Assembly: GCA_963971405.1 (NCBI GenBank)
Contig: OZ020487.1
Coordinates: 29,435,371 to 29,499,370 of the forward strand
Reading direction: 5' to 3'
Origin: Psococerastis gibbosa
Lineage: Eukaryota > Arthropoda > Insecta > Psocodea > Psocidae
Length of the DNA stretch: 64,000 bases
In this document: piece by piece, positions 1 to 64,000 of the stretch
How positions within the stretch are numbered: position 1 is the stretch's first letter
Layout: each line of letters starts with the position of its first letter
The notes under the pieces: model-generated
Databases searched by the model: none
The model's input: only the letters and a program-made list of their open reading frames with translations
Told to the model about the DNA's origin: nothing
Translations under genes and position numbers: made by a program

Positions 1-790
1 AACAGACCTGAGTTAGTGAGTTTGTACCATCTTTCATAAACATGTTTTCGCTATAAGTTAATTCGTGTCATATTTTCTGCTTCAATGGCATTAAACGATT
101 AGAATCTTACTACGCAATCACGTTGAAGCTGTTTTTACTAAAAGAGCATCTTTGTGGCAGATTATTAAAGGGCCGAATCCCCAGAGATGCAAATTTTTAC
201 TTACAGGCCTGACAACTTGGCTATGGTATTTTTTCTTCAATTTTCTAAAACTATTGGTTGGTGAAAAAATTATCAGCTTTGAGTAAAGATTACAGGTCGT
301 ATACAAACTACAAAGGAGGACTAGGAGGGCAACAGTACCCACCCAAAAGTATGCAATGAGTTGTAAAAACGGTGAAGGCACTAAAAATTATACCTCATAT
401 TACACAATAAAAATAAATTTTTAACCGACAGGCTCCCGAAACAAGATCCTAGATACGATCCTGCAGACCATTGCTTTCATTCATTACATTGTCATTAGTT
501 AGCAATGCTTTGGAAAACCACATGCCATATTTTATTGTTACAGGCAGTAGCGGTTCGGGCGAATTTCGTATATCCGTTCCCCGTTCCGAATTCGCGCCAG
601 GTACAAAATCATCACAATCTGATCAATGTTTTCGGAAATTCAAGGGAGCAGACGGAAAATAGGATTGATCTTCATACTGTATATATAAAACACACTTCTC
701 TTTTCTCATTCTTCTCTTCTCTCAGCCTGTAAATAATTATGCTCTATTGTTTAATTGATTTGGTTTGAAATTTTTAAATCCATGTACCGT
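1..790. other. no recognisable gene or repeat
   Basis: AT-rich unique-looking sequence. Short open frames occur on both strands, but they have no splice-site context, no composition change and no family resemblance that I can see. Confidence 0.5.
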
Positions 791-815
791 CACCTCAATA
801 TCTCATTTTGACGAC

Positions 816-990
816 ACCATGTGCGAATGTGGTGCGACCCAAAACGGCAATCATTTGCTTCAATGCACCATCTGTCCCACTACCTGCACTTTAGACGATC
901 TTTGGGAGCGCACAGCGCACAGGTGTGACAGAATACTGGGCCAAAAAATGAGCCTCAACCTCTGACACGAAAAAGTAAAGTAAGTATCTC
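816..990 (+). mobile_element. LINE remnant: C-terminal end of a non-LTR reverse transcriptase protein
   Basis: The plus-strand frame ending at 965 reads C-E-C-G-x(5)-G-N-H-L-L-x-C-x(2)-C-P-T-T-C-T-L-D-D-L. This is the cysteine/histidine knuckle (CxC...HLLxC...C) typical of the last 50 residues of many LINE polyproteins, followed by the usual C-T-x-D-D-L. The stop codon at 963-965 is followed by an A-rich tract. Everything upstream of this end is missing, so it is a dead 5'-truncated copy. No target duplication is visible. The family resemblance is from memory of these protein ends; the clade is not assigned. Confidence 0.6.
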
Positions 991-1591
991 ATTAACATTA
1001 GAAGATAAATTAACCTCGAGATCATAAATTAATTTCTCTAACGTAGTATAATCAGGGAAAAAATTACTGCAATTTGCCAATTTCCGGTCATACTTATGAT
1101 ACTGTACACTTTGGCCCAATAACAGTTTATTATCTTTACAATCTCCAATCATACTTTGAAAATATAGGCACTGGCACCTGACGCCGACAAAAGATAGACT
1201 TTCAATGTATTCGATTTATGGGCTCGGCCAGCGTTATACGATTAGAGAAATCCATCAGCGCGCGAGCAGCTAACGAGGCCTGAAGACGGAGCTATCGTTT
1301 AAAATCATTAGTATGGAACGCTTCTCATGATTGATACTATTCAATTCCTACACCTAGTTAAACACTCTTTCATTTTACTTACTGATAACGCCAACAAAAA
1401 TCAATTAGAACTCCAACTTTTCTTTGTACCTGTCGTAATCAGTTGATAGGCACTCATTCGTTACTGTCATCTACGTCATGACAGATAGAATGTACTGTAC
1501 ATTCAACTATTAAAGCCGCGAATAAGTTAATTCGATGATTTACAGTGCTTAAATGTTCAATAACAATAAAATGTCGTGAAGGGCTTTTTAT
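991..1591. other. no recognisable feature
   Basis: Mixed-composition sequence with a few CpG-containing words around 1230-1290. I see no gene or repeat boundary. Confidence 0.45.
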
Positions 1592-1770
1592 AGACCATGT
1601 TGGTCCCTTGCCCAACGCCAATGACCCCTCGGTTGTTTCGGACATAATATTTTGTAATAGTGTTTTGAATGCTAATTGGTAAACTGTTATACGTCCTCGA
1701 TGTCAACCTACACTGGCTACAAGTGATAATGGACATGCTAAGACATTCTTATCATTGGTACAATGGAACA
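1592..1770 (+). repeat. dispersed repeat family R1, copy 1
   Basis: Shares a run of words with copies at 17105, 23583, 30890, 38185(-) and 61745(-): a 'ccaatgccaacgacccc'-like block, then 'ttggtaaactg', 'cctcgatgtcaacctac', 'ggctacaagygataatgg' and 'acaatg'. No terminal inverted repeat, poly-A tail or tRNA box is visible, so the class is unknown. The fragments always keep the same internal order. Confidence 0.65.
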
Positions 1771-1794
1771 GACGTAAGCAACATGCCAGGGGAG

Positions 1795-1950
1795 GTTATC
1801 TAGGGCTGAAGCTCCAGCTCTCCCTGAAATGAAAAATTCCTCTGTAAATTTTAAATTTTACTGTTGTACAATATAAAATCCCACCATTTCACGCCTATTT
1901 TTTTCAAAACTTTTCCCCCAGGCAAGATCCCCGGTGCAGTACAAAACTAA
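1795..1950 (+). repeat. fragment of G-run hAT element carrying the 'aaaatcccaccatttc' unit
   Basis: Contains one diverged copy of the unit tandemly repeated at 33.0-33.7 kb (a motif like 'taaaaccccactatttcagg', then 'ttttcaaaacttttcccccagg' and 'ccccggtgc'). It is old and lacks clear ends. Confidence 0.4.
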
Positions 1951-2124
1951 CAACTTTCTAAATTTCGTTTTATGATGTAAGACTCGGGACTAACACGATC
2001 GCATAACTGAATATTTGCAGTAATTCCGTTATCGTTTATCCGTTCCCAAAAGTTATAGGACCTATCCTAGAGTAGTACGGTATATAGAAGAGATGAAGGA
2101 TTTACCTATTTCCGCCGAGGATAG

Positions 2125-2295
2125 TTGTTGAAATTCACGTCTTCTTTGACTAATCAGTGCACGCATTCGAAACTTCGAAACAAAAACAAATCGCGTCGAA
2201 AGAAGACGTATCGATTGGTTGAGACTCGGATTGGTGCAAGAAGTAGTGTGGTAGGTGACACCAGAAATTCAAAAAAATATCCTTTACCGAAGTGA
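2125..2295. mobile_element. degenerate copy of the 11.06-kb inverted-repeat element
   Basis: The words 'acgtcttctttgac', 'aatcgcgtcg', 'gaaagaagacgt' and 'ccagaaattcaaaaaaatat' occur in the same order and spacing as in the better-kept copy at 11057-11281. The left arm is partly lost. Confidence 0.45.
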
Positions 2296-2635
2296 TTAGC
2301 GAATCAACCGAATTCATAAAAGTATTTCTTTTCATTCGAGTAAAAGATGTAAAGGCGAAATGCGTTATTTTTTATTGGTACCTTCATAACCAATTACCGC
2401 TAGTTTTACTAATTAGCATTTGCTTCCGAAGAATGATCAAAAGCGGGTGAAACGTGGGTGACGTTCCTGGCGCAAGGAGATGCTGGACCTGGAGCCCGTC
2501 CTTTTGCTCGTGATGAACAACTCTAATTTTGAAACAAATGCTCATGCTCAAAATTTTAATGATTGGAAACATTAGCATATGCTTCAATTATGTGAAGTAC
2601 ATATAACTTATGCTTCTATTGTTGAATTTTGGTTG

Positions 2636-2805
2636 TTATAAATAATGACTTTGTTCTGTTACTAAGCCAACCTAGCGGAGTTAGGGCTATAAAACTCTCT
2701 CTTACACTCAACTAGGAAGGCCTGGGACCGCCTGCTTTACATGCCCTCCGAAGAATGGCCAGAAAATGTAGCTAGTGTGGGACTCATGTTCTGACACAGC
2801 TATCC
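2636..2805 (-). mobile_element. tRNA-derived SINE family S, 3' portion
   Basis: On the minus strand it carries the family body: 'ggagggcatgtaaa', 'aggcggtccc', 'cttcctagttgagtgtaag', 'gctttatagccctaactcc', 'gctaggttggcttagtaa' and an AT-rich tail. The promoter (head) half at 2780-2805 is diverged, with 'gtgggactca' remaining from the B-box region. Best-preserved relatives are at 62837-63050(+) and 10115-10332(-). Confidence 0.75.
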
Positions 2806-4099
2806 CATCTCTCCTATGAAGAACTTCATTTTAGCTCATCCCTGTGGGGAGTAACGTAAATTTTTCGTAGTTCAGCGTCATTTCGCTGTACACTATAATT
2901 TTTTATTGATTTGAATCTGTAACCTACTAAAATTATTTATGGCGATAATAATTTTTTCTTCACAATTTTTATCTTTAAGTGGGTGCTAAATTTCCATAGG
3001 CCTACTCCAATTAATTAAAATTCCTCTAGTCAATCATTAAAGCAATGCCTCTTTTAGTAATTAAAATTGATTTATGGGCACTACTTGCTGAGGACGCTAA
3101 GGTTGTAAATTTTAATTTGGCCTTCAGAGGAATCATTAACAGAACTGTGCCGTGGGGTCAACAACCTCTAAGACCTTTTCTTATTATAATAATTGTAAAA
3201 CTGTAACAATTATTAGCCAGTTACTAATTAGTAAAGAATGACGGGTAGGTCGCAAAGAGCCCTAACGACCCCTTGGCCTGCTTATGTCTCAACAATTTAC
3301 ATTTTACATAGCACCCTGTAATTTAAATCACATACGAAGGTAGGAATGCGTCCTCTACAACCTATAGTTGCCCCTAGCAAGCCTGCCAGGTACTAACGAT
3401 GGCGAACTTTGATAAATCCCTATATAACCCGAGATGTAGCGTTCTCACATGCGGATTTCTCAGTGAAAACTAGTTTCCCCGGGCGTTGATGCTAAAAGGG
3501 CGTAAGTGTTTATAGTGATTTGACATTTGATCTCATACCGCCAGCCTATAGGTACAGTTAGATATGCGAAGGTGCAAGCCAGTGGCAGTGTGTATACATA
3601 AAGCCTTTAAAAGTCAGGGAACCTACATGGCACTTTTCATTATGTACCTGAGGACCTGAAGAGGGCAGGTGTCTCTTGCCTTGTCATGTTTGCAGAGAGT
3701 AGGACAAGTTGCCTTGTGGGTCATTTGCTCTTAAACCCTTCGAAGGGTACACGAAAGGTCAGATATTTATTGTTGCATGACACTGCCAAGCGTCCTGTCA
3801 CCCTGTGTTCTTGTTATGCTACCGTCCAATAATAACTTAGGACATGTTTTGCTCTGACAACGCGTTGCTGCATGAGATTATTATATTATCGGTATGGTAT
3901 TGCCGATTGCGGTATTGTGCTGTTGCTAATTTCATTAAGAAATATGCCGCCCGAAGGCTAGAGTTCCTACGTAACTCCAACACCAGTGGCCACCTAGTCA
4001 TGCTAACCAGAAGTCACTTTAAAGCAATAAAATTAATGTTAAGTTTAAATAAAAATGGCGGCAGTTGCTAGACGCAGATCCGGAATATTTGTTAGAGCG
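2806..4099. other. no recognisable feature
   Basis: AT-rich sequence to about 3200, then a less AT-rich stretch (3240-3840) without open frames of note. I see no repeat that recurs elsewhere in the window. Confidence 0.45.
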
Positions 4100-4262
4100 C
4101 ATTCGAAAGGGATTTCCCACGCGGGAAAGTTTTAATAAGCATTTTGGAAAATGGATTTTTTTTTTTAATAGCCTGAAATAGTGGGGTTTTATTAGTTTTC
4201 ATAGCATTAACATTTAGATTTTACAGACCAAGAATATAACTGCAAACATGGGGGCTTTTTTT
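4100..4262 (-). repeat. hAT-element fragment with the 'gaaatagtggggtttta' unit
   Basis: Reverse-oriented single unit of the 33-kb array type: 'gcgggaaagttttaataag', 'cctgaaatagtggggtttta' and 'agattttacagacc'. The same order is found at 21890-22060. Ends are not preserved. Confidence 0.45.
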
Positions 4263-5774
4263 GTGAATAAATAAGCGCCAAATAGTGAGTTTCTACAAAA
4301 GCGTGGGGCTTTATTTGGCCGCCTTATTCGCTTAAACGACGGGGGTGCCCCTGGACAAAAAAGAGAGCTCAGCCTCTCTTGAGACATTGTTGTTCGTAAA
4401 TAGTTTTTTTTAATTATTAATTTTCATTTCGAGAAAGACCTCGCACATTAGGCAACGATAGAGAAATTGTCAAAAAGATTATAAACCAGCGTTATTGTAT
4501 TGCAGGTAAGCTGCTGCTTATGTAAACCCCCGTTCCACAATGCTGTTCAAGTAATTACAGTTTTATATTTATTTTTTTAATGTTTAATAAGTTTATGTGT
4601 AGTAATTTTTTTTGTTACATATACTATACTATGCAAGCTGACTATTTTTTGTCAAATTTGGCGCTCCTAGGCGTTGTGGTGCCCGGACAATGTGGACCCA
4701 TATTATAACAGGTCAGTCTTAGGGCCACTCCATCATATGTAGGTAAACTTACGGAGAGTTTAATCCCACGGATCCTGCGTTGGAATGGTGTAAGACGTGG
4801 TGAAGGACTGTAGTATCCAAAAGATTCTATTGCACTTTCCAACGCACATGCTTGGTGGGAATGCCCATCAGGGTAATGCCCCGGCTGCTGGAATTATTAG
4901 CAATGAAGAAGGAAAAAAAGGTTTAGTAATTTCCTCTCACTCTAAAATAAAACTTTAAAAGCCACTTCTATGACTTCCTATAATTTTATTGCCTACAACA
5001 CAGGTACTAAATATAAGAACAATGAACATTGAAGTCCATCGCGTTTCTCGGCAGCAAGACTTAAAAACATTTCCAATTAGCCACTACTCGTTAATGAAAA
5101 ATCAATAAAAATAGAAAGTCCAGTTAGTGCTTTTTTACATGGATTAAAAACGTTGTAGATACTGATAGTGACGTTATTCTGACCAGGTAGCCCACAGGTA
5201 TGCCGAGAGCTATCTCTTCGCCATTCTACGATGCTGCCACTTATTGCACATATCAATACCACCGCTCTAACCTCTTAGAGTTCCTCGTCCACCTTCGGGC
5301 AAGCAGCATCCTTACCTATGCGCCATAACCTGCTGGAGCATATGCATTTTAATATGGACATAAAGGACCTTTTTGTCGTTGTAAGTTGATGGAGAATTGT
5401 AGTGGCTTCGGGCTATCACGTCAGGGCAACTTAGGGTATGTGTAAGGACTGGGCGCAATGGATTAATAAATCTTTCTCCAAGCTGGAAAATTATGGTTTG
5501 AAACGGTATTCAGTCTTGATCTATAAAGCACATACGCAGCATGTCTAAAAGATTCTTCTTAGTTGGCTTGTTTATAGGAGGTCTCACTGTATTTTTCGAT
5601 GGTCCGCACCGAGCAAATTTAAAACATATAAATACAATATATTATCTATAAGGAAATATATGTCACATCCTCTAAGCTCCTGCTGATGTAGCTACAACGA
5701 ATAGGATCCCAGGGTAGTGGAGGGGGTGGCCCGTCCGGGTGTATGCCAGGCCCGCTGTTCGTCTGTGTGTCAGT
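4263..5774. other. no recognisable gene
   Basis: AT-rich, with a block near 4840-4910 sharing words with the reverse strand of 22925-22970. No coding signal was found on either strand. Confidence 0.4.
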
Positions 5775-5962
5775 CAGGCCCGTACCCAAGGGGGGGCAAG
5801 AGGGCCATGCCCCCCCCCCTAAATGTGATAAAAAATAATAAATAATGTAACCGTTTTAGCTAAAACTACTAAAATCACTACGGATGTACCTATCATTTAT
5901 AAAAAATTTGGTTCTTGCCCCCCCCCCCCAAAAAAAAAATTTAAATCCTGGGTACGGGCCTG
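5775..5962. mobile_element. hAT-type MITE, family G1, copy 1
   Basis: Begins CAGGCCCGTACCCA and ends with its reverse complement. The flanking octamers gtgtcagt (5767-5774) and gtgttagt (5963-5970) match at 7 of 8 positions, as expected for the 8-bp target duplication of hAT transposases. The inside holds a C run, an AT-rich core and a second C run, with no transposase. A second copy lies at 61982-62182. Confidence 0.85.
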
Positions 5963-6473
5963 GTGTTAGTATTCATCAAATTAAAAATGGTACGATACCG
6001 AATCAAATTTTTCACTGTTGGCCCTCATCATCAGGGGTTACACAATCACATAGGCCTATGCTTCTTCCTCTTTATCTACCTTGTCAGTACCCCTTACGGC
6101 TTACAGGGTGTCAAGGTACTATCTATTCATACAATCTACAGTATGTCGTTCGCTGTTCGCACGATTTTGATTTGGGTATGGGTTCAACTTAGGCTTCGAG
6201 TTTGAATACCCTAGGATTATAACTGTAAACAAACAAATTTTGAATATCACTTTCCACTATAAAATTATCTTGTTTACCAGTGGATTAAATAAATACCGGT
6301 ATTATAAACGCCCCGATCAGGCTGCTGTAACACTGTACTGTCTGTGGTTAAAATGGCCTAATATAATTTCATTTCTCTGACACTAGCACTGTAGCACACA
6401 CTTTAATATAAAAGCTCGCTGGGCAGCCATTGCACCTAAGTACCTGTGGCCTAGGACTTATTATAATGCAGTT

Positions 6474-6730
6474 ATTCCAATGACCTCGCATTGCAGAATA
6501 CAAGTGCATGACGTGGTAGCAGACATCATTAATAAGTCTCTGTCAGATTTTAACATAATTTATAATAGATAAGTTAAGTATGTAAGGAAGTAAGTAAGTT
6601 AAGTAAGGAAGACAACAACAAGTATCTACATTATAGTCTCCTTAAAATATGGCAGGGACTTATTAATGATGTCTGCTACCACGCCATGCACTTGCATTCT
6701 GCAATGCGAGGTCGGTGGAATATAGCCTAA
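6474..6730. mobile_element. foldback MITE related to the double-terminus family
   Basis: The arms (about 6474-6545 and 6655-6730) are inverted repeats containing 'gacctcgcattgcagaat', 'gacgtggtagcagacat' and 'cattaataagtc'. These words also form the arms of the elements at 36394, 45035 and 50649. Only one tier of termini is present here. The outer ends are eroded. Confidence 0.65.
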
Positions 6731-6740
6731 GGGCAAATTA

Positions 6741-7565
6741 CAACGGATTTCCGCCATGGGCAGGCGCACAGCTGGTGTAGAATGAATACTCTCGCAAATG
6801 ACTAGCAGTTCCATAACGCGCTATCGTTTCCATGAGTCATTTTACAATTCCTAACTGTTAGAAAAGGCTGCCATATTTAAGAAATGGCCAACCGCGAGGT
6901 GTAGAGGCCAGGCCTGGGGAACCTCCATACTATGCCACCCTGGTCCATGGGGTCAAAAATCATAAAAGAAACTTTGAGCATGAATAAATGCAAATTAAAT
7001 AATACTAATAATACATCAAATTATATTTATTAACGAAACTGCGATTTGAAACTTTGAAACGCAGTTAAGATAAAAGGTGTACCTAAATTTGTGCAAAACG
7101 AAAAAATGGCTCGAATTAAACTTATTATTGTAGTAAAAAAATGACTTAAAAACTCTTACTTCACAAAAACGATTTGTCATGAAACGGTAACGAGCTACAA
7201 AGACAGAACCCAACTTTGCGGGATAAGCAGGCATAAAATGAATATTATTCCAATTGACTCACTGTGACTTAAATTCGCCCACTGCAAAGATCTCATAACG
7301 CGTTCAGAAGAAGTTAAAAACAAAGTCAACCAGCATTAGCACAACTCATTCAAGCTCTGCTGCTCAGTGCATATGAGTAGTGCTCAGTTCACCGACTAAT
7401 AACTTATTTTACCCTAAAATCAGCCACTCTCCGCTTTTTTAATAAAATCCAATTTCACAGCAAAAATTGATCGTAGAGCCATAATTATCACCCTATGTAC
7501 ACGTCAGATGCTAAGCTGCTTATCTTGGTTACCAACTTACGCAGAGCCATTTTTGTCAGGCAAAC
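6741..7565. other. no recognisable gene
   Basis: AT-rich DNA. The open frame on the minus strand at 7016-7234 is low-complexity and lacks any family signature. Confidence 0.4.
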
Positions 7566-7575
7566 AGGGCGAATC

Positions 7576-7812
7576 TCGGATGCCGGACTACAGACCCCCA
7601 AAGGCCGTGTGGGAAGCAATCCCCTTCGGGAGAAGACCAAGAGGAAGACCTAGGTGATGATGGGTGGACCAGTTCCAGGAGTTCGAGTTGGCATCAAGGC
7701 AGCACATTGGACAGCGGCTGCTGAGGATCGACAAAGATGGAGGGAAATTATCAGAGGGGCCAAAAGTCCTCCTGGGCAGATCGCGCCTAATTAAGTCAAG
7801 TAAGTCAAAAAG
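7576..7812 (+). mobile_element. 5'-truncated LINE 3' end (family C) with target duplication
   Basis: Plus-strand frames, broken by a frameshift, encode a typical LINE C-terminus: A-V-W-E-A-I-P-F-G-R-R-P-R-G-R-P-R, and then in another frame A-A-E-D-R-Q-R-W-R-E-I-I-x-G-A-K-S-P-P-G followed by a stop. The 3' tail is a TAAG/TCAAG repeat. The flanks repeat agggcgaatc (7566-7575 and 7813-7822), a perfect 10-bp target duplication. It encodes no functional protein. Confidence 0.8.
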
Positions 7813-7822
7813 AGGGCGAATC

Positions 7823-8160
7823 CCTACTGTCCCCCAACGGAAACCCAATTCCCACCCAGAGTCATCGACAAAGAGGACAATCCCGAAGTCAGACACCTGT
7901 CTGCATTACAGATCACGTAGACGAAACATTGTGTAATTCCAGGGCAGGGGGGGTCAACGGTCGCGGAGACGCGTGCGGGGGGTTGCCCGGGGCTCCAGTG
8001 CCCCGCTACTGGGGCCCCAAAGTCACGACGAGGGCCCCAGGCCGTCCACAACACATCCAGTGGCATGGGAGGCCCTCGGGGCCTCACTATCCAGGCTCCA
8101 TGGATCACGATGGAGCCCCCAAGCTGGTTTCTCCAGCTTGAAGGAGTAACCAACTAATTT
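7823..8160. other. GC-rich segment of unknown origin
   Basis: Markedly GC- and CpG-rich compared with its flanks, and ends in a hairpin (AAGCTGG...CCAGCTT, 8119-8141) followed by 'gtaaccaac'. Both strands are open over most of it, which GC richness alone can explain. A terminal stem-loop followed by a short repeat is common at LINE or SINE 3' ends, so it may be part of a retroelement. I see no second copy. Confidence 0.3.
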
Positions 8161-8369
8161 ATGGATTTAAATTGCAACTAAGGCTAACGCTTTTTCTGCC
8201 TATCATGCATATTGTAAGTGACCCTGATATTAGCTTTTATGATTCTGAAAAGGTCAACTGAGGCGGGTTGCATGTATATGGGTCTTTTGTATACTGTGTA
8301 ACAGTATCTGAAATGTTATGTTTAATGTAAGTAGATACTAAAGCGGGAAATTTACTTGTACCCCCCACG

Positions 8370-8534
8370 CAGGGACGCATCCAGCGCATTCGGGGGGGGG
8401 GGGTAGTGGTGGGTCAAAATAGAATAAACGTATTGAGAATCGATTGAATTATAACGTAATACATTGACTTACAACAGTTACAACAGACTTACTAAATTTT
8501 TTGGGGCGGGCAGCTACCCCTGTGTCCGTCCTTG
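8370..8534. mobile_element. hAT-type MITE, family G2, copy 1
   Basis: Begins CAGGGACGCATCCAGC and ends ...GTCCGTCCTTG, an imperfect inverted terminus. The internal words 'gtgggtcaaaatag' and 'ataacgtaat' and the G run are shared with 21253-21413 and 43771-43940. The flanking octamers do not match, so this copy was rearranged or has decayed at one edge. Confidence 0.7.
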
Positions 8535-8542
8535 CAGGGCTG

Positions 8543-9656
8543 CAAGCAAAGGGCGGTCGGGGATTTATTTGTTGTGAAATTTATTAATTTTTCGATCCAC
8601 GACTACAAACATCTAAGAATAGTACCTATGTTTGGATGACTTAACAAAAAATACAAACTTTCTCGAGATGCAGCTTATTTATGTACCTTGCGAAATTACT
8701 GCTTCTCTATTTAAAATCTGGATATGATGTACTTTATCGTGTTTTTAGAGTAATTAAATTTCAGTTGAGAAAATACAAATTTACTGCGAAAGCTTGTATT
8801 TTTTACGAAGTCTTCAAAAGGCTATTCCAATAGGTTATAGTATTTTAGATTAATTAGCACGAATCTCGTGGAAATTTAACCTTTTCTGTTCGTGCTGATG
8901 CTAGTGCTGATGAACATTCAATTAAGAAATAAAGGCTATCATATACTCCGGTTAATTCAGGTCATTGCGCCTGATGATGGGTGCGGGTTTCATTATACGA
9001 GTACATATGCGTTTATACGTTAGGTCATGGTTCAGATAGCCAGACAGAGCGCAAGAAGTATGGAAAACAGAAACGAAACGAATTAAGGCCGAATGAAGCA
9101 GAAGAAAGAAAGAAAGATAGGAATACAGTACTATATAGGGGGCCATTGAGATGGACATGCGGTCACGACTGAGCCGCAGGCGGTACTACTCTCAAGTCGT
9201 TTGGTTAAGCCACAAGTAATTATTTTTTTAAACAGTTTCAATGTTGAGGTGTTTTTTATTTGGCCTGATCGATTTAATTTAGGGCTGTCGCAATCGTAGT
9301 AATAGAGTGTTTTGCCTCGTGAATGGGCTTTTGTCAGGCGATCCAGGGTTTTTAAACGTCGAACTTGCGCGTGGTAGCTATCTACTATGGGAAGTCTCCA
9401 TAGATTTGCAGTTTCCACGGCTGAAGTACTGCTTAGGAGAAATGGGAAACTTTATTCCCAGAATTTCTGGTGGCAACTGCCACGCCTTTTTCGACCGCTT
9501 TGACTGCTGAAGAAGATGTGGCAGGTAACACAAAAAAAAAAATTATTCCTTGGTGGGGGTGAATTTCCTACTAATACTGTTTATTCTCTCTAGGTCTGAC
9601 CGTTATCAGAAATATGCGGGCGACTGAAAGCTGAATTCTACGGATACAATTTGTCT
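8543..9656. other. no recognisable gene
   Basis: AT-rich DNA with a purine-rich GAAA-type stretch at 9083-9120, possibly the tail of a lost retroelement. The minus-strand frame at 9131-9418 has no recognised motif. Confidence 0.4.
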
Positions 9657-9664
9657 ACTGGTGC

Positions 9665-9774
9665 CATGGCCGTTGCCAGAAATATTTTTCAGCGTACAGT
9701 AGATAGAATACAGTTTTACCTCCCTCATCTCCGGTGCCCCCCCCAAAAAAAAACAAATTCTGGCTACGGCCTTG
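9665..9774. mobile_element. hAT-type MITE, family G3 (110 bp)
   Basis: The ends are CATGGCCGTTGCCAGAAAT and the inverse of CAAGGCCGTAGCCAGAATT, with a C run next to the right end. The flanking octamers actggtgc and gctggcgc match at 6 of 8 positions, consistent with an old hAT insertion. Confidence 0.65.
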
Positions 9775-9904
9775 GCTGGCGCGGTTTACACTATTCCATA
9801 GTATAAACCAACGTACTAAATAGAAGAATATGATATACTTCATATAATAATATAAAAAATACACAATTTCTAAGAGCCACCGGCCTCTTCTTCAACATTT
9901 AACC

Positions 9905-10050
9905 ATCCCCCCCCCCCTCCCCACTACTTACACAACAGAACGGATAACACTCAACCACTAAATAATCGGTAAACATTCCCAATTTCCTAGCGCAAATTCC
10001 CAACAGGGACCCGCGCTTAAAAAATATATATATATATATATTAAAGGGCG
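9905..10050. repeat. poly-C tract and (TA)n microsatellite
   Basis: A C run at 9907-9920 and a TA dinucleotide run at 10023-10041. No transposon ends were found around this C run. Confidence 0.7.
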
Positions 10051-10114
10051 ATTCTTCAGAGTGTCTGTAAGGTTTTCGAAACATGGTCTGGCTCTTAATT
10101 ACATACTGAGTATT

Positions 10115-10332
10115 ATAAATAAATAAATATGACTTTTTGTTCTATTACTAAGCCATCCTAACGCAGTTGGGCTATGAAACCCTATCTTACACTCAACTAG
10201 GAAGACCCGGGACCGCCTGCTTTACATGCCCTCCGAAGCATGGCCAGGAAATGTAGGAAGTGTGGGACTCGAACCAACAACCTATCGGGTGAAAGTCTGG
10301 AAGTCTGTACCACTACTCTACATGTCCAGACT
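10115..10332 (-). mobile_element. tRNA-derived SINE family S, nearly full length
   Basis: On the minus strand it starts at 'ggacatgtagagtagtgg', which includes a pol III A-box-like TAGAGTAGTGG. An eroded B-box region follows ('ggttcgagtcc' in the best copy, 'ggttcgagtccc' here). The body then runs through the 'ggagggcatgtaaa' and 'ttcctagttgagtgtaag' blocks to an AT-rich tail. Confidence 0.85.
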
Positions 10333-11056
10333 TGTATTGTGGATTGAAGGTTCATGGAAGGATTATTTTAGAATAGAAGTTCTCTGACGTAGGTGGGATA
10401 TATGTATATTCATATTGCCCTGGTATACATATCTGTTGAAAAGCTCAGGGGTCAATTTTGAAAATGTATATTGTAGGTGCAAAAAAGTTATGCACTGAGG
10501 TTTTTCACTGCCTTATGAGAAAGTATCATAGCGACTACCTCATGTGTACAGTATTTACTGACACCAGAAAGAATATAGCCTACCCAAGTCACCAAGACAA
10601 AAATAAAAATATATAATGGCTATGGTCAAGATATAGCAAGAGTAAATAATAATTGCAGATAATATCAGCAAGAAATTCAATATCTTGAGAAAATCGTTGC
10701 TCCAGCCGGCAATTATACATTTATGCAGACACTTACTGCAATATTTGTTCAATATATTGTGCAATATCATGTTGTCTTATACTATAACCTAATCGCATAT
10801 AAGTTTAGTTGGTACCAATATAAAATGAGTAGGTAGTATTAAGTCACATTAACTGTTAATGTGCCTGCGTATAAATAGTTAATTATTTTGAATTCGGTCT
10901 CAGATGGTATTCGCAAGTATGTCATTGATTAAATTTTTTCGATTGCAACGGTTTTATGCATTTTATCGCATCCTACCAGGACCAGAATGCATTACGACCA
11001 CATGCAATTCTCCTGTGCAAAACGCTTGCATCGAAAAAGCTAACTTCAATTTATAT
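10333..11056. other. no recognisable gene
   Basis: AT-rich DNA downstream of the exons on the minus strand, where later exons of that gene might be expected. I saw no convincing acceptor followed by an open frame. Confidence 0.4.
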
Positions 11057-11281
11057 AGGCGCTCCCGCCGAAGACATTTTTTTGAACTTCTGACACCACT
11101 TGCCACCGTGCCACGTCTTTTTTGACCAACCAGAGCACGCCTTGGGCGCTTCCAAAAAGCAACAAATCCCGTCGTGACTGTAAGGCATACTGTGATTGGT
11201 CAAAGAAAGACGTGTCAATTGGCCGAAGCAAGTGGCAAGTGGATCCAGAAATAAAAAATATTCTTGGCCCATCGCTCCTAT
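11057..11281. mobile_element. inverted-repeat MITE in the presumed intron
   Basis: Arms of roughly 75-100 bp pair with each other: 'acgtcttttttgaccaacc' with 'ttggtcaaagaaagacgt', 'ccacttgcca' with 'tggcaagtgg', and 'aggcgctccc' with 'atcgctccta'. The outer edges are TA dinucleotides, suggesting a TA target. The open frames it contains on the minus strand are by-products of the palindrome. A decayed second copy is at 2125-2295. Confidence 0.7.
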
Positions 11282-11459
11282 GTAAAACTCTATAAGAAGC
11301 GAAAAGTGAGATAATTGCGTTTTCGATACTTCTGTTATCAACCAAAATAGTCGTATCCTATGCCAACCATCAGCAGCGTTGCAACAAATCAGCCGCTACC
11401 TAATTCACAACAGAATTCGATTATGCCTCCAATTATTTATAGTTTCTAAAAATTCTTAC

Positions 11460-11728
11460 CTCATTGTCACTTTGAAGTTCGTCAACATTGTCCTGCTCTA
11501 TAAGAACATACTGCTGACCCGTATTCAAATGTTTGCGGGGTCCGATAGAGTCGCTGTCGCCATCCAAGTCTTCGTCGTACTCCAATTTCCTTTTGTTATT
11601 GTTATTGTTGTTATTGAGTAAGGACTCGGCGGGGGAGCCTGCCTGAATTAAATGTCTTTGTCCGCCGGGGCTCGAAGTCACCAAGTCCTCAGCAGCACCA
11701 CTGTCACCGCCCATTTTAAGGGATATTC
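11460..11728 (-). CDS. coding exon 2 of a putative nuclear regulatory protein
   Basis: This is the internal exon (269 nt) following the exon at 12782-12947. The minus-strand acceptor is ...cacgtag before GAATATCC, and the donor is GAG followed by GTAAG (11459-11455). The preceding exon ends in phase 1, and its G plus GA completes a glycine codon (residue 56). The exon then gives 89 whole codons and exits in phase 0 at residue 145. It contains a G/S-rich part (61-92), seven asparagines (94-100), KRK (101-103), an acidic stretch D/E 105-115 and PRKH (119-122), together a bipartite-like nuclear localisation signal, then an acidic Q/D/E tail. The bias towards coding-type codons, the two consensus splice sites and the phase match support a real exon. 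I do not recognise the family. The following exons were not found. Confidence 0.65.
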
Positions 11729-12781
11729 CTACGTGCAATCAGGTATAGTAAATGTCAAGCCTTGCAGTCTGGGCATAAGAATGTAAGAAGAAGGTACCTT
11801 AATGGTCATAAAATAGATACGAGTATGAATAGTTTTTTTGGCAATTGAATCTTTAACTTATCATTACGGTTATTATCCTAACAGGTTATGTTAGGTTAGG
11901 CGTCTGTCAGGGATTAGACCTACATCTTAGCACAGACAACGAGTATAGTATTTTGTCTGTGATCCTAATATGTACCAAGACATATTTTGCGAATTTCGGA
12001 AAATTTCAATATTTATTTATGTATAGTATTTATTGACTTTATAAAATACAATATAAACTAATAAACCTGCCATCACAGCGAAGCTAGGGCCAAGACTATC
12101 TCTATCTCATGTATGTTAGCTCCTGATCCATTATTCGACAATTATATAAATCTAAGATTCATCTGAGGAAAGAGTTGTATAAAAACATATGTTGACTTTC
12201 TAACAGGGACAAACCCCTTATTTATGGCGGTGGAGGGCGCAAACCAGCCCCTCCCGCCATGAAATATACATAAGTCCTCCCTCCTCAGGAGCTGAGGTCA
12301 ATTATAAACTACAGTGTAGAATAAGTAAGTAAGTAGCTCGGTGAGGAGGGGGATCCAGGGGTCCCTCAATGAGGAAAATTAAAAAAAAAAATAGTAAGTA
12401 ATTGTAAGTCAACGTGAGGGAATATATATTTTTTGTAGGATATTAAGCCTGCTATATATCTTACATATACAATACATTGTATTCCAGCACTGCCCCCCAA
12501 GTTCTTATTCGGATACATTCTTTGAATAATTGTTTGTAAGCGATTAATCATATTTTAAAATAAAGAAAAAATAATCTTTACTTGAATAAAGAAATAAAAT
12601 AGCCATATTTATAGGGTTGAACTGCAGGGGGTTCCCAAAGCCTATTTTCCTGTGTGAGCTGAAACTAACCTTATATTATTAACTCCATGGACGACTGCTG
12701 GTTAAGTTATACCCCATTTAGCTATACTACTTCACGTTTTCGACCTCTCCGTCTTTATCTTTTGCCACCTGCAAGGCTTAC
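11729..12781 (-). other. intron between the two coding exons
   Basis: A 1053-nt GT-AG intron on the minus strand (GTAAGCC...CGTAG). It contains a GC-rich G-run element fragment at 12203-12365 and a SINE family T 3' end at 12490-12565. The two 'ttaggttagg' words at 11888-11899 are too short to suggest telomeric repeat. Confidence 0.55.
12203..12565 (-). mobile_element. G-run element fragment plus SINE family T 3' end
   Basis: 12203-12365 has a CAGGGACAAACCCC start and C- and G-rich blocks like those at 32.4 and 51.8 kb, including 'ggggtc...cctcaatgag'. 12490-12565 on the minus strand carries 'gattaatcgcttacaaacaa' and 'gaatgtatccga', the 3' end of the SINE family seen in full at 18444 and 44755. 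Boundaries are approximate. Confidence 0.5.
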
Positions 12782-12947
12782 CATTTACGGGACTGTCCTG
12801 CGACTGATGGGAGTTAATAATATCAATCATGGAGGCGTCACTGTCCGGACTGGGGCGGCACTCTTCCAGGGGGCTCATTCCCCCTCCGTTCTCACTTTCC
12901 AGTTTAGTTTTGAACCTGTCGATCAAATCGCCGCGCTCGCTGAACAT
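12782..12947 (-). CDS. first coding exon of the putative nuclear regulatory protein
   Basis: Starts at an ATG (12947-12945) in the context GAAAAATG and encodes 55 codons plus one nucleotide, ending ...AATG before GTAAGCC, a strong donor. Residues 4-19 are charged and may form a short amphipathic helix (ERGDLIDRFKTKLESE). Residues 24-55 are rich in Ser, Pro, Asp and Glu. There is no signal peptide or membrane segment. It joins in frame to 11460-11728. The SPLEE and SPDSD motifs look like kinase-target acidic clusters, which is an inference. The combination resembles disordered N-termini of transcription factors or chromatin proteins; no specific family is claimed. No in-frame upstream ATG or alternative start was seen. 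Confidence 0.65.
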
Positions 12948-14643
12948 TTTTCACCAATTTTCACTAATTTCACCATTACACTTGGATGGTTTGCTAAATA
13001 TATCGACATAATAATAATACATTATACAGATGCGATATTCAAAATTGTTGGCCCTAGAATATGCCGCCAGTTCTTTTAAAAATATCGAAAAAGTTTATGA
13101 TTTAACAATAACACGTTTTTAGGTCTTATTCCAAAATGTACAATATAGCACTCCATCAGTTACCACAACCGACAGTAACTCCCGAACTGACCCTCTGTAA
13201 ATATGACTGATCGTCCGGTTACGGGATTTGTGTACAGAACGAGCAAAATGGACGTTGTACACAGTCTGTTGTACACACACTGACTTGTAATAACTCGCAG
13301 GCCCGAACAGGCGAACTGCGAGAATTCATTATCTTGCTTGGTTGTGCATTGTTTGTGGTCTAATCTTATATACTATTATACATTTAAGCGAAATTAACAC
13401 AAAAACAAGCTGACGCTTAAAAATGGCTTAGGCTAGAGAGCTACGGTTGTCGATCCCCCTTTGCTATTCGGTATGTTGTGGTCAGCAAAATGTCCGACAG
13501 CCGCGCTCCTTCCCTACCAGAAACTGATAAATTCTTCGTTTTATGTTGGACCTCTAAGCCAGGTTGGCCGATTCATAGTCCTGAGTTTAATGCCGACTAG
13601 GTTCCACCGGTCAGTACCAGCATAACTGGTCCAGCTACTATAGGTTAGTTAATGACCAATTAATCTAATTGTTAATAGATTTACTTTTAATTATTCTTTT
13701 AATTTAAGAGACTAAGCAATTAAACGGACTGCCGTGGCTAAAAATAAAATTTAATTCTGTAGGTACTAAAAATAATGCGTAAAAATATAATAATTACAGC
13801 TTTCCCTGTAGGCCAACCTGGCCAAGCCACTTGTAATAACCAAATTTGACCTAAATTAAATGTATGGTTAAGTCTGATTTATTGAAAGGGACTCTCCTGA
13901 GGGCTGTATGGGAAAATAATTGAAGGGCGTATATTCACTGTAATCCGTTCCCTCATATTCCCTTTATCGTCAACAATGTATTTTTTGTAATGTAGGCTAC
14001 TAATACCTCATATAAGTTTAACTACAAATCAGGCTCGCTATGGAATAAATCGTATGGAAGGATTGCACCATGTAATTGCCGCAAATTATAATAGAATACA
14101 TGAAAGTGGGCGTTAATAATAATAATAATAATAATGAACACGGTGGGGGGTGGATTATTACAAGTAGATTCCAGTTCCTAGTGAAAGGAACATTCCTTAA
14201 ATGCATCCAGAATTATATTGTATATACTGTGTAATAGTCAATAAATGCGGTCAGATGCAATTCTAAACAATCAGTGAAATTCATATCAACAGAAATTCCC
14301 TATTTGCCTAGCTTCAGGGGATCATTAGCACAGAAAATTATACCCTTGAATTGTTATATAATAGGGATGATTATGCTTCGCCTTACAGCGGTAAAATCGC
14401 ATTAAATATAGGCCAAATAGCGTTGTTACGAAATCATACATTATTATGCGTTTGTTCATTATGAAAATATACGGTATTGAGTGAAATTGTATCTACCTCA
14501 CTACCTGTGCTGGGGTACTACTTGGTACCTGTGCATCCAGGCCCGGCCGAAATTGCTGGTTGACGTAGGCATTGAAAATAGCATAAAGCGCTTTCTATTG
14601 TGGATGCATTGCATTGTATTCTAGAAGGAGACTACGGGTAGAA
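12948..14643. other. presumed 5' flank of the gene; no repeat identified
   Basis: Lies upstream of the minus-strand start codon. It holds moderately CpG-containing sequence at 13160-13320 and 13430-13520, and an (ATA)n stretch near 14115-14135. A promoter probably lies here or further right, but no convincing TATA box or initiator can be singled out. Confidence 0.35.
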
Positions 14644-14655
14644 TTTTCTGGTATA

Positions 14656-14923
14656 GTAGTAGTAGTAGTGTTCGTCGGGTTAATAACGACTTAGGCCTCA
14701 AATTTGGGCCCATAGAGCGACCCCGACTGGACTGTCCTACGCCAGCCCATAGGACAGTGGACCTCCTGATTATAGTGGATTCCGAACCACTTGGGAAACA
14801 CAGTGAAGTCACACGAGTCCTACCATGTTTCCCTACCGGCACTGTTCACACGACCAAGTTATCTGCAGCTTTGAACCTGCTCTGGTCCGCTGGATTCAAC
14901 TTTTACGGCGGCCGGTTCCATTT
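14656..14923 (-). mobile_element. retroposed repeat family F with (CTA)n tail, copy 1
   Basis: Flanked by perfect 12-bp direct repeats ttttctggtata (14644-14655 and 14924-14935). On the minus strand it ends in a (CTA)n tail, so it looks like a target-primed retroinsertion. The body shares 'tggattccgaaccac', 'gaccaagttatctgca' and 'tctggtccgctggattcaac' (plus-strand words) with 42964-43133. No pol III boxes or recognised protein are present. Confidence 0.75.
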
Positions 14924-14935
14924 TTTTCTGGTATA

Positions 14936-15469
14936 ACTGTGAGTCAGTGAGGCAAGCATTTTGTCAGTTGCGAAAAACTTAGCAGAACTAAAACATTTGC
15001 TATTCAGCAGGCCTACTGTGCCGTTTAGTATTAACTTATTCCTAGGGTTAAAAATGTAAACGAACCAATTTTGAATAGCACTATACATTGTAAAATATCT
15101 TGTTTACATTTTTAATCCCAGGTTAAGATTAAAAATAATCGCCATAGTAGGGGAGTGGAAAATTACCGTACAAGTATAGTAGTAGTTGTTAAACGGCCAT
15201 ACACATTGCAGAGCCACGAGCCGGTTTTTTTTTAGCATGAGACAACGGTGCCCCCTTCCCGATGAGGCCTACAGTAAGTTCATAAGTTCCGTAAAAAAAT
15301 GTTATTCTTCCCCGTTAGCACCAGGGCAAAAGCTCGGCTGACCACAGCATGTTCTGCCTATAGCTTTTATAACATTCCCGTCTCAGCCGACAGCTTCGCT
15401 CAAGTCCATTCCCGATTGCTAAAGTCTACCCCAACTAATCCTTGAAAAGGCAACCAATGTACTTGTTTG
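14936..15469. other. no recognisable feature
   Basis: AT-rich then mixed sequence. A plus-strand T run and pyrimidine-rich words around 15224-15260 do not resolve into any feature. Confidence 0.35.
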
Positions 15470-15905
15470 GGTGCTCATCAGCGGCAGCCGTCACCCTCAT
15501 GAAAGACATGATTCTTGTAACGTCTTAGAGAAAGCGGCGGCTGCATATAAAGGAGAACTGCCTCCTCCACCGCGAGGTGGCACTTGTCTCCGATTAATAT
15601 TCAAGACACATACAAAATGATCGTGTCATATCACTATTAATAAGCCAATAGAGGGAATGTGGGCCGTGCACGGTCTGTGGGCGGCCTGCCGCACATCTGT
15701 AACTTTTAGCACTTTTTTCTGAATTTGGTATGCTACTGTACCTAACAAAGTTTAGGCGTATAAGTTGCATTATGTGTATTGCAGTTCGCGGTAATAAGGG
15801 AAAAATGCAGCCTGCTGTTGCAGCGAAAGGGCGAGCCGCGTCGAAAGTGAAACGCGATGCCTTGTATAAAAAATGTGCACTTTTATAGGGTTTGCTGTTC
15901 ACCTT
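15470..15905. promoter_or_regulatory. candidate regulatory stretch, CpG-containing with TATA-like and homeobox-like sites
   Basis: Non-repetitive sequence, more GC-rich than its flanks. It contains a plus-strand TATA-like GCATATAAAGG (15544-15554), several TTAAT/ATTAAT cores (15593-15640), 'ctattaataagccaatag' and 'cggtaataaggg'. Clusters of such cores can mark developmental enhancers, but they are also common by chance in AT-rich DNA. No reading frame supports a gene. Confidence 0.2.
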
Positions 15906-16655
15906 TTATATTATTTTCGGGTAATTTAGATGTTGACAGAGGTGAGGTCGTTGAACTGGCGCTTACCTATTGTACTAGCCTGTTTCTATTTCTATTGTAG
16001 CCAGAGGTTGTGCCTTGTCTTAGCTCAGGTACCCGGGACAGCCACCGAACTAAGCCCCTAACTAACTATTTTCACGTCGTTTTTATATTTACATTTTTGC
16101 ACGTACAGTATTTTTCTGTTTATCTCAGGTATTTTCTGTTCATTGTCCACTGTCCTCCTGAAGTCCTATCTTCTCTCCTTGTCTCCTAATATGTAGGTTC
16201 CCACATGAGTATAGTTAGTAGGATGTATTATACGGTATGAATGAAAACTTAATATAAGTAAATACAATTCAAATTTATTTTTATAGCGATTTCCAAATTG
16301 GTTGTTCGTATATTGTAAATGTCGGAAGTGTATGTCAGATTCCTATTAATAGGTGGTGGCATTTTGAAAGAGTGAAAGTATGAAGTAGTATGTACAGTAG
16401 GAAATGGCAAGCAATATGATAAGTATATGTACGTGCATATGCATCTGGGACCTAAATTGGATTTTATTTTATAAAAAAATCTAGTTTCTAACAATTAATA
16501 CCGATAACTTTCAATGCTTTCCCCGCTTTTACACATTTTGGAGGAGGAGGGGGGGTCCCCATTCTCCTTGTTTCTCCTTGTCTTCGCCTTCTGTATTCCT
16601 TGTCATAGCTTCTAATTTCCATTACACTGACTTGGCTTTGTCTGAGGCATGGCCG
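15906..16655. other. no recognisable gene
   Basis: AT-rich DNA with pyrimidine-rich 'tctccttgtctcc' words at 16175 and 16565. No supported feature. Confidence 0.35.
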
Positions 16656-16840
16656 TAGCCAGTAGCCACGTGGGGAAGGTTCACCAAGCCGCAGACCCCG
16701 CCCCCCCCCCCCAAATGAAAAATTGACATCTTCATCTATAAGTTTTAAACTTTACTGCTGTTGAAATGCGTAAAACGCCAACATTTTCCGCCTATATTTT
16801 CAAATAGTTTCCCAAGGGGAACCCCTGGGCCCACTATTTG
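16656..16840 (+). mobile_element. hAT-element fragment with C run and one internal unit
   Basis: Starts with a CATGGCCGTAGCCAG terminus (as in 9665), then a C run (16699-16712) and one 'gaaatgcgtaaaacgccaac' unit like those of the 33-kb array. The opposite terminus is not recognisable. Confidence 0.5.
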
Positions 16841-17104
16841 CAATAATATGAATAAGTCTTCCTGAGTATGCGTTGTAATGTCATTTCCAATATTCTGAAA
16901 AAGGGTAGCCAAGATTATTTAGACGATTCGAATTATTCGATGACGGTTCCATTTGATTGCTTGCCCGAGAAAATGCTTAAGTCTCGCTAGTCCTGAAGTC
17001 CTCCACACTAAAATAGGCCTGTCTGAATTTTTTAAATGTAGGCCTACTGTACTTGTAGTGAATTTTCCCCAAAGCTTAAGATCTTATTGATAGTTTCGGA
17101 TGTT

Positions 17105-17520
17105 ATTGTTATTTGTTCCGTATGAATTTTTTTATACTGGCTGCAAGGGATAATGGACAAGCTGAGAGAAGCTTACTATTTTTCTTCTTCTTCTGGCTCT
17201 GCAGCCCTTGGGGGGTTTTTGCCTGCACATAAACCTCCAATCATCTCAGTTTTGTAGGACTCTCCACCTTCTACGAACGCCCAACTCGGAGAGTTCGGAC
17301 TTCGGTTTCTAGTTCGTCCCTCCAGCGGTTTCGCGGGCGTGTTCTACCCATCATGCTTGCTTTGTATATTTTGTTCGGCATGCGGTACTCTTGCCATTCT
17401 TACAATCTTACCACGTGTTCCAGCCATCTTAGACGCTGTGTATTTACAAAACGTGCTGTTTTCAACATTGTATTAATAGCACAAGCTTACTATTAACACA
17501 ATGTAACAGGCGTGAGCTTG
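17105..17520 (+). repeat. repeat family R1, copy 2, split by a LINE insertion
   Basis: 17105-17180 carries 'ttccgtatgaattttt', 'actggctgcaagggataatgg' minus its last base, and 'acaagctgaga'. 17483-17520 resumes with 'aagcttactattaacacaatg' minus its last base, then 'taacaggcg'. Copies at 38185 and 61745 show the continuous form, so the 302-bp middle is a later insertion. Confidence 0.75.
17181..17482 (-). mobile_element. 5'-truncated LINE 3' end (family B), copy 1, with 12-bp target duplication
   Basis: Perfect direct repeats aagcttactatt at 17169-17180 and 17483-17494. On the minus strand it encodes a broken version of the protein end found at 59117-59427 (M-P-N-K-I-Y-K-A-S-M-M-G-R, then R-N-R-W-R-D-E-L), and then a (GAA)n-type tail adjoining the left duplication. 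It is a dead copy. Confidence 0.85.
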
Positions 17521-18330
17521 GCTTAACCAATTTCGAAATAAAACTCAGGTTTGGATCGTGATTGCATATTTCTAAATCTGCCGGACTTTCATTTAAGCTC
17601 TTCATGAAAGACTTGTTCCATCGGAGCTTGATTGTAATTCGATAAGGGGCTGAATATAATGCACTTTTTGTTAGAACAGCTTTACTTTGCTTTCAAAATG
17701 TTGCCCAACTCGACAAACCTCCCTTTTATTAGCGAATGTATATTAGCCGCATCAGACGTAATAATTCATTACTCTTTAGGCAGGAAATTTTAAACAGACA
17801 AGTGGCTACTTCTGTACATGAAAATTAAATGGACTATGGGGCATCCGCCTCTCTTCGCATTGCCTCTTTGGGGACCATTATAATTGATAGCACAGCTCAC
17901 AGCTCACAGCTTCGCAATTAGCCATTTTGGACGATTTTTTTTACAAATTTGGGACTCAGTTCGAACCCCGTCCAACCGGGTGGTAGCCGGTAGGTGATCA
18001 TATATACGTGCTACTAGCACTGGACTAATAGGGTGAGTCACACTCTACAGCTGTTTACTCAAATTACTCAAATGTTTTGCCAGGTCGCTAGAGACTCTAG
18101 ATTCCACAGGGATCTGAGATTTAAGAGCTAAACATAATATAAACTTGTTGTTTTGTATCTTAATAATGGAACTTGGCTCGTGCGCACGTTATTAGGGCAA
18201 TGTTCCCCTTTTAAGAGTCGTCTGTTAGACTTTTCGTAAAAAGACACTTCACCCTTTGTAAATCCACAAGCAGCAAGCTTAAATGTTAAGTTTTTGCCTT
18301 TCGAAAAATTGCTTTGAATATATAAATGGG
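17521..18330. other. no gene; possible eroded tRNA-like unit near 17945-18050
   Basis: The minus strand at 17945-17957 reads GGGTTCGAACTGA, a B-box-like word, and 'agtccagtgctagtagcac' lies 60-80 bp upstream on that strand. The A box is poor, so a SINE head is possible but unproven. The remainder is AT-rich. Confidence 0.25.
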
Positions 18331-18338
18331 GTCTCAGT

Positions 18339-18790
18339 CAGGCGCGGATCTAGAATGAGACCAAGGAGGGGGCTAAGGATATATACGATTTTTTTTTTTA
18401 AATAAGGCTGGAATATTGGGGTTTTACGCATTTTTGGAGCAATAATATCGACTTCGATGGCCAGGTGGTAACGTGCTTGCACTTGTGCGATTCGTTACAC
18501 GCCATGCAATCGGAGACGTGTCGTACTCATCACGGGTAATAACCTACAGAGGCGACTGAAAAAGTCAATCGGATACATTCATTAAATTGTTTGTATGCAA
18601 TTTATCTTTAAAAAAAAAAATAAGGGTTCTATATTATAGTTAATTAATACAATCTAGCACAAGGGGGGCCCGGGGGTCCCCCCCCCCGGGAGAAACTTTG
18701 TGAAAAATAAGACTGAAATAGTGGGGTTTTACGCATTTTGAGGAACCTAATGGACTATAGCCCCCCCCCCCCCCCGCAGATCCGCGCCTG
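18339..18790. mobile_element. hAT-type non-autonomous element, family G4, 8-bp perfect TSD
   Basis: Termini CAGGCGCGGATCT at both ends in inverted orientation, flanked by perfect octamers gtctcagt (18331-18338 and 18791-18798). Inside are two reverse copies of the 'ggggttttacgcattttg' unit, C/G runs on both sides, and a SINE family T insertion at 18444-18622. There is no transposase frame. Confidence 0.9.
18444..18622 (+). mobile_element. tRNA-derived SINE family T, nested in a hAT element
   Basis: The head 'gacttcgatggccaggtggt' contains the A-box-like TGGCCAGGTGG, and 'gcgattcgttacac' is a degenerate B box. The body 'cgccatgcaatcggagacg' and 'ggatacattcattaaattg' leads to the 3' end 'tttgtatgcaattta' and an A run. 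Relatives are at 44755-44935, 48584-48700 and 12490-12565(-). Confidence 0.7.
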
Positions 18791-18798
18791 GTCTCAGT

Positions 18799-19690
18799 CA
18801 TCATTGCCTTGGTTGCCGGGACAGACGGACGGACGGAATTAGTGAATCAATCAGTGTAGAGATCCGTTCAGTCTGTCGTTCAGTCATTCTGCTTAAGCTT
18901 AAACTTGCCGTTGTAGTAGCATGATCTATATACGATATATAATAAAAAAATGTAATGTATAGTAATAAGTAATAACTAATAAAACCTAATTGTGAAATCA
19001 AAAAGTGATATTTGACGATTAAAAATATTAAAAATTAATATGGTATTGGCGGCATATTCAAGGTGAATATTACTTCATATCGACAAACCTTCAATAAATC
19101 ACTCAAAATAGACCTATCTACAATAATATCCACAAATCACAAACACTGACAAAAATTAGCAAAATTAAAACATCAAACCTCTCTCACTTATCAGTCGCGC
19201 ACACCGCCTTAACAGTCCACTGAAACTGATAATAAATACACTGGCAATCTGATTCAAAACTATGACAACAACTGGAGGGTATGTTTTTTCAGGGATTGAG
19301 CTGGTGGATAGCCTCGAGCATTCTTTGGCCCAAGGAATACTGGGGTCTCGCTATAGCTCCAGGTATGGGTCCTGATTTAGGCCTAAACCTGCTTCAGATG
19401 GGACTATGACGAGGTGGTAATCCAGTACCTGAGGAAACTGCGCCGCCTTTAGCGGTAAGCTAAGCATCGATGCGTTTGGTAACTCAAGCTCGGGTGTGTG
19501 ATGAGGCTAGCGATGCCAATTGCTCATGATATTATTGAACCTGAGTACCTGTATGATGTTTGGTAAATTTGGTAATGGGATTTCAATACTCACGATCTCT
19601 GGAAATTGTCTATAGCGAGACTGGTGTGTTGGTGTGCACCATGATTTTTTAGGTTTTATGCAGAGTTTTCAAAAGTCATTGTTTTTTTTT
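18799..19690. other. no recognisable gene
   Basis: AT-rich sequence, then a mixed region at 19280-19640. This holds 'actggggtctcgctatag' and, in inverse, 'ctatagcgagactgg' about 300 bp apart, perhaps an eroded foldback. No coding support. Confidence 0.35.
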
Positions 19691-19701
19691 TATGCTGCCA
19701 T

Positions 19702-19768
19702 TTATTGGGCTCGGCACAGTTGGTAGAGTACCGGATCATGTACCAGAACGCCGGGGTTCGAAACTCGA
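19702..19768 (+). repeat. tRNA-like unit (SINE head or tRNA relic)
   Basis: 'agttggtagagtaccgg' (A-box region) is followed about 30 nt later by 'gggttcgaaactcg' (B-box region), as in a tRNA. The acceptor stem does not pair well and no 3' CCA-type end is visible. A similar unit lies on the minus strand at 46055-46150. Confidence 0.45.
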
Positions 19769-19879
19769 CACAAATAAATACAAATTTTTTTCGACTGGGT
19801 CCACCTAACGCTATGGGTTTATTATGTTCACTCAGGACCGTTACTGAACGCCTCGGGCGAAAGAGCTAAGTACACCCCC

Positions 19880-20330
19880 CCCATGCATTAGTATTTTGAT
19901 TTTATTTTGGGAGGCCAAAAAATTTGGAGGCATGGCCGTATGCAGGGTAAGTTCACAGAGGTGGGTCTCCCCACCCTAAATACTTAATTAATACATAATT
20001 TTAGTTTTCTATGCTGTCTAAGCTGAAAGTGGCAGAGGAAATGGGGATGGGTGGCTCCCCCCCCCCCTAGAAAATTTTGAAGGTGTAAGTGTAAAATACA
20101 CATATTTTTTAGCATTGTTAACTTATATATTACAACATCACAGAATACCTATTAGAACGCCAATTTACAGTATTTATGGAATATGCAATATTTTTTACTG
20201 CAACGCTTGCCGGGCCCCTTCCTCTTCGCCAGCCGGGAAAAAAATGGAACACCTAGGTTCCAGGCATTAGATAGGACAGTGGTAAGGAAGAAGAATTTCA
20301 GGAAATGGAACCAGTCCTGAGGCCTTATAT
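19880..20330. mobile_element. eroded G-run element(s)
   Basis: Two C-run blocks (19877 and 20057-20069), with a 'catggccgtatgcaggg' word at 19931 resembling a hAT terminus. The second terminus cannot be placed. A (TA)n run follows at 20327-20339. Confidence 0.35.
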
Positions 20331-20339
20331 ATATATATT

Positions 20340-21244
20340 ATTTATATTTACTTGTCTGTAACGAGAGCGGCAATGGAGGGACTGCCAGAGTTACTCCGAC
20401 TAGAAGAAATGTTCCTCTACAATAATATATTAAATATAATAGGTATATGTATGTAGATGACCTCCCGCACTGACTCCAATTGGCTGCAGTTTTGGACCTC
20501 CATAGAGCGGACATTCTCAGTGTCCGTTATTTTATACAAATATACAAGTTCAAAACTTGTGGCCGATTGGTGTGATGCCCACATAATGTAGAGAGAGGAC
20601 CATATTTCTTTTTTCCATGACATCCGATTTATCGGCATTTCCTCAGGAATTTGAGTTTTTTGTTTTCCCCTCCGCTTATCTCTTAAATTACTGCTATAAA
20701 GGCAGGAAACCATGGCCTATAAAACATGCAGTCTGCACTCTAGGACCGAAGTGTTTAATAGGACTAGGACTAGGAGCCAGGAGGGCAGAGCAGGTGCCAG
20801 AGAGCATATACCTGTGGTCCACAGATCACTTCAGTTTCAATACCAAATGGACAAGATACCTATGTATGTAATCGTATACCTCAAAAGCTAAACATACGGA
20901 CGAGTCCAGAAACATAAGACCGGGCAGGTACGCCTCCGCTTAAGTGCTCAAGTTTTCATCTAGCAATAACATAAGATTGAATGACCCTGCTATTAGTTTT
21001 ATATGGGCGTGACCCTGTTTCTTAGAATATTTGAATTTACTATACGAGTTATAACGGACTTGCAATATATATTTATATTCATTTTCGAAACGTTGGGCCT
21101 TCGGAATGTCAAACCCGGTCATTTCCAAAATTGTCGCGAAAGAATTTGAGAAAAAAGTGGAAGGGGAGGAATTGGAAGCGTCTTTTTAGGAAGTGTTTCG
21201 GAGTCAGGTCACGTTCCGACAGGTCGCAAGTTTTGTTGTTGGTT
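20340..21244. other. no recognisable gene
   Basis: Mixed sequence; 20510-20600 shares diverged words with 22570-22640 ('gtccgttat', 'ccgattggtg', 'gcataatg'), suggesting an old repeat. Open frames on both strands have no recognised motif. Confidence 0.35.
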
Positions 21245-21252
21245 ATCAGGCC

Positions 21253-21413
21253 CAGGGACGGATCCAGCCATTTTTTTTGGGGGGGGGGGGTAGTTGTGGG
21301 TCAAAATAGGAAAAACATGTGTAGGATCGATTAAATTAGAGCGTAATAAATTAATTTATAATAGATTTACCATTTTTTTAAGGGGGGGGGGGTTACCCCT
21401 GTATCCGACTTTG
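21253..21413. mobile_element. hAT-type MITE, family G2, copy 2, perfect 8-bp TSD
   Basis: Starts CAGGGACGGATCCAGCC and ends ...GTATCCGACTTTG. Perfect octamers atcaggcc flank it at 21245-21252 and 21414-21421. It has G runs just inside each end and an AT-rich core of about 100 bp. This is the cleanest copy of the family also seen at 8370 and 43771. Confidence 0.9.
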
Positions 21414-21529
21414 ATCAGGCCATCCCTGATTTTGGCATGGTCCTGCTGCTGGAGCCCTCATAGCAATATACTTTAAAAAGTCTGATAAGCAATGATTTTT
21501 TGTTGAAAACAGCTGTGTTGAATCCAGAA

Positions 21530-22230
21530 GGGGTGGGGGGGGGGGGGGGAAAGCGAATGATTATGAAATTTGCCCTAAGCCTCCCGGGCATTCGAAATCA
21601 GGGCAATATTTGATATTGATATACAGGCACGAAAATTAATAAACGTTTATGTATGATTATTTTTTTTATAATGTAGTTTACTGTCTTTTTGGAACAAACG
21701 TACCGAGGAAGAGTCCGTGGGAAGGGGGGCGCCCCCGGTCCCCCGGAGGATAATTTTGAAATATTGGCACGGTATCCTTGGGCGTTCGCAGCTTTTAAAT
21801 CAGTGGCATATCCTTGTGTCACCCTCCCCCCATTTTGACACCCTTGCGCAAGGCCGCCCCGAGGGTGTGAGAGGCCTGAAGGGGGATCCTATAGATTTCC
21901 CCCAGGGGAAATTTTTTGAAAAATTAGTCCTGAAATAGTCCTGTTTAACGCGTTTTGATATCAGTAGCGTTTAATGGATTTTACAGACGAAGTATACAAC
22001 ATCATGCAAACAAAGGGCAATAGACATGAAATAGTGGGGTTACACTCATTTTGAACTCTCAATGCAAATGAGGTGGTGTTATGATTAACTATCAATCAAA
22101 TTCAGTAATTTCCATGATGCAGGGAACATGCAGCGAGTCGGAGACCGAAACTTATGAGGATGTTGAAAACAGCTTTTTGCGTCCTTTAGGGGGGGGGGGG
22201 GGCGCTCAACCTTTATAAGCGAAGAAGAAG
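21530..22230. mobile_element. degenerate G-run / unit-bearing hAT fragments
   Basis: A G run at 21534-21549, C/G-rich words at 21724-21745, then reverse units 'cctgaaatagtcctgttta' and 'gaaatagtggggttacac' at 21930 and 22028 separated by 'ttttacagacgaagtata'. Another G run is at 22189-22202. Individual element ends could not be placed. Confidence 0.45.
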
Positions 22231-22676
22231 CTATAATTACCTGATATAATAAATAATTGGATGATTTTCTACATTTGGTCAAATAGAAAATCATTTCAAT
22301 AATCAAATTAATTTTGAAGATTTAGGCGGGCAAGCGCCATCTTCTATCTCTTGACACCTCAATGATTGCTCTATTCTGTCAATATTTCCTGTAATAATAA
22401 ATTTAAAAAAAAAATTTTCAGTTGTAGCGGACCAGCGGTTGGCACGTGGTCCCAGTCATTGCGTTCTATCTTGACGAGTATGGGTTTGGACAGGTTCTTA
22501 AGAGACAATCGGACATCCCGACGGTCCGCTTTTTTTAAAGTACATTCCAATTTTGCAGGAAATAACTGAAATCCTTAGTGTCCGTTATATAACTGTGTCC
22601 GATTCGTCGATTGGTGACGGCCGCATAATGGGCATCAAAATGTAGGGGACCATTTGTTCCACTTTATGATACAGTA

Positions 22677-22800
22677 CGTCAAGACATGTGGAGTAGTGGT
22701 ACGGACTCTGACTTCCACCCGAAAGGTTGTTGGTTCGAGCCCTACACTTCCTACATTTTCGGGCCATGCTTCCTTCGGAGGGCATTTATTTATTGATGGC
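22677..22800 (+). mobile_element. tRNA-derived SINE family S, head half
   Basis: 'agacatgtggagtagtggta' carries the A box, and 'ggttgttggttcgagcccta' carries the B box about 50 nt later, followed by 'cacttcctacattttcggg' and 'ttcggagggcat'. It breaks off into 'ttatttattgatgg' where other copies continue. Confidence 0.8.
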
Positions 22801-23025
22801 TCTACAATCGGTGTTTACTGTAAAATGGTGTTGAAACACCCGTAGGGTTTCCCCTCTACATTTGTCTCTTAGTGCCAACTGGCAGCATCTCTCCCCATTC
22901 CCGCCTTAATATGATGTCACTGCTGCAATAATTAGCAATAACCTGAATGTGAAGCTGGGCATTCCCACAACGAATTTGAACAAGCGCCGCGCCCTCCGCA
23001 GTGCGGATTGCCCACTTTCTGCAAG

Positions 23026-23280
23026 CTAAACGGTACCTACCGCGCGAGAGATCGCATCCATCATATAGAGCCCAGGTACCACGCCTTCGGACTTATTGCA
23101 CTTGTGAGGTATTTGCACCTGCATCTCAGCTGAGCCTGCAAGCCGCCCGGGCCTGAGTCTCAGGCCCGGGAGGCTAAAACGGGGGCTCCTGAGCCGCGTA
23201 GTGTGTGACGTCACACGATGCCCCGAGGGCGGATTCCCCTTTCCGTTCATGTGGAGAGTAGTGGGCGCCAATGAGCCTAC
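23026..23280 (-). promoter_or_regulatory. CpG-rich island with palindromes; possible promoter
   Basis: Sharp GC-rich and CpG-rich block in AT-rich surroundings. It contains a perfect 12-bp-arm palindrome CCCGGGCCTGAG/CTCAGGCCCGGG (23146-23170) and a perfect 14-bp palindrome GTGTGACGTCACAC (23203-23216), which includes the full CRE/ATF site TGACGTCA. No related repeat is seen elsewhere in the window. It lies on the 5' side of the minus-strand gene. Promoter or enhancer function is an inference. Confidence 0.4.
23041..23124 (-). CDS. speculative first coding exon (28 codons)
   Basis: On the minus strand an ATG just inside the CpG island opens 28 codons, ending ...TCTCGCGCG before GTAGGT, an acceptable donor, in phase 0. 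The encoded peptide (MQVQIPHKCNKSEG...) has no recognised motif. The frame stays open further upstream to another ATG at 23271. It could be an alternative first exon of a minus-strand gene or chance; the donor is not of the best type. Confidence 0.2.
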
Positions 23281-23582
23281 TTGGCGTTGGCGATAAGAGG
23301 GGAGAGTTTTATTTCTTCAAATATATACCTAATGCATTGAGAGTAAATTGAACACCCCCCTCTCCCCCACTATGCGTATTTTCTACAAATTCGTATCACC
23401 GGAAATATTTATTTTAGAGCTGTACAACTAACTCATCTATTAGAAGAAATACTCCTCTGCATTTTTATATTATGATATGTGACCATCACACCCATTTGCA
23501 ATCACATTTATCGAACCCCTTCCTCCTTCCATCCGTTTTATTGCATAAAGAAATTTCGATAATTGTGGTCAATCGGCGTTTT

Positions 23583-23730
23583 TGTTAAGGACTTTTTATG
23601 GACCAAGGCCTACTTATTGTTTCCGTATGAATTTTTGGCCATTGGTAAACTGGCACACGTTCACAATGTCAACCTACACCGGCTACAAACGAAAATGGAC
23701 ATGCTGAGACAAAATGAAACAGGCGAAAGC
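23583..23730 (+). repeat. repeat family R1, copy 3
   Basis: Shares 'aaggactttttatgg', 'tttccgtatgaatttttgg', 'cattggtaaactgg', 'tgtcaacctacaccggctac' and 'tggacatgctgagac' with the other R1 copies in order. Confidence 0.7.
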
Positions 23731-23754
23731 ATCAATTAATCGGTGTTAGAATAA

Positions 23755-24017
23755 ACAAAAAATAACAAAAACTTAGAGTTTTAGAAAAACTTGTTATAAC
23801 AACCCGAATTAGTAAAACCCAAATAATTATATTATATATAATAAATAATAATTATACTAACACAAGTGGGTTTCTTAGACAAAGTTAATTTCTTAACGAT
23901 TATTTGGGTTTTACTAATTCGGGTTGTTATAACAAGTTTTTCTAAAACTCTAAGTTTTTGTTATTTTTTGTTTATTAAAATGAAATACCACGAAGTCACG
24001 AGTAATCTAATTATTTA
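23755..24017. mobile_element. hairpin element with 78-bp perfect arms and 14-bp target duplication, copy 1
   Basis: Direct repeats cggtgttagaataa at 23741-23754 and 24018-24031 bracket the element. The arms 23750-23827 and 23899-23976 are a perfect inverted repeat, overlapping the left duplication by five bases. A right-hand extension ('ccacgaagtcacgagtaatc') is outside the hairpin and shared with the copy at 58680. There is no protein, TIR of known superfamily or tail. Long direct repeats suggest retroposition of a structured RNA or a foldback transposon. Confidence 0.75.
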
Positions 24018-24174
24018 CGGTGTTAGAATAATATATATATATATTGTATCAAAATGCGCAGGCGGAGAATTTCTTCTACGGCATGTCATATATTTTGACA
24101 TTGATATTTCATAAGATACATAAGATTTTCCCCCTCCCCCCCATATTATGCAGAGGCTTCAGTTATGTAAGTGT

Positions 24175-24554
24175 GTACAGCCCGTAGGAAAGTGGCAGCC
24201 CGAAATTTAATACTTTTTATTTTTTATTTAATTAACTAAGCATTTTATTAAAGATTTTGCTCATCAAAGTTGTAGAAGGCTACTTCATGCATCATATAAT
24301 AAGGTATTTTTAGTTTTCGAAATTGTATTTTTTTTTTTTTATAAAATCTATAATACGTGAAAAGTTAATGTTTATAAAATATTTGCCTATTTATGAAAAA
24401 AATACAATTTCGAAAATTAAAAATATCTCATAATATGATGCATGAAGTAGTCTTCTCAACTTTGATGAGCCAAATCATTAATAACATGCTTAGTTAATTA
24501 AATAAAAAATAAAAAGTATTAAATTTCGGACTGCCAATTTTCTACGGGCTGTAC
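24175..24554. mobile_element. TA-flanked foldback MITE, family M, copy 1
   Basis: Termini 'gtacagcccgtaggaaa' and 'ttttctacgggctgtac' are followed inward by long imperfect arms sharing 'tttaattaactaagca', 'acttcatgcatcatata' and 'taaaaata'. The TA inside each terminus suits a Tc1/mariner-type target. Copies are at 40765, 42516 and 61445. Confidence 0.8.
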
Positions 24555-24645
24555 ACTCTTAAGGCATAGGCCTGAGTTGGATGGCTTCCCCTTTCCGTGC
24601 AATGCCGAGAGTAGAGGGGGAGAAAATCCAACTGACTGTGAACAG

Positions 24646-24826
24646 TAAGTCCGTACCCAGGTTTTGATTTCGGGGGGGGGGGGGGGGTCCAACAATTTTT
24701 TTAACGTAATTTATTACTGCATTGATGGATAAATTCTTCAAACCATACAGGTTTACCTACAGAAATTTATTTCGGGGGGGGGGGGGGGTCCGGACCCCAT
24801 GGACCACCCCCCTGGGCACGCCCTTG
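24646..24826. mobile_element. hAT-type MITE, family G5, copy 1
   Basis: The ends TAAGTCCGTACCCAGG and the inverse of CAAGGGCGTGCCCAGG are flanked by gtgaacag (24638-24645) and gtgaacat (24827-24834), 7 of 8 matching. Two G runs surround an AT-rich core with 'tggataaattcttcaaacc'. The sister copy at 62593-62757 is inverted. Confidence 0.85.
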
Positions 24827-24834
24827 GTGAACAT

Positions 24835-25997
24835 GTACCATTTTCCGGGGGGAAGAAAATAGAACTAATTCTAATTATGGATCAGTTTCACAGTCACAAG
24901 CCCATTGCAGGCATATACAGTAGCTAGCCATAGATACAATATGAACTATTCAATGGCAATCCGTCAATTATCATAGGTCTAGGGTGTCCTGCTGCCTGCG
25001 AATTGAAAAAGTGTAAAATTCAGTAGCATGTTTGGTGTGTGCAGGTGCTCTAGGAGTGTTGTAGGCTATTTTAGTAATTTCTATGATTAGAATAATTATT
25101 ATGTTAGAGAACGAAATGCTACTTGTATTTTAATTTCCTACAAGTAGGTAATATGAATGTTTGAAATAAGCTGTAGGTGTTTGTATGTGTGTGAATAATA
25201 AAACGAAAAAGGTAAGTCCTATTCATACACGTATAACTATAGACAATGGAAAAATTACCGCGAATTAGTCAAAAGAACCGATGCGAGTGAACTTTCCTAT
25301 TTATCTATTAGCATACGTAGGTAGACTACCGTAACACATAGAATATTTTCATAATAGTTTACCTATATTTCACATGTGGCTGAATTTCGGCTTCTTCAAT
25401 TTTTCCTATCTTAAACATACAATGGTTTGATCGATGCATAGGCATAAGCATAGTCTATAATGGTCAGACCAATGTACTACTACACAACACTTCTTGTAAT
25501 AATGTCATCGGTTGCAATGCATTATTATCCGTAATTTCTTCAAAACAAAAACAAATTTTTTTTTCTTCTTCGAAACCATAAACCTGTTTGGTTTTGTTAC
25601 TCTATTATATTTAGCACCTAAAAAATGCCTGAAGTCAGAAAGCATTGATAGAACGGTTTCGCACAAACAATTATTTGTTGTTCATTTTTTCATGAAAATT
25701 GACTCGTTGATTGTCTTGCCCCAGAACCCAACTATTCAGGATGAAGCAGCCTAGAAGGGTTTGTTTATATTAGTAACAACTAAGTAAAATATAAGTATAA
25801 GTTATATTAGTAGGCGAAATGAAAAGATAAAAAAATTGTTGGAGCCCTAGTTGAGATTTTTTTTTTAAAGTGTTATTGGGGATTAAAAACCACGAAACAT
25901 GAGTTAGTCTCAAATAAATGTATGAAAAAATTTCGGAGATATGGCGTTTATAAACCTACATGGCTACATGCCCAATATAGTTATAATCCGCCGCGTA
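24835..25997. other. no recognisable gene
   Basis: AT-rich sequence. The open frame at 25512-25754 is low-complexity, and its end shares words with 59500-59645, so it is probably an old repeat. Confidence 0.35.
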
Positions 25998-26005
25998 GGT
26001 AGTTC

Positions 26006-26343
26006 CAGGAACGCCGACTTGGGGAGGGGGGGGGGGGGCATTGCCCATCTTTCCCACGCAGACTAGTTTCTGGGGGGGGGGAGCGCCCCCCAGAAGCAGA
26101 GCCATTACTGCCCATTAGTGCAGTTTATTTATTTGTCTGCCTTAATATTTGAAACATTAAGATACAAATAAGTAATTAAATAAAAATAAATAATCAATAA
26201 TTGTATAGAAAGAGCGAGTGTACGTCGGTCAACGTTTTTGGCATTATAGTTATTTTAATTAACCATTTACCAATGCATTTTCTTAATACTTTTCAAAGTA
26301 CCGAATTGTTGCCCCCCGGAATTTTTAAAACTCGGCGTCCCTG
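26006..26343. mobile_element. hAT-type element, family G6, copy 1, perfect 8-bp TSD
   Basis: Starts CAGGAACGCCGACTTGGGG and ends ...AAAACTCGGCGTCCCTG, with perfect octamers ggtagttc on both sides (25998-26005, 26344-26351). G-run blocks with 'gcagactagtttctggg' follow the left end. The copy at 28857-29233 lies in the opposite orientation. No transposase frame. Confidence 0.9.
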
Positions 26344-26351
26344 GGTAGTTC

Positions 26352-26821
26352 GTCCACAAATCAATGAACAGACAGACAGTCTAAAACCACAAAATGCGGT
26401 ATTCCGTTGAAATCTCGAAACCGAAATTTTCTACCATCAAAAAAGCTCTCCTTATTATTCTTATTCTATCATGAATTTTATAAGATTTTAGAATATTAAA
26501 ACAGAAAGGTATAATACTTCACAACTGGTAGTCTGATCTAAAACTAAGCCCTACCTATTGGAGCGCAAAGCAACTATTTTGTTTACAGTCACGCCCGCTA
26601 GAGTTCATGCAAGTCTAGCTTCTTACCACGCGCCTTTCAGCCACTTGGTTGAACAGAACTTACGGTAGTAGTTGAGAGTAGGCTATGAAACATTTAGCCC
26701 AGTAAAAATAGAACTTTTTTGTATGGTGAGTTCAGAAAAATAACGTACCAGCTGAACTAGTGTATTTTAGCTCCTCAGTACGCCCAGAATGACCTGTCAA
26801 AATTACCTTAAAATCCCATGT
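26352..26821. other. no recognisable feature
   Basis: AT-rich sequence, unique in this window as far as I can see. Confidence 0.4.
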
Positions 26822-26832
26822 AACCGTATATA

Positions 26833-27642
26833 TATATCTGCCTGTCTTTTCCTGCTGTAACCATATCATTGGTCATGGCTTCATGGACATGGCAAAATCA
26901 AACCACATGAGAATTTTTCTCTGAATAATCCAAATTATGGCTACATTCAGAAGCCCGTATTCTCTAACATGATGCTTTACAGGGGCTATGTAATCCTGTC
27001 CCACTGCAGCAATGGAGATAGTACTGGACTTCCCACCCCTCCATGTTGCAGTGGAAACTTCTGCAGAAATGGCATTACTAGGAGTGGAAGGGCAATTAAG
27101 AGAGACTCAGCCTCTCTGACTACGTCTGACCACTGCCTGGATATGCCAAGCGATAGAATCCATCCAAAATACTGTTTTAGGAGGGAATTCGAAACTATAT
27201 TAGGGACAATGAAAGAATGCTGCGAATCAGCAGGAATTCTCAATAGTCACACAATCAAGTGGTATACTGATGGCTCTAGGCTAGGAAGTACCAAACCAAG
27301 AACAGGCCTTGGCGTCTTTGGTCCTGGGGTTAAATATCTGGAGTCTCTTAGGGAGACAACTATAGTCTTGCAGATTCTGCAATGAAGGTGCGGAGGACCT
27401 GCGATGCGATGCGATGCAATCGCACGAAGAAGAGCAGCATGCTCGGAAAGCTTGCAGTTACATGTAAAAGACCTACCACTTCTGAATCCCCTCAAGATCC
27501 TGGCTCTCGTGAGGGAGATAGGCCTCGAGAAAGTGATGTAGAAGTGATGTAGATACTTTGTTGTAGGGGGCACAATAGGCCAATAGGCTTAAGTGCACAC
27601 AGGTAACACCTGTACCCCAACTTATATAAAAAAAAAAAAAAA
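26833..27642 (+). mobile_element. degraded LINE 3' end with RNase H domain (I/R1/LOA-like)
   Basis: Across broken plus-strand frames I read the linker T-G-A-M...C-P-T-A-A-M-E-I-V-L-D-F-P-P-L-H. Next comes an RNase H start W-Y-T-D-G-S-R (the TDGS motif with the first catalytic Asp) followed by G-L-G-V-F-G-P. A C-x-x-C knuckle (27375-27395) and a conserved-looking C-terminus follow. A 16-18-base A run ends the element (27628-27645). Direct repeats aaccgtatata at 26822-26832 and 27643-27653 look like an 11-bp target duplication. Stops and frameshifts show it is dead. Confidence 0.8.
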
Positions 27643-27653
27643 AACCGTATATA

Positions 27654-27978
27654 AGTTAGTACCCGTACTTTCTGTAATGGTAAATCCCCCTAAAAAAACA
27701 GTTTTTAATTTTTAGCACGGTAATTATCCACATTGATTGCTGATTAATTAAACTGGTTTAAAAATGACTGTGCATGGTTGCGGTAAGGGGCAAACGCTAG
27801 AGGGAAGTTTTTTTTTTAATTTTAAATAATTTATGGTACCTAGGTACTTCAGTTCAATTAAGATAGGCAACCGTAATCACAGCTGTGTCAAATGAAATAC
27901 AGTATGGTTACGCATGATTTTCGTTTGGTTATGAATTTGGGCAAAATGGTGGAGCGCGACGAGTTAGCCCTAATATTT
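27654..27978. other. no recognisable feature
   Basis: AT-rich spacer between two retroelement insertions. Confidence 0.4.
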
Positions 27979-27990
27979 TTAGGCGACGAC

Positions 27991-28268
27991 TCCTTCTTCT
28001 TCTTCTTCTTCCCCCTTAGTGCCGCGTGCGCAGCGTGGGGGGGGGGGGATCGCCTCGAACCCATTTCCTGAACTCACCCCGGTCGGACGCTAACACCTTG
28101 AGCTCGGCCAGCCATTGTTTTCCCTCTTGCTCCGGCGAATTGTTCAATCCTTTCCTCAAGAGTTATCCTCGGTCTGCCGGTGGGTCTTCTTCCTTGCGGC
28201 CTTGCTTCCGCAAACCTCCGGGTGGTCCTGTTCTTTCCTTTGGACGTGGCCGAACCATTGTAACTGCA
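27991..28268 (-). mobile_element. 5'-truncated LINE 3' end (family A), copy 1, 12-bp TSD
   Basis: Perfect repeats ttaggcgacgac at 27979-27990 and 28269-28280. The minus strand encodes, over frameshifts, a LINE C-terminus with W-F-G-H-V-Q-R, G-R-R-P-T-G-R-P-R and L-K-V-L-A-S-D-R-G-E-F-R-K-W-V-R. It then has GGCACTAAGGGGG and a (GAA)n tail. Other copies with the same 3' end are at 54668(-) and 59696(+). Confidence 0.9.
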
Positions 28269-28806
28269 TTAGGCGACGACGATAGGTACAAAAAGGGGGA
28301 AATTACGAAAAATGAGGGGACTTTACATTTTCAGTTCAGTTCACGAATTAGGCTACTATAGGCAGGGCCCAGCCATTACATGCAAAAAGGAACCATTGAG
28401 ACCTATTTTTGTTACAATCGCTTATTGTTGTTTTTAAAACGCTGATTATTTAAATTTGTCGTCAGCTATGGACAGGAAGTTGCAGCTGTCCCTCCTGGCC
28501 TAAAGGACCGCTCCTCCTCCTAGAGTTGCAAAAATTAATTAGAATAATGTAGGCCTGGTAGGTTCAATTTAATAATTTATTGGGTTTCCGTTTTTAACGA
28601 GCGTTCCAAATTCTAAACTAACCTTCTAACTTTCATAGTAGCCACGCTTCAGTACATAGTGTAACATAAATTTAAAATATATCAGGGTTCGGTGAAATGA
28701 AAAAAAAAATTGCCGCCGCTAAATATACAGTAGAAAAATTTACTATTTAATGGTACCACAGAGCCCAGAAAGAAGCAAGTAATGCATATGCTAAGCATAA
28801 GTTGTG

Positions 28807-29378
28807 TATTCCACTGGTCAATATTCCGTCATTTGTGATTAAAAAAAGGTTAGGATCAGGGACGCCGAGTTTTAAAATTCTGGGGGGGGGGGGCAAGAAT
28901 TTGGCCGGTACTCTGGAAAGTATTATGAAAATACATTGGTAAACTTACTTAAAATAACAATAATGCAGAAAACTTTGACCGATTTACACTCGTATCTCTC
29001 TTTCTATATAAAATTATTGACTAAAAGCCTTTATATCAAAGTTTCGTGCCTCTTGTGAATGCTGATGATTGCCATGGCATTAAGTCTTTCTGCGTCTACG
29101 CGTGGTCGCATGAAACTATATAAATAAATGAACTGGACTAAGAGCTCTTCGTTTCTGGGGGGGGGGGGCTGCCCCCCCAGAAACTAGTCTGCGGGGGCAA
29201 GATGGACCGTGCCCCCCCAAGTCGGCGTCCCTGGTTGAGATTTTTGTTTTAAGGAGAAGATTATGTAACTTATATAAGTTACCGATAAGTATCTACATAA
29301 TAGTCTCCTTAAAACAAAAATCTCAAGTCCTCAACGTTTTTTTAATCACAAATGACGGACTATTGACCAGTGGAATAG
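28807..29378. mobile_element. foldback element split by a hAT insertion
   Basis: The left arm 28808-28848 ('attccactggtcaatattcc', 'gtcatttgtgatt') is the inverse of 29336-29378. An inner hairpin, 'tgagatttttgttttaagga' with its reverse complement, spans 29236-29324. The hAT element 28857-29233 sits just inside the left arm. Without it, the foldback would be about 190 bp. Confidence 0.7.
28857..29233. mobile_element. hAT-type element, family G6, copy 2
   Basis: Termini CAGGGACGCCGAGTTTT and the inverse of CAGGGACGCCGACTTGGG. Octamers gttaggat (28849-28856) and gttgagat (29234-29241) agree at 6 of 8. It is in the opposite orientation to 26006-26343, with shared 'cagaaactagtctgcg' between C/G runs near 29170-29200. 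Confidence 0.75.
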
Positions 29379-30880
29379 ACGCCTAAGCAACAAGGAACAG
29401 CATTTAATTTCTGATGTTGACAAACAACATCTCAATTAATTAATTATTCGGTGTTATTCTCTTGAGTGGATTTTGAGGTTTACATATAGAATAATTTAAT
29501 CGTTTTCAGGATAAGTAATTCTTTTCGTTCCGTGTCAGACCTGCTATACTGAAGCCGAAATGGATAAGATATTTTCATTAATTTCCAAGGTTCGGCATAA
29601 CAAAACATGACGTACTATCAAAAATGCACCGCTCTTTTTTACCCTTTTCAAAGGGATCATTACACCACTAGCTCTACAGTGTATAGTTATCTACGGTAAT
29701 TACTATTTTTCCTTCATACGATTGCATGACCATAATCATTCTTAAATCACGAAACTGTCAAAATGATCTAAAACTTAGCTATATAAAAAAACAGCAATCG
29801 AGTCATGGTAATAACAGTCAATCCCAGATAGAGATCCTTAAATACAATATAAATGACCGTAAAACCCGAGCTGTGTTGAACATCGCGTGCAGAGCTTCAA
29901 AATTTCACAGAAATCATCAGAAACCGCGATCAAAAACCTTTTCCAGAATGATTCGCAGATGAACATTGTGATTTTATAAAACTTGTGAAAGAATAGCTGC
30001 TGGCAAGCTTAGTATTGCCCTGTGTTAAAGTTATTCATAATATAACATAAATTAATACTTTTTTTGTGAAATTGCCCCGTGGCAATGGTCTAGAGTGAAG
30101 ATAGCGGGTACCATTGTAAGAAATGGCTGGAAGCTTCTGATGTTCGTGTGCCCAAGGGGACATCTTACAACTCAGAGGAGGCTGGAGAGTCACTGTAATT
30201 TGCTGGAATCGATGCGAGTAATCGCTGTTCGAAAGAGTTCTTTGTAGATTGACGTTATAAAGAGGGGGTGTCTACACAGGTTGTACCTGAAGAATTTGTA
30301 CTGAAATATTTTTTAATAAGTGTTGCGGCCACGCGATGGTCGAGACAGGTCAATTTTTGACTCGTTTCTTGGTAGTGAATTAGTGTAATTTTTAGTAACC
30401 GTCTTCTAGTTTCATACATCGTACATTCGGTGGAATTTGGATCCTCCTAGTTCCAGCCTAGACGTGGCGTGATGCTAGCACGTGGTCATTCAAACTTAAT
30501 TGCTTGGCCCATAAATCTTCTTCATTGGCCAATGGACTAATGTTCTATCTACAACTTTTCCCTGTTCCTCGTTAATTGAAAACGTAGCCTACGCCTATGT
30601 GTTATATATAGGCACCTTACATGGGCCTATATAGTGGGGATACGTAGGTGTGATACCTAAAATCGATGGCTATATTTTATTATTATTATTGGGCAATAAG
30701 TATGACATCGTGCGACAGCCGGAGAAATTTCAGGTTCACCCGACCCTAATGGGTACTTTACCTTCATTGGCAGGACAAAAATGCGGCGGTGGGCATGTTA
30801 CTGACTAGAACATCCCAAAGAAAGACGATGCTCGACCAGTACCTGTCCCAAGGCCTATACTCTTAGGACCGTTCGTACCA
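29379..30880. other. no recognisable gene
   Basis: AT-rich DNA. The plus-strand open frame at 29726-29962 is basic and featureless. A slightly GC-richer stretch at 30065-30290 has no second copy and no recognised motif. Confidence 0.35.
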
Positions 30881-30889
30881 TATGTATGT

Positions 30890-31095
30890 ATATTATAATG
30901 TCACGAAGGAATATTTATGAACCAACCCATGCGTCCCTTGTCCAATGCCAACGACCCCATGGATTTCGGACATTATTTATTTTATATTGTTTGTTTCCGT
31001 ATGCATTTTTGGCCATTGACAAACTCGCAGAAGTCCTCGTTTTCAGCCTACATCGGCTACAAGCGGTAATGGACAAACTATCGGTAGTAATTTTT
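30890..31095 (+). repeat. repeat family R1, copy 4
   Basis: Has 'ccaatgccaacgaccccat', 'gtttccgtatgcatttttgg', 'cagcctacatcggctacaag' and 'ggtaatggacaaact' in family order. Confidence 0.7.
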
Positions 31096-31179
31096 TCAGT
31101 TTTACCTCGTTGAAAGTTTTTGCTGAGTTTATTAAATTCCTACCAATAGCAGTTGGTGCAATTAAGCTTACCTTTTGAA

Positions 31180-31215
31180 AGGTTGCACGCACCCCCCCCC
31201 CCCTTGGCTACGCCA
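31180..31215 (-). mobile_element. orphan hAT terminus with C run
   Basis: The minus strand reads CCAGTGGCGTAGCCAAGG followed by a G run, the same terminus style as other G-run elements. I cannot find its partner terminus to the left. Confidence 0.4.
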
Positions 31216-31274
31216 CTGGATTTGACGGTTAATGTCATAGAATATATATTTTGGCCTACTATGCATTCCAATTA

Positions 31275-31583
31275 TTATTAATACAGTACCTTAATTAGGT
31301 TAGGGAGAATTGACTTGTCTCAAAAAATTGAGAATGTTCAAAATAGATTCTTAAGATATTTATGCATTAAAATTGATCATGAAAGCCCATTGCATAAATT
31401 AATCGATTTCTTAGGCAGCGCTTAAAAATTGATTCTCTTTATGCTAAGAGAAAAATGCCTTCTTTATGTTACATTTACAAAGTTTTTGAACTACAAGGAA
31501 TCTAATAATAATATGATATTTCTAGAGCTTGTAGAAATTGAAATAAATATGCCTGCAATTACAAAAAAAAAAAAAAAAAAAAA
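31275..31583 (+). mobile_element. LINE remnant: CR1/Jockey-like RT C-terminus with poly-A
   Basis: The plus-strand frame reads L-S-Q-K-I-E-N-V-Q-N-R-F-L-R-Y-L, a signature of the region after the RT domain (IExVQxRFxR). After a frameshift it continues L-K-I-D-S-L-Y-A-K-R-K then L-C-Y-I-Y-K-V-F-E-L, and ends with stops, an AT-rich trailer and a 22-base A run (31562-31583). No target duplication could be fixed. Confidence 0.7.
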
Positions 31584-32426
31584 AGAGTAAACCTTTCCAC
31601 TATACCGATTATGTGAATTAACTAACAATTTTTGGCATGTATCCCATAAAACCTTTAAAGCGCATACCTACTAGGAAGATGGTAAACTCTCCGTGAAACA
31701 AGTCAATTTTAAGTTGTTTTTTTTCTACGCTTGCAATCGATAAGCCTAGAAGGGAATTATTTTTTTGTACGCAGGTGTAACTGGTTTACTATTGTACTGG
31801 TGTATCTCTGCAAATATAAACTATAATAAGGCTTCGCATATGAATTCGGATTCAGGTTTGTCATTCCTATTGGGCCGGTAACAAAACTCTAATCTAAAAC
31901 AATATTCAATGGTCAGAGCACAACAAGATGGGAGAAAAAGAGGTTCGAAATTAAAAGTTAATTTTTAATTTCCTTTCGGGGGTTCAAGTGCCGACGCTTC
32001 TCAGAAAAAATGACAGTTGACATGATTAATATGAACATTAGATTATAAGCTCAATGAATTTCTGTTTCAGGGTATACAATACGTATGCCTTTTGTTTTAA
32101 TCAAAGAAATTAAATGGAAGAGGGGACCATTTGGAAGATGGATGCGCCTATATGGTGGAATGGGTCGGACTCGAGCTATATCACTTTGGTCTTTGATCCT
32201 GAAAATGATTTTTTTTGTGTTTGGCCCTAATTATGTTTTACTATTAATTTATTGCAAGCTGCGAAATCTATGGATTTGAATTATAGTTTCATTGGGTAGC
32301 TTGCTCTCTACCAACTTATGTAGGGCAGGTACCTCCCGTTAACATAATATTTGAGATTACGAAGGCCTAAATTGTGACATTTGAGTGGAAATAACATTGA
32401 TTAGTAAGGTATCCTTTTGAAGTGAA
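31584..32426. other. no recognisable gene
   Basis: AT-rich DNA. The plus-strand frame at 32085-32279 has no recognised motif. Confidence 0.4.
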
Positions 32427-32434
32427 ACTCCTTA

Positions 32435-32800
32435 CAATGGCGGAGGATCGACGGGGGGGGGGGGGGGCGAGGGGGTCATGACCCCTCAATGAGTAAATTA
32501 ATAAGATACCTATTTAAAAAAAAATCAACTTTTCAACAAAAAAATTACGGTTGACTTCTTATGGGCTTTGAAATTCTAAAACCTTTTGTTGTGACTATCT
32601 TGTTTATCGGATACCAACTTCTTACTCTCGCATTCTTTCTTTCTTGTTGTCGTGGTTGCTATTCGAAATTACTAATTAAAATTTTCCATATGCCAAACAA
32701 AATCATGGGCGGAAAATGGGGAGTCATGGGGGGGCATAACCCCCCCAGCTCTGGCCTAGCCCCCCAAGCCCCCCAGGTCTGTCCCTGCCCCCTAGCATCT
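32435..32800. mobile_element. G-run element fragments
   Basis: CAATGGCGGAGGATCGACGG followed by a G run (32451-32467), then 'gggggtcatgacccctcaat', shared with 12.35 and 51.78 kb. A second G/C block lies at 32728-32765. One terminus is plausible; the other is not found. Confidence 0.45.
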
Positions 32801-32984
32801 TAAGTAACTATAAAATTTATGTGTACTGTCCCATTCATTAAGCGATTAAAGTCCCAATTATTTTATAGGAAGTCGCTATGTTGGATGTATTTATGAAAAA
32901 ATAATAATAACTCAAGTCTTAACAAAATCTTCGTCTGTAAAATCTAGCCAATTATCTCGAAGAAATTCTCCGGGCCCCCATTGT

Positions 32985-33715
32985 TTAGATTATATTCTTC
33001 GCCTTTAATATTTAACTGTTACTGCTGCTCTAAAAACGCGGAAAACCCCAATATTTCAGGGATATTTTTCAAAAAAATTCACCCAGGAGAGACCCCCGGG
33101 CCCTCTTGTCCAGCTATTTTCATCGCCAGTGAAATCTAAACGTTACTACTATCAAAATGAGTACAATCCCACTATTACAAGCCACATTTTAAAGAAATTT
33201 CACCCGGAGGAGACCCCCGGGCCTCAGAGACGAACGCAGCGACCGACACTGCGGCCAATTGCCAATCAGTTATATTGTTTGCGTCTAAAATCCAATTGTT
33301 ACTGCACTCAAAATGCGTAAAACTCCAACATTTCAGGCATATTTTTCTAAACTTTTCACCCGGGGGAGACCCCCGGGCCCCCCTGGTTCGCAATTGCATT
33401 AATTGCCTGTAAAAGCTCTAAGGTACTGCTGTCAAGATGCGTAAAATAAAACTATTTCAGGTCTGTTTACTCCCCCCCCCCCCTTCAGGTCCCCTGAACC
33501 CTCTGGCTCCTACGCAAAGGACACTAAGGTCATTAATTTTAACCTGTATGTATGACGTTTTTCCCCCCTTCGAAACTCAATCGTTCACTGCTATTAAAAT
33601 GCATAAAACCCCACTATTTTGCCCTTATATTTTAGAATTTTCCTCGGGGACACCCCAGGACGCCCCATTGGTATCTCTCTGCATCAGGCGCATGGGTTAT
33701 TCAAGTAAGGCACTG
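32985..33715. repeat. degenerate tandem array of five units
   Basis: Each unit holds 'actgctxtcaaaatgcg', 'aaaaccccactatttcagg', 'ttttcaxxcttttcaccc' and a 'ggagacccccgggcc' block. Anchors at about 33021, 33145, 33301, 33425 and 33587 give spacings of 124, 156, 124 and 162 bp, an alternating pattern that suggests a two-unit higher-order repeat. Single units occur inside hAT elements at 4.1, 16.7, 18.4, 18.7 and 21.9 kb. Confidence 0.75.
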
Positions 33716-33789
33716 TAAATTAATGGGCCTTGTTTCGCTAACAAACACACCAATTGCACAATGCTTAAAAATTAATATGGCTTGGTAGG

Positions 33790-33936
33790 CTACACCCACT
33801 TTTCCCGGAATGCCCCCCCCCCCCCCCGAAAATCTGTCCTGGACTCGCCATTGGGGGGGGGGGGCCTCGCGCAGAATCTCGCTCCTGGCCTCGCGAGCCC
33901 ACGGGCCGGCCCTGGTTACGCCACTGAGCATTGCTA
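33790..33936 (-). mobile_element. G-run element termini
   Basis: A C run, 'gtcctggactcgccattg', a G run, and finally 'ggttacgccactg' ending at 33936, the inverse of CAGTGGCGTAACC. That terminus also opens the hAT element at 61979. Two elements are probably overlapped here. Partner ends are unresolved. Confidence 0.45.
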
Positions 33937-35378
33937 TTATAATCTTTCGTGAACTTGACAGGATATTTTTTTTTAGTCCCCCCCCCCCTCCCAGACTTTT
34001 TGAGATTTTCCGCCAATGGCCATAGGCTGCACATGTACCAAATGTCAGAGAACACAGGGCTACTATGTCATATTGCAATCCATATTGTTGATATGTTAAA
34101 AATGTTGAGAAATACACGAATTATTATTATTATTTTAACTTTCGTATTAGGACATAACTCGCCAGTTGCCGCCCTTGATTTCCTGTGATATTGCGATTAT
34201 GCAACCGAGCAAACTTTTGTTATACCGAACCGAAAATTTCATATGCCGCCATCTGGCTAGTATGTAATAAAAATGCGTGAGGGCGCATTCATAATACGTC
34301 CGATAGTCTCATCTTAAGATGGGCTTACTCAACAGGATGGTGGGGATATCAGACAAGAATAAATACTAAACAGCATCCAATTATTATGAAATTAGTTAAC
34401 GTCTTCTGTTACTTCTGGTGCATGGTAGGCTAAATACAAGTACCAGAAGAAGTTAGCTGGCTCAGAACGCATGCTATAATTCTCTGCTATGACATTTTCA
34501 CTTTAAATCGTTCTTGACATACATCAGTAACCTGCTTAACCATAATTGACAATGCGGTCATGCTATCCAAAATTACACTTTTTGATAGACAAATTTATGC
34601 GCTCCTAAATTTCCCTTCAGCAATACCATACGAAAATAATAAATGATGATGGTAAACATGTGAAAAACAAACATTTTAATATACATTAACTGGGCTTGAT
34701 TGAAATTTTGTATGTTTGGCACTCTTTAACAGATTATAGAGTTCCAAACATGTCCGTATGGAAAATGGTCTGCTAATCAAACCAACATCGAAATACAATA
34801 CCGTTGTCCGTAGACCCCTGTTCTAATGTTCTTAATGTCCGAGCACCCCAAAGGTGTTGGCGCCGCTGTCTTTTTACTTATAGCACCTAAGCTACTAATA
34901 TAAAAGTCCCAAAGGAACTGAAAGAAACGAGAATACAACGAAATATGCAGTGTTTTAAGTTGCGCGCGAGTTATGATGAACCTGCGATTTACGATATGGT
35001 CCATTGGCGAGGTTTTTTTGCGTCTGGCTATTTATATTACGGTGATTTTTATAGCAGAGTCTTGTCTTTTCGGCCAAATCCCCATCAACAGGTCATTAAA
35101 GTTTTATTTGCCCATCGTGACCGACTTGTCGGGCGCCCAGCCATTACCTGTCCGCCACGGCTTTATTAGAACTTAATTACTTCTTTGTTTTTAAGTCAGC
35201 AGTTTTAACGGTTACTTCTAAAGATCAGATTTATATTACATTAATCAGGTTTTATAAGAGATCTCTGCATATCTTACAAAATATAAGTATCACAGCAGTT
35301 TGTCAAGGCAGATATTTCAAAACAATTTGTATACAAAGGACCCCTGGCCATTGAAAAATTTATTAACTCCTCGTTCTG
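33937..35378. other. no recognised gene; 34840-35170 slightly CpG-rich
   Basis: Mostly AT-rich, with a C run at 33978-33988. 34840-35170 is non-repetitive, contains several CpGs and TTTATA/GTCATTAAA-type words, and is open in two plus-strand frames without a recognisable protein. Confidence 0.3.
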
Positions 35379-35733
35379 CAGCCGGCTGTCACAAAGATAT
35401 GGAAATGGTCAGATGAAGAATGCAAACAAATAAAATAAAAAGACTACAAGACTTCGCAGAAAATTGATATTTTCTCATCTGAAAATGGTAGGTATGACTT
35501 CTTCTCGAGTTGCAATCTATGGATTGGTATGCAGCGAATGTTGTATCCTTGTCTGTTTTGTGCGTTCCTTTTCTGTCCTTTTTAGGTGTCGCGTTCTAGG
35601 TCCTTTCATGGCATCCTCTAGGTACTCCTTCCTCTGTCGTCCTCTTAAGTATGACTATAAAACATGACAAACTGCTTTTATTTTTGATCAATTTTTCATC
35701 TGACCATTTTCATATCCTTGCGGCTGTAGCAGA
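35379..35733. mobile_element. foldback element with about 60-bp arms
   Basis: Left-arm words 'gatatggaaatggtcagatg' and 'ctgcagccg' are mirrored on the right by 'catctgaccattttcatatc' and 'cggctgtagcag'. The loop is AT-rich. No second copy was seen and no clear target duplication. Confidence 0.6.
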
Positions 35734-35904
35734 AGGAGGAATCAATTAATTTCGTCGAAAGTTTCCCAATCGTCATTTGATGCTATGGCTGCTGGATGGG
35801 TCAATTTGACGCGAGCCTTTTTAAACCCCTCTAGTTTTCCTTCTAAATATTTTGTTTCAATCTTTATTGTCATTTAATTAAATTAAAAAAAAAAAATGTA
35901 TACC

Positions 35905-36150
35905 TATTGCCGGCCTGTAGCGTAATGGACCTCACTTATGGCTTTGTCTGTGCTATGTACCTAATTAATTTCGCTTGAGTAATTACGCGTATTTATTTTC
36001 AATGTGATGCGCCCATAATTAATTGTCATTTGTAAAGGCTTCTTAAGAAAATTCATCTTGTCAAACTTGTAGGCAGTAAGGCAATGGCCCCAGGTTTTGT
36101 ATTATAACCATCTAATGACGCATAACAGCGTTAATAATGATATGCTTCCG
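35905..36150. promoter_or_regulatory. candidate conserved non-coding stretch rich in homeodomain cores
   Basis: Non-repetitive, with 'cctaattaattt', 'gagtaattacgcg', 'cataattaattgtcattt', 'tctaatgacg' and 'gttaataatg' in 200 bp. Such clusters are typical of homeodomain targets, but this is only motif density in AT-rich DNA. Confidence 0.2.
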
Positions 36151-36393
36151 GTGGTCGAACAATTCACAATACAATACTACACGTATGTATAATGATACAG
36201 TATATTGAATTATATTGTATGGCATATTGCTCATTTAAATAAACAATATTTAAAAAAAAATTAATTTTATTGCATCAAAAAATTTCCATGTGCATTGGTC
36301 TTTATCGAGGATGTCACGCCATCTTTTGTGGGTTGAATTGAACAAAAAGACGCAGGCGATGACAACAACACGAAGAATATGAGAACTAGTAAA

Positions 36394-36773
36394 GGCGCCC
36401 ATTCCACCGACCGGCTAGGGCTATTTACAAAAACGGTGACGTGATGACATTCAAGACTTAGGCGGGGTTTCCACCGACCTCGCATTGCAGAATGCAAATG
36501 ACATTGACGGAAATTAGAATTTTTCTTTTTATAGAAATCTATTAAAATGTTTGTACTTAACATATCCCATGACGCCATTTTTTAATTTTAATTTGTTTGT
36601 TTGTGATTTTACTGTATGATCATTGATCAATTTTAACTATGGCATAGGGGAAAATAAACATTTCCGTCAATTCTGCAATGCGAGGTCGGTGGAAACCCCG
36701 CCTAAGTCTTGAATGTCTGCTACCACGTCACCGTTTTTGTAAATAGCCCCAGCCGGTCGGTGGAATGGGCGCC
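36394..36773. mobile_element. double-terminus foldback MITE, family P, copy 1
   Basis: Outer termini GGCGCCCATTCCACCGACC in inverted orientation, with flanks taaa/ttag derived from TTAA. About 80 bp inside is a second inverted terminus, GGCGGGGTTTCCACCGACC. The arms continue with 'tcgcattgcagaatgcaaat'; the centre is AT-rich. No transposase. Confidence 0.85.
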
Positions 36774-36777
36774 TTAG

Positions 36778-37365
36778 GTTATAAAATCATTGACTGGCGG
36801 CCATTGCATTTTGGCCAAAATTCAAAATCTCCATAATGTATACATGATGAAGTTGGCCAAAATGGCATGCCGGCGAAGTTCTCATTAGAAATGATAATCC
36901 GCCTATGCTTAGCATACTACATTAAAACAAAGTTTCCCATCCAGTTTATGTATATAGATCAATGAAAAGACGATATTACGCCATCGGCGATATGCCACAT
37001 TTTGACACAGAAATTTTCAATCAAATGAACGCTTAATAGGCTATTTATAAAATGTGAGGTATGTGTAGCCTATCTCATGACTCACCTAACCTCACTCAGC
37101 CCTCCCCCCCCCTCCAAGCTGAGACATTTCCCCAGACTATAACTCAATTTGTATAACAACTTAACGTTGTTCACTCATGAAAAAAAAATCTAAACCGCAC
37201 TAAATTAGGCTACAATATTAAAACCTAGTGCACCCATTTTATTACTAAGAAAAATCTCATCAACAAACCGAACAACAACAAAAAAATAACAATATTGTTT
37301 CGACTTAATATGCGTGAACCCCACAATATAAAATATTATAAAACTTTAATAAATGGGCACCGAAA
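36778..37365. other. no recognisable gene
   Basis: AT-rich sequence with a C run at 37104-37113 and no other structure. Confidence 0.4.
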
Positions 37366-37409
37366 TCAATCTTCGTATGAAAATTTTTCATTTATATGTG
37401 TAAATCTAA

Positions 37410-37665
37410 AATGACGAGATGACTCGGGTATTTGTGAGTAGGGTTTCACGGTTCTTAGGCTTATTACTCGGTGGTTTATGGCGCGCGGGCCCCACAGATG
37501 ATTTCTTGCTTGTTTTCGGAGATGCTTAATGATGAGCGTGCAAGAGTGGGCTTTGTGGGTCTCAGCATGCCCGCTGCGCCCCGTGCTACTGCTGACGGGC
37601 TCCGTCACGGCCGGGCCCGGTTGGGTGTCCTACCCTGCTGAGAACGGGAGCATCGGGTTGTCAGC
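37410..37665. promoter_or_regulatory. CpG-rich, non-repetitive island
   Basis: GC- and CpG-rich block ('ggcgcgcgggcccc', 'cacggccgggcccggttggg') in AT-rich surroundings. Minus-strand open reading 37366-37608 has no recognisable protein. An acceptor-like 'cccgttctcagcag' is present on the minus strand, but every downstream frame soon stops. Promoter, enhancer or lost exon are all possible. Confidence 0.25.
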
Positions 37666-37958
37666 GTAGGTGTTCATTTGGGTTCTACCATGTCTTAATG
37701 ATTGCTCCTATTGGGAAAAGGGTTGACTGTCTAGTGGGCAACTTGCCATTTGAAAATAACACTGTATACTTTTGTATAATAATTGTTGTCAGTGTCGCCT
37801 TCAAAATAGCTACATTATTACCCCAGGGTACCATACCTACGAGTTATTAGTTTTACGCTTGGTACCTTGGTAAGACTACGACAGAGTGTAGAAATCTAAG
37901 ACAGTGGTATGGTTTCTAAGACAATGGCAAATATCTTGAAGTATGTACATTATACATT

Positions 37959-38064
37959 AACCGAAAATTAGAGGATGTAGAAAAAATGGGTTAGGCCGTT
38001 AGGCTTAGATCGTGGGCTCGAATCCCGCCAAGTCCAGTTTTTCTATATCCTCAAATTTTCGGTT
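37959..38064 (+). repeat. tRNA-like unit inside an inverted repeat
   Basis: 'ggttaggccgttaggc' and 'gtgggctcgaatcccgcc' match the anticodon arm and T arm of the unit at 42345-42420. Its 3' flank 'tttttctatatcctcaaatt' is the inverse of the 5' flank 37959-37985, so two partial copies stand head to head. The D arm is missing. Confidence 0.6.
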
Positions 38065-38184
38065 ATAACGAGGAAGTTACCTCTTCAACCTATTAGTATA
38101 TACATATAATACTGCAATATAATGTATGTAATAAATTATGCATTCATATAATTGACTCGCATCTGTAATTGGCTAAGTCATGCC

Positions 38185-38425
38185 TGTTACATTGCATCTA
38201 TGGTAAGCTTGTCTCAGCTTGTCCATTATCGCTTGCAGCCGGTGTAGGTTTACATCGAGGACGTATACCTACCTAATTGCCAACGACAAAAAAATTCATA
38301 ACAATGTAAATAATATAATAATATAAAATAAAATATACAAATAATAAATCCACGGGGTCGTTGGCATTGGACGAGGGACCAATAAGAGAAGTACCTAGGC
38401 TTAGGTTCATAAAAAGTCCTTCAGA
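38185..38425 (-). repeat. repeat family R1, copy 5 (continuous form)
   Basis: The minus strand gives the fullest order of blocks: 'aaggactttttatgaacc', 'ccaatgccaacgaccccgtg', 'atgaatttttttgtcgttgg', 'cctcgatgtaaacctacacc', 'ggctgcaagcgataatgg', 'acaagctgagacaagctta', 'gcaatgtaacaggc'. It gives the empty-site reference for the insertions at 17181 and 61979. Confidence 0.75.
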
Positions 38426-38624
38426 ACATTATTATTATTATGCATTATTAGGCTGGTCAATGGGAGTTAATATTAATAAAAACTGACAATAAAATAACAA
38501 GTAAAAATAAAATAAATATAAAAATAAAATAAAATAAACATTAAAAATTAATAGCAAAAATAAATGATTAAGCCTTGTTTAGCAGCACTGTATGAGTCTT
38601 TTGTCCCAAAATAAGCGCTAGCTT

Positions 38625-38720
38625 GGGGATGCGGGATGGTATTATTATGTATTGTATTTTTGTAATGTATGCTCCTTGTCCAAGGAATACTGGACAAGGA
38701 AAAGAAAGAAAGAAGAATTT
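38625..38720 (+). mobile_element. short LINE 3' UTR-like end with (GAAA)n tail
   Basis: 'tgtatgctccttgtccaagg' and 'ctggacaaggaaaagaaaga' resemble LINE 3' ends that finish in a TGTCC..GGACA hairpin plus GAAA repeats. 55690-55790 has a similar end. Confidence 0.4.
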
Positions 38721-40764
38721 GTGGACATGTGGACACATTTCTCAATTGTCAGATTGGTGGTGTTCATTTGGTTTCTAATGATTGTTCAAAATAAATAAAT
38801 AGGCATAGCAAAAAGGGTTGGCGGCCAAGTGAGTTATTTATTTGTTCTTTCGCCGAAAATGTACATTCATTGCACTGTACTGTCTGCAGTATTTTTGGCT
38901 AAGTACACATTTTTTATGCTCACAAGACTTAAAAGAAAAATTAATTCTTATAAGCCTTCAAGTAGGCAAAATGGGGCATTCGCTCAATTTTTTGGTTTGA
39001 AAGCGATCAATTCGGATAATTAGAGTTCGGACAATTCGAGTTCTACTGTAATGCATATATCTAAAGTAAGTATGTACCTTCTCACTTCATTGGTAGAACG
39101 GCAACGCCAACGCCATAATGTACAATACATAAAAATTATTCCATGTGGGCGATGCTGTAACTGTACCTGTAACACCATATCAGGGAACTTGGCTCGTGTC
39201 TGAGGGGCCCCCGGGGGCTACCAACCTCGCATATGAAAAAATTAAATGAGAATTATTTAGGTTCATTAAAATAAAACTTTTGAACAATACTATAATTGCA
39301 TTAGATCGTATTTAACAATCATATTAAGGCTGTAAAATTATGACTTTTAGACTTTTCTAATGATGAAAAATAGTAAAAGTCATTCATATAGAGCTCATTA
39401 TAACCTATATAAGGTATAATACGGCACACAGCTTCGTCTATAAAACCTCTAAAATTAAAAATGAGCGGGCGAATGGAGCTCAAGAAACTAGTTCATTAAC
39501 AAAACTCGCTGTTTACTAATAATTCTTTCCAAAGGTTCTCAAAAATATATATGCGGATCATTATTTTTGGAAATGTCAGAGGACTGGATCGTTTTCTGAA
39601 TGGGGTTCCCCCGGAACCTTATGTTAAACTTCTAGACATGTTAATTTATTTCTAAACCTTTCAAAATTATTTTTTAATAAAAATTAAACATCGCATGGAT
39701 ACTGATAAATGTTGTGATTTAAATCATTGGGTTGAGGAGCCATTTGGCGGCTCCACGACGGATGGCATTCCATTTGTTTCTTCTCGTGGCAATTAGGTCT
39801 GTTAATTTTTAGAATGGCTTTCAACCTTTAAACGATTTTACGGCCATTCAAAGGTAGAATAAATAATATCAATCAATTTTATGTGGTTTTACGGTTCCGA
39901 AAATGTTTGAAAAACGGGTACCATTTGTTGCGTATCGTATGTACTTATTGGCCTATTATGCCCCCCTATATACAGACTTACAGAGTACTTCTACGGTACA
40001 TATTATTAATAATACTATTATTACTTCACTTAACTATAATTACTTTTTACCTTAATTTATAATTTTAAATTGTATGAAACTGATTTAAAATTGAAAACTA
40101 TAAGTTCTTTGCTAACACAGACGTGAAATAGAAAACATGTTCCATCGTCTATAGCGTTTACTGTGTTTATTAACTTTGGGGGCCCACAGGTTTTTTGTAT
40201 TACATTGGTATAATTGATGGCTTATTAACAACTATATTCCTTCAGCGCAGGGGAGTACCGGCCGAAAAAGAAGAAGAAAAGATTCCTCAGAGGGGCTAAA
40301 AATCGAATGGACTCTAATTTATGCAACTTGATGACAGAGCTTGATAATTTAGGCTATCTATTGCTTTTGTCACAATTTTGGGCCCATTTTGAAATACCGA
40401 AAAATATTTAAAACATTGCCCTATAGTTTAAAGACCTTAACCTCCACAGTGATGTTTGAAGTAGATCACCTTTGAGCTTCTTAATATGGATAATTCAAGG
40501 TCCATTAAAAATACTTTTACACATTGTACCTTGAGGTTACGACTAATCACTGATACATGTTCTGCAATTAATTTCATTTCTTTCTGACTGGTCATTTGGA
40601 ATCAATCGTTCATTTCCTATAGGTGCCTACGTTTTTTCTCGGTAAACTCCGTTGTCCAAGAAAATTAAATGCCGATTAGATAAACTAATTTTGAGAAAAT
40701 TTAAATGTTTTCGGTTATTTTCAATTTAAAGTTTAACAATAGGCATAATCTTACAATAAGAGAA
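38721..40764. other. no recognisable gene
   Basis: AT-rich DNA, apparently single-copy here. A GAAGAAGAA-type tract follows 'gggagtaccggccg' near 40250-40280 and may be another tiny LINE 3' end without visible target duplication. Confidence 0.35.
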
Positions 40765-41152
40765 TATGTCACGTAGAAAATTGGCACCCCAAAATTAAAT
40801 ACTTTTCCATTTTTATTTAATTAACTCAGCAAGTTATTAAAAATTTGGCTCATCTAAGTTGTAGAAGACTATACCTACTTCGTGCATCATGTTCATATAG
40901 TATTTTTACTTTTCGTTTTTATAATTCTTCAAAAAATCCCAGAATACGCGTAATTTTAGTCCGTTCTGGTATTTTTTATGACAGAACTAAGGTACCAAAA
41001 TTTTAATATTTCCTATATTACATGATGCATGAAGCAGTCTTCTACAACTTCCATGAGCCAAATCTTTAATGACTTGCTTTTGTAATTAAATAAAAAAATA
41101 AAAAGTCAATAAAAACAACAAATTTTGGGGTGCCTATTTTCTACGTAGTATA
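40765..41152. mobile_element. TA-flanked foldback MITE, family M, copy 2
   Basis: Termini 'tatgtcacgtagaaaattgg' and 'ctattttctacgtagtata' are inverted. The arms share 'atttaattaactcagcaag', 'gttgtagaagactat' and 'gcatcatgt' with copy 1. Confidence 0.8.
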
Positions 41153-41166
41153 TCCTCTTTAGAGGT

Positions 41167-41345
41167 TGTGTCAGGACATGTAGAATAGTAGAACGGACTC
41201 TGCCTTTCATCCGACGAAAGGTTGTTGGGTCGAGTCCCACGCTTGCTACATCTTCGGAGGGCATGTAAAGGAGGCAGTTCCGCGCTTTCCTTGTTGAGTT
41301 TGTAAGAGAGGGCTTTATATTATTTATTTATTTATATTATTTATT
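41167..41345 (+). mobile_element. tRNA-derived SINE family S
   Basis: Head 'aggacatgtagaatagtaga', B box 'gggtcgagtccca', body 'ttcggagggcatgtaaa' and 'ttgtaagagagggcttta', then an ATTT-rich tail. Confidence 0.8.
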
Positions 41346-41579
41346 TATTATTTTTTATTGATGGTATAGTCGGCCGTTGGACAATAATACAATAGATGCC
41401 GTAATAGCATGAGTTTTACTGTTTATGGCGGGAACCTCCCACTAACGCTGGGTCCCATCTGCGGAATCATTGATTGAGTAATCTAAGGATGGCCATCTTG
41501 CTGTATAAAACATTTCAACATAGTAATGGAGCTGTCACTACTCATCACTTGTTAAATAATTACCAACAACTTGAATTAC

Positions 41580-41830
41580 CTAGAGTCGGGGAAGGCTTCG
41601 TCTCCGAGAGGGTCGCCGAAATCACCCTATAAAACGCCAGCGCCCTGAAACTCTCGCCTTTCTTGTAGAAACATACTGTATGTAGTTAGTTATTGAGACT
41701 TACCCAGGGGGCGCTGCAGTCGGACGAGATGGGCTGGAAGGCAGGCATACAGCGGAACGTCATAGGCTCGTTCATTCAGAGGTAAACAGTCAATGTGGCG
41801 GGCTCAGGGCTCCAACTTACCTATGCAGAA
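41580..41830 (-). promoter_or_regulatory. CpG-rich island around the candidate exon
   Basis: GC-rich block containing 'gagtcggggaaggcttcg' and 'gggggcgctgcagtcggacg', with a plus-strand TATA-like CTATAAAACG (41629-41638). On the minus strand two GTAAGT donors occur (41703-41698 and 41821-41816). It is non-repetitive and is a plausible promoter or first-exon region; direction is unproven. Confidence 0.3.
41704..41775 (-). CDS. candidate first coding exon (24 codons)
   Basis: Minus-strand ATG in the context CTCTGAATGAAC opens 24 codons (MNEPMTFRCMPAFQPISS...) and ends TGG before GTAAGT, the consensus donor, in phase 0. It lies in a CpG-rich island. It cannot be joined directly to the exon at 11460-11728, whose acceptor expects phase 1, so it would belong to another transcript or need an intermediate exon. 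I know no homologue of the peptide. Confidence 0.35.
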
Positions 41831-41859
41831 ACCAAACACTAAGTTAGTGATCCTTGAAA

Positions 41860-42340
41860 TTAAATTGACACTCTGTTATAATTTTCTTTTCATTCAGCCG
41901 AATTCATAAAAATAATTATTTACTTCAAGAGTAAAAGGTAAGCAAGATCGAAATTTTCGACTCCGAGATTTCAACAAGTTTTGAGGTTCTAGGAACCAAA
42001 AAAAGTGATTTCTACGAAATGTCTATCCATCGGTCTGCCTGTTCGTCGATTTTTGGGCAAACTACTCGATGGATTTTGATGAAATTTGCATGTTGGTTTG
42101 AAAAATTCATATCTTGAGACCATTGTTTAATTTGGGCTAACTCAATTTTGTGGGGTTTACCCTCCAGAAACTACAAAAAAACTGCTAACTTTTTTTTTCA
42201 AAAACGGCTCCAACGATTTTCTTTAAATTCACACAGGCTACTTCATTGTAGTCGTCATTATTATTAATGTAAACAAAACCCAAACATGCCCCAATCTAAC
42301 CATTGGACAATTATTTACCAAGGGACTACTACATAGGATA
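41860..42340. other. no gene; possible dispersed repeat 41935-42250
   Basis: Contains 'ttgatgaaatttgcatg' and 'atttctacgaaatgtc'. Sequences of this style recur in many insect genomes, from general memory. 51270-51300 has a similar 'ttttgatgaaactttgcac'. No ends can be seen. Confidence 0.25.
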
Positions 42341-42344
42341 GGAT

Positions 42345-42420
42345 AGGTTTGTGGTCGAGTGGTTAAGACGACGCCCCGGTTAGGCGTAGATCGTGGGTTC
42401 GAATCCCGCCAAGTCCAGCT
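42345..42420 (+). repeat. tRNA-like unit (tRNA pseudogene or SINE head)
   Basis: The A box TGGTCGAGTGG and B box GGTTCGAATCC are both near-consensus. The anticodon arm (ACGCC/GGCGT), T arm (GTGGG/CCCGC) and most of the acceptor stem pair. The loop CCGGTTA lacks the usual T before the anticodon, so a functional tRNA is unlikely. The 3' flank 'ctctatcctctaattt' is shared with 38040, indicating a mobile family rather than a single pseudogene. Confidence 0.6.
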
Positions 42421-42515
42421 TTTCTCTATCCTCTAATTTCAGTATTTATCCTAATTAATGAATAGGAATGAATGTACGGGGTTCACTTGTACCGGTTCTT
42501 TATTATATTTTTAAT

Positions 42516-42826
42516 TATGTTATTTAAAATTTGGCTCATTTATGTTGTAAAAGACTACTTCATGCATCACATAAAATAATGAGATATGTTTAATTTCTGG
42601 TACCGTAGTTCCTTCATAAAAATGATTGGGGACTTAAATTTCACGTAAATTAAGATTTATGAAAAATTATAACTCTTACATTCAAAATACCCTATTACAT
42701 GCATGGAGTAGTCTTCATCAACTTAAATGAAACAAATCTTTAATAACATGCTTAGCTTAGTGAATTAATGAAATAAATAAAAATTAGATATTAAGGTGCC
42801 TATTTTCTACGTCGCATATCCCCCTA
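42516..42826. mobile_element. TA-flanked foldback MITE, family M, copy 3 (left end lost)
   Basis: Right terminus 'gtgcctattttctacgtcgc' is present. The arms share 'aaatttggctcat', 'actacttcatgcatca' and 'ataacatgcttag'. The left terminus is missing. Confidence 0.65.
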
Positions 42827-42828
42827 GT

Positions 42829-42915
42829 ATAATAAGACTTGTCTTGATAAAAGTATTACATAAAAATTATAAATTTTTTTAATGTAATATTTTTATCAAG
42901 ACAACTCTTATTACA
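42829..42915. mobile_element. small hairpin element
   Basis: Arms of about 31 bp ('agacttgtcttgataaaag' and 'tttttatcaagacaactctt') surround an AT-rich loop directly next to a family M element. A Tc1/mariner-type mini-MITE is possible, since the flanks are TA-rich. Confidence 0.55.
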
Positions 42916-42963
42916 ATGTGTTCCAAATATTACAAAGTTACAAAGGAGACTATTTTATATACA

Positions 42964-43133
42964 TGGTAGTAGTATTATGGTTGGACATAGTCCCAGGCCA
43001 CGGTGTGGGCCCATAGGACAGGGGTCCTCCCCTCCTCCTGATTATAGTGGATTCCGAACCACTCGACACAGTGCACACGACCAAGTTATCTGCATCTTTG
43101 ACCCTGCTCTGGTCCGCTGGATTCAACTTGGCG
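42964..43133 (-). mobile_element. retroposed repeat family F, copy 2, 11-bp TSD
   Basis: Perfect repeats ttttatataca at 42953-42963 and 43134-43144. Its (CTA)-type tail lies at the left and it shares the body of 14656-14923 with a shorter middle. Confidence 0.75.
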
Positions 43134-43144
43134 TTTTATATACA

Positions 43145-43762
43145 GGTATATCCCCTTAATATAATTACAAAATGTCAAATGGCTGCGTTGTTGGAGTACT
43201 TGATGGAGTTGGGGTCAGCGTTCTTCCGACAAACGTTAAACGCTTTTCAATCGTCAAAGAAAACGATCACGAATGATGCGTGAAAGTTTATGTTGTCGGC
43301 CGCTGGACACGTAATATTTGTGTTGTGTTCATGTTAGACACAAATCGTATTAGTTTGCGTGCGCGGATGGCCTCCTAAAGAGACCAAACCGCTTAGCGAG
43401 CTATTCATGAGCCCCGCAGGTCGCGCTGGCTGGAGAAGCAAATTTCCATGAGAAGCGAATACCGTGCTTGAATGCTGGTATAACTCTGAGATGTTGCTTG
43501 TACATACATTATATATTTTACTCACTCAATGTGTTTATTTCCTGCTATGTATATCATGAGCGAATACGCTGAATTTTTGTCAGCGGGACCGCAAACAGGG
43601 TTCCGAGCCGATGAGAAATCGGTTCGACAGGGCTGTTGGTGTATAAAAAACCCCCTTCACACCACAACCCAATGAAGATCTAGACTTGAGGATAGTGGTG
43701 GTTCCTCTTTCTTGAACAGTGGCCACTGGTGTGTTTGGGATGTTGCGCTCAGGAATTATGCC
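43145..43762. other. no recognisable gene
   Basis: Moderately CpG-containing sequence around 43290-43440 and a unique-looking block at 43580-43760. No coding support. Confidence 0.35.
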
Positions 43763-43770
43763 CGCGAGCT

Positions 43771-43940
43771 CAAGGACGGATAGAGGGGGAGCAGGAGGGT
43801 AGCTGCCCCCCAAAAATTTAGTAAATCTGTTGCAAGTTACATTATTACGCTCCAATTTAATCCATACTACATATTTTTTTTTCTATTTCGACCCACAACT
43901 GCCCCCCTCCCCCACCCAAAATGGTTTGGATCCATCCCTG
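43771..43940. mobile_element. hAT-type MITE, family G2, copy 3 (inverted)
   Basis: Ends CAAGGACGGATAGAGGGG and ...GGATCCATCCCTG. Octamers cgcgagct and cgccagcc agree at 6 of 8. 'ctatttcgacccacaactgc' is the reverse of the family G2 core. Confidence 0.75.
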
Positions 43941-43948
43941 CGCCAGCC

Positions 43949-44754
43949 ACATTTTCCCCTACCGGTAAGGTGGTAAGGTATCCATTAGCGTTGGATGGGC
44001 CCAAGGCAGGAGCCAGCTGCCAATTTTTTTTCTTTCACTTTCCAAAGCTGGCACTGAGCAAGGGGTCGTTGAACCAGTCATTTGTGCATGAAATATGAAT
44101 GACAAGGGGGAGGAGGGGAGGGTGAATAGCCGTCAGCGCCGTCGGGGGTGTCATATTGAGAAAGGTTCATCATTTTTATGTTGGTCACGAACCCTTTGTC
44201 TCAAGTGATTCCACCTGCTTGAACGCAATGGGGATTAAATAATAATCATTTTATTTACTAATTATCTTGCCGAACCTCCCTTTTTAATGACTATCATATG
44301 TGAGTGGGTGATATACGTTGTGGTATATCCTATAAGAGCATAATGATATCCCATATCTCAGTCCATCTGCCTTAATGTTCATATGGGAGCTATTACAAAT
44401 GTTTTTCGTATTATAACAGAGGCATTTTTGCCTTCAGTTTTCATTTGTGAGTTGTGACTAGTCACTCCAAGAACTAACACTTCTTAATTATCAATCAGCC
44501 TACTAGTTTACTACGAAGGAACTGGTTAGATATAAGCACAAATAATACTATCTAGTTTTTATTTTTATATAATTAAGGAATTTTTCATTTTTTGTGGAGT
44601 TATTTTGTAGTAAAACGAAGAAGGAAAAACGAGAACTTTCGTTTTATTGTAAAATGACAACTCCAAAAAATAAATATTTATAAATTAAATGCATAACATT
44701 TAACAAATAGGTAGCCATTATTTGTGACTTTCATTGTAAATTTAACAACGAATA
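43949..44754. other. no recognisable gene
   Basis: AT-rich DNA with a short inverted pair around 44580-44670 ('ttttgtggagttattttgta', 'tacaaataatgg'-type words) that is weak. No feature is supported. Confidence 0.3.
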
Positions 44755-44935
44755 TTGACTTCGATGGCAAGGTGGTGTGCTTGTATTGTACTTGTGCGAG
44801 TCTCTACACGCCATGCATCGGAGACGTGTCGTAACTCAATACTGGTATTAACCTAGGAGGCGACTGAAGAGATCAATCGGATACATTCATTAAATTGTTT
44901 GTATGCGATTAACTTTTTTTAATACAAAAATCATA
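44755..44935 (+). mobile_element. tRNA-derived SINE family T, full-length copy
   Basis: 'gacttcgatggcaaggtggt' (A-box region), 'cgccatgcatcggagacg', 'ggatacattcattaaattg' and 'gtatgcgattaactttttt' in family order. Confidence 0.75.
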
Positions 44936-45034
44936 CAAATTAATAAAAATTGTCAGATTATACGAGTATTATCTCCTCCAAAAGCAACAGAAATTAATAA
45001 ATTTAGTAAAAAATACGCAGGCATGCTTTCTTAA

Positions 45035-45418
45035 GGCGCCCATTCCACCGACCCGCTAGGGCTATTTACAAAAATGTTGACGTGGTAGCAGACATTCAAG
45101 ACTTAGGTGGCGTTTCCACCGACCTCGCATTGCAGAATGTTAATGACATTGACGGAAATTAGAATTTTTCATTTTATAGAAATCTATTAAAATGTTTGTA
45201 CTTAACACATCCCATGACGCAATTTTTTAATTTTAGTTTGTTTGTTTGTGATTTTACTGTATGATCATTGATCAATTTTAACTATAGCATAGGGGAAAAT
45301 AAACATTTCCGTCAATTCTGCAATGCGAGTTCGGTGGAAACGCCACCTAAGTCTTGAATGTCTGCTACCACGTCACTGTTTTTGTAAATAGCCCTAGCCG
45401 GTCGGTGGAATGGGCACC
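45035..45418. mobile_element. double-terminus foldback MITE, family P, copy 2, intact TTAA
   Basis: Flanked by TTAA at 45031-45034 and 45419-45422. Outer terminus GGCGCCCATTCCACCGACC and inner terminus GGTGGCGTTTCCACCGACC, both repeated in inverse on the right. TTAA targets are characteristic of piggyBac transposases, although TTCCACC-type ends also occur in other superfamilies. Confidence 0.85.
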
Positions 45419-45422
45419 TTAA

Positions 45423-46054
45423 ATGCAAAATACCGGTATGATATTTGGGAAACTCTGCCCAAATAATATCTAAAAGCCATAACGGCTATAACACCAACGC
45501 AGCCTAGGCGAAGGTAAGTTTTCATATCTTTCAGTTTATTTTCCCAGAGATTTATTGTATAGTTGTTTTCATGTGAAGACGGGAAATGAAGCTGTGAAAC
45601 GCGGGTTTCGCTCTCAATAATAATTGTCAGTTCCACAAACGATCAAATAACAATAAAAAGCCGGCCATAAAACCATCATGGAGTTGTTAACTGTCCAATT
45701 TACGATGTAGCCTATTGAGTCCTGCTTCTTGACGGGTTCGTCTGGCGTGCCTCAAAAGTCAAGGACATTACCGGTAACTGTGGTTAAAATAAACGTACAT
45801 GCATGTAAAACAGTGTATGTCGCTGTAAAGTCATAAAATTGTATTAACCGTAGATTATCGAGTTCAACTAAGCTATTTTTCTTGTAATTGGATTCTCAAC
45901 TTTTAATAAATTAATTATTTGCCTATCGCTAATCAGGCTTGGTAAATATACATTCCACACCTGCGGGTCAGAAACATGCCCGGCAGCCGCGTTTCCTCCT
46001 CTCGTTAAGATAAGACACCCAGTGTTGGATAGACCCAAGTCATCGGAAAATTGT
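45423..46054. other. no recognisable feature
   Basis: AT-rich sequence with nothing that recurs in the window. Confidence 0.35.
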
Positions 46055-46150
46055 CCTTTTATATCGAGATTCGAACCACGATCTTCTGTTTCGTTGTCCA
46101 GTTTTCTGCCAACTGCACATTGGTCGGCGCCTGTACAGTATGGTACAATA
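46055..46150 (-). repeat. tRNA-like unit
   Basis: On the minus strand 'tgcagttggcagaaaactgg' (A-box region) precedes 'gtggttcgaatctcgat' (B-box region). It resembles 19702-19768. Open frames across it on both strands are incidental. Confidence 0.45.
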
Positions 46151-46159
46151 CAGTATACT

Positions 46160-47056
46160 TTCAACACGGCACTCTATATTGTGAACAAGCAATAGTACTA
46201 ATTGCCATTCTACTAGAGTGTCTCTTGCCAGTGAGTATTAGTTAATGTGGTTTGGACAGTGACTACGGTTCTGAGTATTTTAGACCTTGTTATCTATTTC
46301 TAACCCTCAAGGTTAATTTACTTCACTGATGAAGGAATGCTCAATTTCCACCAATCTGATGTACCAGCTGCTAGAAGGTACGATAACTACAATACTGAGA
46401 GGAACTTAACAGGGGCGCATTATTATATTTATTATATTAACCAAGGCGGTGAGGCGGCAGGCAACTTTATACGCCCTCTGAAATTATCGCTAAGATTACA
46501 TTTTAATGGATTATAACGTAAGTGGAGAAGAGTGTAAAAAAATTATTTTTGGCACCGGAAACGAGTCCCATCTTTTTCAGCGAAATTATGCAGCTTCCTT
46601 TATGCTCGTTATGACAGCAGGTGAATGATACCTAGAGATCGCAAGACAAATTCACAACTCGGTCATAGGTTTCGGTCTATACGTCTGTTCTTTTGTGATA
46701 CTGTATACAAGTTATCCTATACACCCCATATGAATCAGTGATTTGCAGTTTGCATGGTGCATATGCTGTGTATGCTCTAACAGAAAATCCTGATTCTGGT
46801 GACAAATCAGTGTAACCTTTCACCGTATCCTTGAAGAAATCTGACAAAAAGCATAGCCTATTGATTCCATTCACCAAGGCAAGGCAATCTTAAAGCAATG
46901 GATTATATCTAGGTATCGTAGGTTTGATCTTGGAGGTAATATAGTCCTAATATGTAATTGTAATAAGCCTTAGGAATATATATGCATATGCACACCATAA
47001 TATTACACTTTTGTAAAGGAAAGACTGAGATTTTATAAAAGGTCGTGAGACCCACC
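46160..47056. other. no recognisable gene
   Basis: AT-rich spacer with no repeat shared elsewhere that I can find. Confidence 0.4.
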
Positions 47057-47064
47057 CTTTCAGT

Positions 47065-47166
47065 TAGGGTCGGATCCTTAAAAGAAAAACTTACAATAGA
47101 ATTACCGAATTTGGGTTATCAGCAGCTACACCCCCCCCCCCCCCGCCCCCCCTGCATTCGTCCATG
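47065..47166. mobile_element. hAT-type MITE, family G2-like, 102 bp, perfect 8-bp TSD
   Basis: Octamers ctttcagt at 47057-47064 and 47167-47174 are identical. The ends TAGGGTCGGATCC and the inverse of CATGGACGAATGC are a decayed version of CAGGGACGGATCC. Most of the right half is a C run. Confidence 0.75.
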
Positions 47167-47174
47167 CTTTCAGT

Positions 47175-48125
47175 AAGGGCGGATTTCATCGACATTCATT
47201 GCTTGTAAAGTCTTGACAAAAAACGCTACACAGCACCGCCATGCATTGCCATGATCATAGCAACCTGTACTCCATAGCGAGACTGTTCAAGCAGCCCTAA
47301 ATGTGTATGATGCACTTGTTCTCATAAGTCGGCATTTGAAATGCCTACCCATAAAAGGTATGAGTAAGGTAACAAAAATGGCTGTATATATACACATGCA
47401 TAAGCTCTAGGTTAGGTCCGGATCAAATGTATGATTGCAGAGTGCAATTAACTATAGAAGTTAGTGAGTAAGCATAGCCCTACCCTCTGCAATTCCACTC
47501 CCTAGAACAGACAATAATAACCAGGTTGCCAACTATAATCCCACACAGAAAGAAGCCTGCTGCTTTTACATACGCAGAAAAAGAAGTCCAAATTCAACAT
47601 ATGCCCCCATGAATTTGGGTAAATTAATGTAGCGGCTACCGAATTGAACGTTAACCACGGGTTTAGGTAATAACCCATGGAACGTGAGTCTGCTCTATGG
47701 TATAATTAGCGCTTAGTGATTGGTCTGACGGATCATATACGTGCCCAGAGGCGCATGTTCAGCCCTTAGCGCCTACAACCCCTTAATTCTTGACCGTACA
47801 GTATTATCCAGAATCTCTGTCCATTTCTTTGAATTCTTTTGACGAAAGGGCGCCAATGGTTTGCCCAATCGGTCGGTCCCACGGGTTTCAACCCAATAAT
47901 TTCGATTGTATTGGCATCAAATGATACAGTAGTCCCCTTTTTTGAGACAATTATTGAGGCGGATATTTGGATATTTTCGTTTTCTTGGAGAGATTTTAAA
48001 ATACCTAAATTAGTGGGGTTTGCCACGCCATCGATATTTTTTCTCACGTAGGCCTGTATGAAACAAGTGAAGGCAAAACTATGGCAAAAGGCATGTGAAC
48101 ATTATCAGTGTCATACACAAGGACA
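47175..48125. other. no recognisable gene
   Basis: Mixed sequence; overlapping open frames on both strands at 47766-48051 have no recognised protein. Confidence 0.35.
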
Positions 48126-48129
48126 TCAC

Positions 48130-48368
48130 CAGCTATAGGGATGGGGAAAGGGGGAGGGAAACAGTTGCGGCCAATTTTAGAATTCTGGCTGGTTTTACTG
48201 TTTTAGGCATGCGCACCTAATAGGTTATGACCCTATTAAAGGCTATTTGCACTAAAAAGTAGCGGAACAATCATTAAAAAGAGAAAAAAATATTAAAATA
48301 ATTAATTAATTCCATATATAATTGTTGAGGGGGGGGGGGGGCAGCTAATTCTCCTTGCCCCATAGCTG
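48130..48368. mobile_element. G-run element with CAGCTAT termini
   Basis: Starts CAGCTATAGGGATGGGG and ends ...CCCCATAGCTG, with a G run near the right end. The flanking octamers do not match, so transposition by a hAT enzyme is inferred only from style. Confidence 0.5.
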
Positions 48369-48583
48369 GGGACGGCCATTACAGTACTGTAACTATACTT
48401 CGTTTCAAGCTATCAATAGGATTTACGGGAGATGTAACTTTAAAAAATAAAATAAAATACTGAATATCTATAAAATTGTACAAGTATCTTCTAATTCTAT
48501 GCTGAATACATCCATATATTTACTCTCTTTATCATCCTACTAGCTTGGACAAGGGGCATAAAAACACACTATTAAAATAAATT

Positions 48584-48700
48584 CAAATGTCGTAACTCAA
48601 CACCGGTACTAACCTACATAGGTGACTAAGGAGGTAAATCGAATACATTGGTTAAATTGTCTGTATGCGATTAACCTTTCAAATTAAAAAAAAAAAAAAA
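48584..48700 (+). mobile_element. SINE family T, 5'-truncated
   Basis: 'gtcgtaactcaacaccggta', 'acattggttaaattgtctgt', 'atgcgattaacctttc' and an A run of about 17. Confidence 0.65.
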
Positions 48701-48984
48701 ATCCTACGTATGTACTGCAAATTGTCATCCGACCGATTTTGGAGGACTAATGAACTTATCGGCAAAATGTCGTGCCACGGGCTGTTTCTAAAAAAAAATA
48801 TTAATAAATAATAACACTTAAAGTAATGTAGATTACAGCCTAATTAACAATTCATGACTGAAGACAAAACTCAATTGTGCTACAAACACCACGCAGCAAG
48901 CACAATAATTTAGGAATATAGAGTGACGTTGCACTTTGCGTTAAAGAAGGCATCAAGACGTTTTGGATGTTAGCACCGGTACCT

Positions 48985-49345
48985 CAGTTGAGTGACCAAG
49001 GAGCCGGCCGGTGACAGACAGCGCCTGGTGGGGGGCGCTCCCTCGCGGTAATGAGCCCCCACAGCAAGAGAAGAGGAGCCGCTGCGGCCCGGGGTCGGCC
49101 CCGGGGCCCCGCGGGGCACAATCCCATCACCGGAGCTACAGAACAATGGGCTGCGCTCATTTGTGCGCCCAGAGTAATTTCATCAATTGTTTCGGTCTGC
49201 GGTCACTTGTTCCTTGTTTTGGCATCATTCATAATGCCAGGGATTGTCTTTGCCGGTCTCTGCGTGACTTTGCGCACGCGGCATGTGACTTTGGGTTGTG
49301 TTATAGTGACTTTCTGGGTTCCATTTCCAATATACTGTAGCAGCC
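48985..49345. promoter_or_regulatory. CpG-rich island, unassigned
   Basis: The most GC-rich block of the window ('cccggggtcggccccggggc' at about 49088). It is non-repetitive and grades into moderately GC-rich sequence to 49345. Three overlapping frames are open (two plus, one minus), which GC content explains. The plus frame 49051-49350 is hydrophobic, but I recognise no membrane family. Best read as a promoter or conserved element. Confidence 0.35.
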
Positions 49346-49350
49346 GTTGA

Positions 49351-50569
49351 AAGTTTGTCGAAACACAGTGTTTCTAATCGGTGCTCGACTTCCAACAACC
49401 TACAGTCCGACCAATCTGAAAACATTGTGCATCCAATATATTGCTATGATCTATGGCCTCTATGACCGTGTACATTACCTGTAACTTGTCAGACTTGCTG
49501 GTCTGATGGGATTTGGTAAATGTGTGAGGTGGTTATTCAGTTGCTGCTGAAAGCTGTAGTGTAGTGGATATCAATCTGGACTTTCATAAAGTTTAATTTG
49601 AAAAACAATTAATCATTTGAGAAACTGAAGCCAAGTGGTTTGGAACCCACTACATGAGGTCTCCTCATTCGTATCATAGCAAGTTCAAATACGACGGCTT
49701 GGCGCTATTTAAGTTCCATAGTTGCACCCATGTCTAAGCATAAATCGTGCGAACAACAGAGATTGTGTTATTTATGACTTTGAGAGCCCACTGACACTCT
49801 GAAGAGGGTACTTACAAGGTAGATGAAGTCTTTGATAGCAGTGGCGTCGTTTCACCACTTGCAAGGCAAATGAAAATATTTAGCAGTGGCAGCAGGGTTT
49901 CGTGCTCCTATTAATTCGCTACACGCGTTCGCACCACATTTGAAATGGCTGTGATTTCACCTTTCGCTTTTTTGAAATAATCCTTGCAAATTCCTCGCAC
50001 AAGCCGGTTTGAATAACTTCTAATGATAATGCTGAATTGCCAATGAAAATATGGCCAAATTTAATTTTTAGTATCAATAAAGGTACTTAAAATTCGCTAG
50101 TAAATGGATTTAAAAAAATCTGCATTAACTCCTGTCAGTCACATAATGGAGAGTAGCAGTGAATTAACTCGGGCGTACAAGATCACTGAACAAATTAGTG
50201 GAGTAAAATTTGACTGCGGCATGCAGTTAAAAAGATATGAAAAATATAATATTAGGCTACGACGGGTTCAAGTATGTTGGGAATGCGCCCGATGATGCCG
50301 GGGTAAAAAACATTTAATAACTAGGTGTTCAATATACTTATCTAATAATTTAATTTGTTTCTCCCCCTGGATTTAAAGGGGTCTGAGTAACGTGTCAAAA
50401 TCCAGTTCTTCCATTTTGGCGACGAAGAAAAAACTTGTCAGAGCTTTGTCACGATTGCTATGATTATTATTATTAATTTATTTTTTCGACATGGCCTACA
50501 CCACATTTTGATAATGATGTGTAATATACTAGTACGATATGTAGATTATATGCACTGTACAGGTAATCA
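49351..50569. other. no recognisable gene
   Basis: AT-rich, unique in the window. The frame 50104-50295 has no recognised motif. Confidence 0.4.
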
Positions 50570-50640
50570 AGGCCCGATCCAGCGGAACATTTAGGAGGGG
50601 GGGGGGGGGTCCCAAGTTGGTTGTATGTAAGTTTAAAGGG
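50570..50640 (+). mobile_element. orphan hAT terminus with G run
   Basis: CAAGGCCCGATCCAGCGG followed by a 14-base G run at 50597-50610. The partner terminus was probably displaced or lost when the family P element inserted to the right. Confidence 0.45.
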
Positions 50641-50648
50641 TAATTTAA

Positions 50649-51046
50649 GGCGCGGTTTCCACCGACCTGCAAGTACAAAATACAAATACGGTGACGTGGT
50701 AACAGACATTCAAGACTTAGGTGGGGTTTCCACCGACCTCGCATTGCAGAATGCAAATGATATTGACGGAAATTTGAATTTTTCTTTTTATTATATAAAA
50801 CAATTAAAATGTTTGTACTTAACATATCCCACGAAGCCATTTTTTAATTTTAGTTTGTTTGTTTGTGATTTTACTCTGTGATCATTCATCAATTTTGACT
50901 ATGGCATAGAGTAAAACAAAAATTTCTGTCAATTTTATTTGCATTCTGCAATGCGAGGTCGGTGGAAACCCCGCCTAAGTCTTGAATGTCTGCTACCACG
51001 TCACCGTATTTGTATATTGCACTTGCAGGTCGGTGGAAACCGCGCC
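50649..51046. mobile_element. double-terminus foldback MITE, family P, copy 3
   Basis: Left flank TTAA (50645-50648), right flank TTAG. Outer terminus GGCGCGGTTTCCACCGACC; inner terminus GTGGGGTTTCCACCGACC starting at 50721, mirrored at 50975. The open frames it contains read through the arms. Confidence 0.85.
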
Positions 51047-51049
51047 TTA

Positions 51050-51540
51050 GGGAGATTCATCTACCTATTGAGATGGCGACCAATGTTCGACTTTCGGAAA
51101 ATTTCTTCACAACTTTTCATTTCATGACACCCTGAGCCTAAAACCACCCTCCGTTCAAAAAAATGTTATATGCAGTATATATATGTATGTATGTATATTA
51201 ATATATGTATATCGATTTTAGGAAACACTCTAACTTAAACCTAACTCTAACTTAACCTAAATATTATATGATTTTGATGAAACTTTGCACAAAAATTGAT
51301 CATACAAATGTCTTTATCGAGTTCCTTAACCAGCTAGATCCACTATTTAGTTACATGATATCGGTGAAACCTCATATAATTCATATCTCAGTTAATATTG
51401 GTCGCAGAGGAATGAATTTAAATCTGTCTGAAAGCCCGTATTATTATCTACGATAATGGTAATCAACGTTTTTTACTACAAATCAACGATAACATGATGG
51501 CGTCCAGTCAAAGTGAAAATAATTTCATAAGTAAAAGTTC
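51050..51540. other. AT-rich with short microsatellites
   Basis: TATG/TA repeats at 51175-51215. The plus-strand frame 51268-51456 carries the 'ttttgatgaaactttgcac' type of repeat word and no recognised protein. Confidence 0.35.
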
Positions 51541-51544
51541 ATTG

Positions 51545-51710
51545 TCGTCATTGTTTGGAACACAAGAGTGTTTTGTGTGTTGATGTTGTGGTCGGGAAAA
51601 TTATGCAGTTTTTTTTTTAATATACACATAGCGTAGGGAGCGTAGAGGAAAAGCAGGGTCTGCGGAATCTCCCTACACCTGATCGGCAAGAGCCGAGAGG
51701 GATTTTTTTT
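51545..51710 (+). repeat. dispersed repeat H, copy 1
   Basis: 'tggaacacaagagtgttttg', 'gttgatgttgtggtcgggaa', 'agaggaaaagcagggtc' and 'tccctacacctgatcgg' recur in reverse at 63855-64000. Class unknown; copy 2 is cut by the window end. Confidence 0.65.
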
Positions 51711-52420
51711 GTTGAAAAGTTGAGTTTTATACAATTAAATATTTTTTTTTTACTATTTTATGAATTTACTCATTTAGGGGGGTCATGACCTCCGTGACCC
51801 CTACGTACGTACGTAATATCATATATGTAATTTGGAGTAAATTGCAATTTGTAAGTTTGCAGCAATTTGTAGTTCTCTATGGAATGTCCCGAACTTCAAC
51901 CGTACTAATTCAAGCTGTTTTTAAGGTGCCCGAGAAAGTTTGCCAAAGTAGTTTAGATTAGCATTGGCAAAAAAATTTAAGAATGAAAGAATGCAGCACC
52001 AAAGTCAATAGACAATCAATCAGTGATCTGAAGTTGGAGATTCTAAATAAGCGCGCGGCGCTTCTGAGTTTCAACAACAACAACAGACTATTCGTAAAAA
52101 TCATTTTTTTTTCCTGGGACATCAAAACGTGTAAATCTACTGAAATCTCATACCCAAAAATTTCGACCATGACTTTGCTTATGGCTTATTCTAACTTATT
52201 TAAATAGGAAAGCAATAATGCCAAAAATAGTGCATTAGTTGACCTCTCGTATTGTTACAATTAATTTAACTTTTTTGCCCGAATATATTCCTACAGGGCA
52301 GCCGGCCAACAAACGACCGAATTCTGCCCTCCAACCAAAACATTTGAAAGACTATACCCAAAAAGGGTACAACATAAACGTGGCATTCTACACGACAATA
52401 TAAAGGCACCGTATAGCTAT
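51711..52420. other. no recognisable gene
   Basis: AT-rich DNA with a 'ggggggtcatgacctccgtg' block at 51777, a fragment of a G-run element. Overlapping open frames at 51958-52207 are of opposite strands and featureless. Confidence 0.35.
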
Positions 52421-52475
52421 ATAGTTATATATATAGCTATATATATATATATATGTTTATATATATATATAGGTT
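52421..52475. repeat. (TA)n-rich microsatellite
   Basis: Alternating TA dinucleotides interrupted by 'gc' and 'gttt' over about 55 bp. Confidence 0.85.
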
Positions 52476-54654
52476 TTTAACATTGATCATACGATTAAAA
52501 AATTCCCACATAAAAAAACCAATGTTATGACAGGTCCTTGACTTTTATATGCATTTCTACATGCAATATGCATGTCTGCACATAGTATATAGTATAGCAT
52601 TATATAGATACTTTTGCTGTGTTCAGCAAGGGGCGCCATTCTCAAGAAGCCATGTCTCATGCTGACTATAATTTCATTAGATAGAATGAATAAAAATAAT
52701 AATTTGGAACAAATGATAATACTCATGGTATACTTTCCGATATCTACATAATGTGCACTATTTAGTCTTGTGCGCAATGGTGTGCATAATTATGGTATGC
52801 ATTTATTGTAAATAAATATCAAAATAATTAACCGTTTGGTGATACGACTGAATATTGTCTGGCTGGGAGAAAATCCCGACAAAAAGGTTGATGGGCACAT
52901 TAAGTGGGAGGGCGGCTGCGACGGCTACATTACCCTCAGCCTAAAAAACCTTTTTTTGTTTAAAGAACGTTGAAAGGACGCTTGAACCCTATATTTTTCA
53001 ATTTTTATAAATATAAATTATATGATCCGCTCCAAATTAATTGCCATGTTCTTTACCTTTGTTTTGCACTTACTTTCTTAACAGACTGTGTAGGCCTATA
53101 TAATATTGTATAGTTATTGTAATATTTTGCGCTGTATTTAAGTCAAAATCCCACAAGGTGTCTGTTGTTAAAAATCCATGGGGATTGCTGGGGAATATTG
53201 ATTCTGAGAAGGGATAATGAGATGGGATGAGATCGTACATTCGTAACTAAGAAAAAATATTATTTTATTAATTTTATTATTAATAATTAATATTAATTTA
53301 ATTTATTTTATATTTTGTATTATTATTTTGCAGAAAATCTTTTCATATTTTTTTTCATTCATCTCTGTCCTGGGCCGTTCTCTTGAGTCTCGAGTAGGTT
53401 CCCAATCTCATTTCTTATTGCTATGCGTATCCGAGTATGCCTCCATTGTTCGGCATAGGTTCTCTCACGTTTGCTATCGATAAATTTTAAAAGAATGATG
53501 TGAAAACAATAATAACACATAAGAGAGTTTCACGTTATATTTAATAATATATTTGTGCGGTAGACAGGCTCGTCAGTCTTCCCAGTTATAAAAGAACTGC
53601 GTCTAGATGGAGCTTTTGGTACCAAGCAAATGCCGTATATAATGCTTTTTAAAAAACTACAGGGGGTGCCAGGGCTTTAATCTTTAAATAGGAAACATAT
53701 TACTGACTACTGTGGGGCATTGTTGTAGTATACAGGCGTATGGGTCAAATTAGAGTAGCCTGGTACGGCTACCTAGAGGCACTGCTGCCAACTTTGCAGT
53801 ATGGGTATAAGTACGTACGTTTATTGTTGTCGCTTTGTTATTGCGATTGTGCTTGTGTGATTATTTTATATTAATAAATTTTGTCAACTAGAGTTGGTAG
53901 GTGCCCCGCACACCATTAGGTTTAAGGGGACCTACAATATATGTTCACATGTCAATAATGTTGAGAATACACGAATTTATTATTAAGCTTATTATTATTA
54001 TATCCGTATACAAACGTCCAACATTTAATAAAAAAAAATAGATACCTAAATCACACCACAAAAAATTTAAAAATCATTGACTGAATGGTTCTGATTGGAT
54101 TATACTAGGCAGTAGGTAGTCTATGGTGAAATGCAGTCAAATGTAAAAAATAATCTTAGGGTAAGAATTATATAAGTAAAAAATAAACTTTGAGGTGATT
54201 CAGCGAGTCAGCAAGTTTATTATGAGAAAAATTCTTCATAGTCTTGTTTTTCGCCAATTCCACACTGGTCATTTTCTGCATTACAATAGTACTTGCATAA
54301 TGTGGTGAACAATCATAATATATTATGAGTTACGATGACTATGTTACCACCATAACCCCATACCTGCAATACTATTTTTTTCTGAAGCGCTGGTGCAGTA
54401 AAATTAAACAATAAAAACCAATTATACAGCCTTCATAATAAATCTTACTAATATAGCCCTTGTTGTATTAGCCATTAACCATTTGAGCGTTCTTAAACCA
54501 TTCCATGTAACTTATTCTTGGTACTCTTTTCATTTACTCCTTGCGGTTTGCATCTTTCCTCACGCAATATTAAAATAACGGCTGTCAATAGGTTTTCCCT
54601 ATCCATAAGCACTGGATTTATCGATGGAAAAATTGCATAGCCTGGAATGGGCAG
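52476..54654. other. no recognisable gene
   Basis: AT-rich DNA, including a very AT-rich block at 53240-53330. No repeats shared with the rest of the window were found. Confidence 0.35.
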
Positions 54655-54667
54655 ACCAATAATATAA

Positions 54668-54743
54668 ATTTCTTCTTATTCGTGCAGAGGGGGGGGGGGG
54701 TCACCCCGGACCCATTTTCTGAACTCGCCCCGTTCGGACGCTA
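54668..54743 (-). mobile_element. 76-bp LINE family A 3' end, 13-bp TSD
   Basis: Perfect repeats accaataatataa at 54655-54667 and 54744-54756. The minus strand matches the last part of the 27991-28268 copy (the 'ggacgctaac' to 'tgaactc' words, in plus orientation), ending in a GAA-like tail. It is severely truncated. Confidence 0.85.
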
Positions 54744-54756
54744 ACCAATAATATAA

Positions 54757-55689
54757 CACTACACGTTAATAATGGTATCGTATGCAATGCAATGAATGCA
54801 TTTGGGGTTGGAATATCCATAACATCTTTTAAAAAAATTTGGTCGACAGTCTTATGCTCTCTCCTTAGATTCCTCACCCCCCCCCCCCCCCCAACATCCG
54901 TTGTCTTTATTAAAATCAACTTTTAAAAGAAATATTGATAGTACAGCTGTAAAAAATGTCATATCCCCTTAGTAGAAATGATCTTCTTCATTTTGATACA
55001 TATTATGTGGCCGTCGCTAACACCAATTGGTCACAGTTTTCAACTTCTTGCCTTATATCAAAATGTGGGACAACGGATGTTTTCGATACGATCGTAATTC
55101 CGTGTGATATTTTTTGTCCCCTATATAAGGTTTTCTTTAAAAGTATCTTAAGGGGAACTACCGTTAGTTTTTCATCTTATTCTTTGATTTTGAAAGAAAA
55201 TTAAATCCAAGAAGTACTATGCCAACTTTTATGATGGAATTATAACGTAATTATCGTTAATTAATTTCTTAATTAATTTTTACTTTGAGTATTAAAGTAA
55301 CAATTGCGTATCTTATCCATTACAATGCTTATTAAGAACTACAATACGTATTTGGCTCCATGAATAGTTTCTAAATTTTATACAACGTATTATACTTGTG
55401 TGGTATGTGTTCTGTAAAGTCCAGACCAAATGATCTTGTGAATGGTTGAAGATGATTTTACTCTGTACATAAATCTTCTATATTTAATATAATATGTGCA
55501 TAAAATATAACATAATAGGCCGACCTTCTAATTTCTATATTTCCTTACCCGATGCCAACCCGAAAAAATCCCAATTGGTAATATCAAGAAAGAAAACAAA
55601 GAAAGAAAATTGTGTTTATTTTCCATGTGGGCAAATTTTGGGACTTTCGGCCCACTCTTACAACCAACCCATATTATTATTCTTAATAT
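54757..55689. other. no recognisable gene
   Basis: AT-rich with an isolated C run (54879-54892). The frame 55494-55820 runs into the LINE-like tail and is not a gene candidate. Confidence 0.35.
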
Positions 55690-55795
55690 GCATACATATT
55701 ATTGTTGTTAGTATTATGGTATGCTTTCTAATGAATATATGCCCTTGGACCTTGGTCCGTGGACGAAGGAAAAAAGAAAGAAAGATAATATACCG
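55690..55795 (+). mobile_element. short LINE 3' UTR-like end with GAAA tail
   Basis: 'cccttggaccttggtccgtg' then 'gaaggaaaaaagaaagaaag', the same style as 38625-38720. Confidence 0.4.
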
Positions 55796-58665
55796 TACTA
55801 CAAGTATTGCCAATTGGTAATATACATCTTCCCCTTGAGAAATTACCTACCTAGTATCATAACAAAATATATCAACGCAACAGTTTTCATTCGACTGTGT
55901 TGTTTATTGAAAAACCTAATAATACTGAATGAGGAAAAAGTCGCGTGGCTGATGTTAAGCCACTTCACATTAACATGCAATGATAGATAAGATTCCCCTT
56001 ATGTGTTTATTTAGTCATTGTGTGTTTAGAAGTGAGGTTTTGTATAACTTGAAATAAAACGGAAACGATTATCATTATAGTAAAGCATGAATGCGATGAG
56101 TTGCACGTAAATAAATTCTGTTTGCGTGTAAGTGACTGTTGTATTTGGCACCCCACGGATATACATGTACATCAGATTGCTATTAATTAACATTAATCAT
56201 TATTGTTTATTATTATGCCGCATTACTTGATTTTTTAGCCATTCTATTCCCCCCTATTACACAATCGAATATTGTTTCAATATTTGATCCAATAAATAAA
56301 GGTCCAAGAGAAATTCGAAAGTGTAATAACAAAAATCAGATTCAAATTGTAGACTTTAACATCAAAATATTTCTTCGATCGATTAAATATTGGAATATGT
56401 AATCAGGGCTATTTAATTATTTACGAAATCTGTTAGGTTATATATTTCTATTTAATTCAATATGTTGGTTATTAAGATTTCGTATATTGAAGTAGTACAG
56501 AGGAATATTTCACTTCATACATGCTACAATGTAGTAGGAAGGAATTTATTTAGTGTTGGTAGTAAACTGACAAGGTATAAATATAGAAATTTAAATCGAA
56601 TGATCAAATTGGAAAAATGATGACATCAAAAATTAAAAATACCTTGTAAGCCTAATGTGATTTATTTATTTGGAAATTATGTATGAAATAGTCATGGCCG
56701 TGCCCAAGGGGGTGCCCAACATTTATTTATTAATATTTAAAAAGAATTGAATGGGCCCCTTATCTGCTATAAGTATTTTAAACTTAATTTACCAACTTAA
56801 TGTCCCAATCATGATAAAATGCAAATAACACATTATAGTTACTTCTTAGTTAGATTTAATTGTAACCTTTTGGGTAATAATTTGCACAAGGCAAGAAAAT
56901 AAGATTACTTGCCATGAAAATGTGTTCATGTCTCGCAAAATTTTGCAATAAGTTGGTCAGTTCAGTTTTTGCATTGCCTGGCATAAAATCTAGCCTTGCT
57001 TTATGGAAGGACTGTTGGCATTAAAAATCACAAATAAATTTGGAAGAAAGAGACTCTATTAAACCACCATCCATATACATTATTAAAACCATCAAAATTG
57101 TTGTATTTGAAAGAAAATTTATTTATTAGTATTTGAGGCCTATCTTCTTCTTGGGGGGGGGGGGGGATTAGGTAGGGAAATTGGGGGAAATTTGTAGCTT
57201 CTTGTGCGAAATACAACTTGTGGATTGCTGTGTCACTTTCACAGCAATTTAATAAAATGAAATAATGCCAGTATTCCGTAGGCAGCCTATTTATTTTTTT
57301 GGCGTTTGGAATTTATTTGTAAAATACGGACTGTATAGTCTACGTCATGATTTTAAATTGCAAAATTTAATTGTAGGCCTAATAGTATATTCTTATGAGC
57401 TACTATTATAGACTAATGCATCATGTTTTAATTGTTTAGATAGGTACTCGTAGCACGTACAGTTCCAGTACTACCAGTACATTACATACATGATTCGCGA
57501 AACTATAGGCTATCCATCCGTATTCTCTAAACGTCATCTCTAAATATACAGTAAGTGGGTCTATTTTTAAATTCTATTAATGACTTACACAAGACCTCAT
57601 GAAACTAAAACCCATAGATACAGTAAACTATATACATGCATTCGCCTATTGTTCTAAATACAAATGACGTCCCTACAAACCCAATTACCACTGTAACACC
57701 CATAAACTAATAATAAATTACTTGCCGCTTCACAGTAAAAGTATAACTACATCCTCTCCAGGCACTATGAGTAAGCATGCAGTAATAACTAGCAAAGATT
57801 ATGCATAACTTTAAGAGAAGAAACTAACAAATAGCCTACGAGAAGTAAGGGAAATACGAATTACCATTAATCAATTTGAAGAACAAACTTACGAAGTGGT
57901 ATAAGTTTCTCAGAGTCACTTAAAAATAAGTCATCGCGTTTCCCGATAGCCCCAAAACACAAAAAAAAAAATCACTTGGAAAATCCCCCAAAGATTAATA
58001 TCGAAAAACGCCGGCAGATGAGCGATATAAATCGAAGATAGGGCTCCAAGTCACAACTGAGCCGACGGATATATGACTAAAGGCAAAGTACCTGAGACGT
58101 ACCTTCCAGAATTGGAACCTGGGCGGCAGTTCGATCTACCTACTGCCGTAAGCTAAGTATGAGAGAAACAGGTTTGCAAATCTAGTACTATTCTTATGAT
58201 TCCCCCACTAGTTACATAATGGGTGTTGTCAGAACAGAGCAAGTCCAGGATAAACGATTTGGTTAAGGGGCATTTTTGGGGGGATTAGTTTAAATATGGC
58301 TGATGGGGACAACAAAAGGGTTTTGTTATTTTATTATATTACTTTGCGTCTTCTGCTGAGCTAATTCAGTCAAGCGTATGTCTCGTAAACTTTCTGGTAG
58401 GTAATAACAGTGCATTGCCTTAGGATTTTTTTGCGCTGTCTTCACAAGCTGTGTAATAATTGCATATTATCAATTCTTTACCAGGGACCATTTCGCTATG
58501 GGGGTCGCTTCTGGTTCACTGTGCGTATACTATTATTGGATAACTTGTACAAATAAATACATTGTTTTATATGAGTACTTTACCCTCATCAGACGACAAT
58601 ACATTATTATATGTACTAGGCTTGCACGATATACCACATCTTAACTCCCGTCTCGTTGTTTGAAA
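55796..58665. other. no recognisable gene
   Basis: Long AT-rich stretch. 56620-56695 has family M MITE words ('aaaaattaaaaatacctt', 'tatgaaatagtcatgg'), and a G run is at 57153-57166. Otherwise it appears single-copy. Confidence 0.35.
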
Positions 58666-58679
58666 ACGGTTTGAAATAA

Positions 58680-58913
58680 ACAAAAAATAACAAAAACTTT
58701 TTACAGTTTTACAAAAACTTGTTATAACAACCCGAATTAGTAAAACCCAAATAATCGTTAAGAAATTAACTTTGTCTATAAGAAACCCACTGATTTGAGA
58801 CTTGCTCAACTTGAGGATAAGATGCAAATGTGCATTAGGTCTAATAAGTTTTTGTTATTTTTTGTTTATTAAAATAATGAAATGCCACGAAGTCACGAGT
58901 AATCTAATTATTT
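58680..58913. mobile_element. hairpin element, copy 2, 14-bp target duplication
   Basis: Direct repeats acggtttgaaataa at 58666-58679 and 58914-58927. It shares the left arm ('caacccgaattagtaaaacc') and the right extension ('ccacgaagtcacgagtaatc') with 23755-24017. Its right arm is only about 25 bp, and the inner segment 'cgttaagaaattaactttg' is next to the left arm rather than the right. Confidence 0.75.
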
Positions 58914-59116
58914 ACGGTTTGAAATAATAACTGAACCACAATGCAAAGTGCAGAAGTCAATTTTATTATTTAAAGGGGAGGAACCGTCAGGCAATGGCAA
59001 GCCTATACTGGCTTCTATTGTATTTATTATTTAGATAAGTGAAAGTAAATGAACGGACAGACCAATACTTTACAACTGGGTAATAATGGCAGTAAAGTAT
59101 GAATTATCCATAATTC

Positions 59117-59427
59117 TTCTTCTTCTTCCGGCTCTACAGCCCTTGGTGGGCTTTGGCCTGCTCGACAACACTCCTCCATTCTTCTCGGTTTTGCACAACG
59201 CTCCACCATCTGGAGACTCCCAACTCGCGAAGGTCATTCTCTAACTCGTCCTTCCAGCGGTTTCTTGGCCGTCCTGGCAGTCGTCTTCCCGTCATGCTTG
59301 CTTTGTACATTTTTCGTGGCATGCGTTCTTCAGACATCCTTACAACGTGTCCCAGCCACCTTAATCGTTGTGCTTTAATGAACCTTACTATGTCTTCTCC
59401 GTTGAGAGCGGCGTCGATTTCATTTTC
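59117..59427 (-). mobile_element. 5'-truncated LINE 3' end (family B), copy 2, 15-bp TSD
   Basis: Perfect repeats aattatccataattc at 59102-59116 and 59428-59442. The minus strand has an intact frame (59337-59137) for a LINE C-terminus: M-P-R-K-M-Y-K-A-S-M-T-G-R-R-L-P-G-R-P-R-N-R-W, then L-R-E-L-G-V, W-x-x-V-V-Q-N-R-E-E-W-R and A-K-A-H-Q-G-L-stop. It ends in a (GAA)n tail. It is younger than the copy at 17181, judging by its unbroken frame and clean duplication. Confidence 0.9.
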
Positions 59428-59442
59428 AATTATCCATAATTC

Positions 59443-59686
59443 ATTTCAAGAACTATTTTTTTTACAAAACAAAATCTTTGGGAAAGCAACCTGTTACCTG
59501 TTCGGTTATTTTGTTACTCTATTTAACACCTAGAATATACCTGAGATTATAGAAAGCATCGATGGAATGGTTCCACAGAAAAATTAGTTTTTAGTCATTT
59601 TTCATTAAAATTGAGCCTTTTTATTTTTTTAGCCGCAGAACCAAACGATCAAGGTGCAAGCGACCTTATTGGGTTTAGTTAACATT
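59443..59686. other. old repeat sharing words with 25.55-25.75 kb
   Basis: 'ttgttactctatttaacacc', 'cctgaga/gtyagaaagcat' and 'ttagccgcagaaccaa'-type words are diverged from 25580-25730. No ends are visible. Confidence 0.3.
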
Positions 59687-59695
59687 AATAACGAC

Positions 59696-59735
59696 GGCAC
59701 TAAGGGGGAAGAAGAAGAAAAAGAAGATGAAAAAG
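59696..59735 (+). mobile_element. 40-bp LINE family A 3' end, 9-bp TSD
   Basis: Only GGCACTAAGGGGG plus a GAA-rich tail was inserted, between perfect repeats aataacgac (59687-59695 and 59736-59744). The sequence is the exact 3' end of the copy at 27991-28268. Confidence 0.8.
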
Positions 59736-59744
59736 AATAACGAC

Positions 59745-61440
59745 TACAATATACTTACAGTATGTGCATTTAAAAGAAATCGTTGGAGGTGTTTCTGAGA
59801 AAATGTTTTTTAGCCGTTTTTTGGAGGGCAAAACCCCCCAAAATTGTTCAAGAACATTAGCCGTCGTCAGGTTGGGTCAATGGCTCCCTCGGTGCCTGCG
59901 TGAGTGTGGTTTGGACCTGCCAAATGTTGTATTAACAATACATGTTGTATTTCATTTGTGAAAAATATAAGCGTGTACTATACATTTTTTGTAGTATACA
60001 TTTTGTTATGTTGATTCTACATAAGCTAGGCATAAAAATACAAAAAATAAACTTATTTTTGACCCCAATATTTTCAATTTTTTTCTCCGAGAAGAGTGGC
60101 CCACGGCCCAGCCCAGACTGTCTCCGTTGTTGAGACAATGAAGCCAACTAAAATTTTTTTGGTGTAAGTAGAAGCCCTATGAAGTGCTTTTATGAGGTAG
60201 GAGGGTCAAATCACCCTGTAAACGTAGCCTGCTGGTCAGGTCTCAAAATAATATTCTAGTGTGAGAGTGTGTACATCATGTGTGTGGTGTGGAGAGAGGG
60301 GGGTGATTGCTCCCATATTTCTATGCTCATAATTAGACACATCAATTTATTTATTGTAGCATCCTATAGACACATTATGCTAGGGTAGGTACCTACTATT
60401 TTTCCCTTAAAAGCAAAAAATGCATTCTCGTAGATGCACTGTATATTAAAAAATTCCCTTAAACCAAATGTCCACCCTTTCCTCGTAATCTAGTGTCCAA
60501 TCTTTTAACTGACACCTGCTCAAAAATACCGATTGCTGCACCGCTGCACTGATGCTTCTATAATTGTCCATCCCCTTTAGCCTAAAGTCAAAGGCGTAAG
60601 TACAAGAAATACTTGACTAAAAAAATAAATTTGTTAAGGGTCGACTCGTAAATCTAAGACATGGCCGTAGGGGTGACGCGCTCCGCGCTCGTATAGTGGG
60701 TTGATACCGACGATGATACCGTATGCCAGGCGGCGCGCGCATTTCTAATATACTGCTATGTAATTGGGGATGTGATACTTCTACCCTTAGAACTTAGTGA
60801 AAGACTGTTTTTTAATCCAGTAGTAGCTAAATGGAGGGTAGCTCAACATTATACAAGTATGATAAACAGAAGGAAAGCTACCTGAAAGGCCGAAGTTGCG
60901 GCCTCAGAGCTTTCGCTGATTACCATAGCCGGATCTGTCTTAGCCTGTGTTATGGACCGTTAAAGGAAGCTCGCCATAAAAATTTCCCTCACCAGTACCA
61001 AAATATTCCAGTTTTAATTTTTATTTCATTAGATCCGCAAGATTTTGAAGATATATAGTCTCCTAGGTCGTACCGAGGAATTTTGAGAGAGGGGGAGGTT
61101 TATTCAATAGTGTGAAATGAACATTTCTAAATCCTGCCTAAGCCTGCCCCCGGGGAAAATTTTAAAAAAAAAACTCCCGAAACTCAAAATATTTAAAATC
61201 CTAGGTATGTAATTGCATTGAATATACATATTCAAAATACAGTATATATTCAATAGTAATAGTCTTCTACATGTTGGTTAAATTTTAAATGATTAAATTT
61301 TTTATTAACTTGCGTACGGTACTAAATAAATAAAAAACCAAATCTGACAGATGTTGTGGTGATGCAATTTCTGCGGTCATCATCTTAGGAGGATATAAAA
61401 CATAGATATGGGCAACCCCTGATGGATCACAAAAATTGGC
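59745..61440. other. no recognisable gene
   Basis: AT-rich DNA with a short CpG-containing patch at 60660-60740. Open frames at 59764-60147 and 60831-61058 lack any recognised motif. Confidence 0.35.
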
Positions 61441-61444
61441 CGAT

Positions 61445-61660
61445 TTTTATCTTTATTTAGTTATTAAAGATTTAGCCTATTCGTAGAGCCACAGATGACT
61501 ATTTCATACATAATTTCATAGGTTATTTTTAATTTTTGGTGCTAACATTTTCCCATGACTGTTATATTAAGTCCTCAATTATTTTTAAGGTATACCTAAG
61601 TAATTACAACACCAAAATTAAAAATACCTTTCTTATGATCTGATGTATGAGATAGATATA
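61445..61660. mobile_element. TA-flanked foldback MITE, family M, decayed copy 4
   Basis: 'tagttattaaagatttagc', 'gactatttcatacata' and 'ttttggtgctaaca', with inverse 'caccaaaattaaaaatacct' to the right, follow the family order. Termini are not recognisable. Confidence 0.45.
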
Positions 61661-61744
61661 ATAAATTTCATAGCTACTAGTTTTATAAAAAAAATTAAAA
61701 TAGGATAAACTTACTTGTATATTGACTCGTATCCGAACTTGGTG

Positions 61745-61978
61745 AAGTCATGCATACGCCTATTACATTGTGTCAGTGGTAAGCTAGTCTCAGCTTGTCC
61801 ATTATTGCTTGTAGCCGGTATAGTTTGACATCGAGAATGTGCACCAGTTTGCCAAAAAAACAAACAAATCATAAAAAACACTGTAAATAAACTTTCCATA
61901 TACAATACTATGTATAAATAGGAAAGCAATAAAGTCCATAGATGGGGTCGTTTGCATTGTGTATATAGTATGGACCAC
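61745..61978 (-). repeat. repeat family R1, copy 6, split by nested hAT elements
   Basis: The minus strand shows the family blocks ('ataatggacaagctgagac', 'cggctacaagc', 'gatggggtcgtttgcattg' in plus orientation). The family continues beyond the insertion at 62778-62830 ('aggcccataaaaatcc'), as shown by alignment to the uninterrupted copy at 38185-38425. Confidence 0.75.
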
Positions 61979-61981
61979 CAG

Positions 61982-62182
61982 CAGGCCCATACCCAAGAGG
62001 TGGTGGGCCAAGGGGGCCATGGCCATGCCCCCCTAAATTTGATAAAAAATAATAAATAATGTAAGAGTTTTAGCTAAAACTTTAGCTAAAACTAATAAAA
62101 TCACTACGGATATACCTATCATTTATAAAAAAATTGTTCTTAGCCCCCCCCCCCCCAAAATTAAATCCTGGGTACGGGCCTG
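61982..62182. mobile_element. hAT-type MITE, family G1, copy 2, nested in element C
   Basis: Termini CAGGCCCATACCCA and the inverse of CAGGCCCGTACCCA, with octamers accaccag (61974-61981) and gccaccag (62183-62190), 7 of 8 matching. The core is nearly the same as 5775-5962 with one extra 'ttagctaaaac'. The target lay three bases inside element C. Confidence 0.9.
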
Positions 62183-62592
62183 GCCACCAGTGGCGTAACA
62201 AATTTTGAATTTTGGGGTGCCCTTACGCAAGGCAGAGCAGTCCCCCCCTCACCCCCTACATTTTTTTGCAATTACACCTGGCCTATTACAGGAAAATAAA
62301 TATAAAATTTGCATGTCTCAATATTGTTTTATTATACTTTATCACAATCATTTAGTATACATAATATACATTTTTTCAAAACATTCAAAACACCCTAGAT
62401 AATTACTTACCTTTCTGGTACGATATTAGTTTTTGTTTTTTAAACTTTCATTTTCTTATCTTAAATTAGTTTTTTTTAATGTTTAAATATTTTTTCAGAG
62501 AATCCCAAAAATTTTTTTTTCCTTTCTGCCGGGGGCCCCCTTTGGGCCTCTGGCAGGGGGCCCTTATGCCTTGCATAATTTGCTACCCTTCT

Positions 62593-62757
62593 CATCGCCG
62601 TGCCCAGGGGGGTGGTCCATGGATCCCCCCCCCCCCCGAAATAAATTTTTGTATGTAAACCTGTATGGTTTGAAGAATTTATCCATTAAGTGATTAATAA
62701 ATTACGTTAAAAAAAATTTGGACCCCCCCCCTGAAATCAAAACCTGGCACGGCCTTG
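62593..62757. mobile_element. hAT-type MITE, family G5, copy 2, nested in element C, perfect TSD
   Basis: Octamers acccttct at 62585-62592 and 62758-62765 are identical. The ends CATCGCCGTGCCCAGG and the inverse of CAAGGCCGTGCCAGG match the family at 24646, in opposite orientation. The core shares 'ggtttgaagaatttatcca'. Confidence 0.9.
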
Positions 62758-62836
62758 ACCCTTCTGTTACACCACTGTGGGCCACTAGAAGTAGGCGTAG
62801 GCCCATAAAAATCCTTTTAGGACATTATTATTATCA

Positions 62837-63050
62837 GGACATGTAGAGTAGTGGTACGGACTCTGACTTTCACCGAAAGGTTGTTGGTTCGAGTCCTACA
62901 CTTCCTACATTTTCTGGCCATGCTTCGGAGGGCATGTAAACCAGGCGGTCCCGGGCCTTCCTAGTTGAGTGTAAGAGAGGGCTTTATAGCCCTAACTCCG
63001 CTAGGTTGGCTTAGTAATAGAACAAAAAAAGTCCTTATTTATTTATTTTA
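62837..63050 (+). mobile_element. tRNA-derived SINE family S, best-preserved copy
   Basis: A box TAGAGTAGTGG (62844-62854), B box GGTTCGAGTCC about 40 nt later. Then 'cacttcctacatttt', 'ttcggagggcatgtaaac', 'ggcggtcccgggccttcc', 'tagttgagtgtaagagagg', 'tttatagccctaactccg', 'ctaggttggcttagtaatag' and an A-rich then ATTT tail. ATT repeats on both sides probably include the target duplication. Confidence 0.9.
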
Positions 63051-63850
63051 TTATTATTATTTGTATTATTACGTATTAAATGTTTTTATTCAATATATTG
63101 CACCTTGTCCGGGGTAACAAAACAAAACAAACTCAAAAAGTGAAGTGAAGTGTAGCCTATATTGAAATACTGAAATATTGCCTTATCCAAAATGGACTTT
63201 TTTAGGCCACGAATATAAGGTGCTCTATAGTCGTATACGCTCGTTTATATATAGTGGCAGGGTCTTAAAGAAATAACCGAATTAATAAGACAATAGAGCA
63301 AGCCGCCAGGCTGTCTAAAGTAGAAAATTATGAAATAAATATGCGGGGAAGTCATTATAAAGTTGAGAAGAATGATACGATGCATTGGGACATTGGGTTA
63401 ATTGAGGAGGCAACAAAAAACTAAAAATTTCACTCTAAATAAGAAGGCTTTTCGCCTGTAGCTACTGACCTCTCGAACGGGCCATACGGATCATTTTATC
63501 CTAATTTACGAAATGAAACCTTTTCGCTTTTTGGTCCCACGCCGCCTGAATATGCCATCCTTCAGGCGTTCGTATAAACGAGGTCGATCTTTGAATTAGG
63601 TCAATCGTACTCATGTTGAGGCCTACAGCAGTTTATAATGCAGTTTTATATTGTACAGTAGCATTATATGGGACTGCGTGATTTAAGCAATCTATTTGTA
63701 TTTTAGTTCCCACACACTGCAGCCTTTGGTCATTTTCTTGATTTACTACTATAGATACTGTACTTGGCTCATCATCATTAGCTCGCACAACATTTTATTT
63801 TGATTTCGTTTCCCTTGAGTGACAACTGGAGGTGTAAAAAATTCCATTTC
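63051..63850. other. no recognisable gene
   Basis: AT-rich with an ATT repeat at 63050-63070 and no supported coding or repeat feature. Confidence 0.35.
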
Positions 63851-63854
63851 GGCT

Positions 63855-64000
63855 TTGGCTGATCAGGTGTAGGGAGATTCCTGACCCCGCTTTTCCTCTA
63901 TGCTACTATGAGTCTATGTACATACTATATGTATTTAATATAAAAAATACTTCATTCTTTTCCCGACCACAACATCGACACACAAAACACTCTTGTGTTC
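63855..64000 (-). repeat. dispersed repeat H, copy 2 (cut by window end)
   Basis: The reverse complement of most of 51545-51710: 'gatcaggtgtagggagattc', 'cgcttttcctctatgc', 'ttcccgaccacaacatcg' and 'aaaacactcttgtgttc' in order. The middle differs by indels. Confidence 0.7.

Follow-up and report, generated by a model that had tools for sequence, protein, structure and literature searches.

The two hairpins in the window (the whole 64,000-nucleotide stretch of the Psococerastis gibbosa genome analysed here) are short insertions of an endonuclease-bearing Penelope-like element (PLE). They are very probably 5'-truncated insertions produced by paired, two-ended target-primed reverse transcription, each hairpin probably being a head-to-head pair of 5'-truncated cDNAs from one RNA region. 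The element is of a known kind, and its interest lies in what the ends say about PLE integration: many of its insertions are short and cleanly delimited, which allows both primings of a single insertion to be followed and competing models to be separated by sequence. Paired priming would explain the puzzling inverted shape of PLEs.

Anatomy of the window hairpins

Direct reading of the window returns the two hairpins of the original prediction (23755-24017 and 58680-58913), each between perfect 14-bp repeats (Table 1). The arms of copy 1 are perfect, with 0 differences over 78 positions; copy 2 has, as described, one full arm and a short stub, again with 0 differences over the 26 overlapping arm positions.

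Part of each repeat is common to element and target. The first C of the repeat in copy 1, or the first AC in copy 2, is also the end of the tail, and the final AATAA matches element sequence outside the left arm in both copies, so the strictly duplicated core is 8 bp in copy 1 and 7 bp in copy 2. The original prediction had allowed that the sequence cggt...aataa might belong to the element itself; it is indeed partly shared with the element, but a duplicated core of 8 or 7 bp stays.

Copy 2 has the segment cgttaagaaattaactttg (element positions 139-121) in its left half, copy 1 in its right half. This placement had been read as an inversion of the loop between the arms, a step that is unneeded: the halves are unequally truncated, and each includes or omits the segment according to its own stop point. 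When microhomology is included, the left half of copy 1 covers element positions 43-120. The left half of copy 2 omits positions 155-242 (window junction 58791-58792), inside a stretch predicted to fold strongly; a template jump is the likely cause of the skip.

Table 1. Parts of the two hairpins in window coordinates; element positions are counted from the 3' end.
Feature	Window position	Strand	Remark
Copy 1, left target duplication CGGTGTTAGAATAA	23741-23754		perfect 14-bp repeat by direct reading; final AATAA also matches element
Copy 1, left half, antisense element copy without tail	23755-23827	-	element positions ~48-120
Copy 1, AT-rich filler between halves	23828-23851		interval between element matches
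Copy 1, right half, tail at end	23852-24018	+	element positions 167-1
Copy 1, tail, first 13 PLE ORF codons (ATGAAATACC...ATTATTTAC)	23980-24018	+	ORF continues in L017
Copy 1, right target duplication	24018-24031		first C common to tail end
Copy 2, left target duplication ACGGTTTGAAATAA	58666-58679		perfect 14-bp repeat by direct reading
Copy 2, left half, first block	58680-58791	-	element positions ~48-154
Copy 2, left half, second block	58792-58832	-	element positions 243-283; ends at predicted transcription start
Copy 2, filler between halves	58833-58844		interval between element matches
Copy 2, right half, tail at end	58845-58915	+	element positions 68-1
Copy 2, tail	58877-58915	+	end of right half
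Copy 2, right target duplication	58914-58927		AC common to tail end

Elsewhere in the window, positions 26861-27385 (+) hold a 174-aa open frame containing YTDGSRLG, which we take, by eye, to resemble the RNase H motif of a non-LTR element.

Copy collection and mapping

The source genome (409 Mb, 68 contigs) was searched at the DNA level with copy 1 as the query, and 40 of 220 candidates were scored. This search gave 87 matches at about 40 places, so the family occupies at least 40 places in the genome; most matches are confined to the right part of the query, with 96-100% identity. The 41 copies that were read comprise 20 places taken with about 5 kb of flanking sequence and 19 taken with about 0.6 kb, together with the two window copies, copy 2 being absent from the ~40 places of this search. 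All were mapped on a real copy (L028), with positions counted from the 3' end and the tail oriented to the right. Two arms are present in 31 of the 41 (30 in the first mapping, plus L046 after a further fetch). Statements on well-defined copies refer to 24 of these 30; L028, L029, L034, L036, L042 and L044 were dropped for mismatches, repeats below 9 bp or unclear starts.

The parent element

Upstream of the right end of the hairpin, the element extends for 2.6-2.8 kb in its longest copies. Locus L012 carries an open frame of about 816-817 aa with a reverse transcriptase (RT) domain (RVT_1, 1.4e-14, residues 322-510) followed by a GIY-YIG endonuclease domain (4.5e-5, residues 689-741), both matches exceeding the Pfam cut-off; a PDB sequence search with this ORF gave a single weak RT match (9z6y_A, E 0.0016). 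L009, a copy of 1.1 kb, has a target duplication, an inverted left part, the 5'-truncated end of the ORF and the same right end. L017 has the direct order pLTR-ATG-ORF...pLTR, and its 5' part passes through ATGAAATACC...ATTATTTAC into the continuing ORF, from which it follows that the window copies carry, in the 39 nt past their ATG, the first 13 codons of the ORF, the "tail" of PLEs. The 3' end of L017 has no tail, and the ORF of L017 is broken between 6477 and 7289 by a stretch of ~0.8 kb (6478-7288) with a 137-aa frame on the minus strand (6493-6906). Direct pLTR-ORF-pLTR order was observed this once, while an antisense left half is present in 31 of the 41 copies.

The family thus shows these features of PLEs: an ORF with RT and GIY-YIG domains, a pseudo-LTR that includes the ORF start, a tail at one end whose 39 nt fall in the 30-40 nt range of the optional PLE tail, and variable duplications together with 5' truncation. 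A structured-RNA retroposon or a foldback element of unknown class had originally been suggested. Because the same ends are attached to the RT and GIY-YIG ORF, the hairpins are no new class but PLE insertions.

Ends of the insertions

The tail (39 nt from the ATG) stands at exactly one end in all 31 two-armed copies and at both ends in none (0/31); since the query carried the tail, insertions without any tail are under-sampled, and the pattern speaks firmly only against a tail at both ends. The right half starts 39 nt inside the ORF. In all 24 well-defined copies the left half starts 4-9 nt before the ATG, at positions 43-48. Two-armed insertions read as two start sites about 45 nt apart on the RNA, one per cut. 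L046, two-armed, has its left start at position 75, and no clear duplication was seen there.

The ends and duplication lengths of further genomic copies, a check proposed by the original prediction, bear out its suggestion of target-primed retroposition: real target duplications of variable length are found across the family. In 29 of 30 two-armed copies the longest repeat shared by the two ends measures 8-14 bp, and in the remaining one 7 bp. Among 870 mispaired left/right controls, 2.3% reach 8 bp and none exceeds 10, so the repeats are not due to chance. Without ambiguous bases, the duplication cores measure 5-12 bp in the 24 well-defined copies.

Microhomology at the left end averages 1.92 nt, a value that none of 5000 permutations reached (permuted mean 0.85 nt). 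At the right end, 1-3 nt overlap the end of the tail in 20/24, a plain count, as permutation was applied at the left end only. The last target base at the right end is C in 18/21 copies (3/24 dropped for extra bases). Right ends read ATTTAT instead of ATTTAC in six copies (L030, L032, L034, L035, L037 and L045). In L030, L032 and L034, 1-6 extra bases precede the duplication and begin with G or GTT like the next bases of the ORF, as would result from an RT start displaced a few nt downstream.

One-armed copies make up 10 of the 41. Duplications are present in L022 (9 bp), L023 (13 bp), L026 (11 bp) and L039 (9 bp), and by eye in L017 (7 bp perfect, 10 bp with one mismatch); no clear duplication was found in L018, L037, L040, L041 and L043, of which L041 has an 8-mer.

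Half lengths and 5' stops

The two halves of an insertion stop independently. Among 30 two-armed copies, the left half is longer by more than 10 nt in 7, the right half is longer in 15, and the two lie within 10 nt of each other in 8; the rank correlation between left and right half length is 0.32 (P 0.08). Stops span positions 68 to 2645, with unequal examples in L012 (2645 left, 1195 right) and L009 (168 left, 935 right). They cluster at 160-176 (19/70 halves) and 275-287 (10/70 halves), where the 70 halves exclude L017 and the left half of copy 2 is entered at 154.

Longer copies contain a TATATAA, and the stops at 280-283 fall 29-32 nt below its first T. This is the spacing expected of a polymerase II start, so halves ending there probably ran off the 5' end of the RNA, and positions 280-283 are the predicted cap site. 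The left half of copy 2 also ends at 283, beyond its skip. Most stops of the 160-176 cluster fall at 166-168, with no sure cause for the cluster; the RNA of this region has a strong predicted fold (z -3.1, 0/100 shuffles as good).

About position 287, and with it the 5' UTR, is the limit of 25/40 right halves (without L017) and of 19/31 whole two-armed copies. RT starting at the beginning of the ORF should copy little beyond the 5' UTR unless the RNA has an upstream unit, which would account for tiny PLE copies. Many copies hold the 5' UTR only, hence the small hairpins.

The filler at head-to-head junctions is AT-rich (L029, L030, L032, L033, L035 and copy 1), and by eye it repeats pieces of TATACTAAC in several copies, as if made by short template switches.

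Proposed mechanism of integration

Paired priming would begin with the GIY-YIG endonuclease cutting both strands roughly 8-14 nt apart and leaving 3' overhangs; overhangs at both cuts are expected because the target is duplicated and two ends are primed. Each overhang would pair, over a few nt at most, with element RNA near the ORF start and be extended by the element RT. The right end would start 39 nt inside the ORF, hence its tail, and the left end 4-9 nt before the ATG. Both cDNAs would grow towards the 5' end of the RNA, each with its own stop, often near 280-283 or 167, after which the two cDNA 3' ends would be joined head to head, often with short filler. For an insertion to extend into the ORF, the RNA would have to carry a further unit upstream. 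Strand-specific choice of the start and microhomology of the primer are, in this scheme, what the genomic ends point to. By analogy, the extension of both strands in vitro by a lizard PLE suggests that both cut ends can prime (PMC11167929).

A comparison of shared variants between halves gave 3/50 discordant cells within insertions and 14% between insertions, from 4 informative sites only. In L012 the halves differ by a gap of 29 positions that is absent from all other fetched loci. Points against paired priming are the one-armed copies (10/41, five with no clear duplication), the near-equal halves (8/30), the start of L046 at position 75, the shorter duplications left once ambiguous bases are taken away, the stop cluster near 167, and two results on the lizard PLE, whose start site was the same on both strands and had no homology to the cut DNA (PMC11167929).

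A more specific version, possible but doubtful, would account for the use of a different start site at each cut: an asymmetric dimer of the RT-endonuclease could hold one RNA molecule on which both target ends prime. Its leading RT would begin 4-9 nt upstream of the ATG; the trailing RT, starting 39 nt inside the ORF, would re-copy the template. If so, PLE integration would be a two-primer reaction, and the tail would reflect the spacing of two active sites along the RNA.

Alternative explanations

Snapback self-priming, in which one cDNA folds back and copies itself (from a sense or antisense template), would also yield an inverted arm; it has been inferred for rotifer PLEs from palindromes at inverted junctions (PMC3846280), and the near-equal halves of 8/30 copies are what it would produce. 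A snapback copy is never longer than its template, however, and the longer half lies on the left in 7/30 copies and on the right in 15/30, so neither direction of snapback serves all copies. Nor does snapback need a fixed left start 4-9 nt before the ATG with microhomology to the target. The length data exclude it as the only route; it is possible for the 8 copies with equal halves, and as the general explanation it is quite unlikely.

The twin priming known from L1 has the same geometry of two primed ends, an inverted left part and target duplications, the second target end priming upstream on the same RNA to give an inverted, non-overlapping 5' part. In L1 twin priming the two parts are not known to overlap, nor is the second priming place known to be fixed. 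The halves here have up to 1151 aligned positions in common (L012), and the left start lies in a fixed stretch. The overlap rules out the plain form, and twin priming is altogether highly improbable as the source of these insertions, although priming of this kind on one RNA may have occurred with re-use of the template. Inverted arms and flanking duplications are likewise what a DNA transposon, MITE or foldback element with terminal inverted repeats would show. The arms are not terminal (one end has a further 42-47 nt in 24/24 well-defined copies), the aligned length of the left arm runs from 36 to 2649 bp, the duplication is not of fixed length (7-14 bp), and the attached ORF encodes RT and GIY-YIG domains; these features refute such an origin, which is left with practically no likelihood.

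Very unlikely, too, is a retrozyme-like origin from hammerhead-processed templates, under which the stops at ~167-173 mark a ribozyme cut and the short copies derive from cleaved RNA. In PLEs a minimal type I hammerhead is a common but dispensable part of the pLTR. Minimal type I hammerheads have been reported in PLE pseudo-LTRs (PMC7761336). The 5' UTR here holds a motif resembling one, with a predicted cut at 173, where the one-armed unit L017 (AGGG) and likewise the right half of L033 begin. Only 2/3000 shuffles match the descriptor, which was defined after the sequence was seen. One core base is off (CTGTAGA, not CTGANGA), and most cluster stops lie at 166-168, not at 173. As read in L009 (positions 208-170), the motif is CCCT CTGTAGA T GGCAGTTCTTGCC GAAA GCGCTC AGGG, with a palindromic GCGC in place of stem III. 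Five loci had no Rfam match at the gathering level, and a 521-base stretch had no hammerhead with the E-value threshold; an exact CTGANGA...GAAA was found in L009 only outside the element.

Comparison with known systems

Paired priming shares with L1 twin priming the use of both cut ends as primers on element RNA, the inverted 5' part and the target duplications; it differs in the overlap of the halves and in the fixed stretch of the left start. As a source of inverted pLTRs it has no account that could be found in the excerpted texts of PMC11167929, PMC3846280, PMC7761336, PMC7229834 and PMC12910113. In the excerpted main text of the first of these, "inverted" occurs once, for a blocked DNA end, and is not linked to the inverted shape.

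According to the excerpted account of the rotifer Adineta vaga, its Penelope elements with pLTRs (e.g. Pen2a_Av) have an ORF with RT and GIY-YIG domains, an optional 31-bp tail on one pLTR that overlaps the ORF start, and duplications of 8-10 bp; inverted pLTRs carry one tail, and self-priming on an antisense template is proposed (PMC3846280). The present family shares the ORF composition and the one-end tail overlapping the ORF start. It differs in the length of the tail (39 nt), in repeats of up to 14 bp, in the 19/31 two-armed copies that stop by ~287 and in direct order seen once (L017).

Poseidon_Ac (PAc) of Anolis carolinensis provides a close biochemical parallel: its protein cuts and extends both strands in vitro, and RT starts internally at two adjacent sites whose spacing equals the genomic tail. 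The main start lies 111-118 nt into the ORF, is described as lacking homology to the cut DNA and is the same on both strands; PAc also has a protein-assisted hammerhead (PMC11167929, excerpted text). The present family likewise has two start sites separated by the tail, here read from genomic ends. Unlike those of PAc, its starts lie 4-9 nt before and 39 nt after the first base of the ATG and show microhomology; the choice of start appears strand-specific, and only a near-miss hammerhead motif is present.
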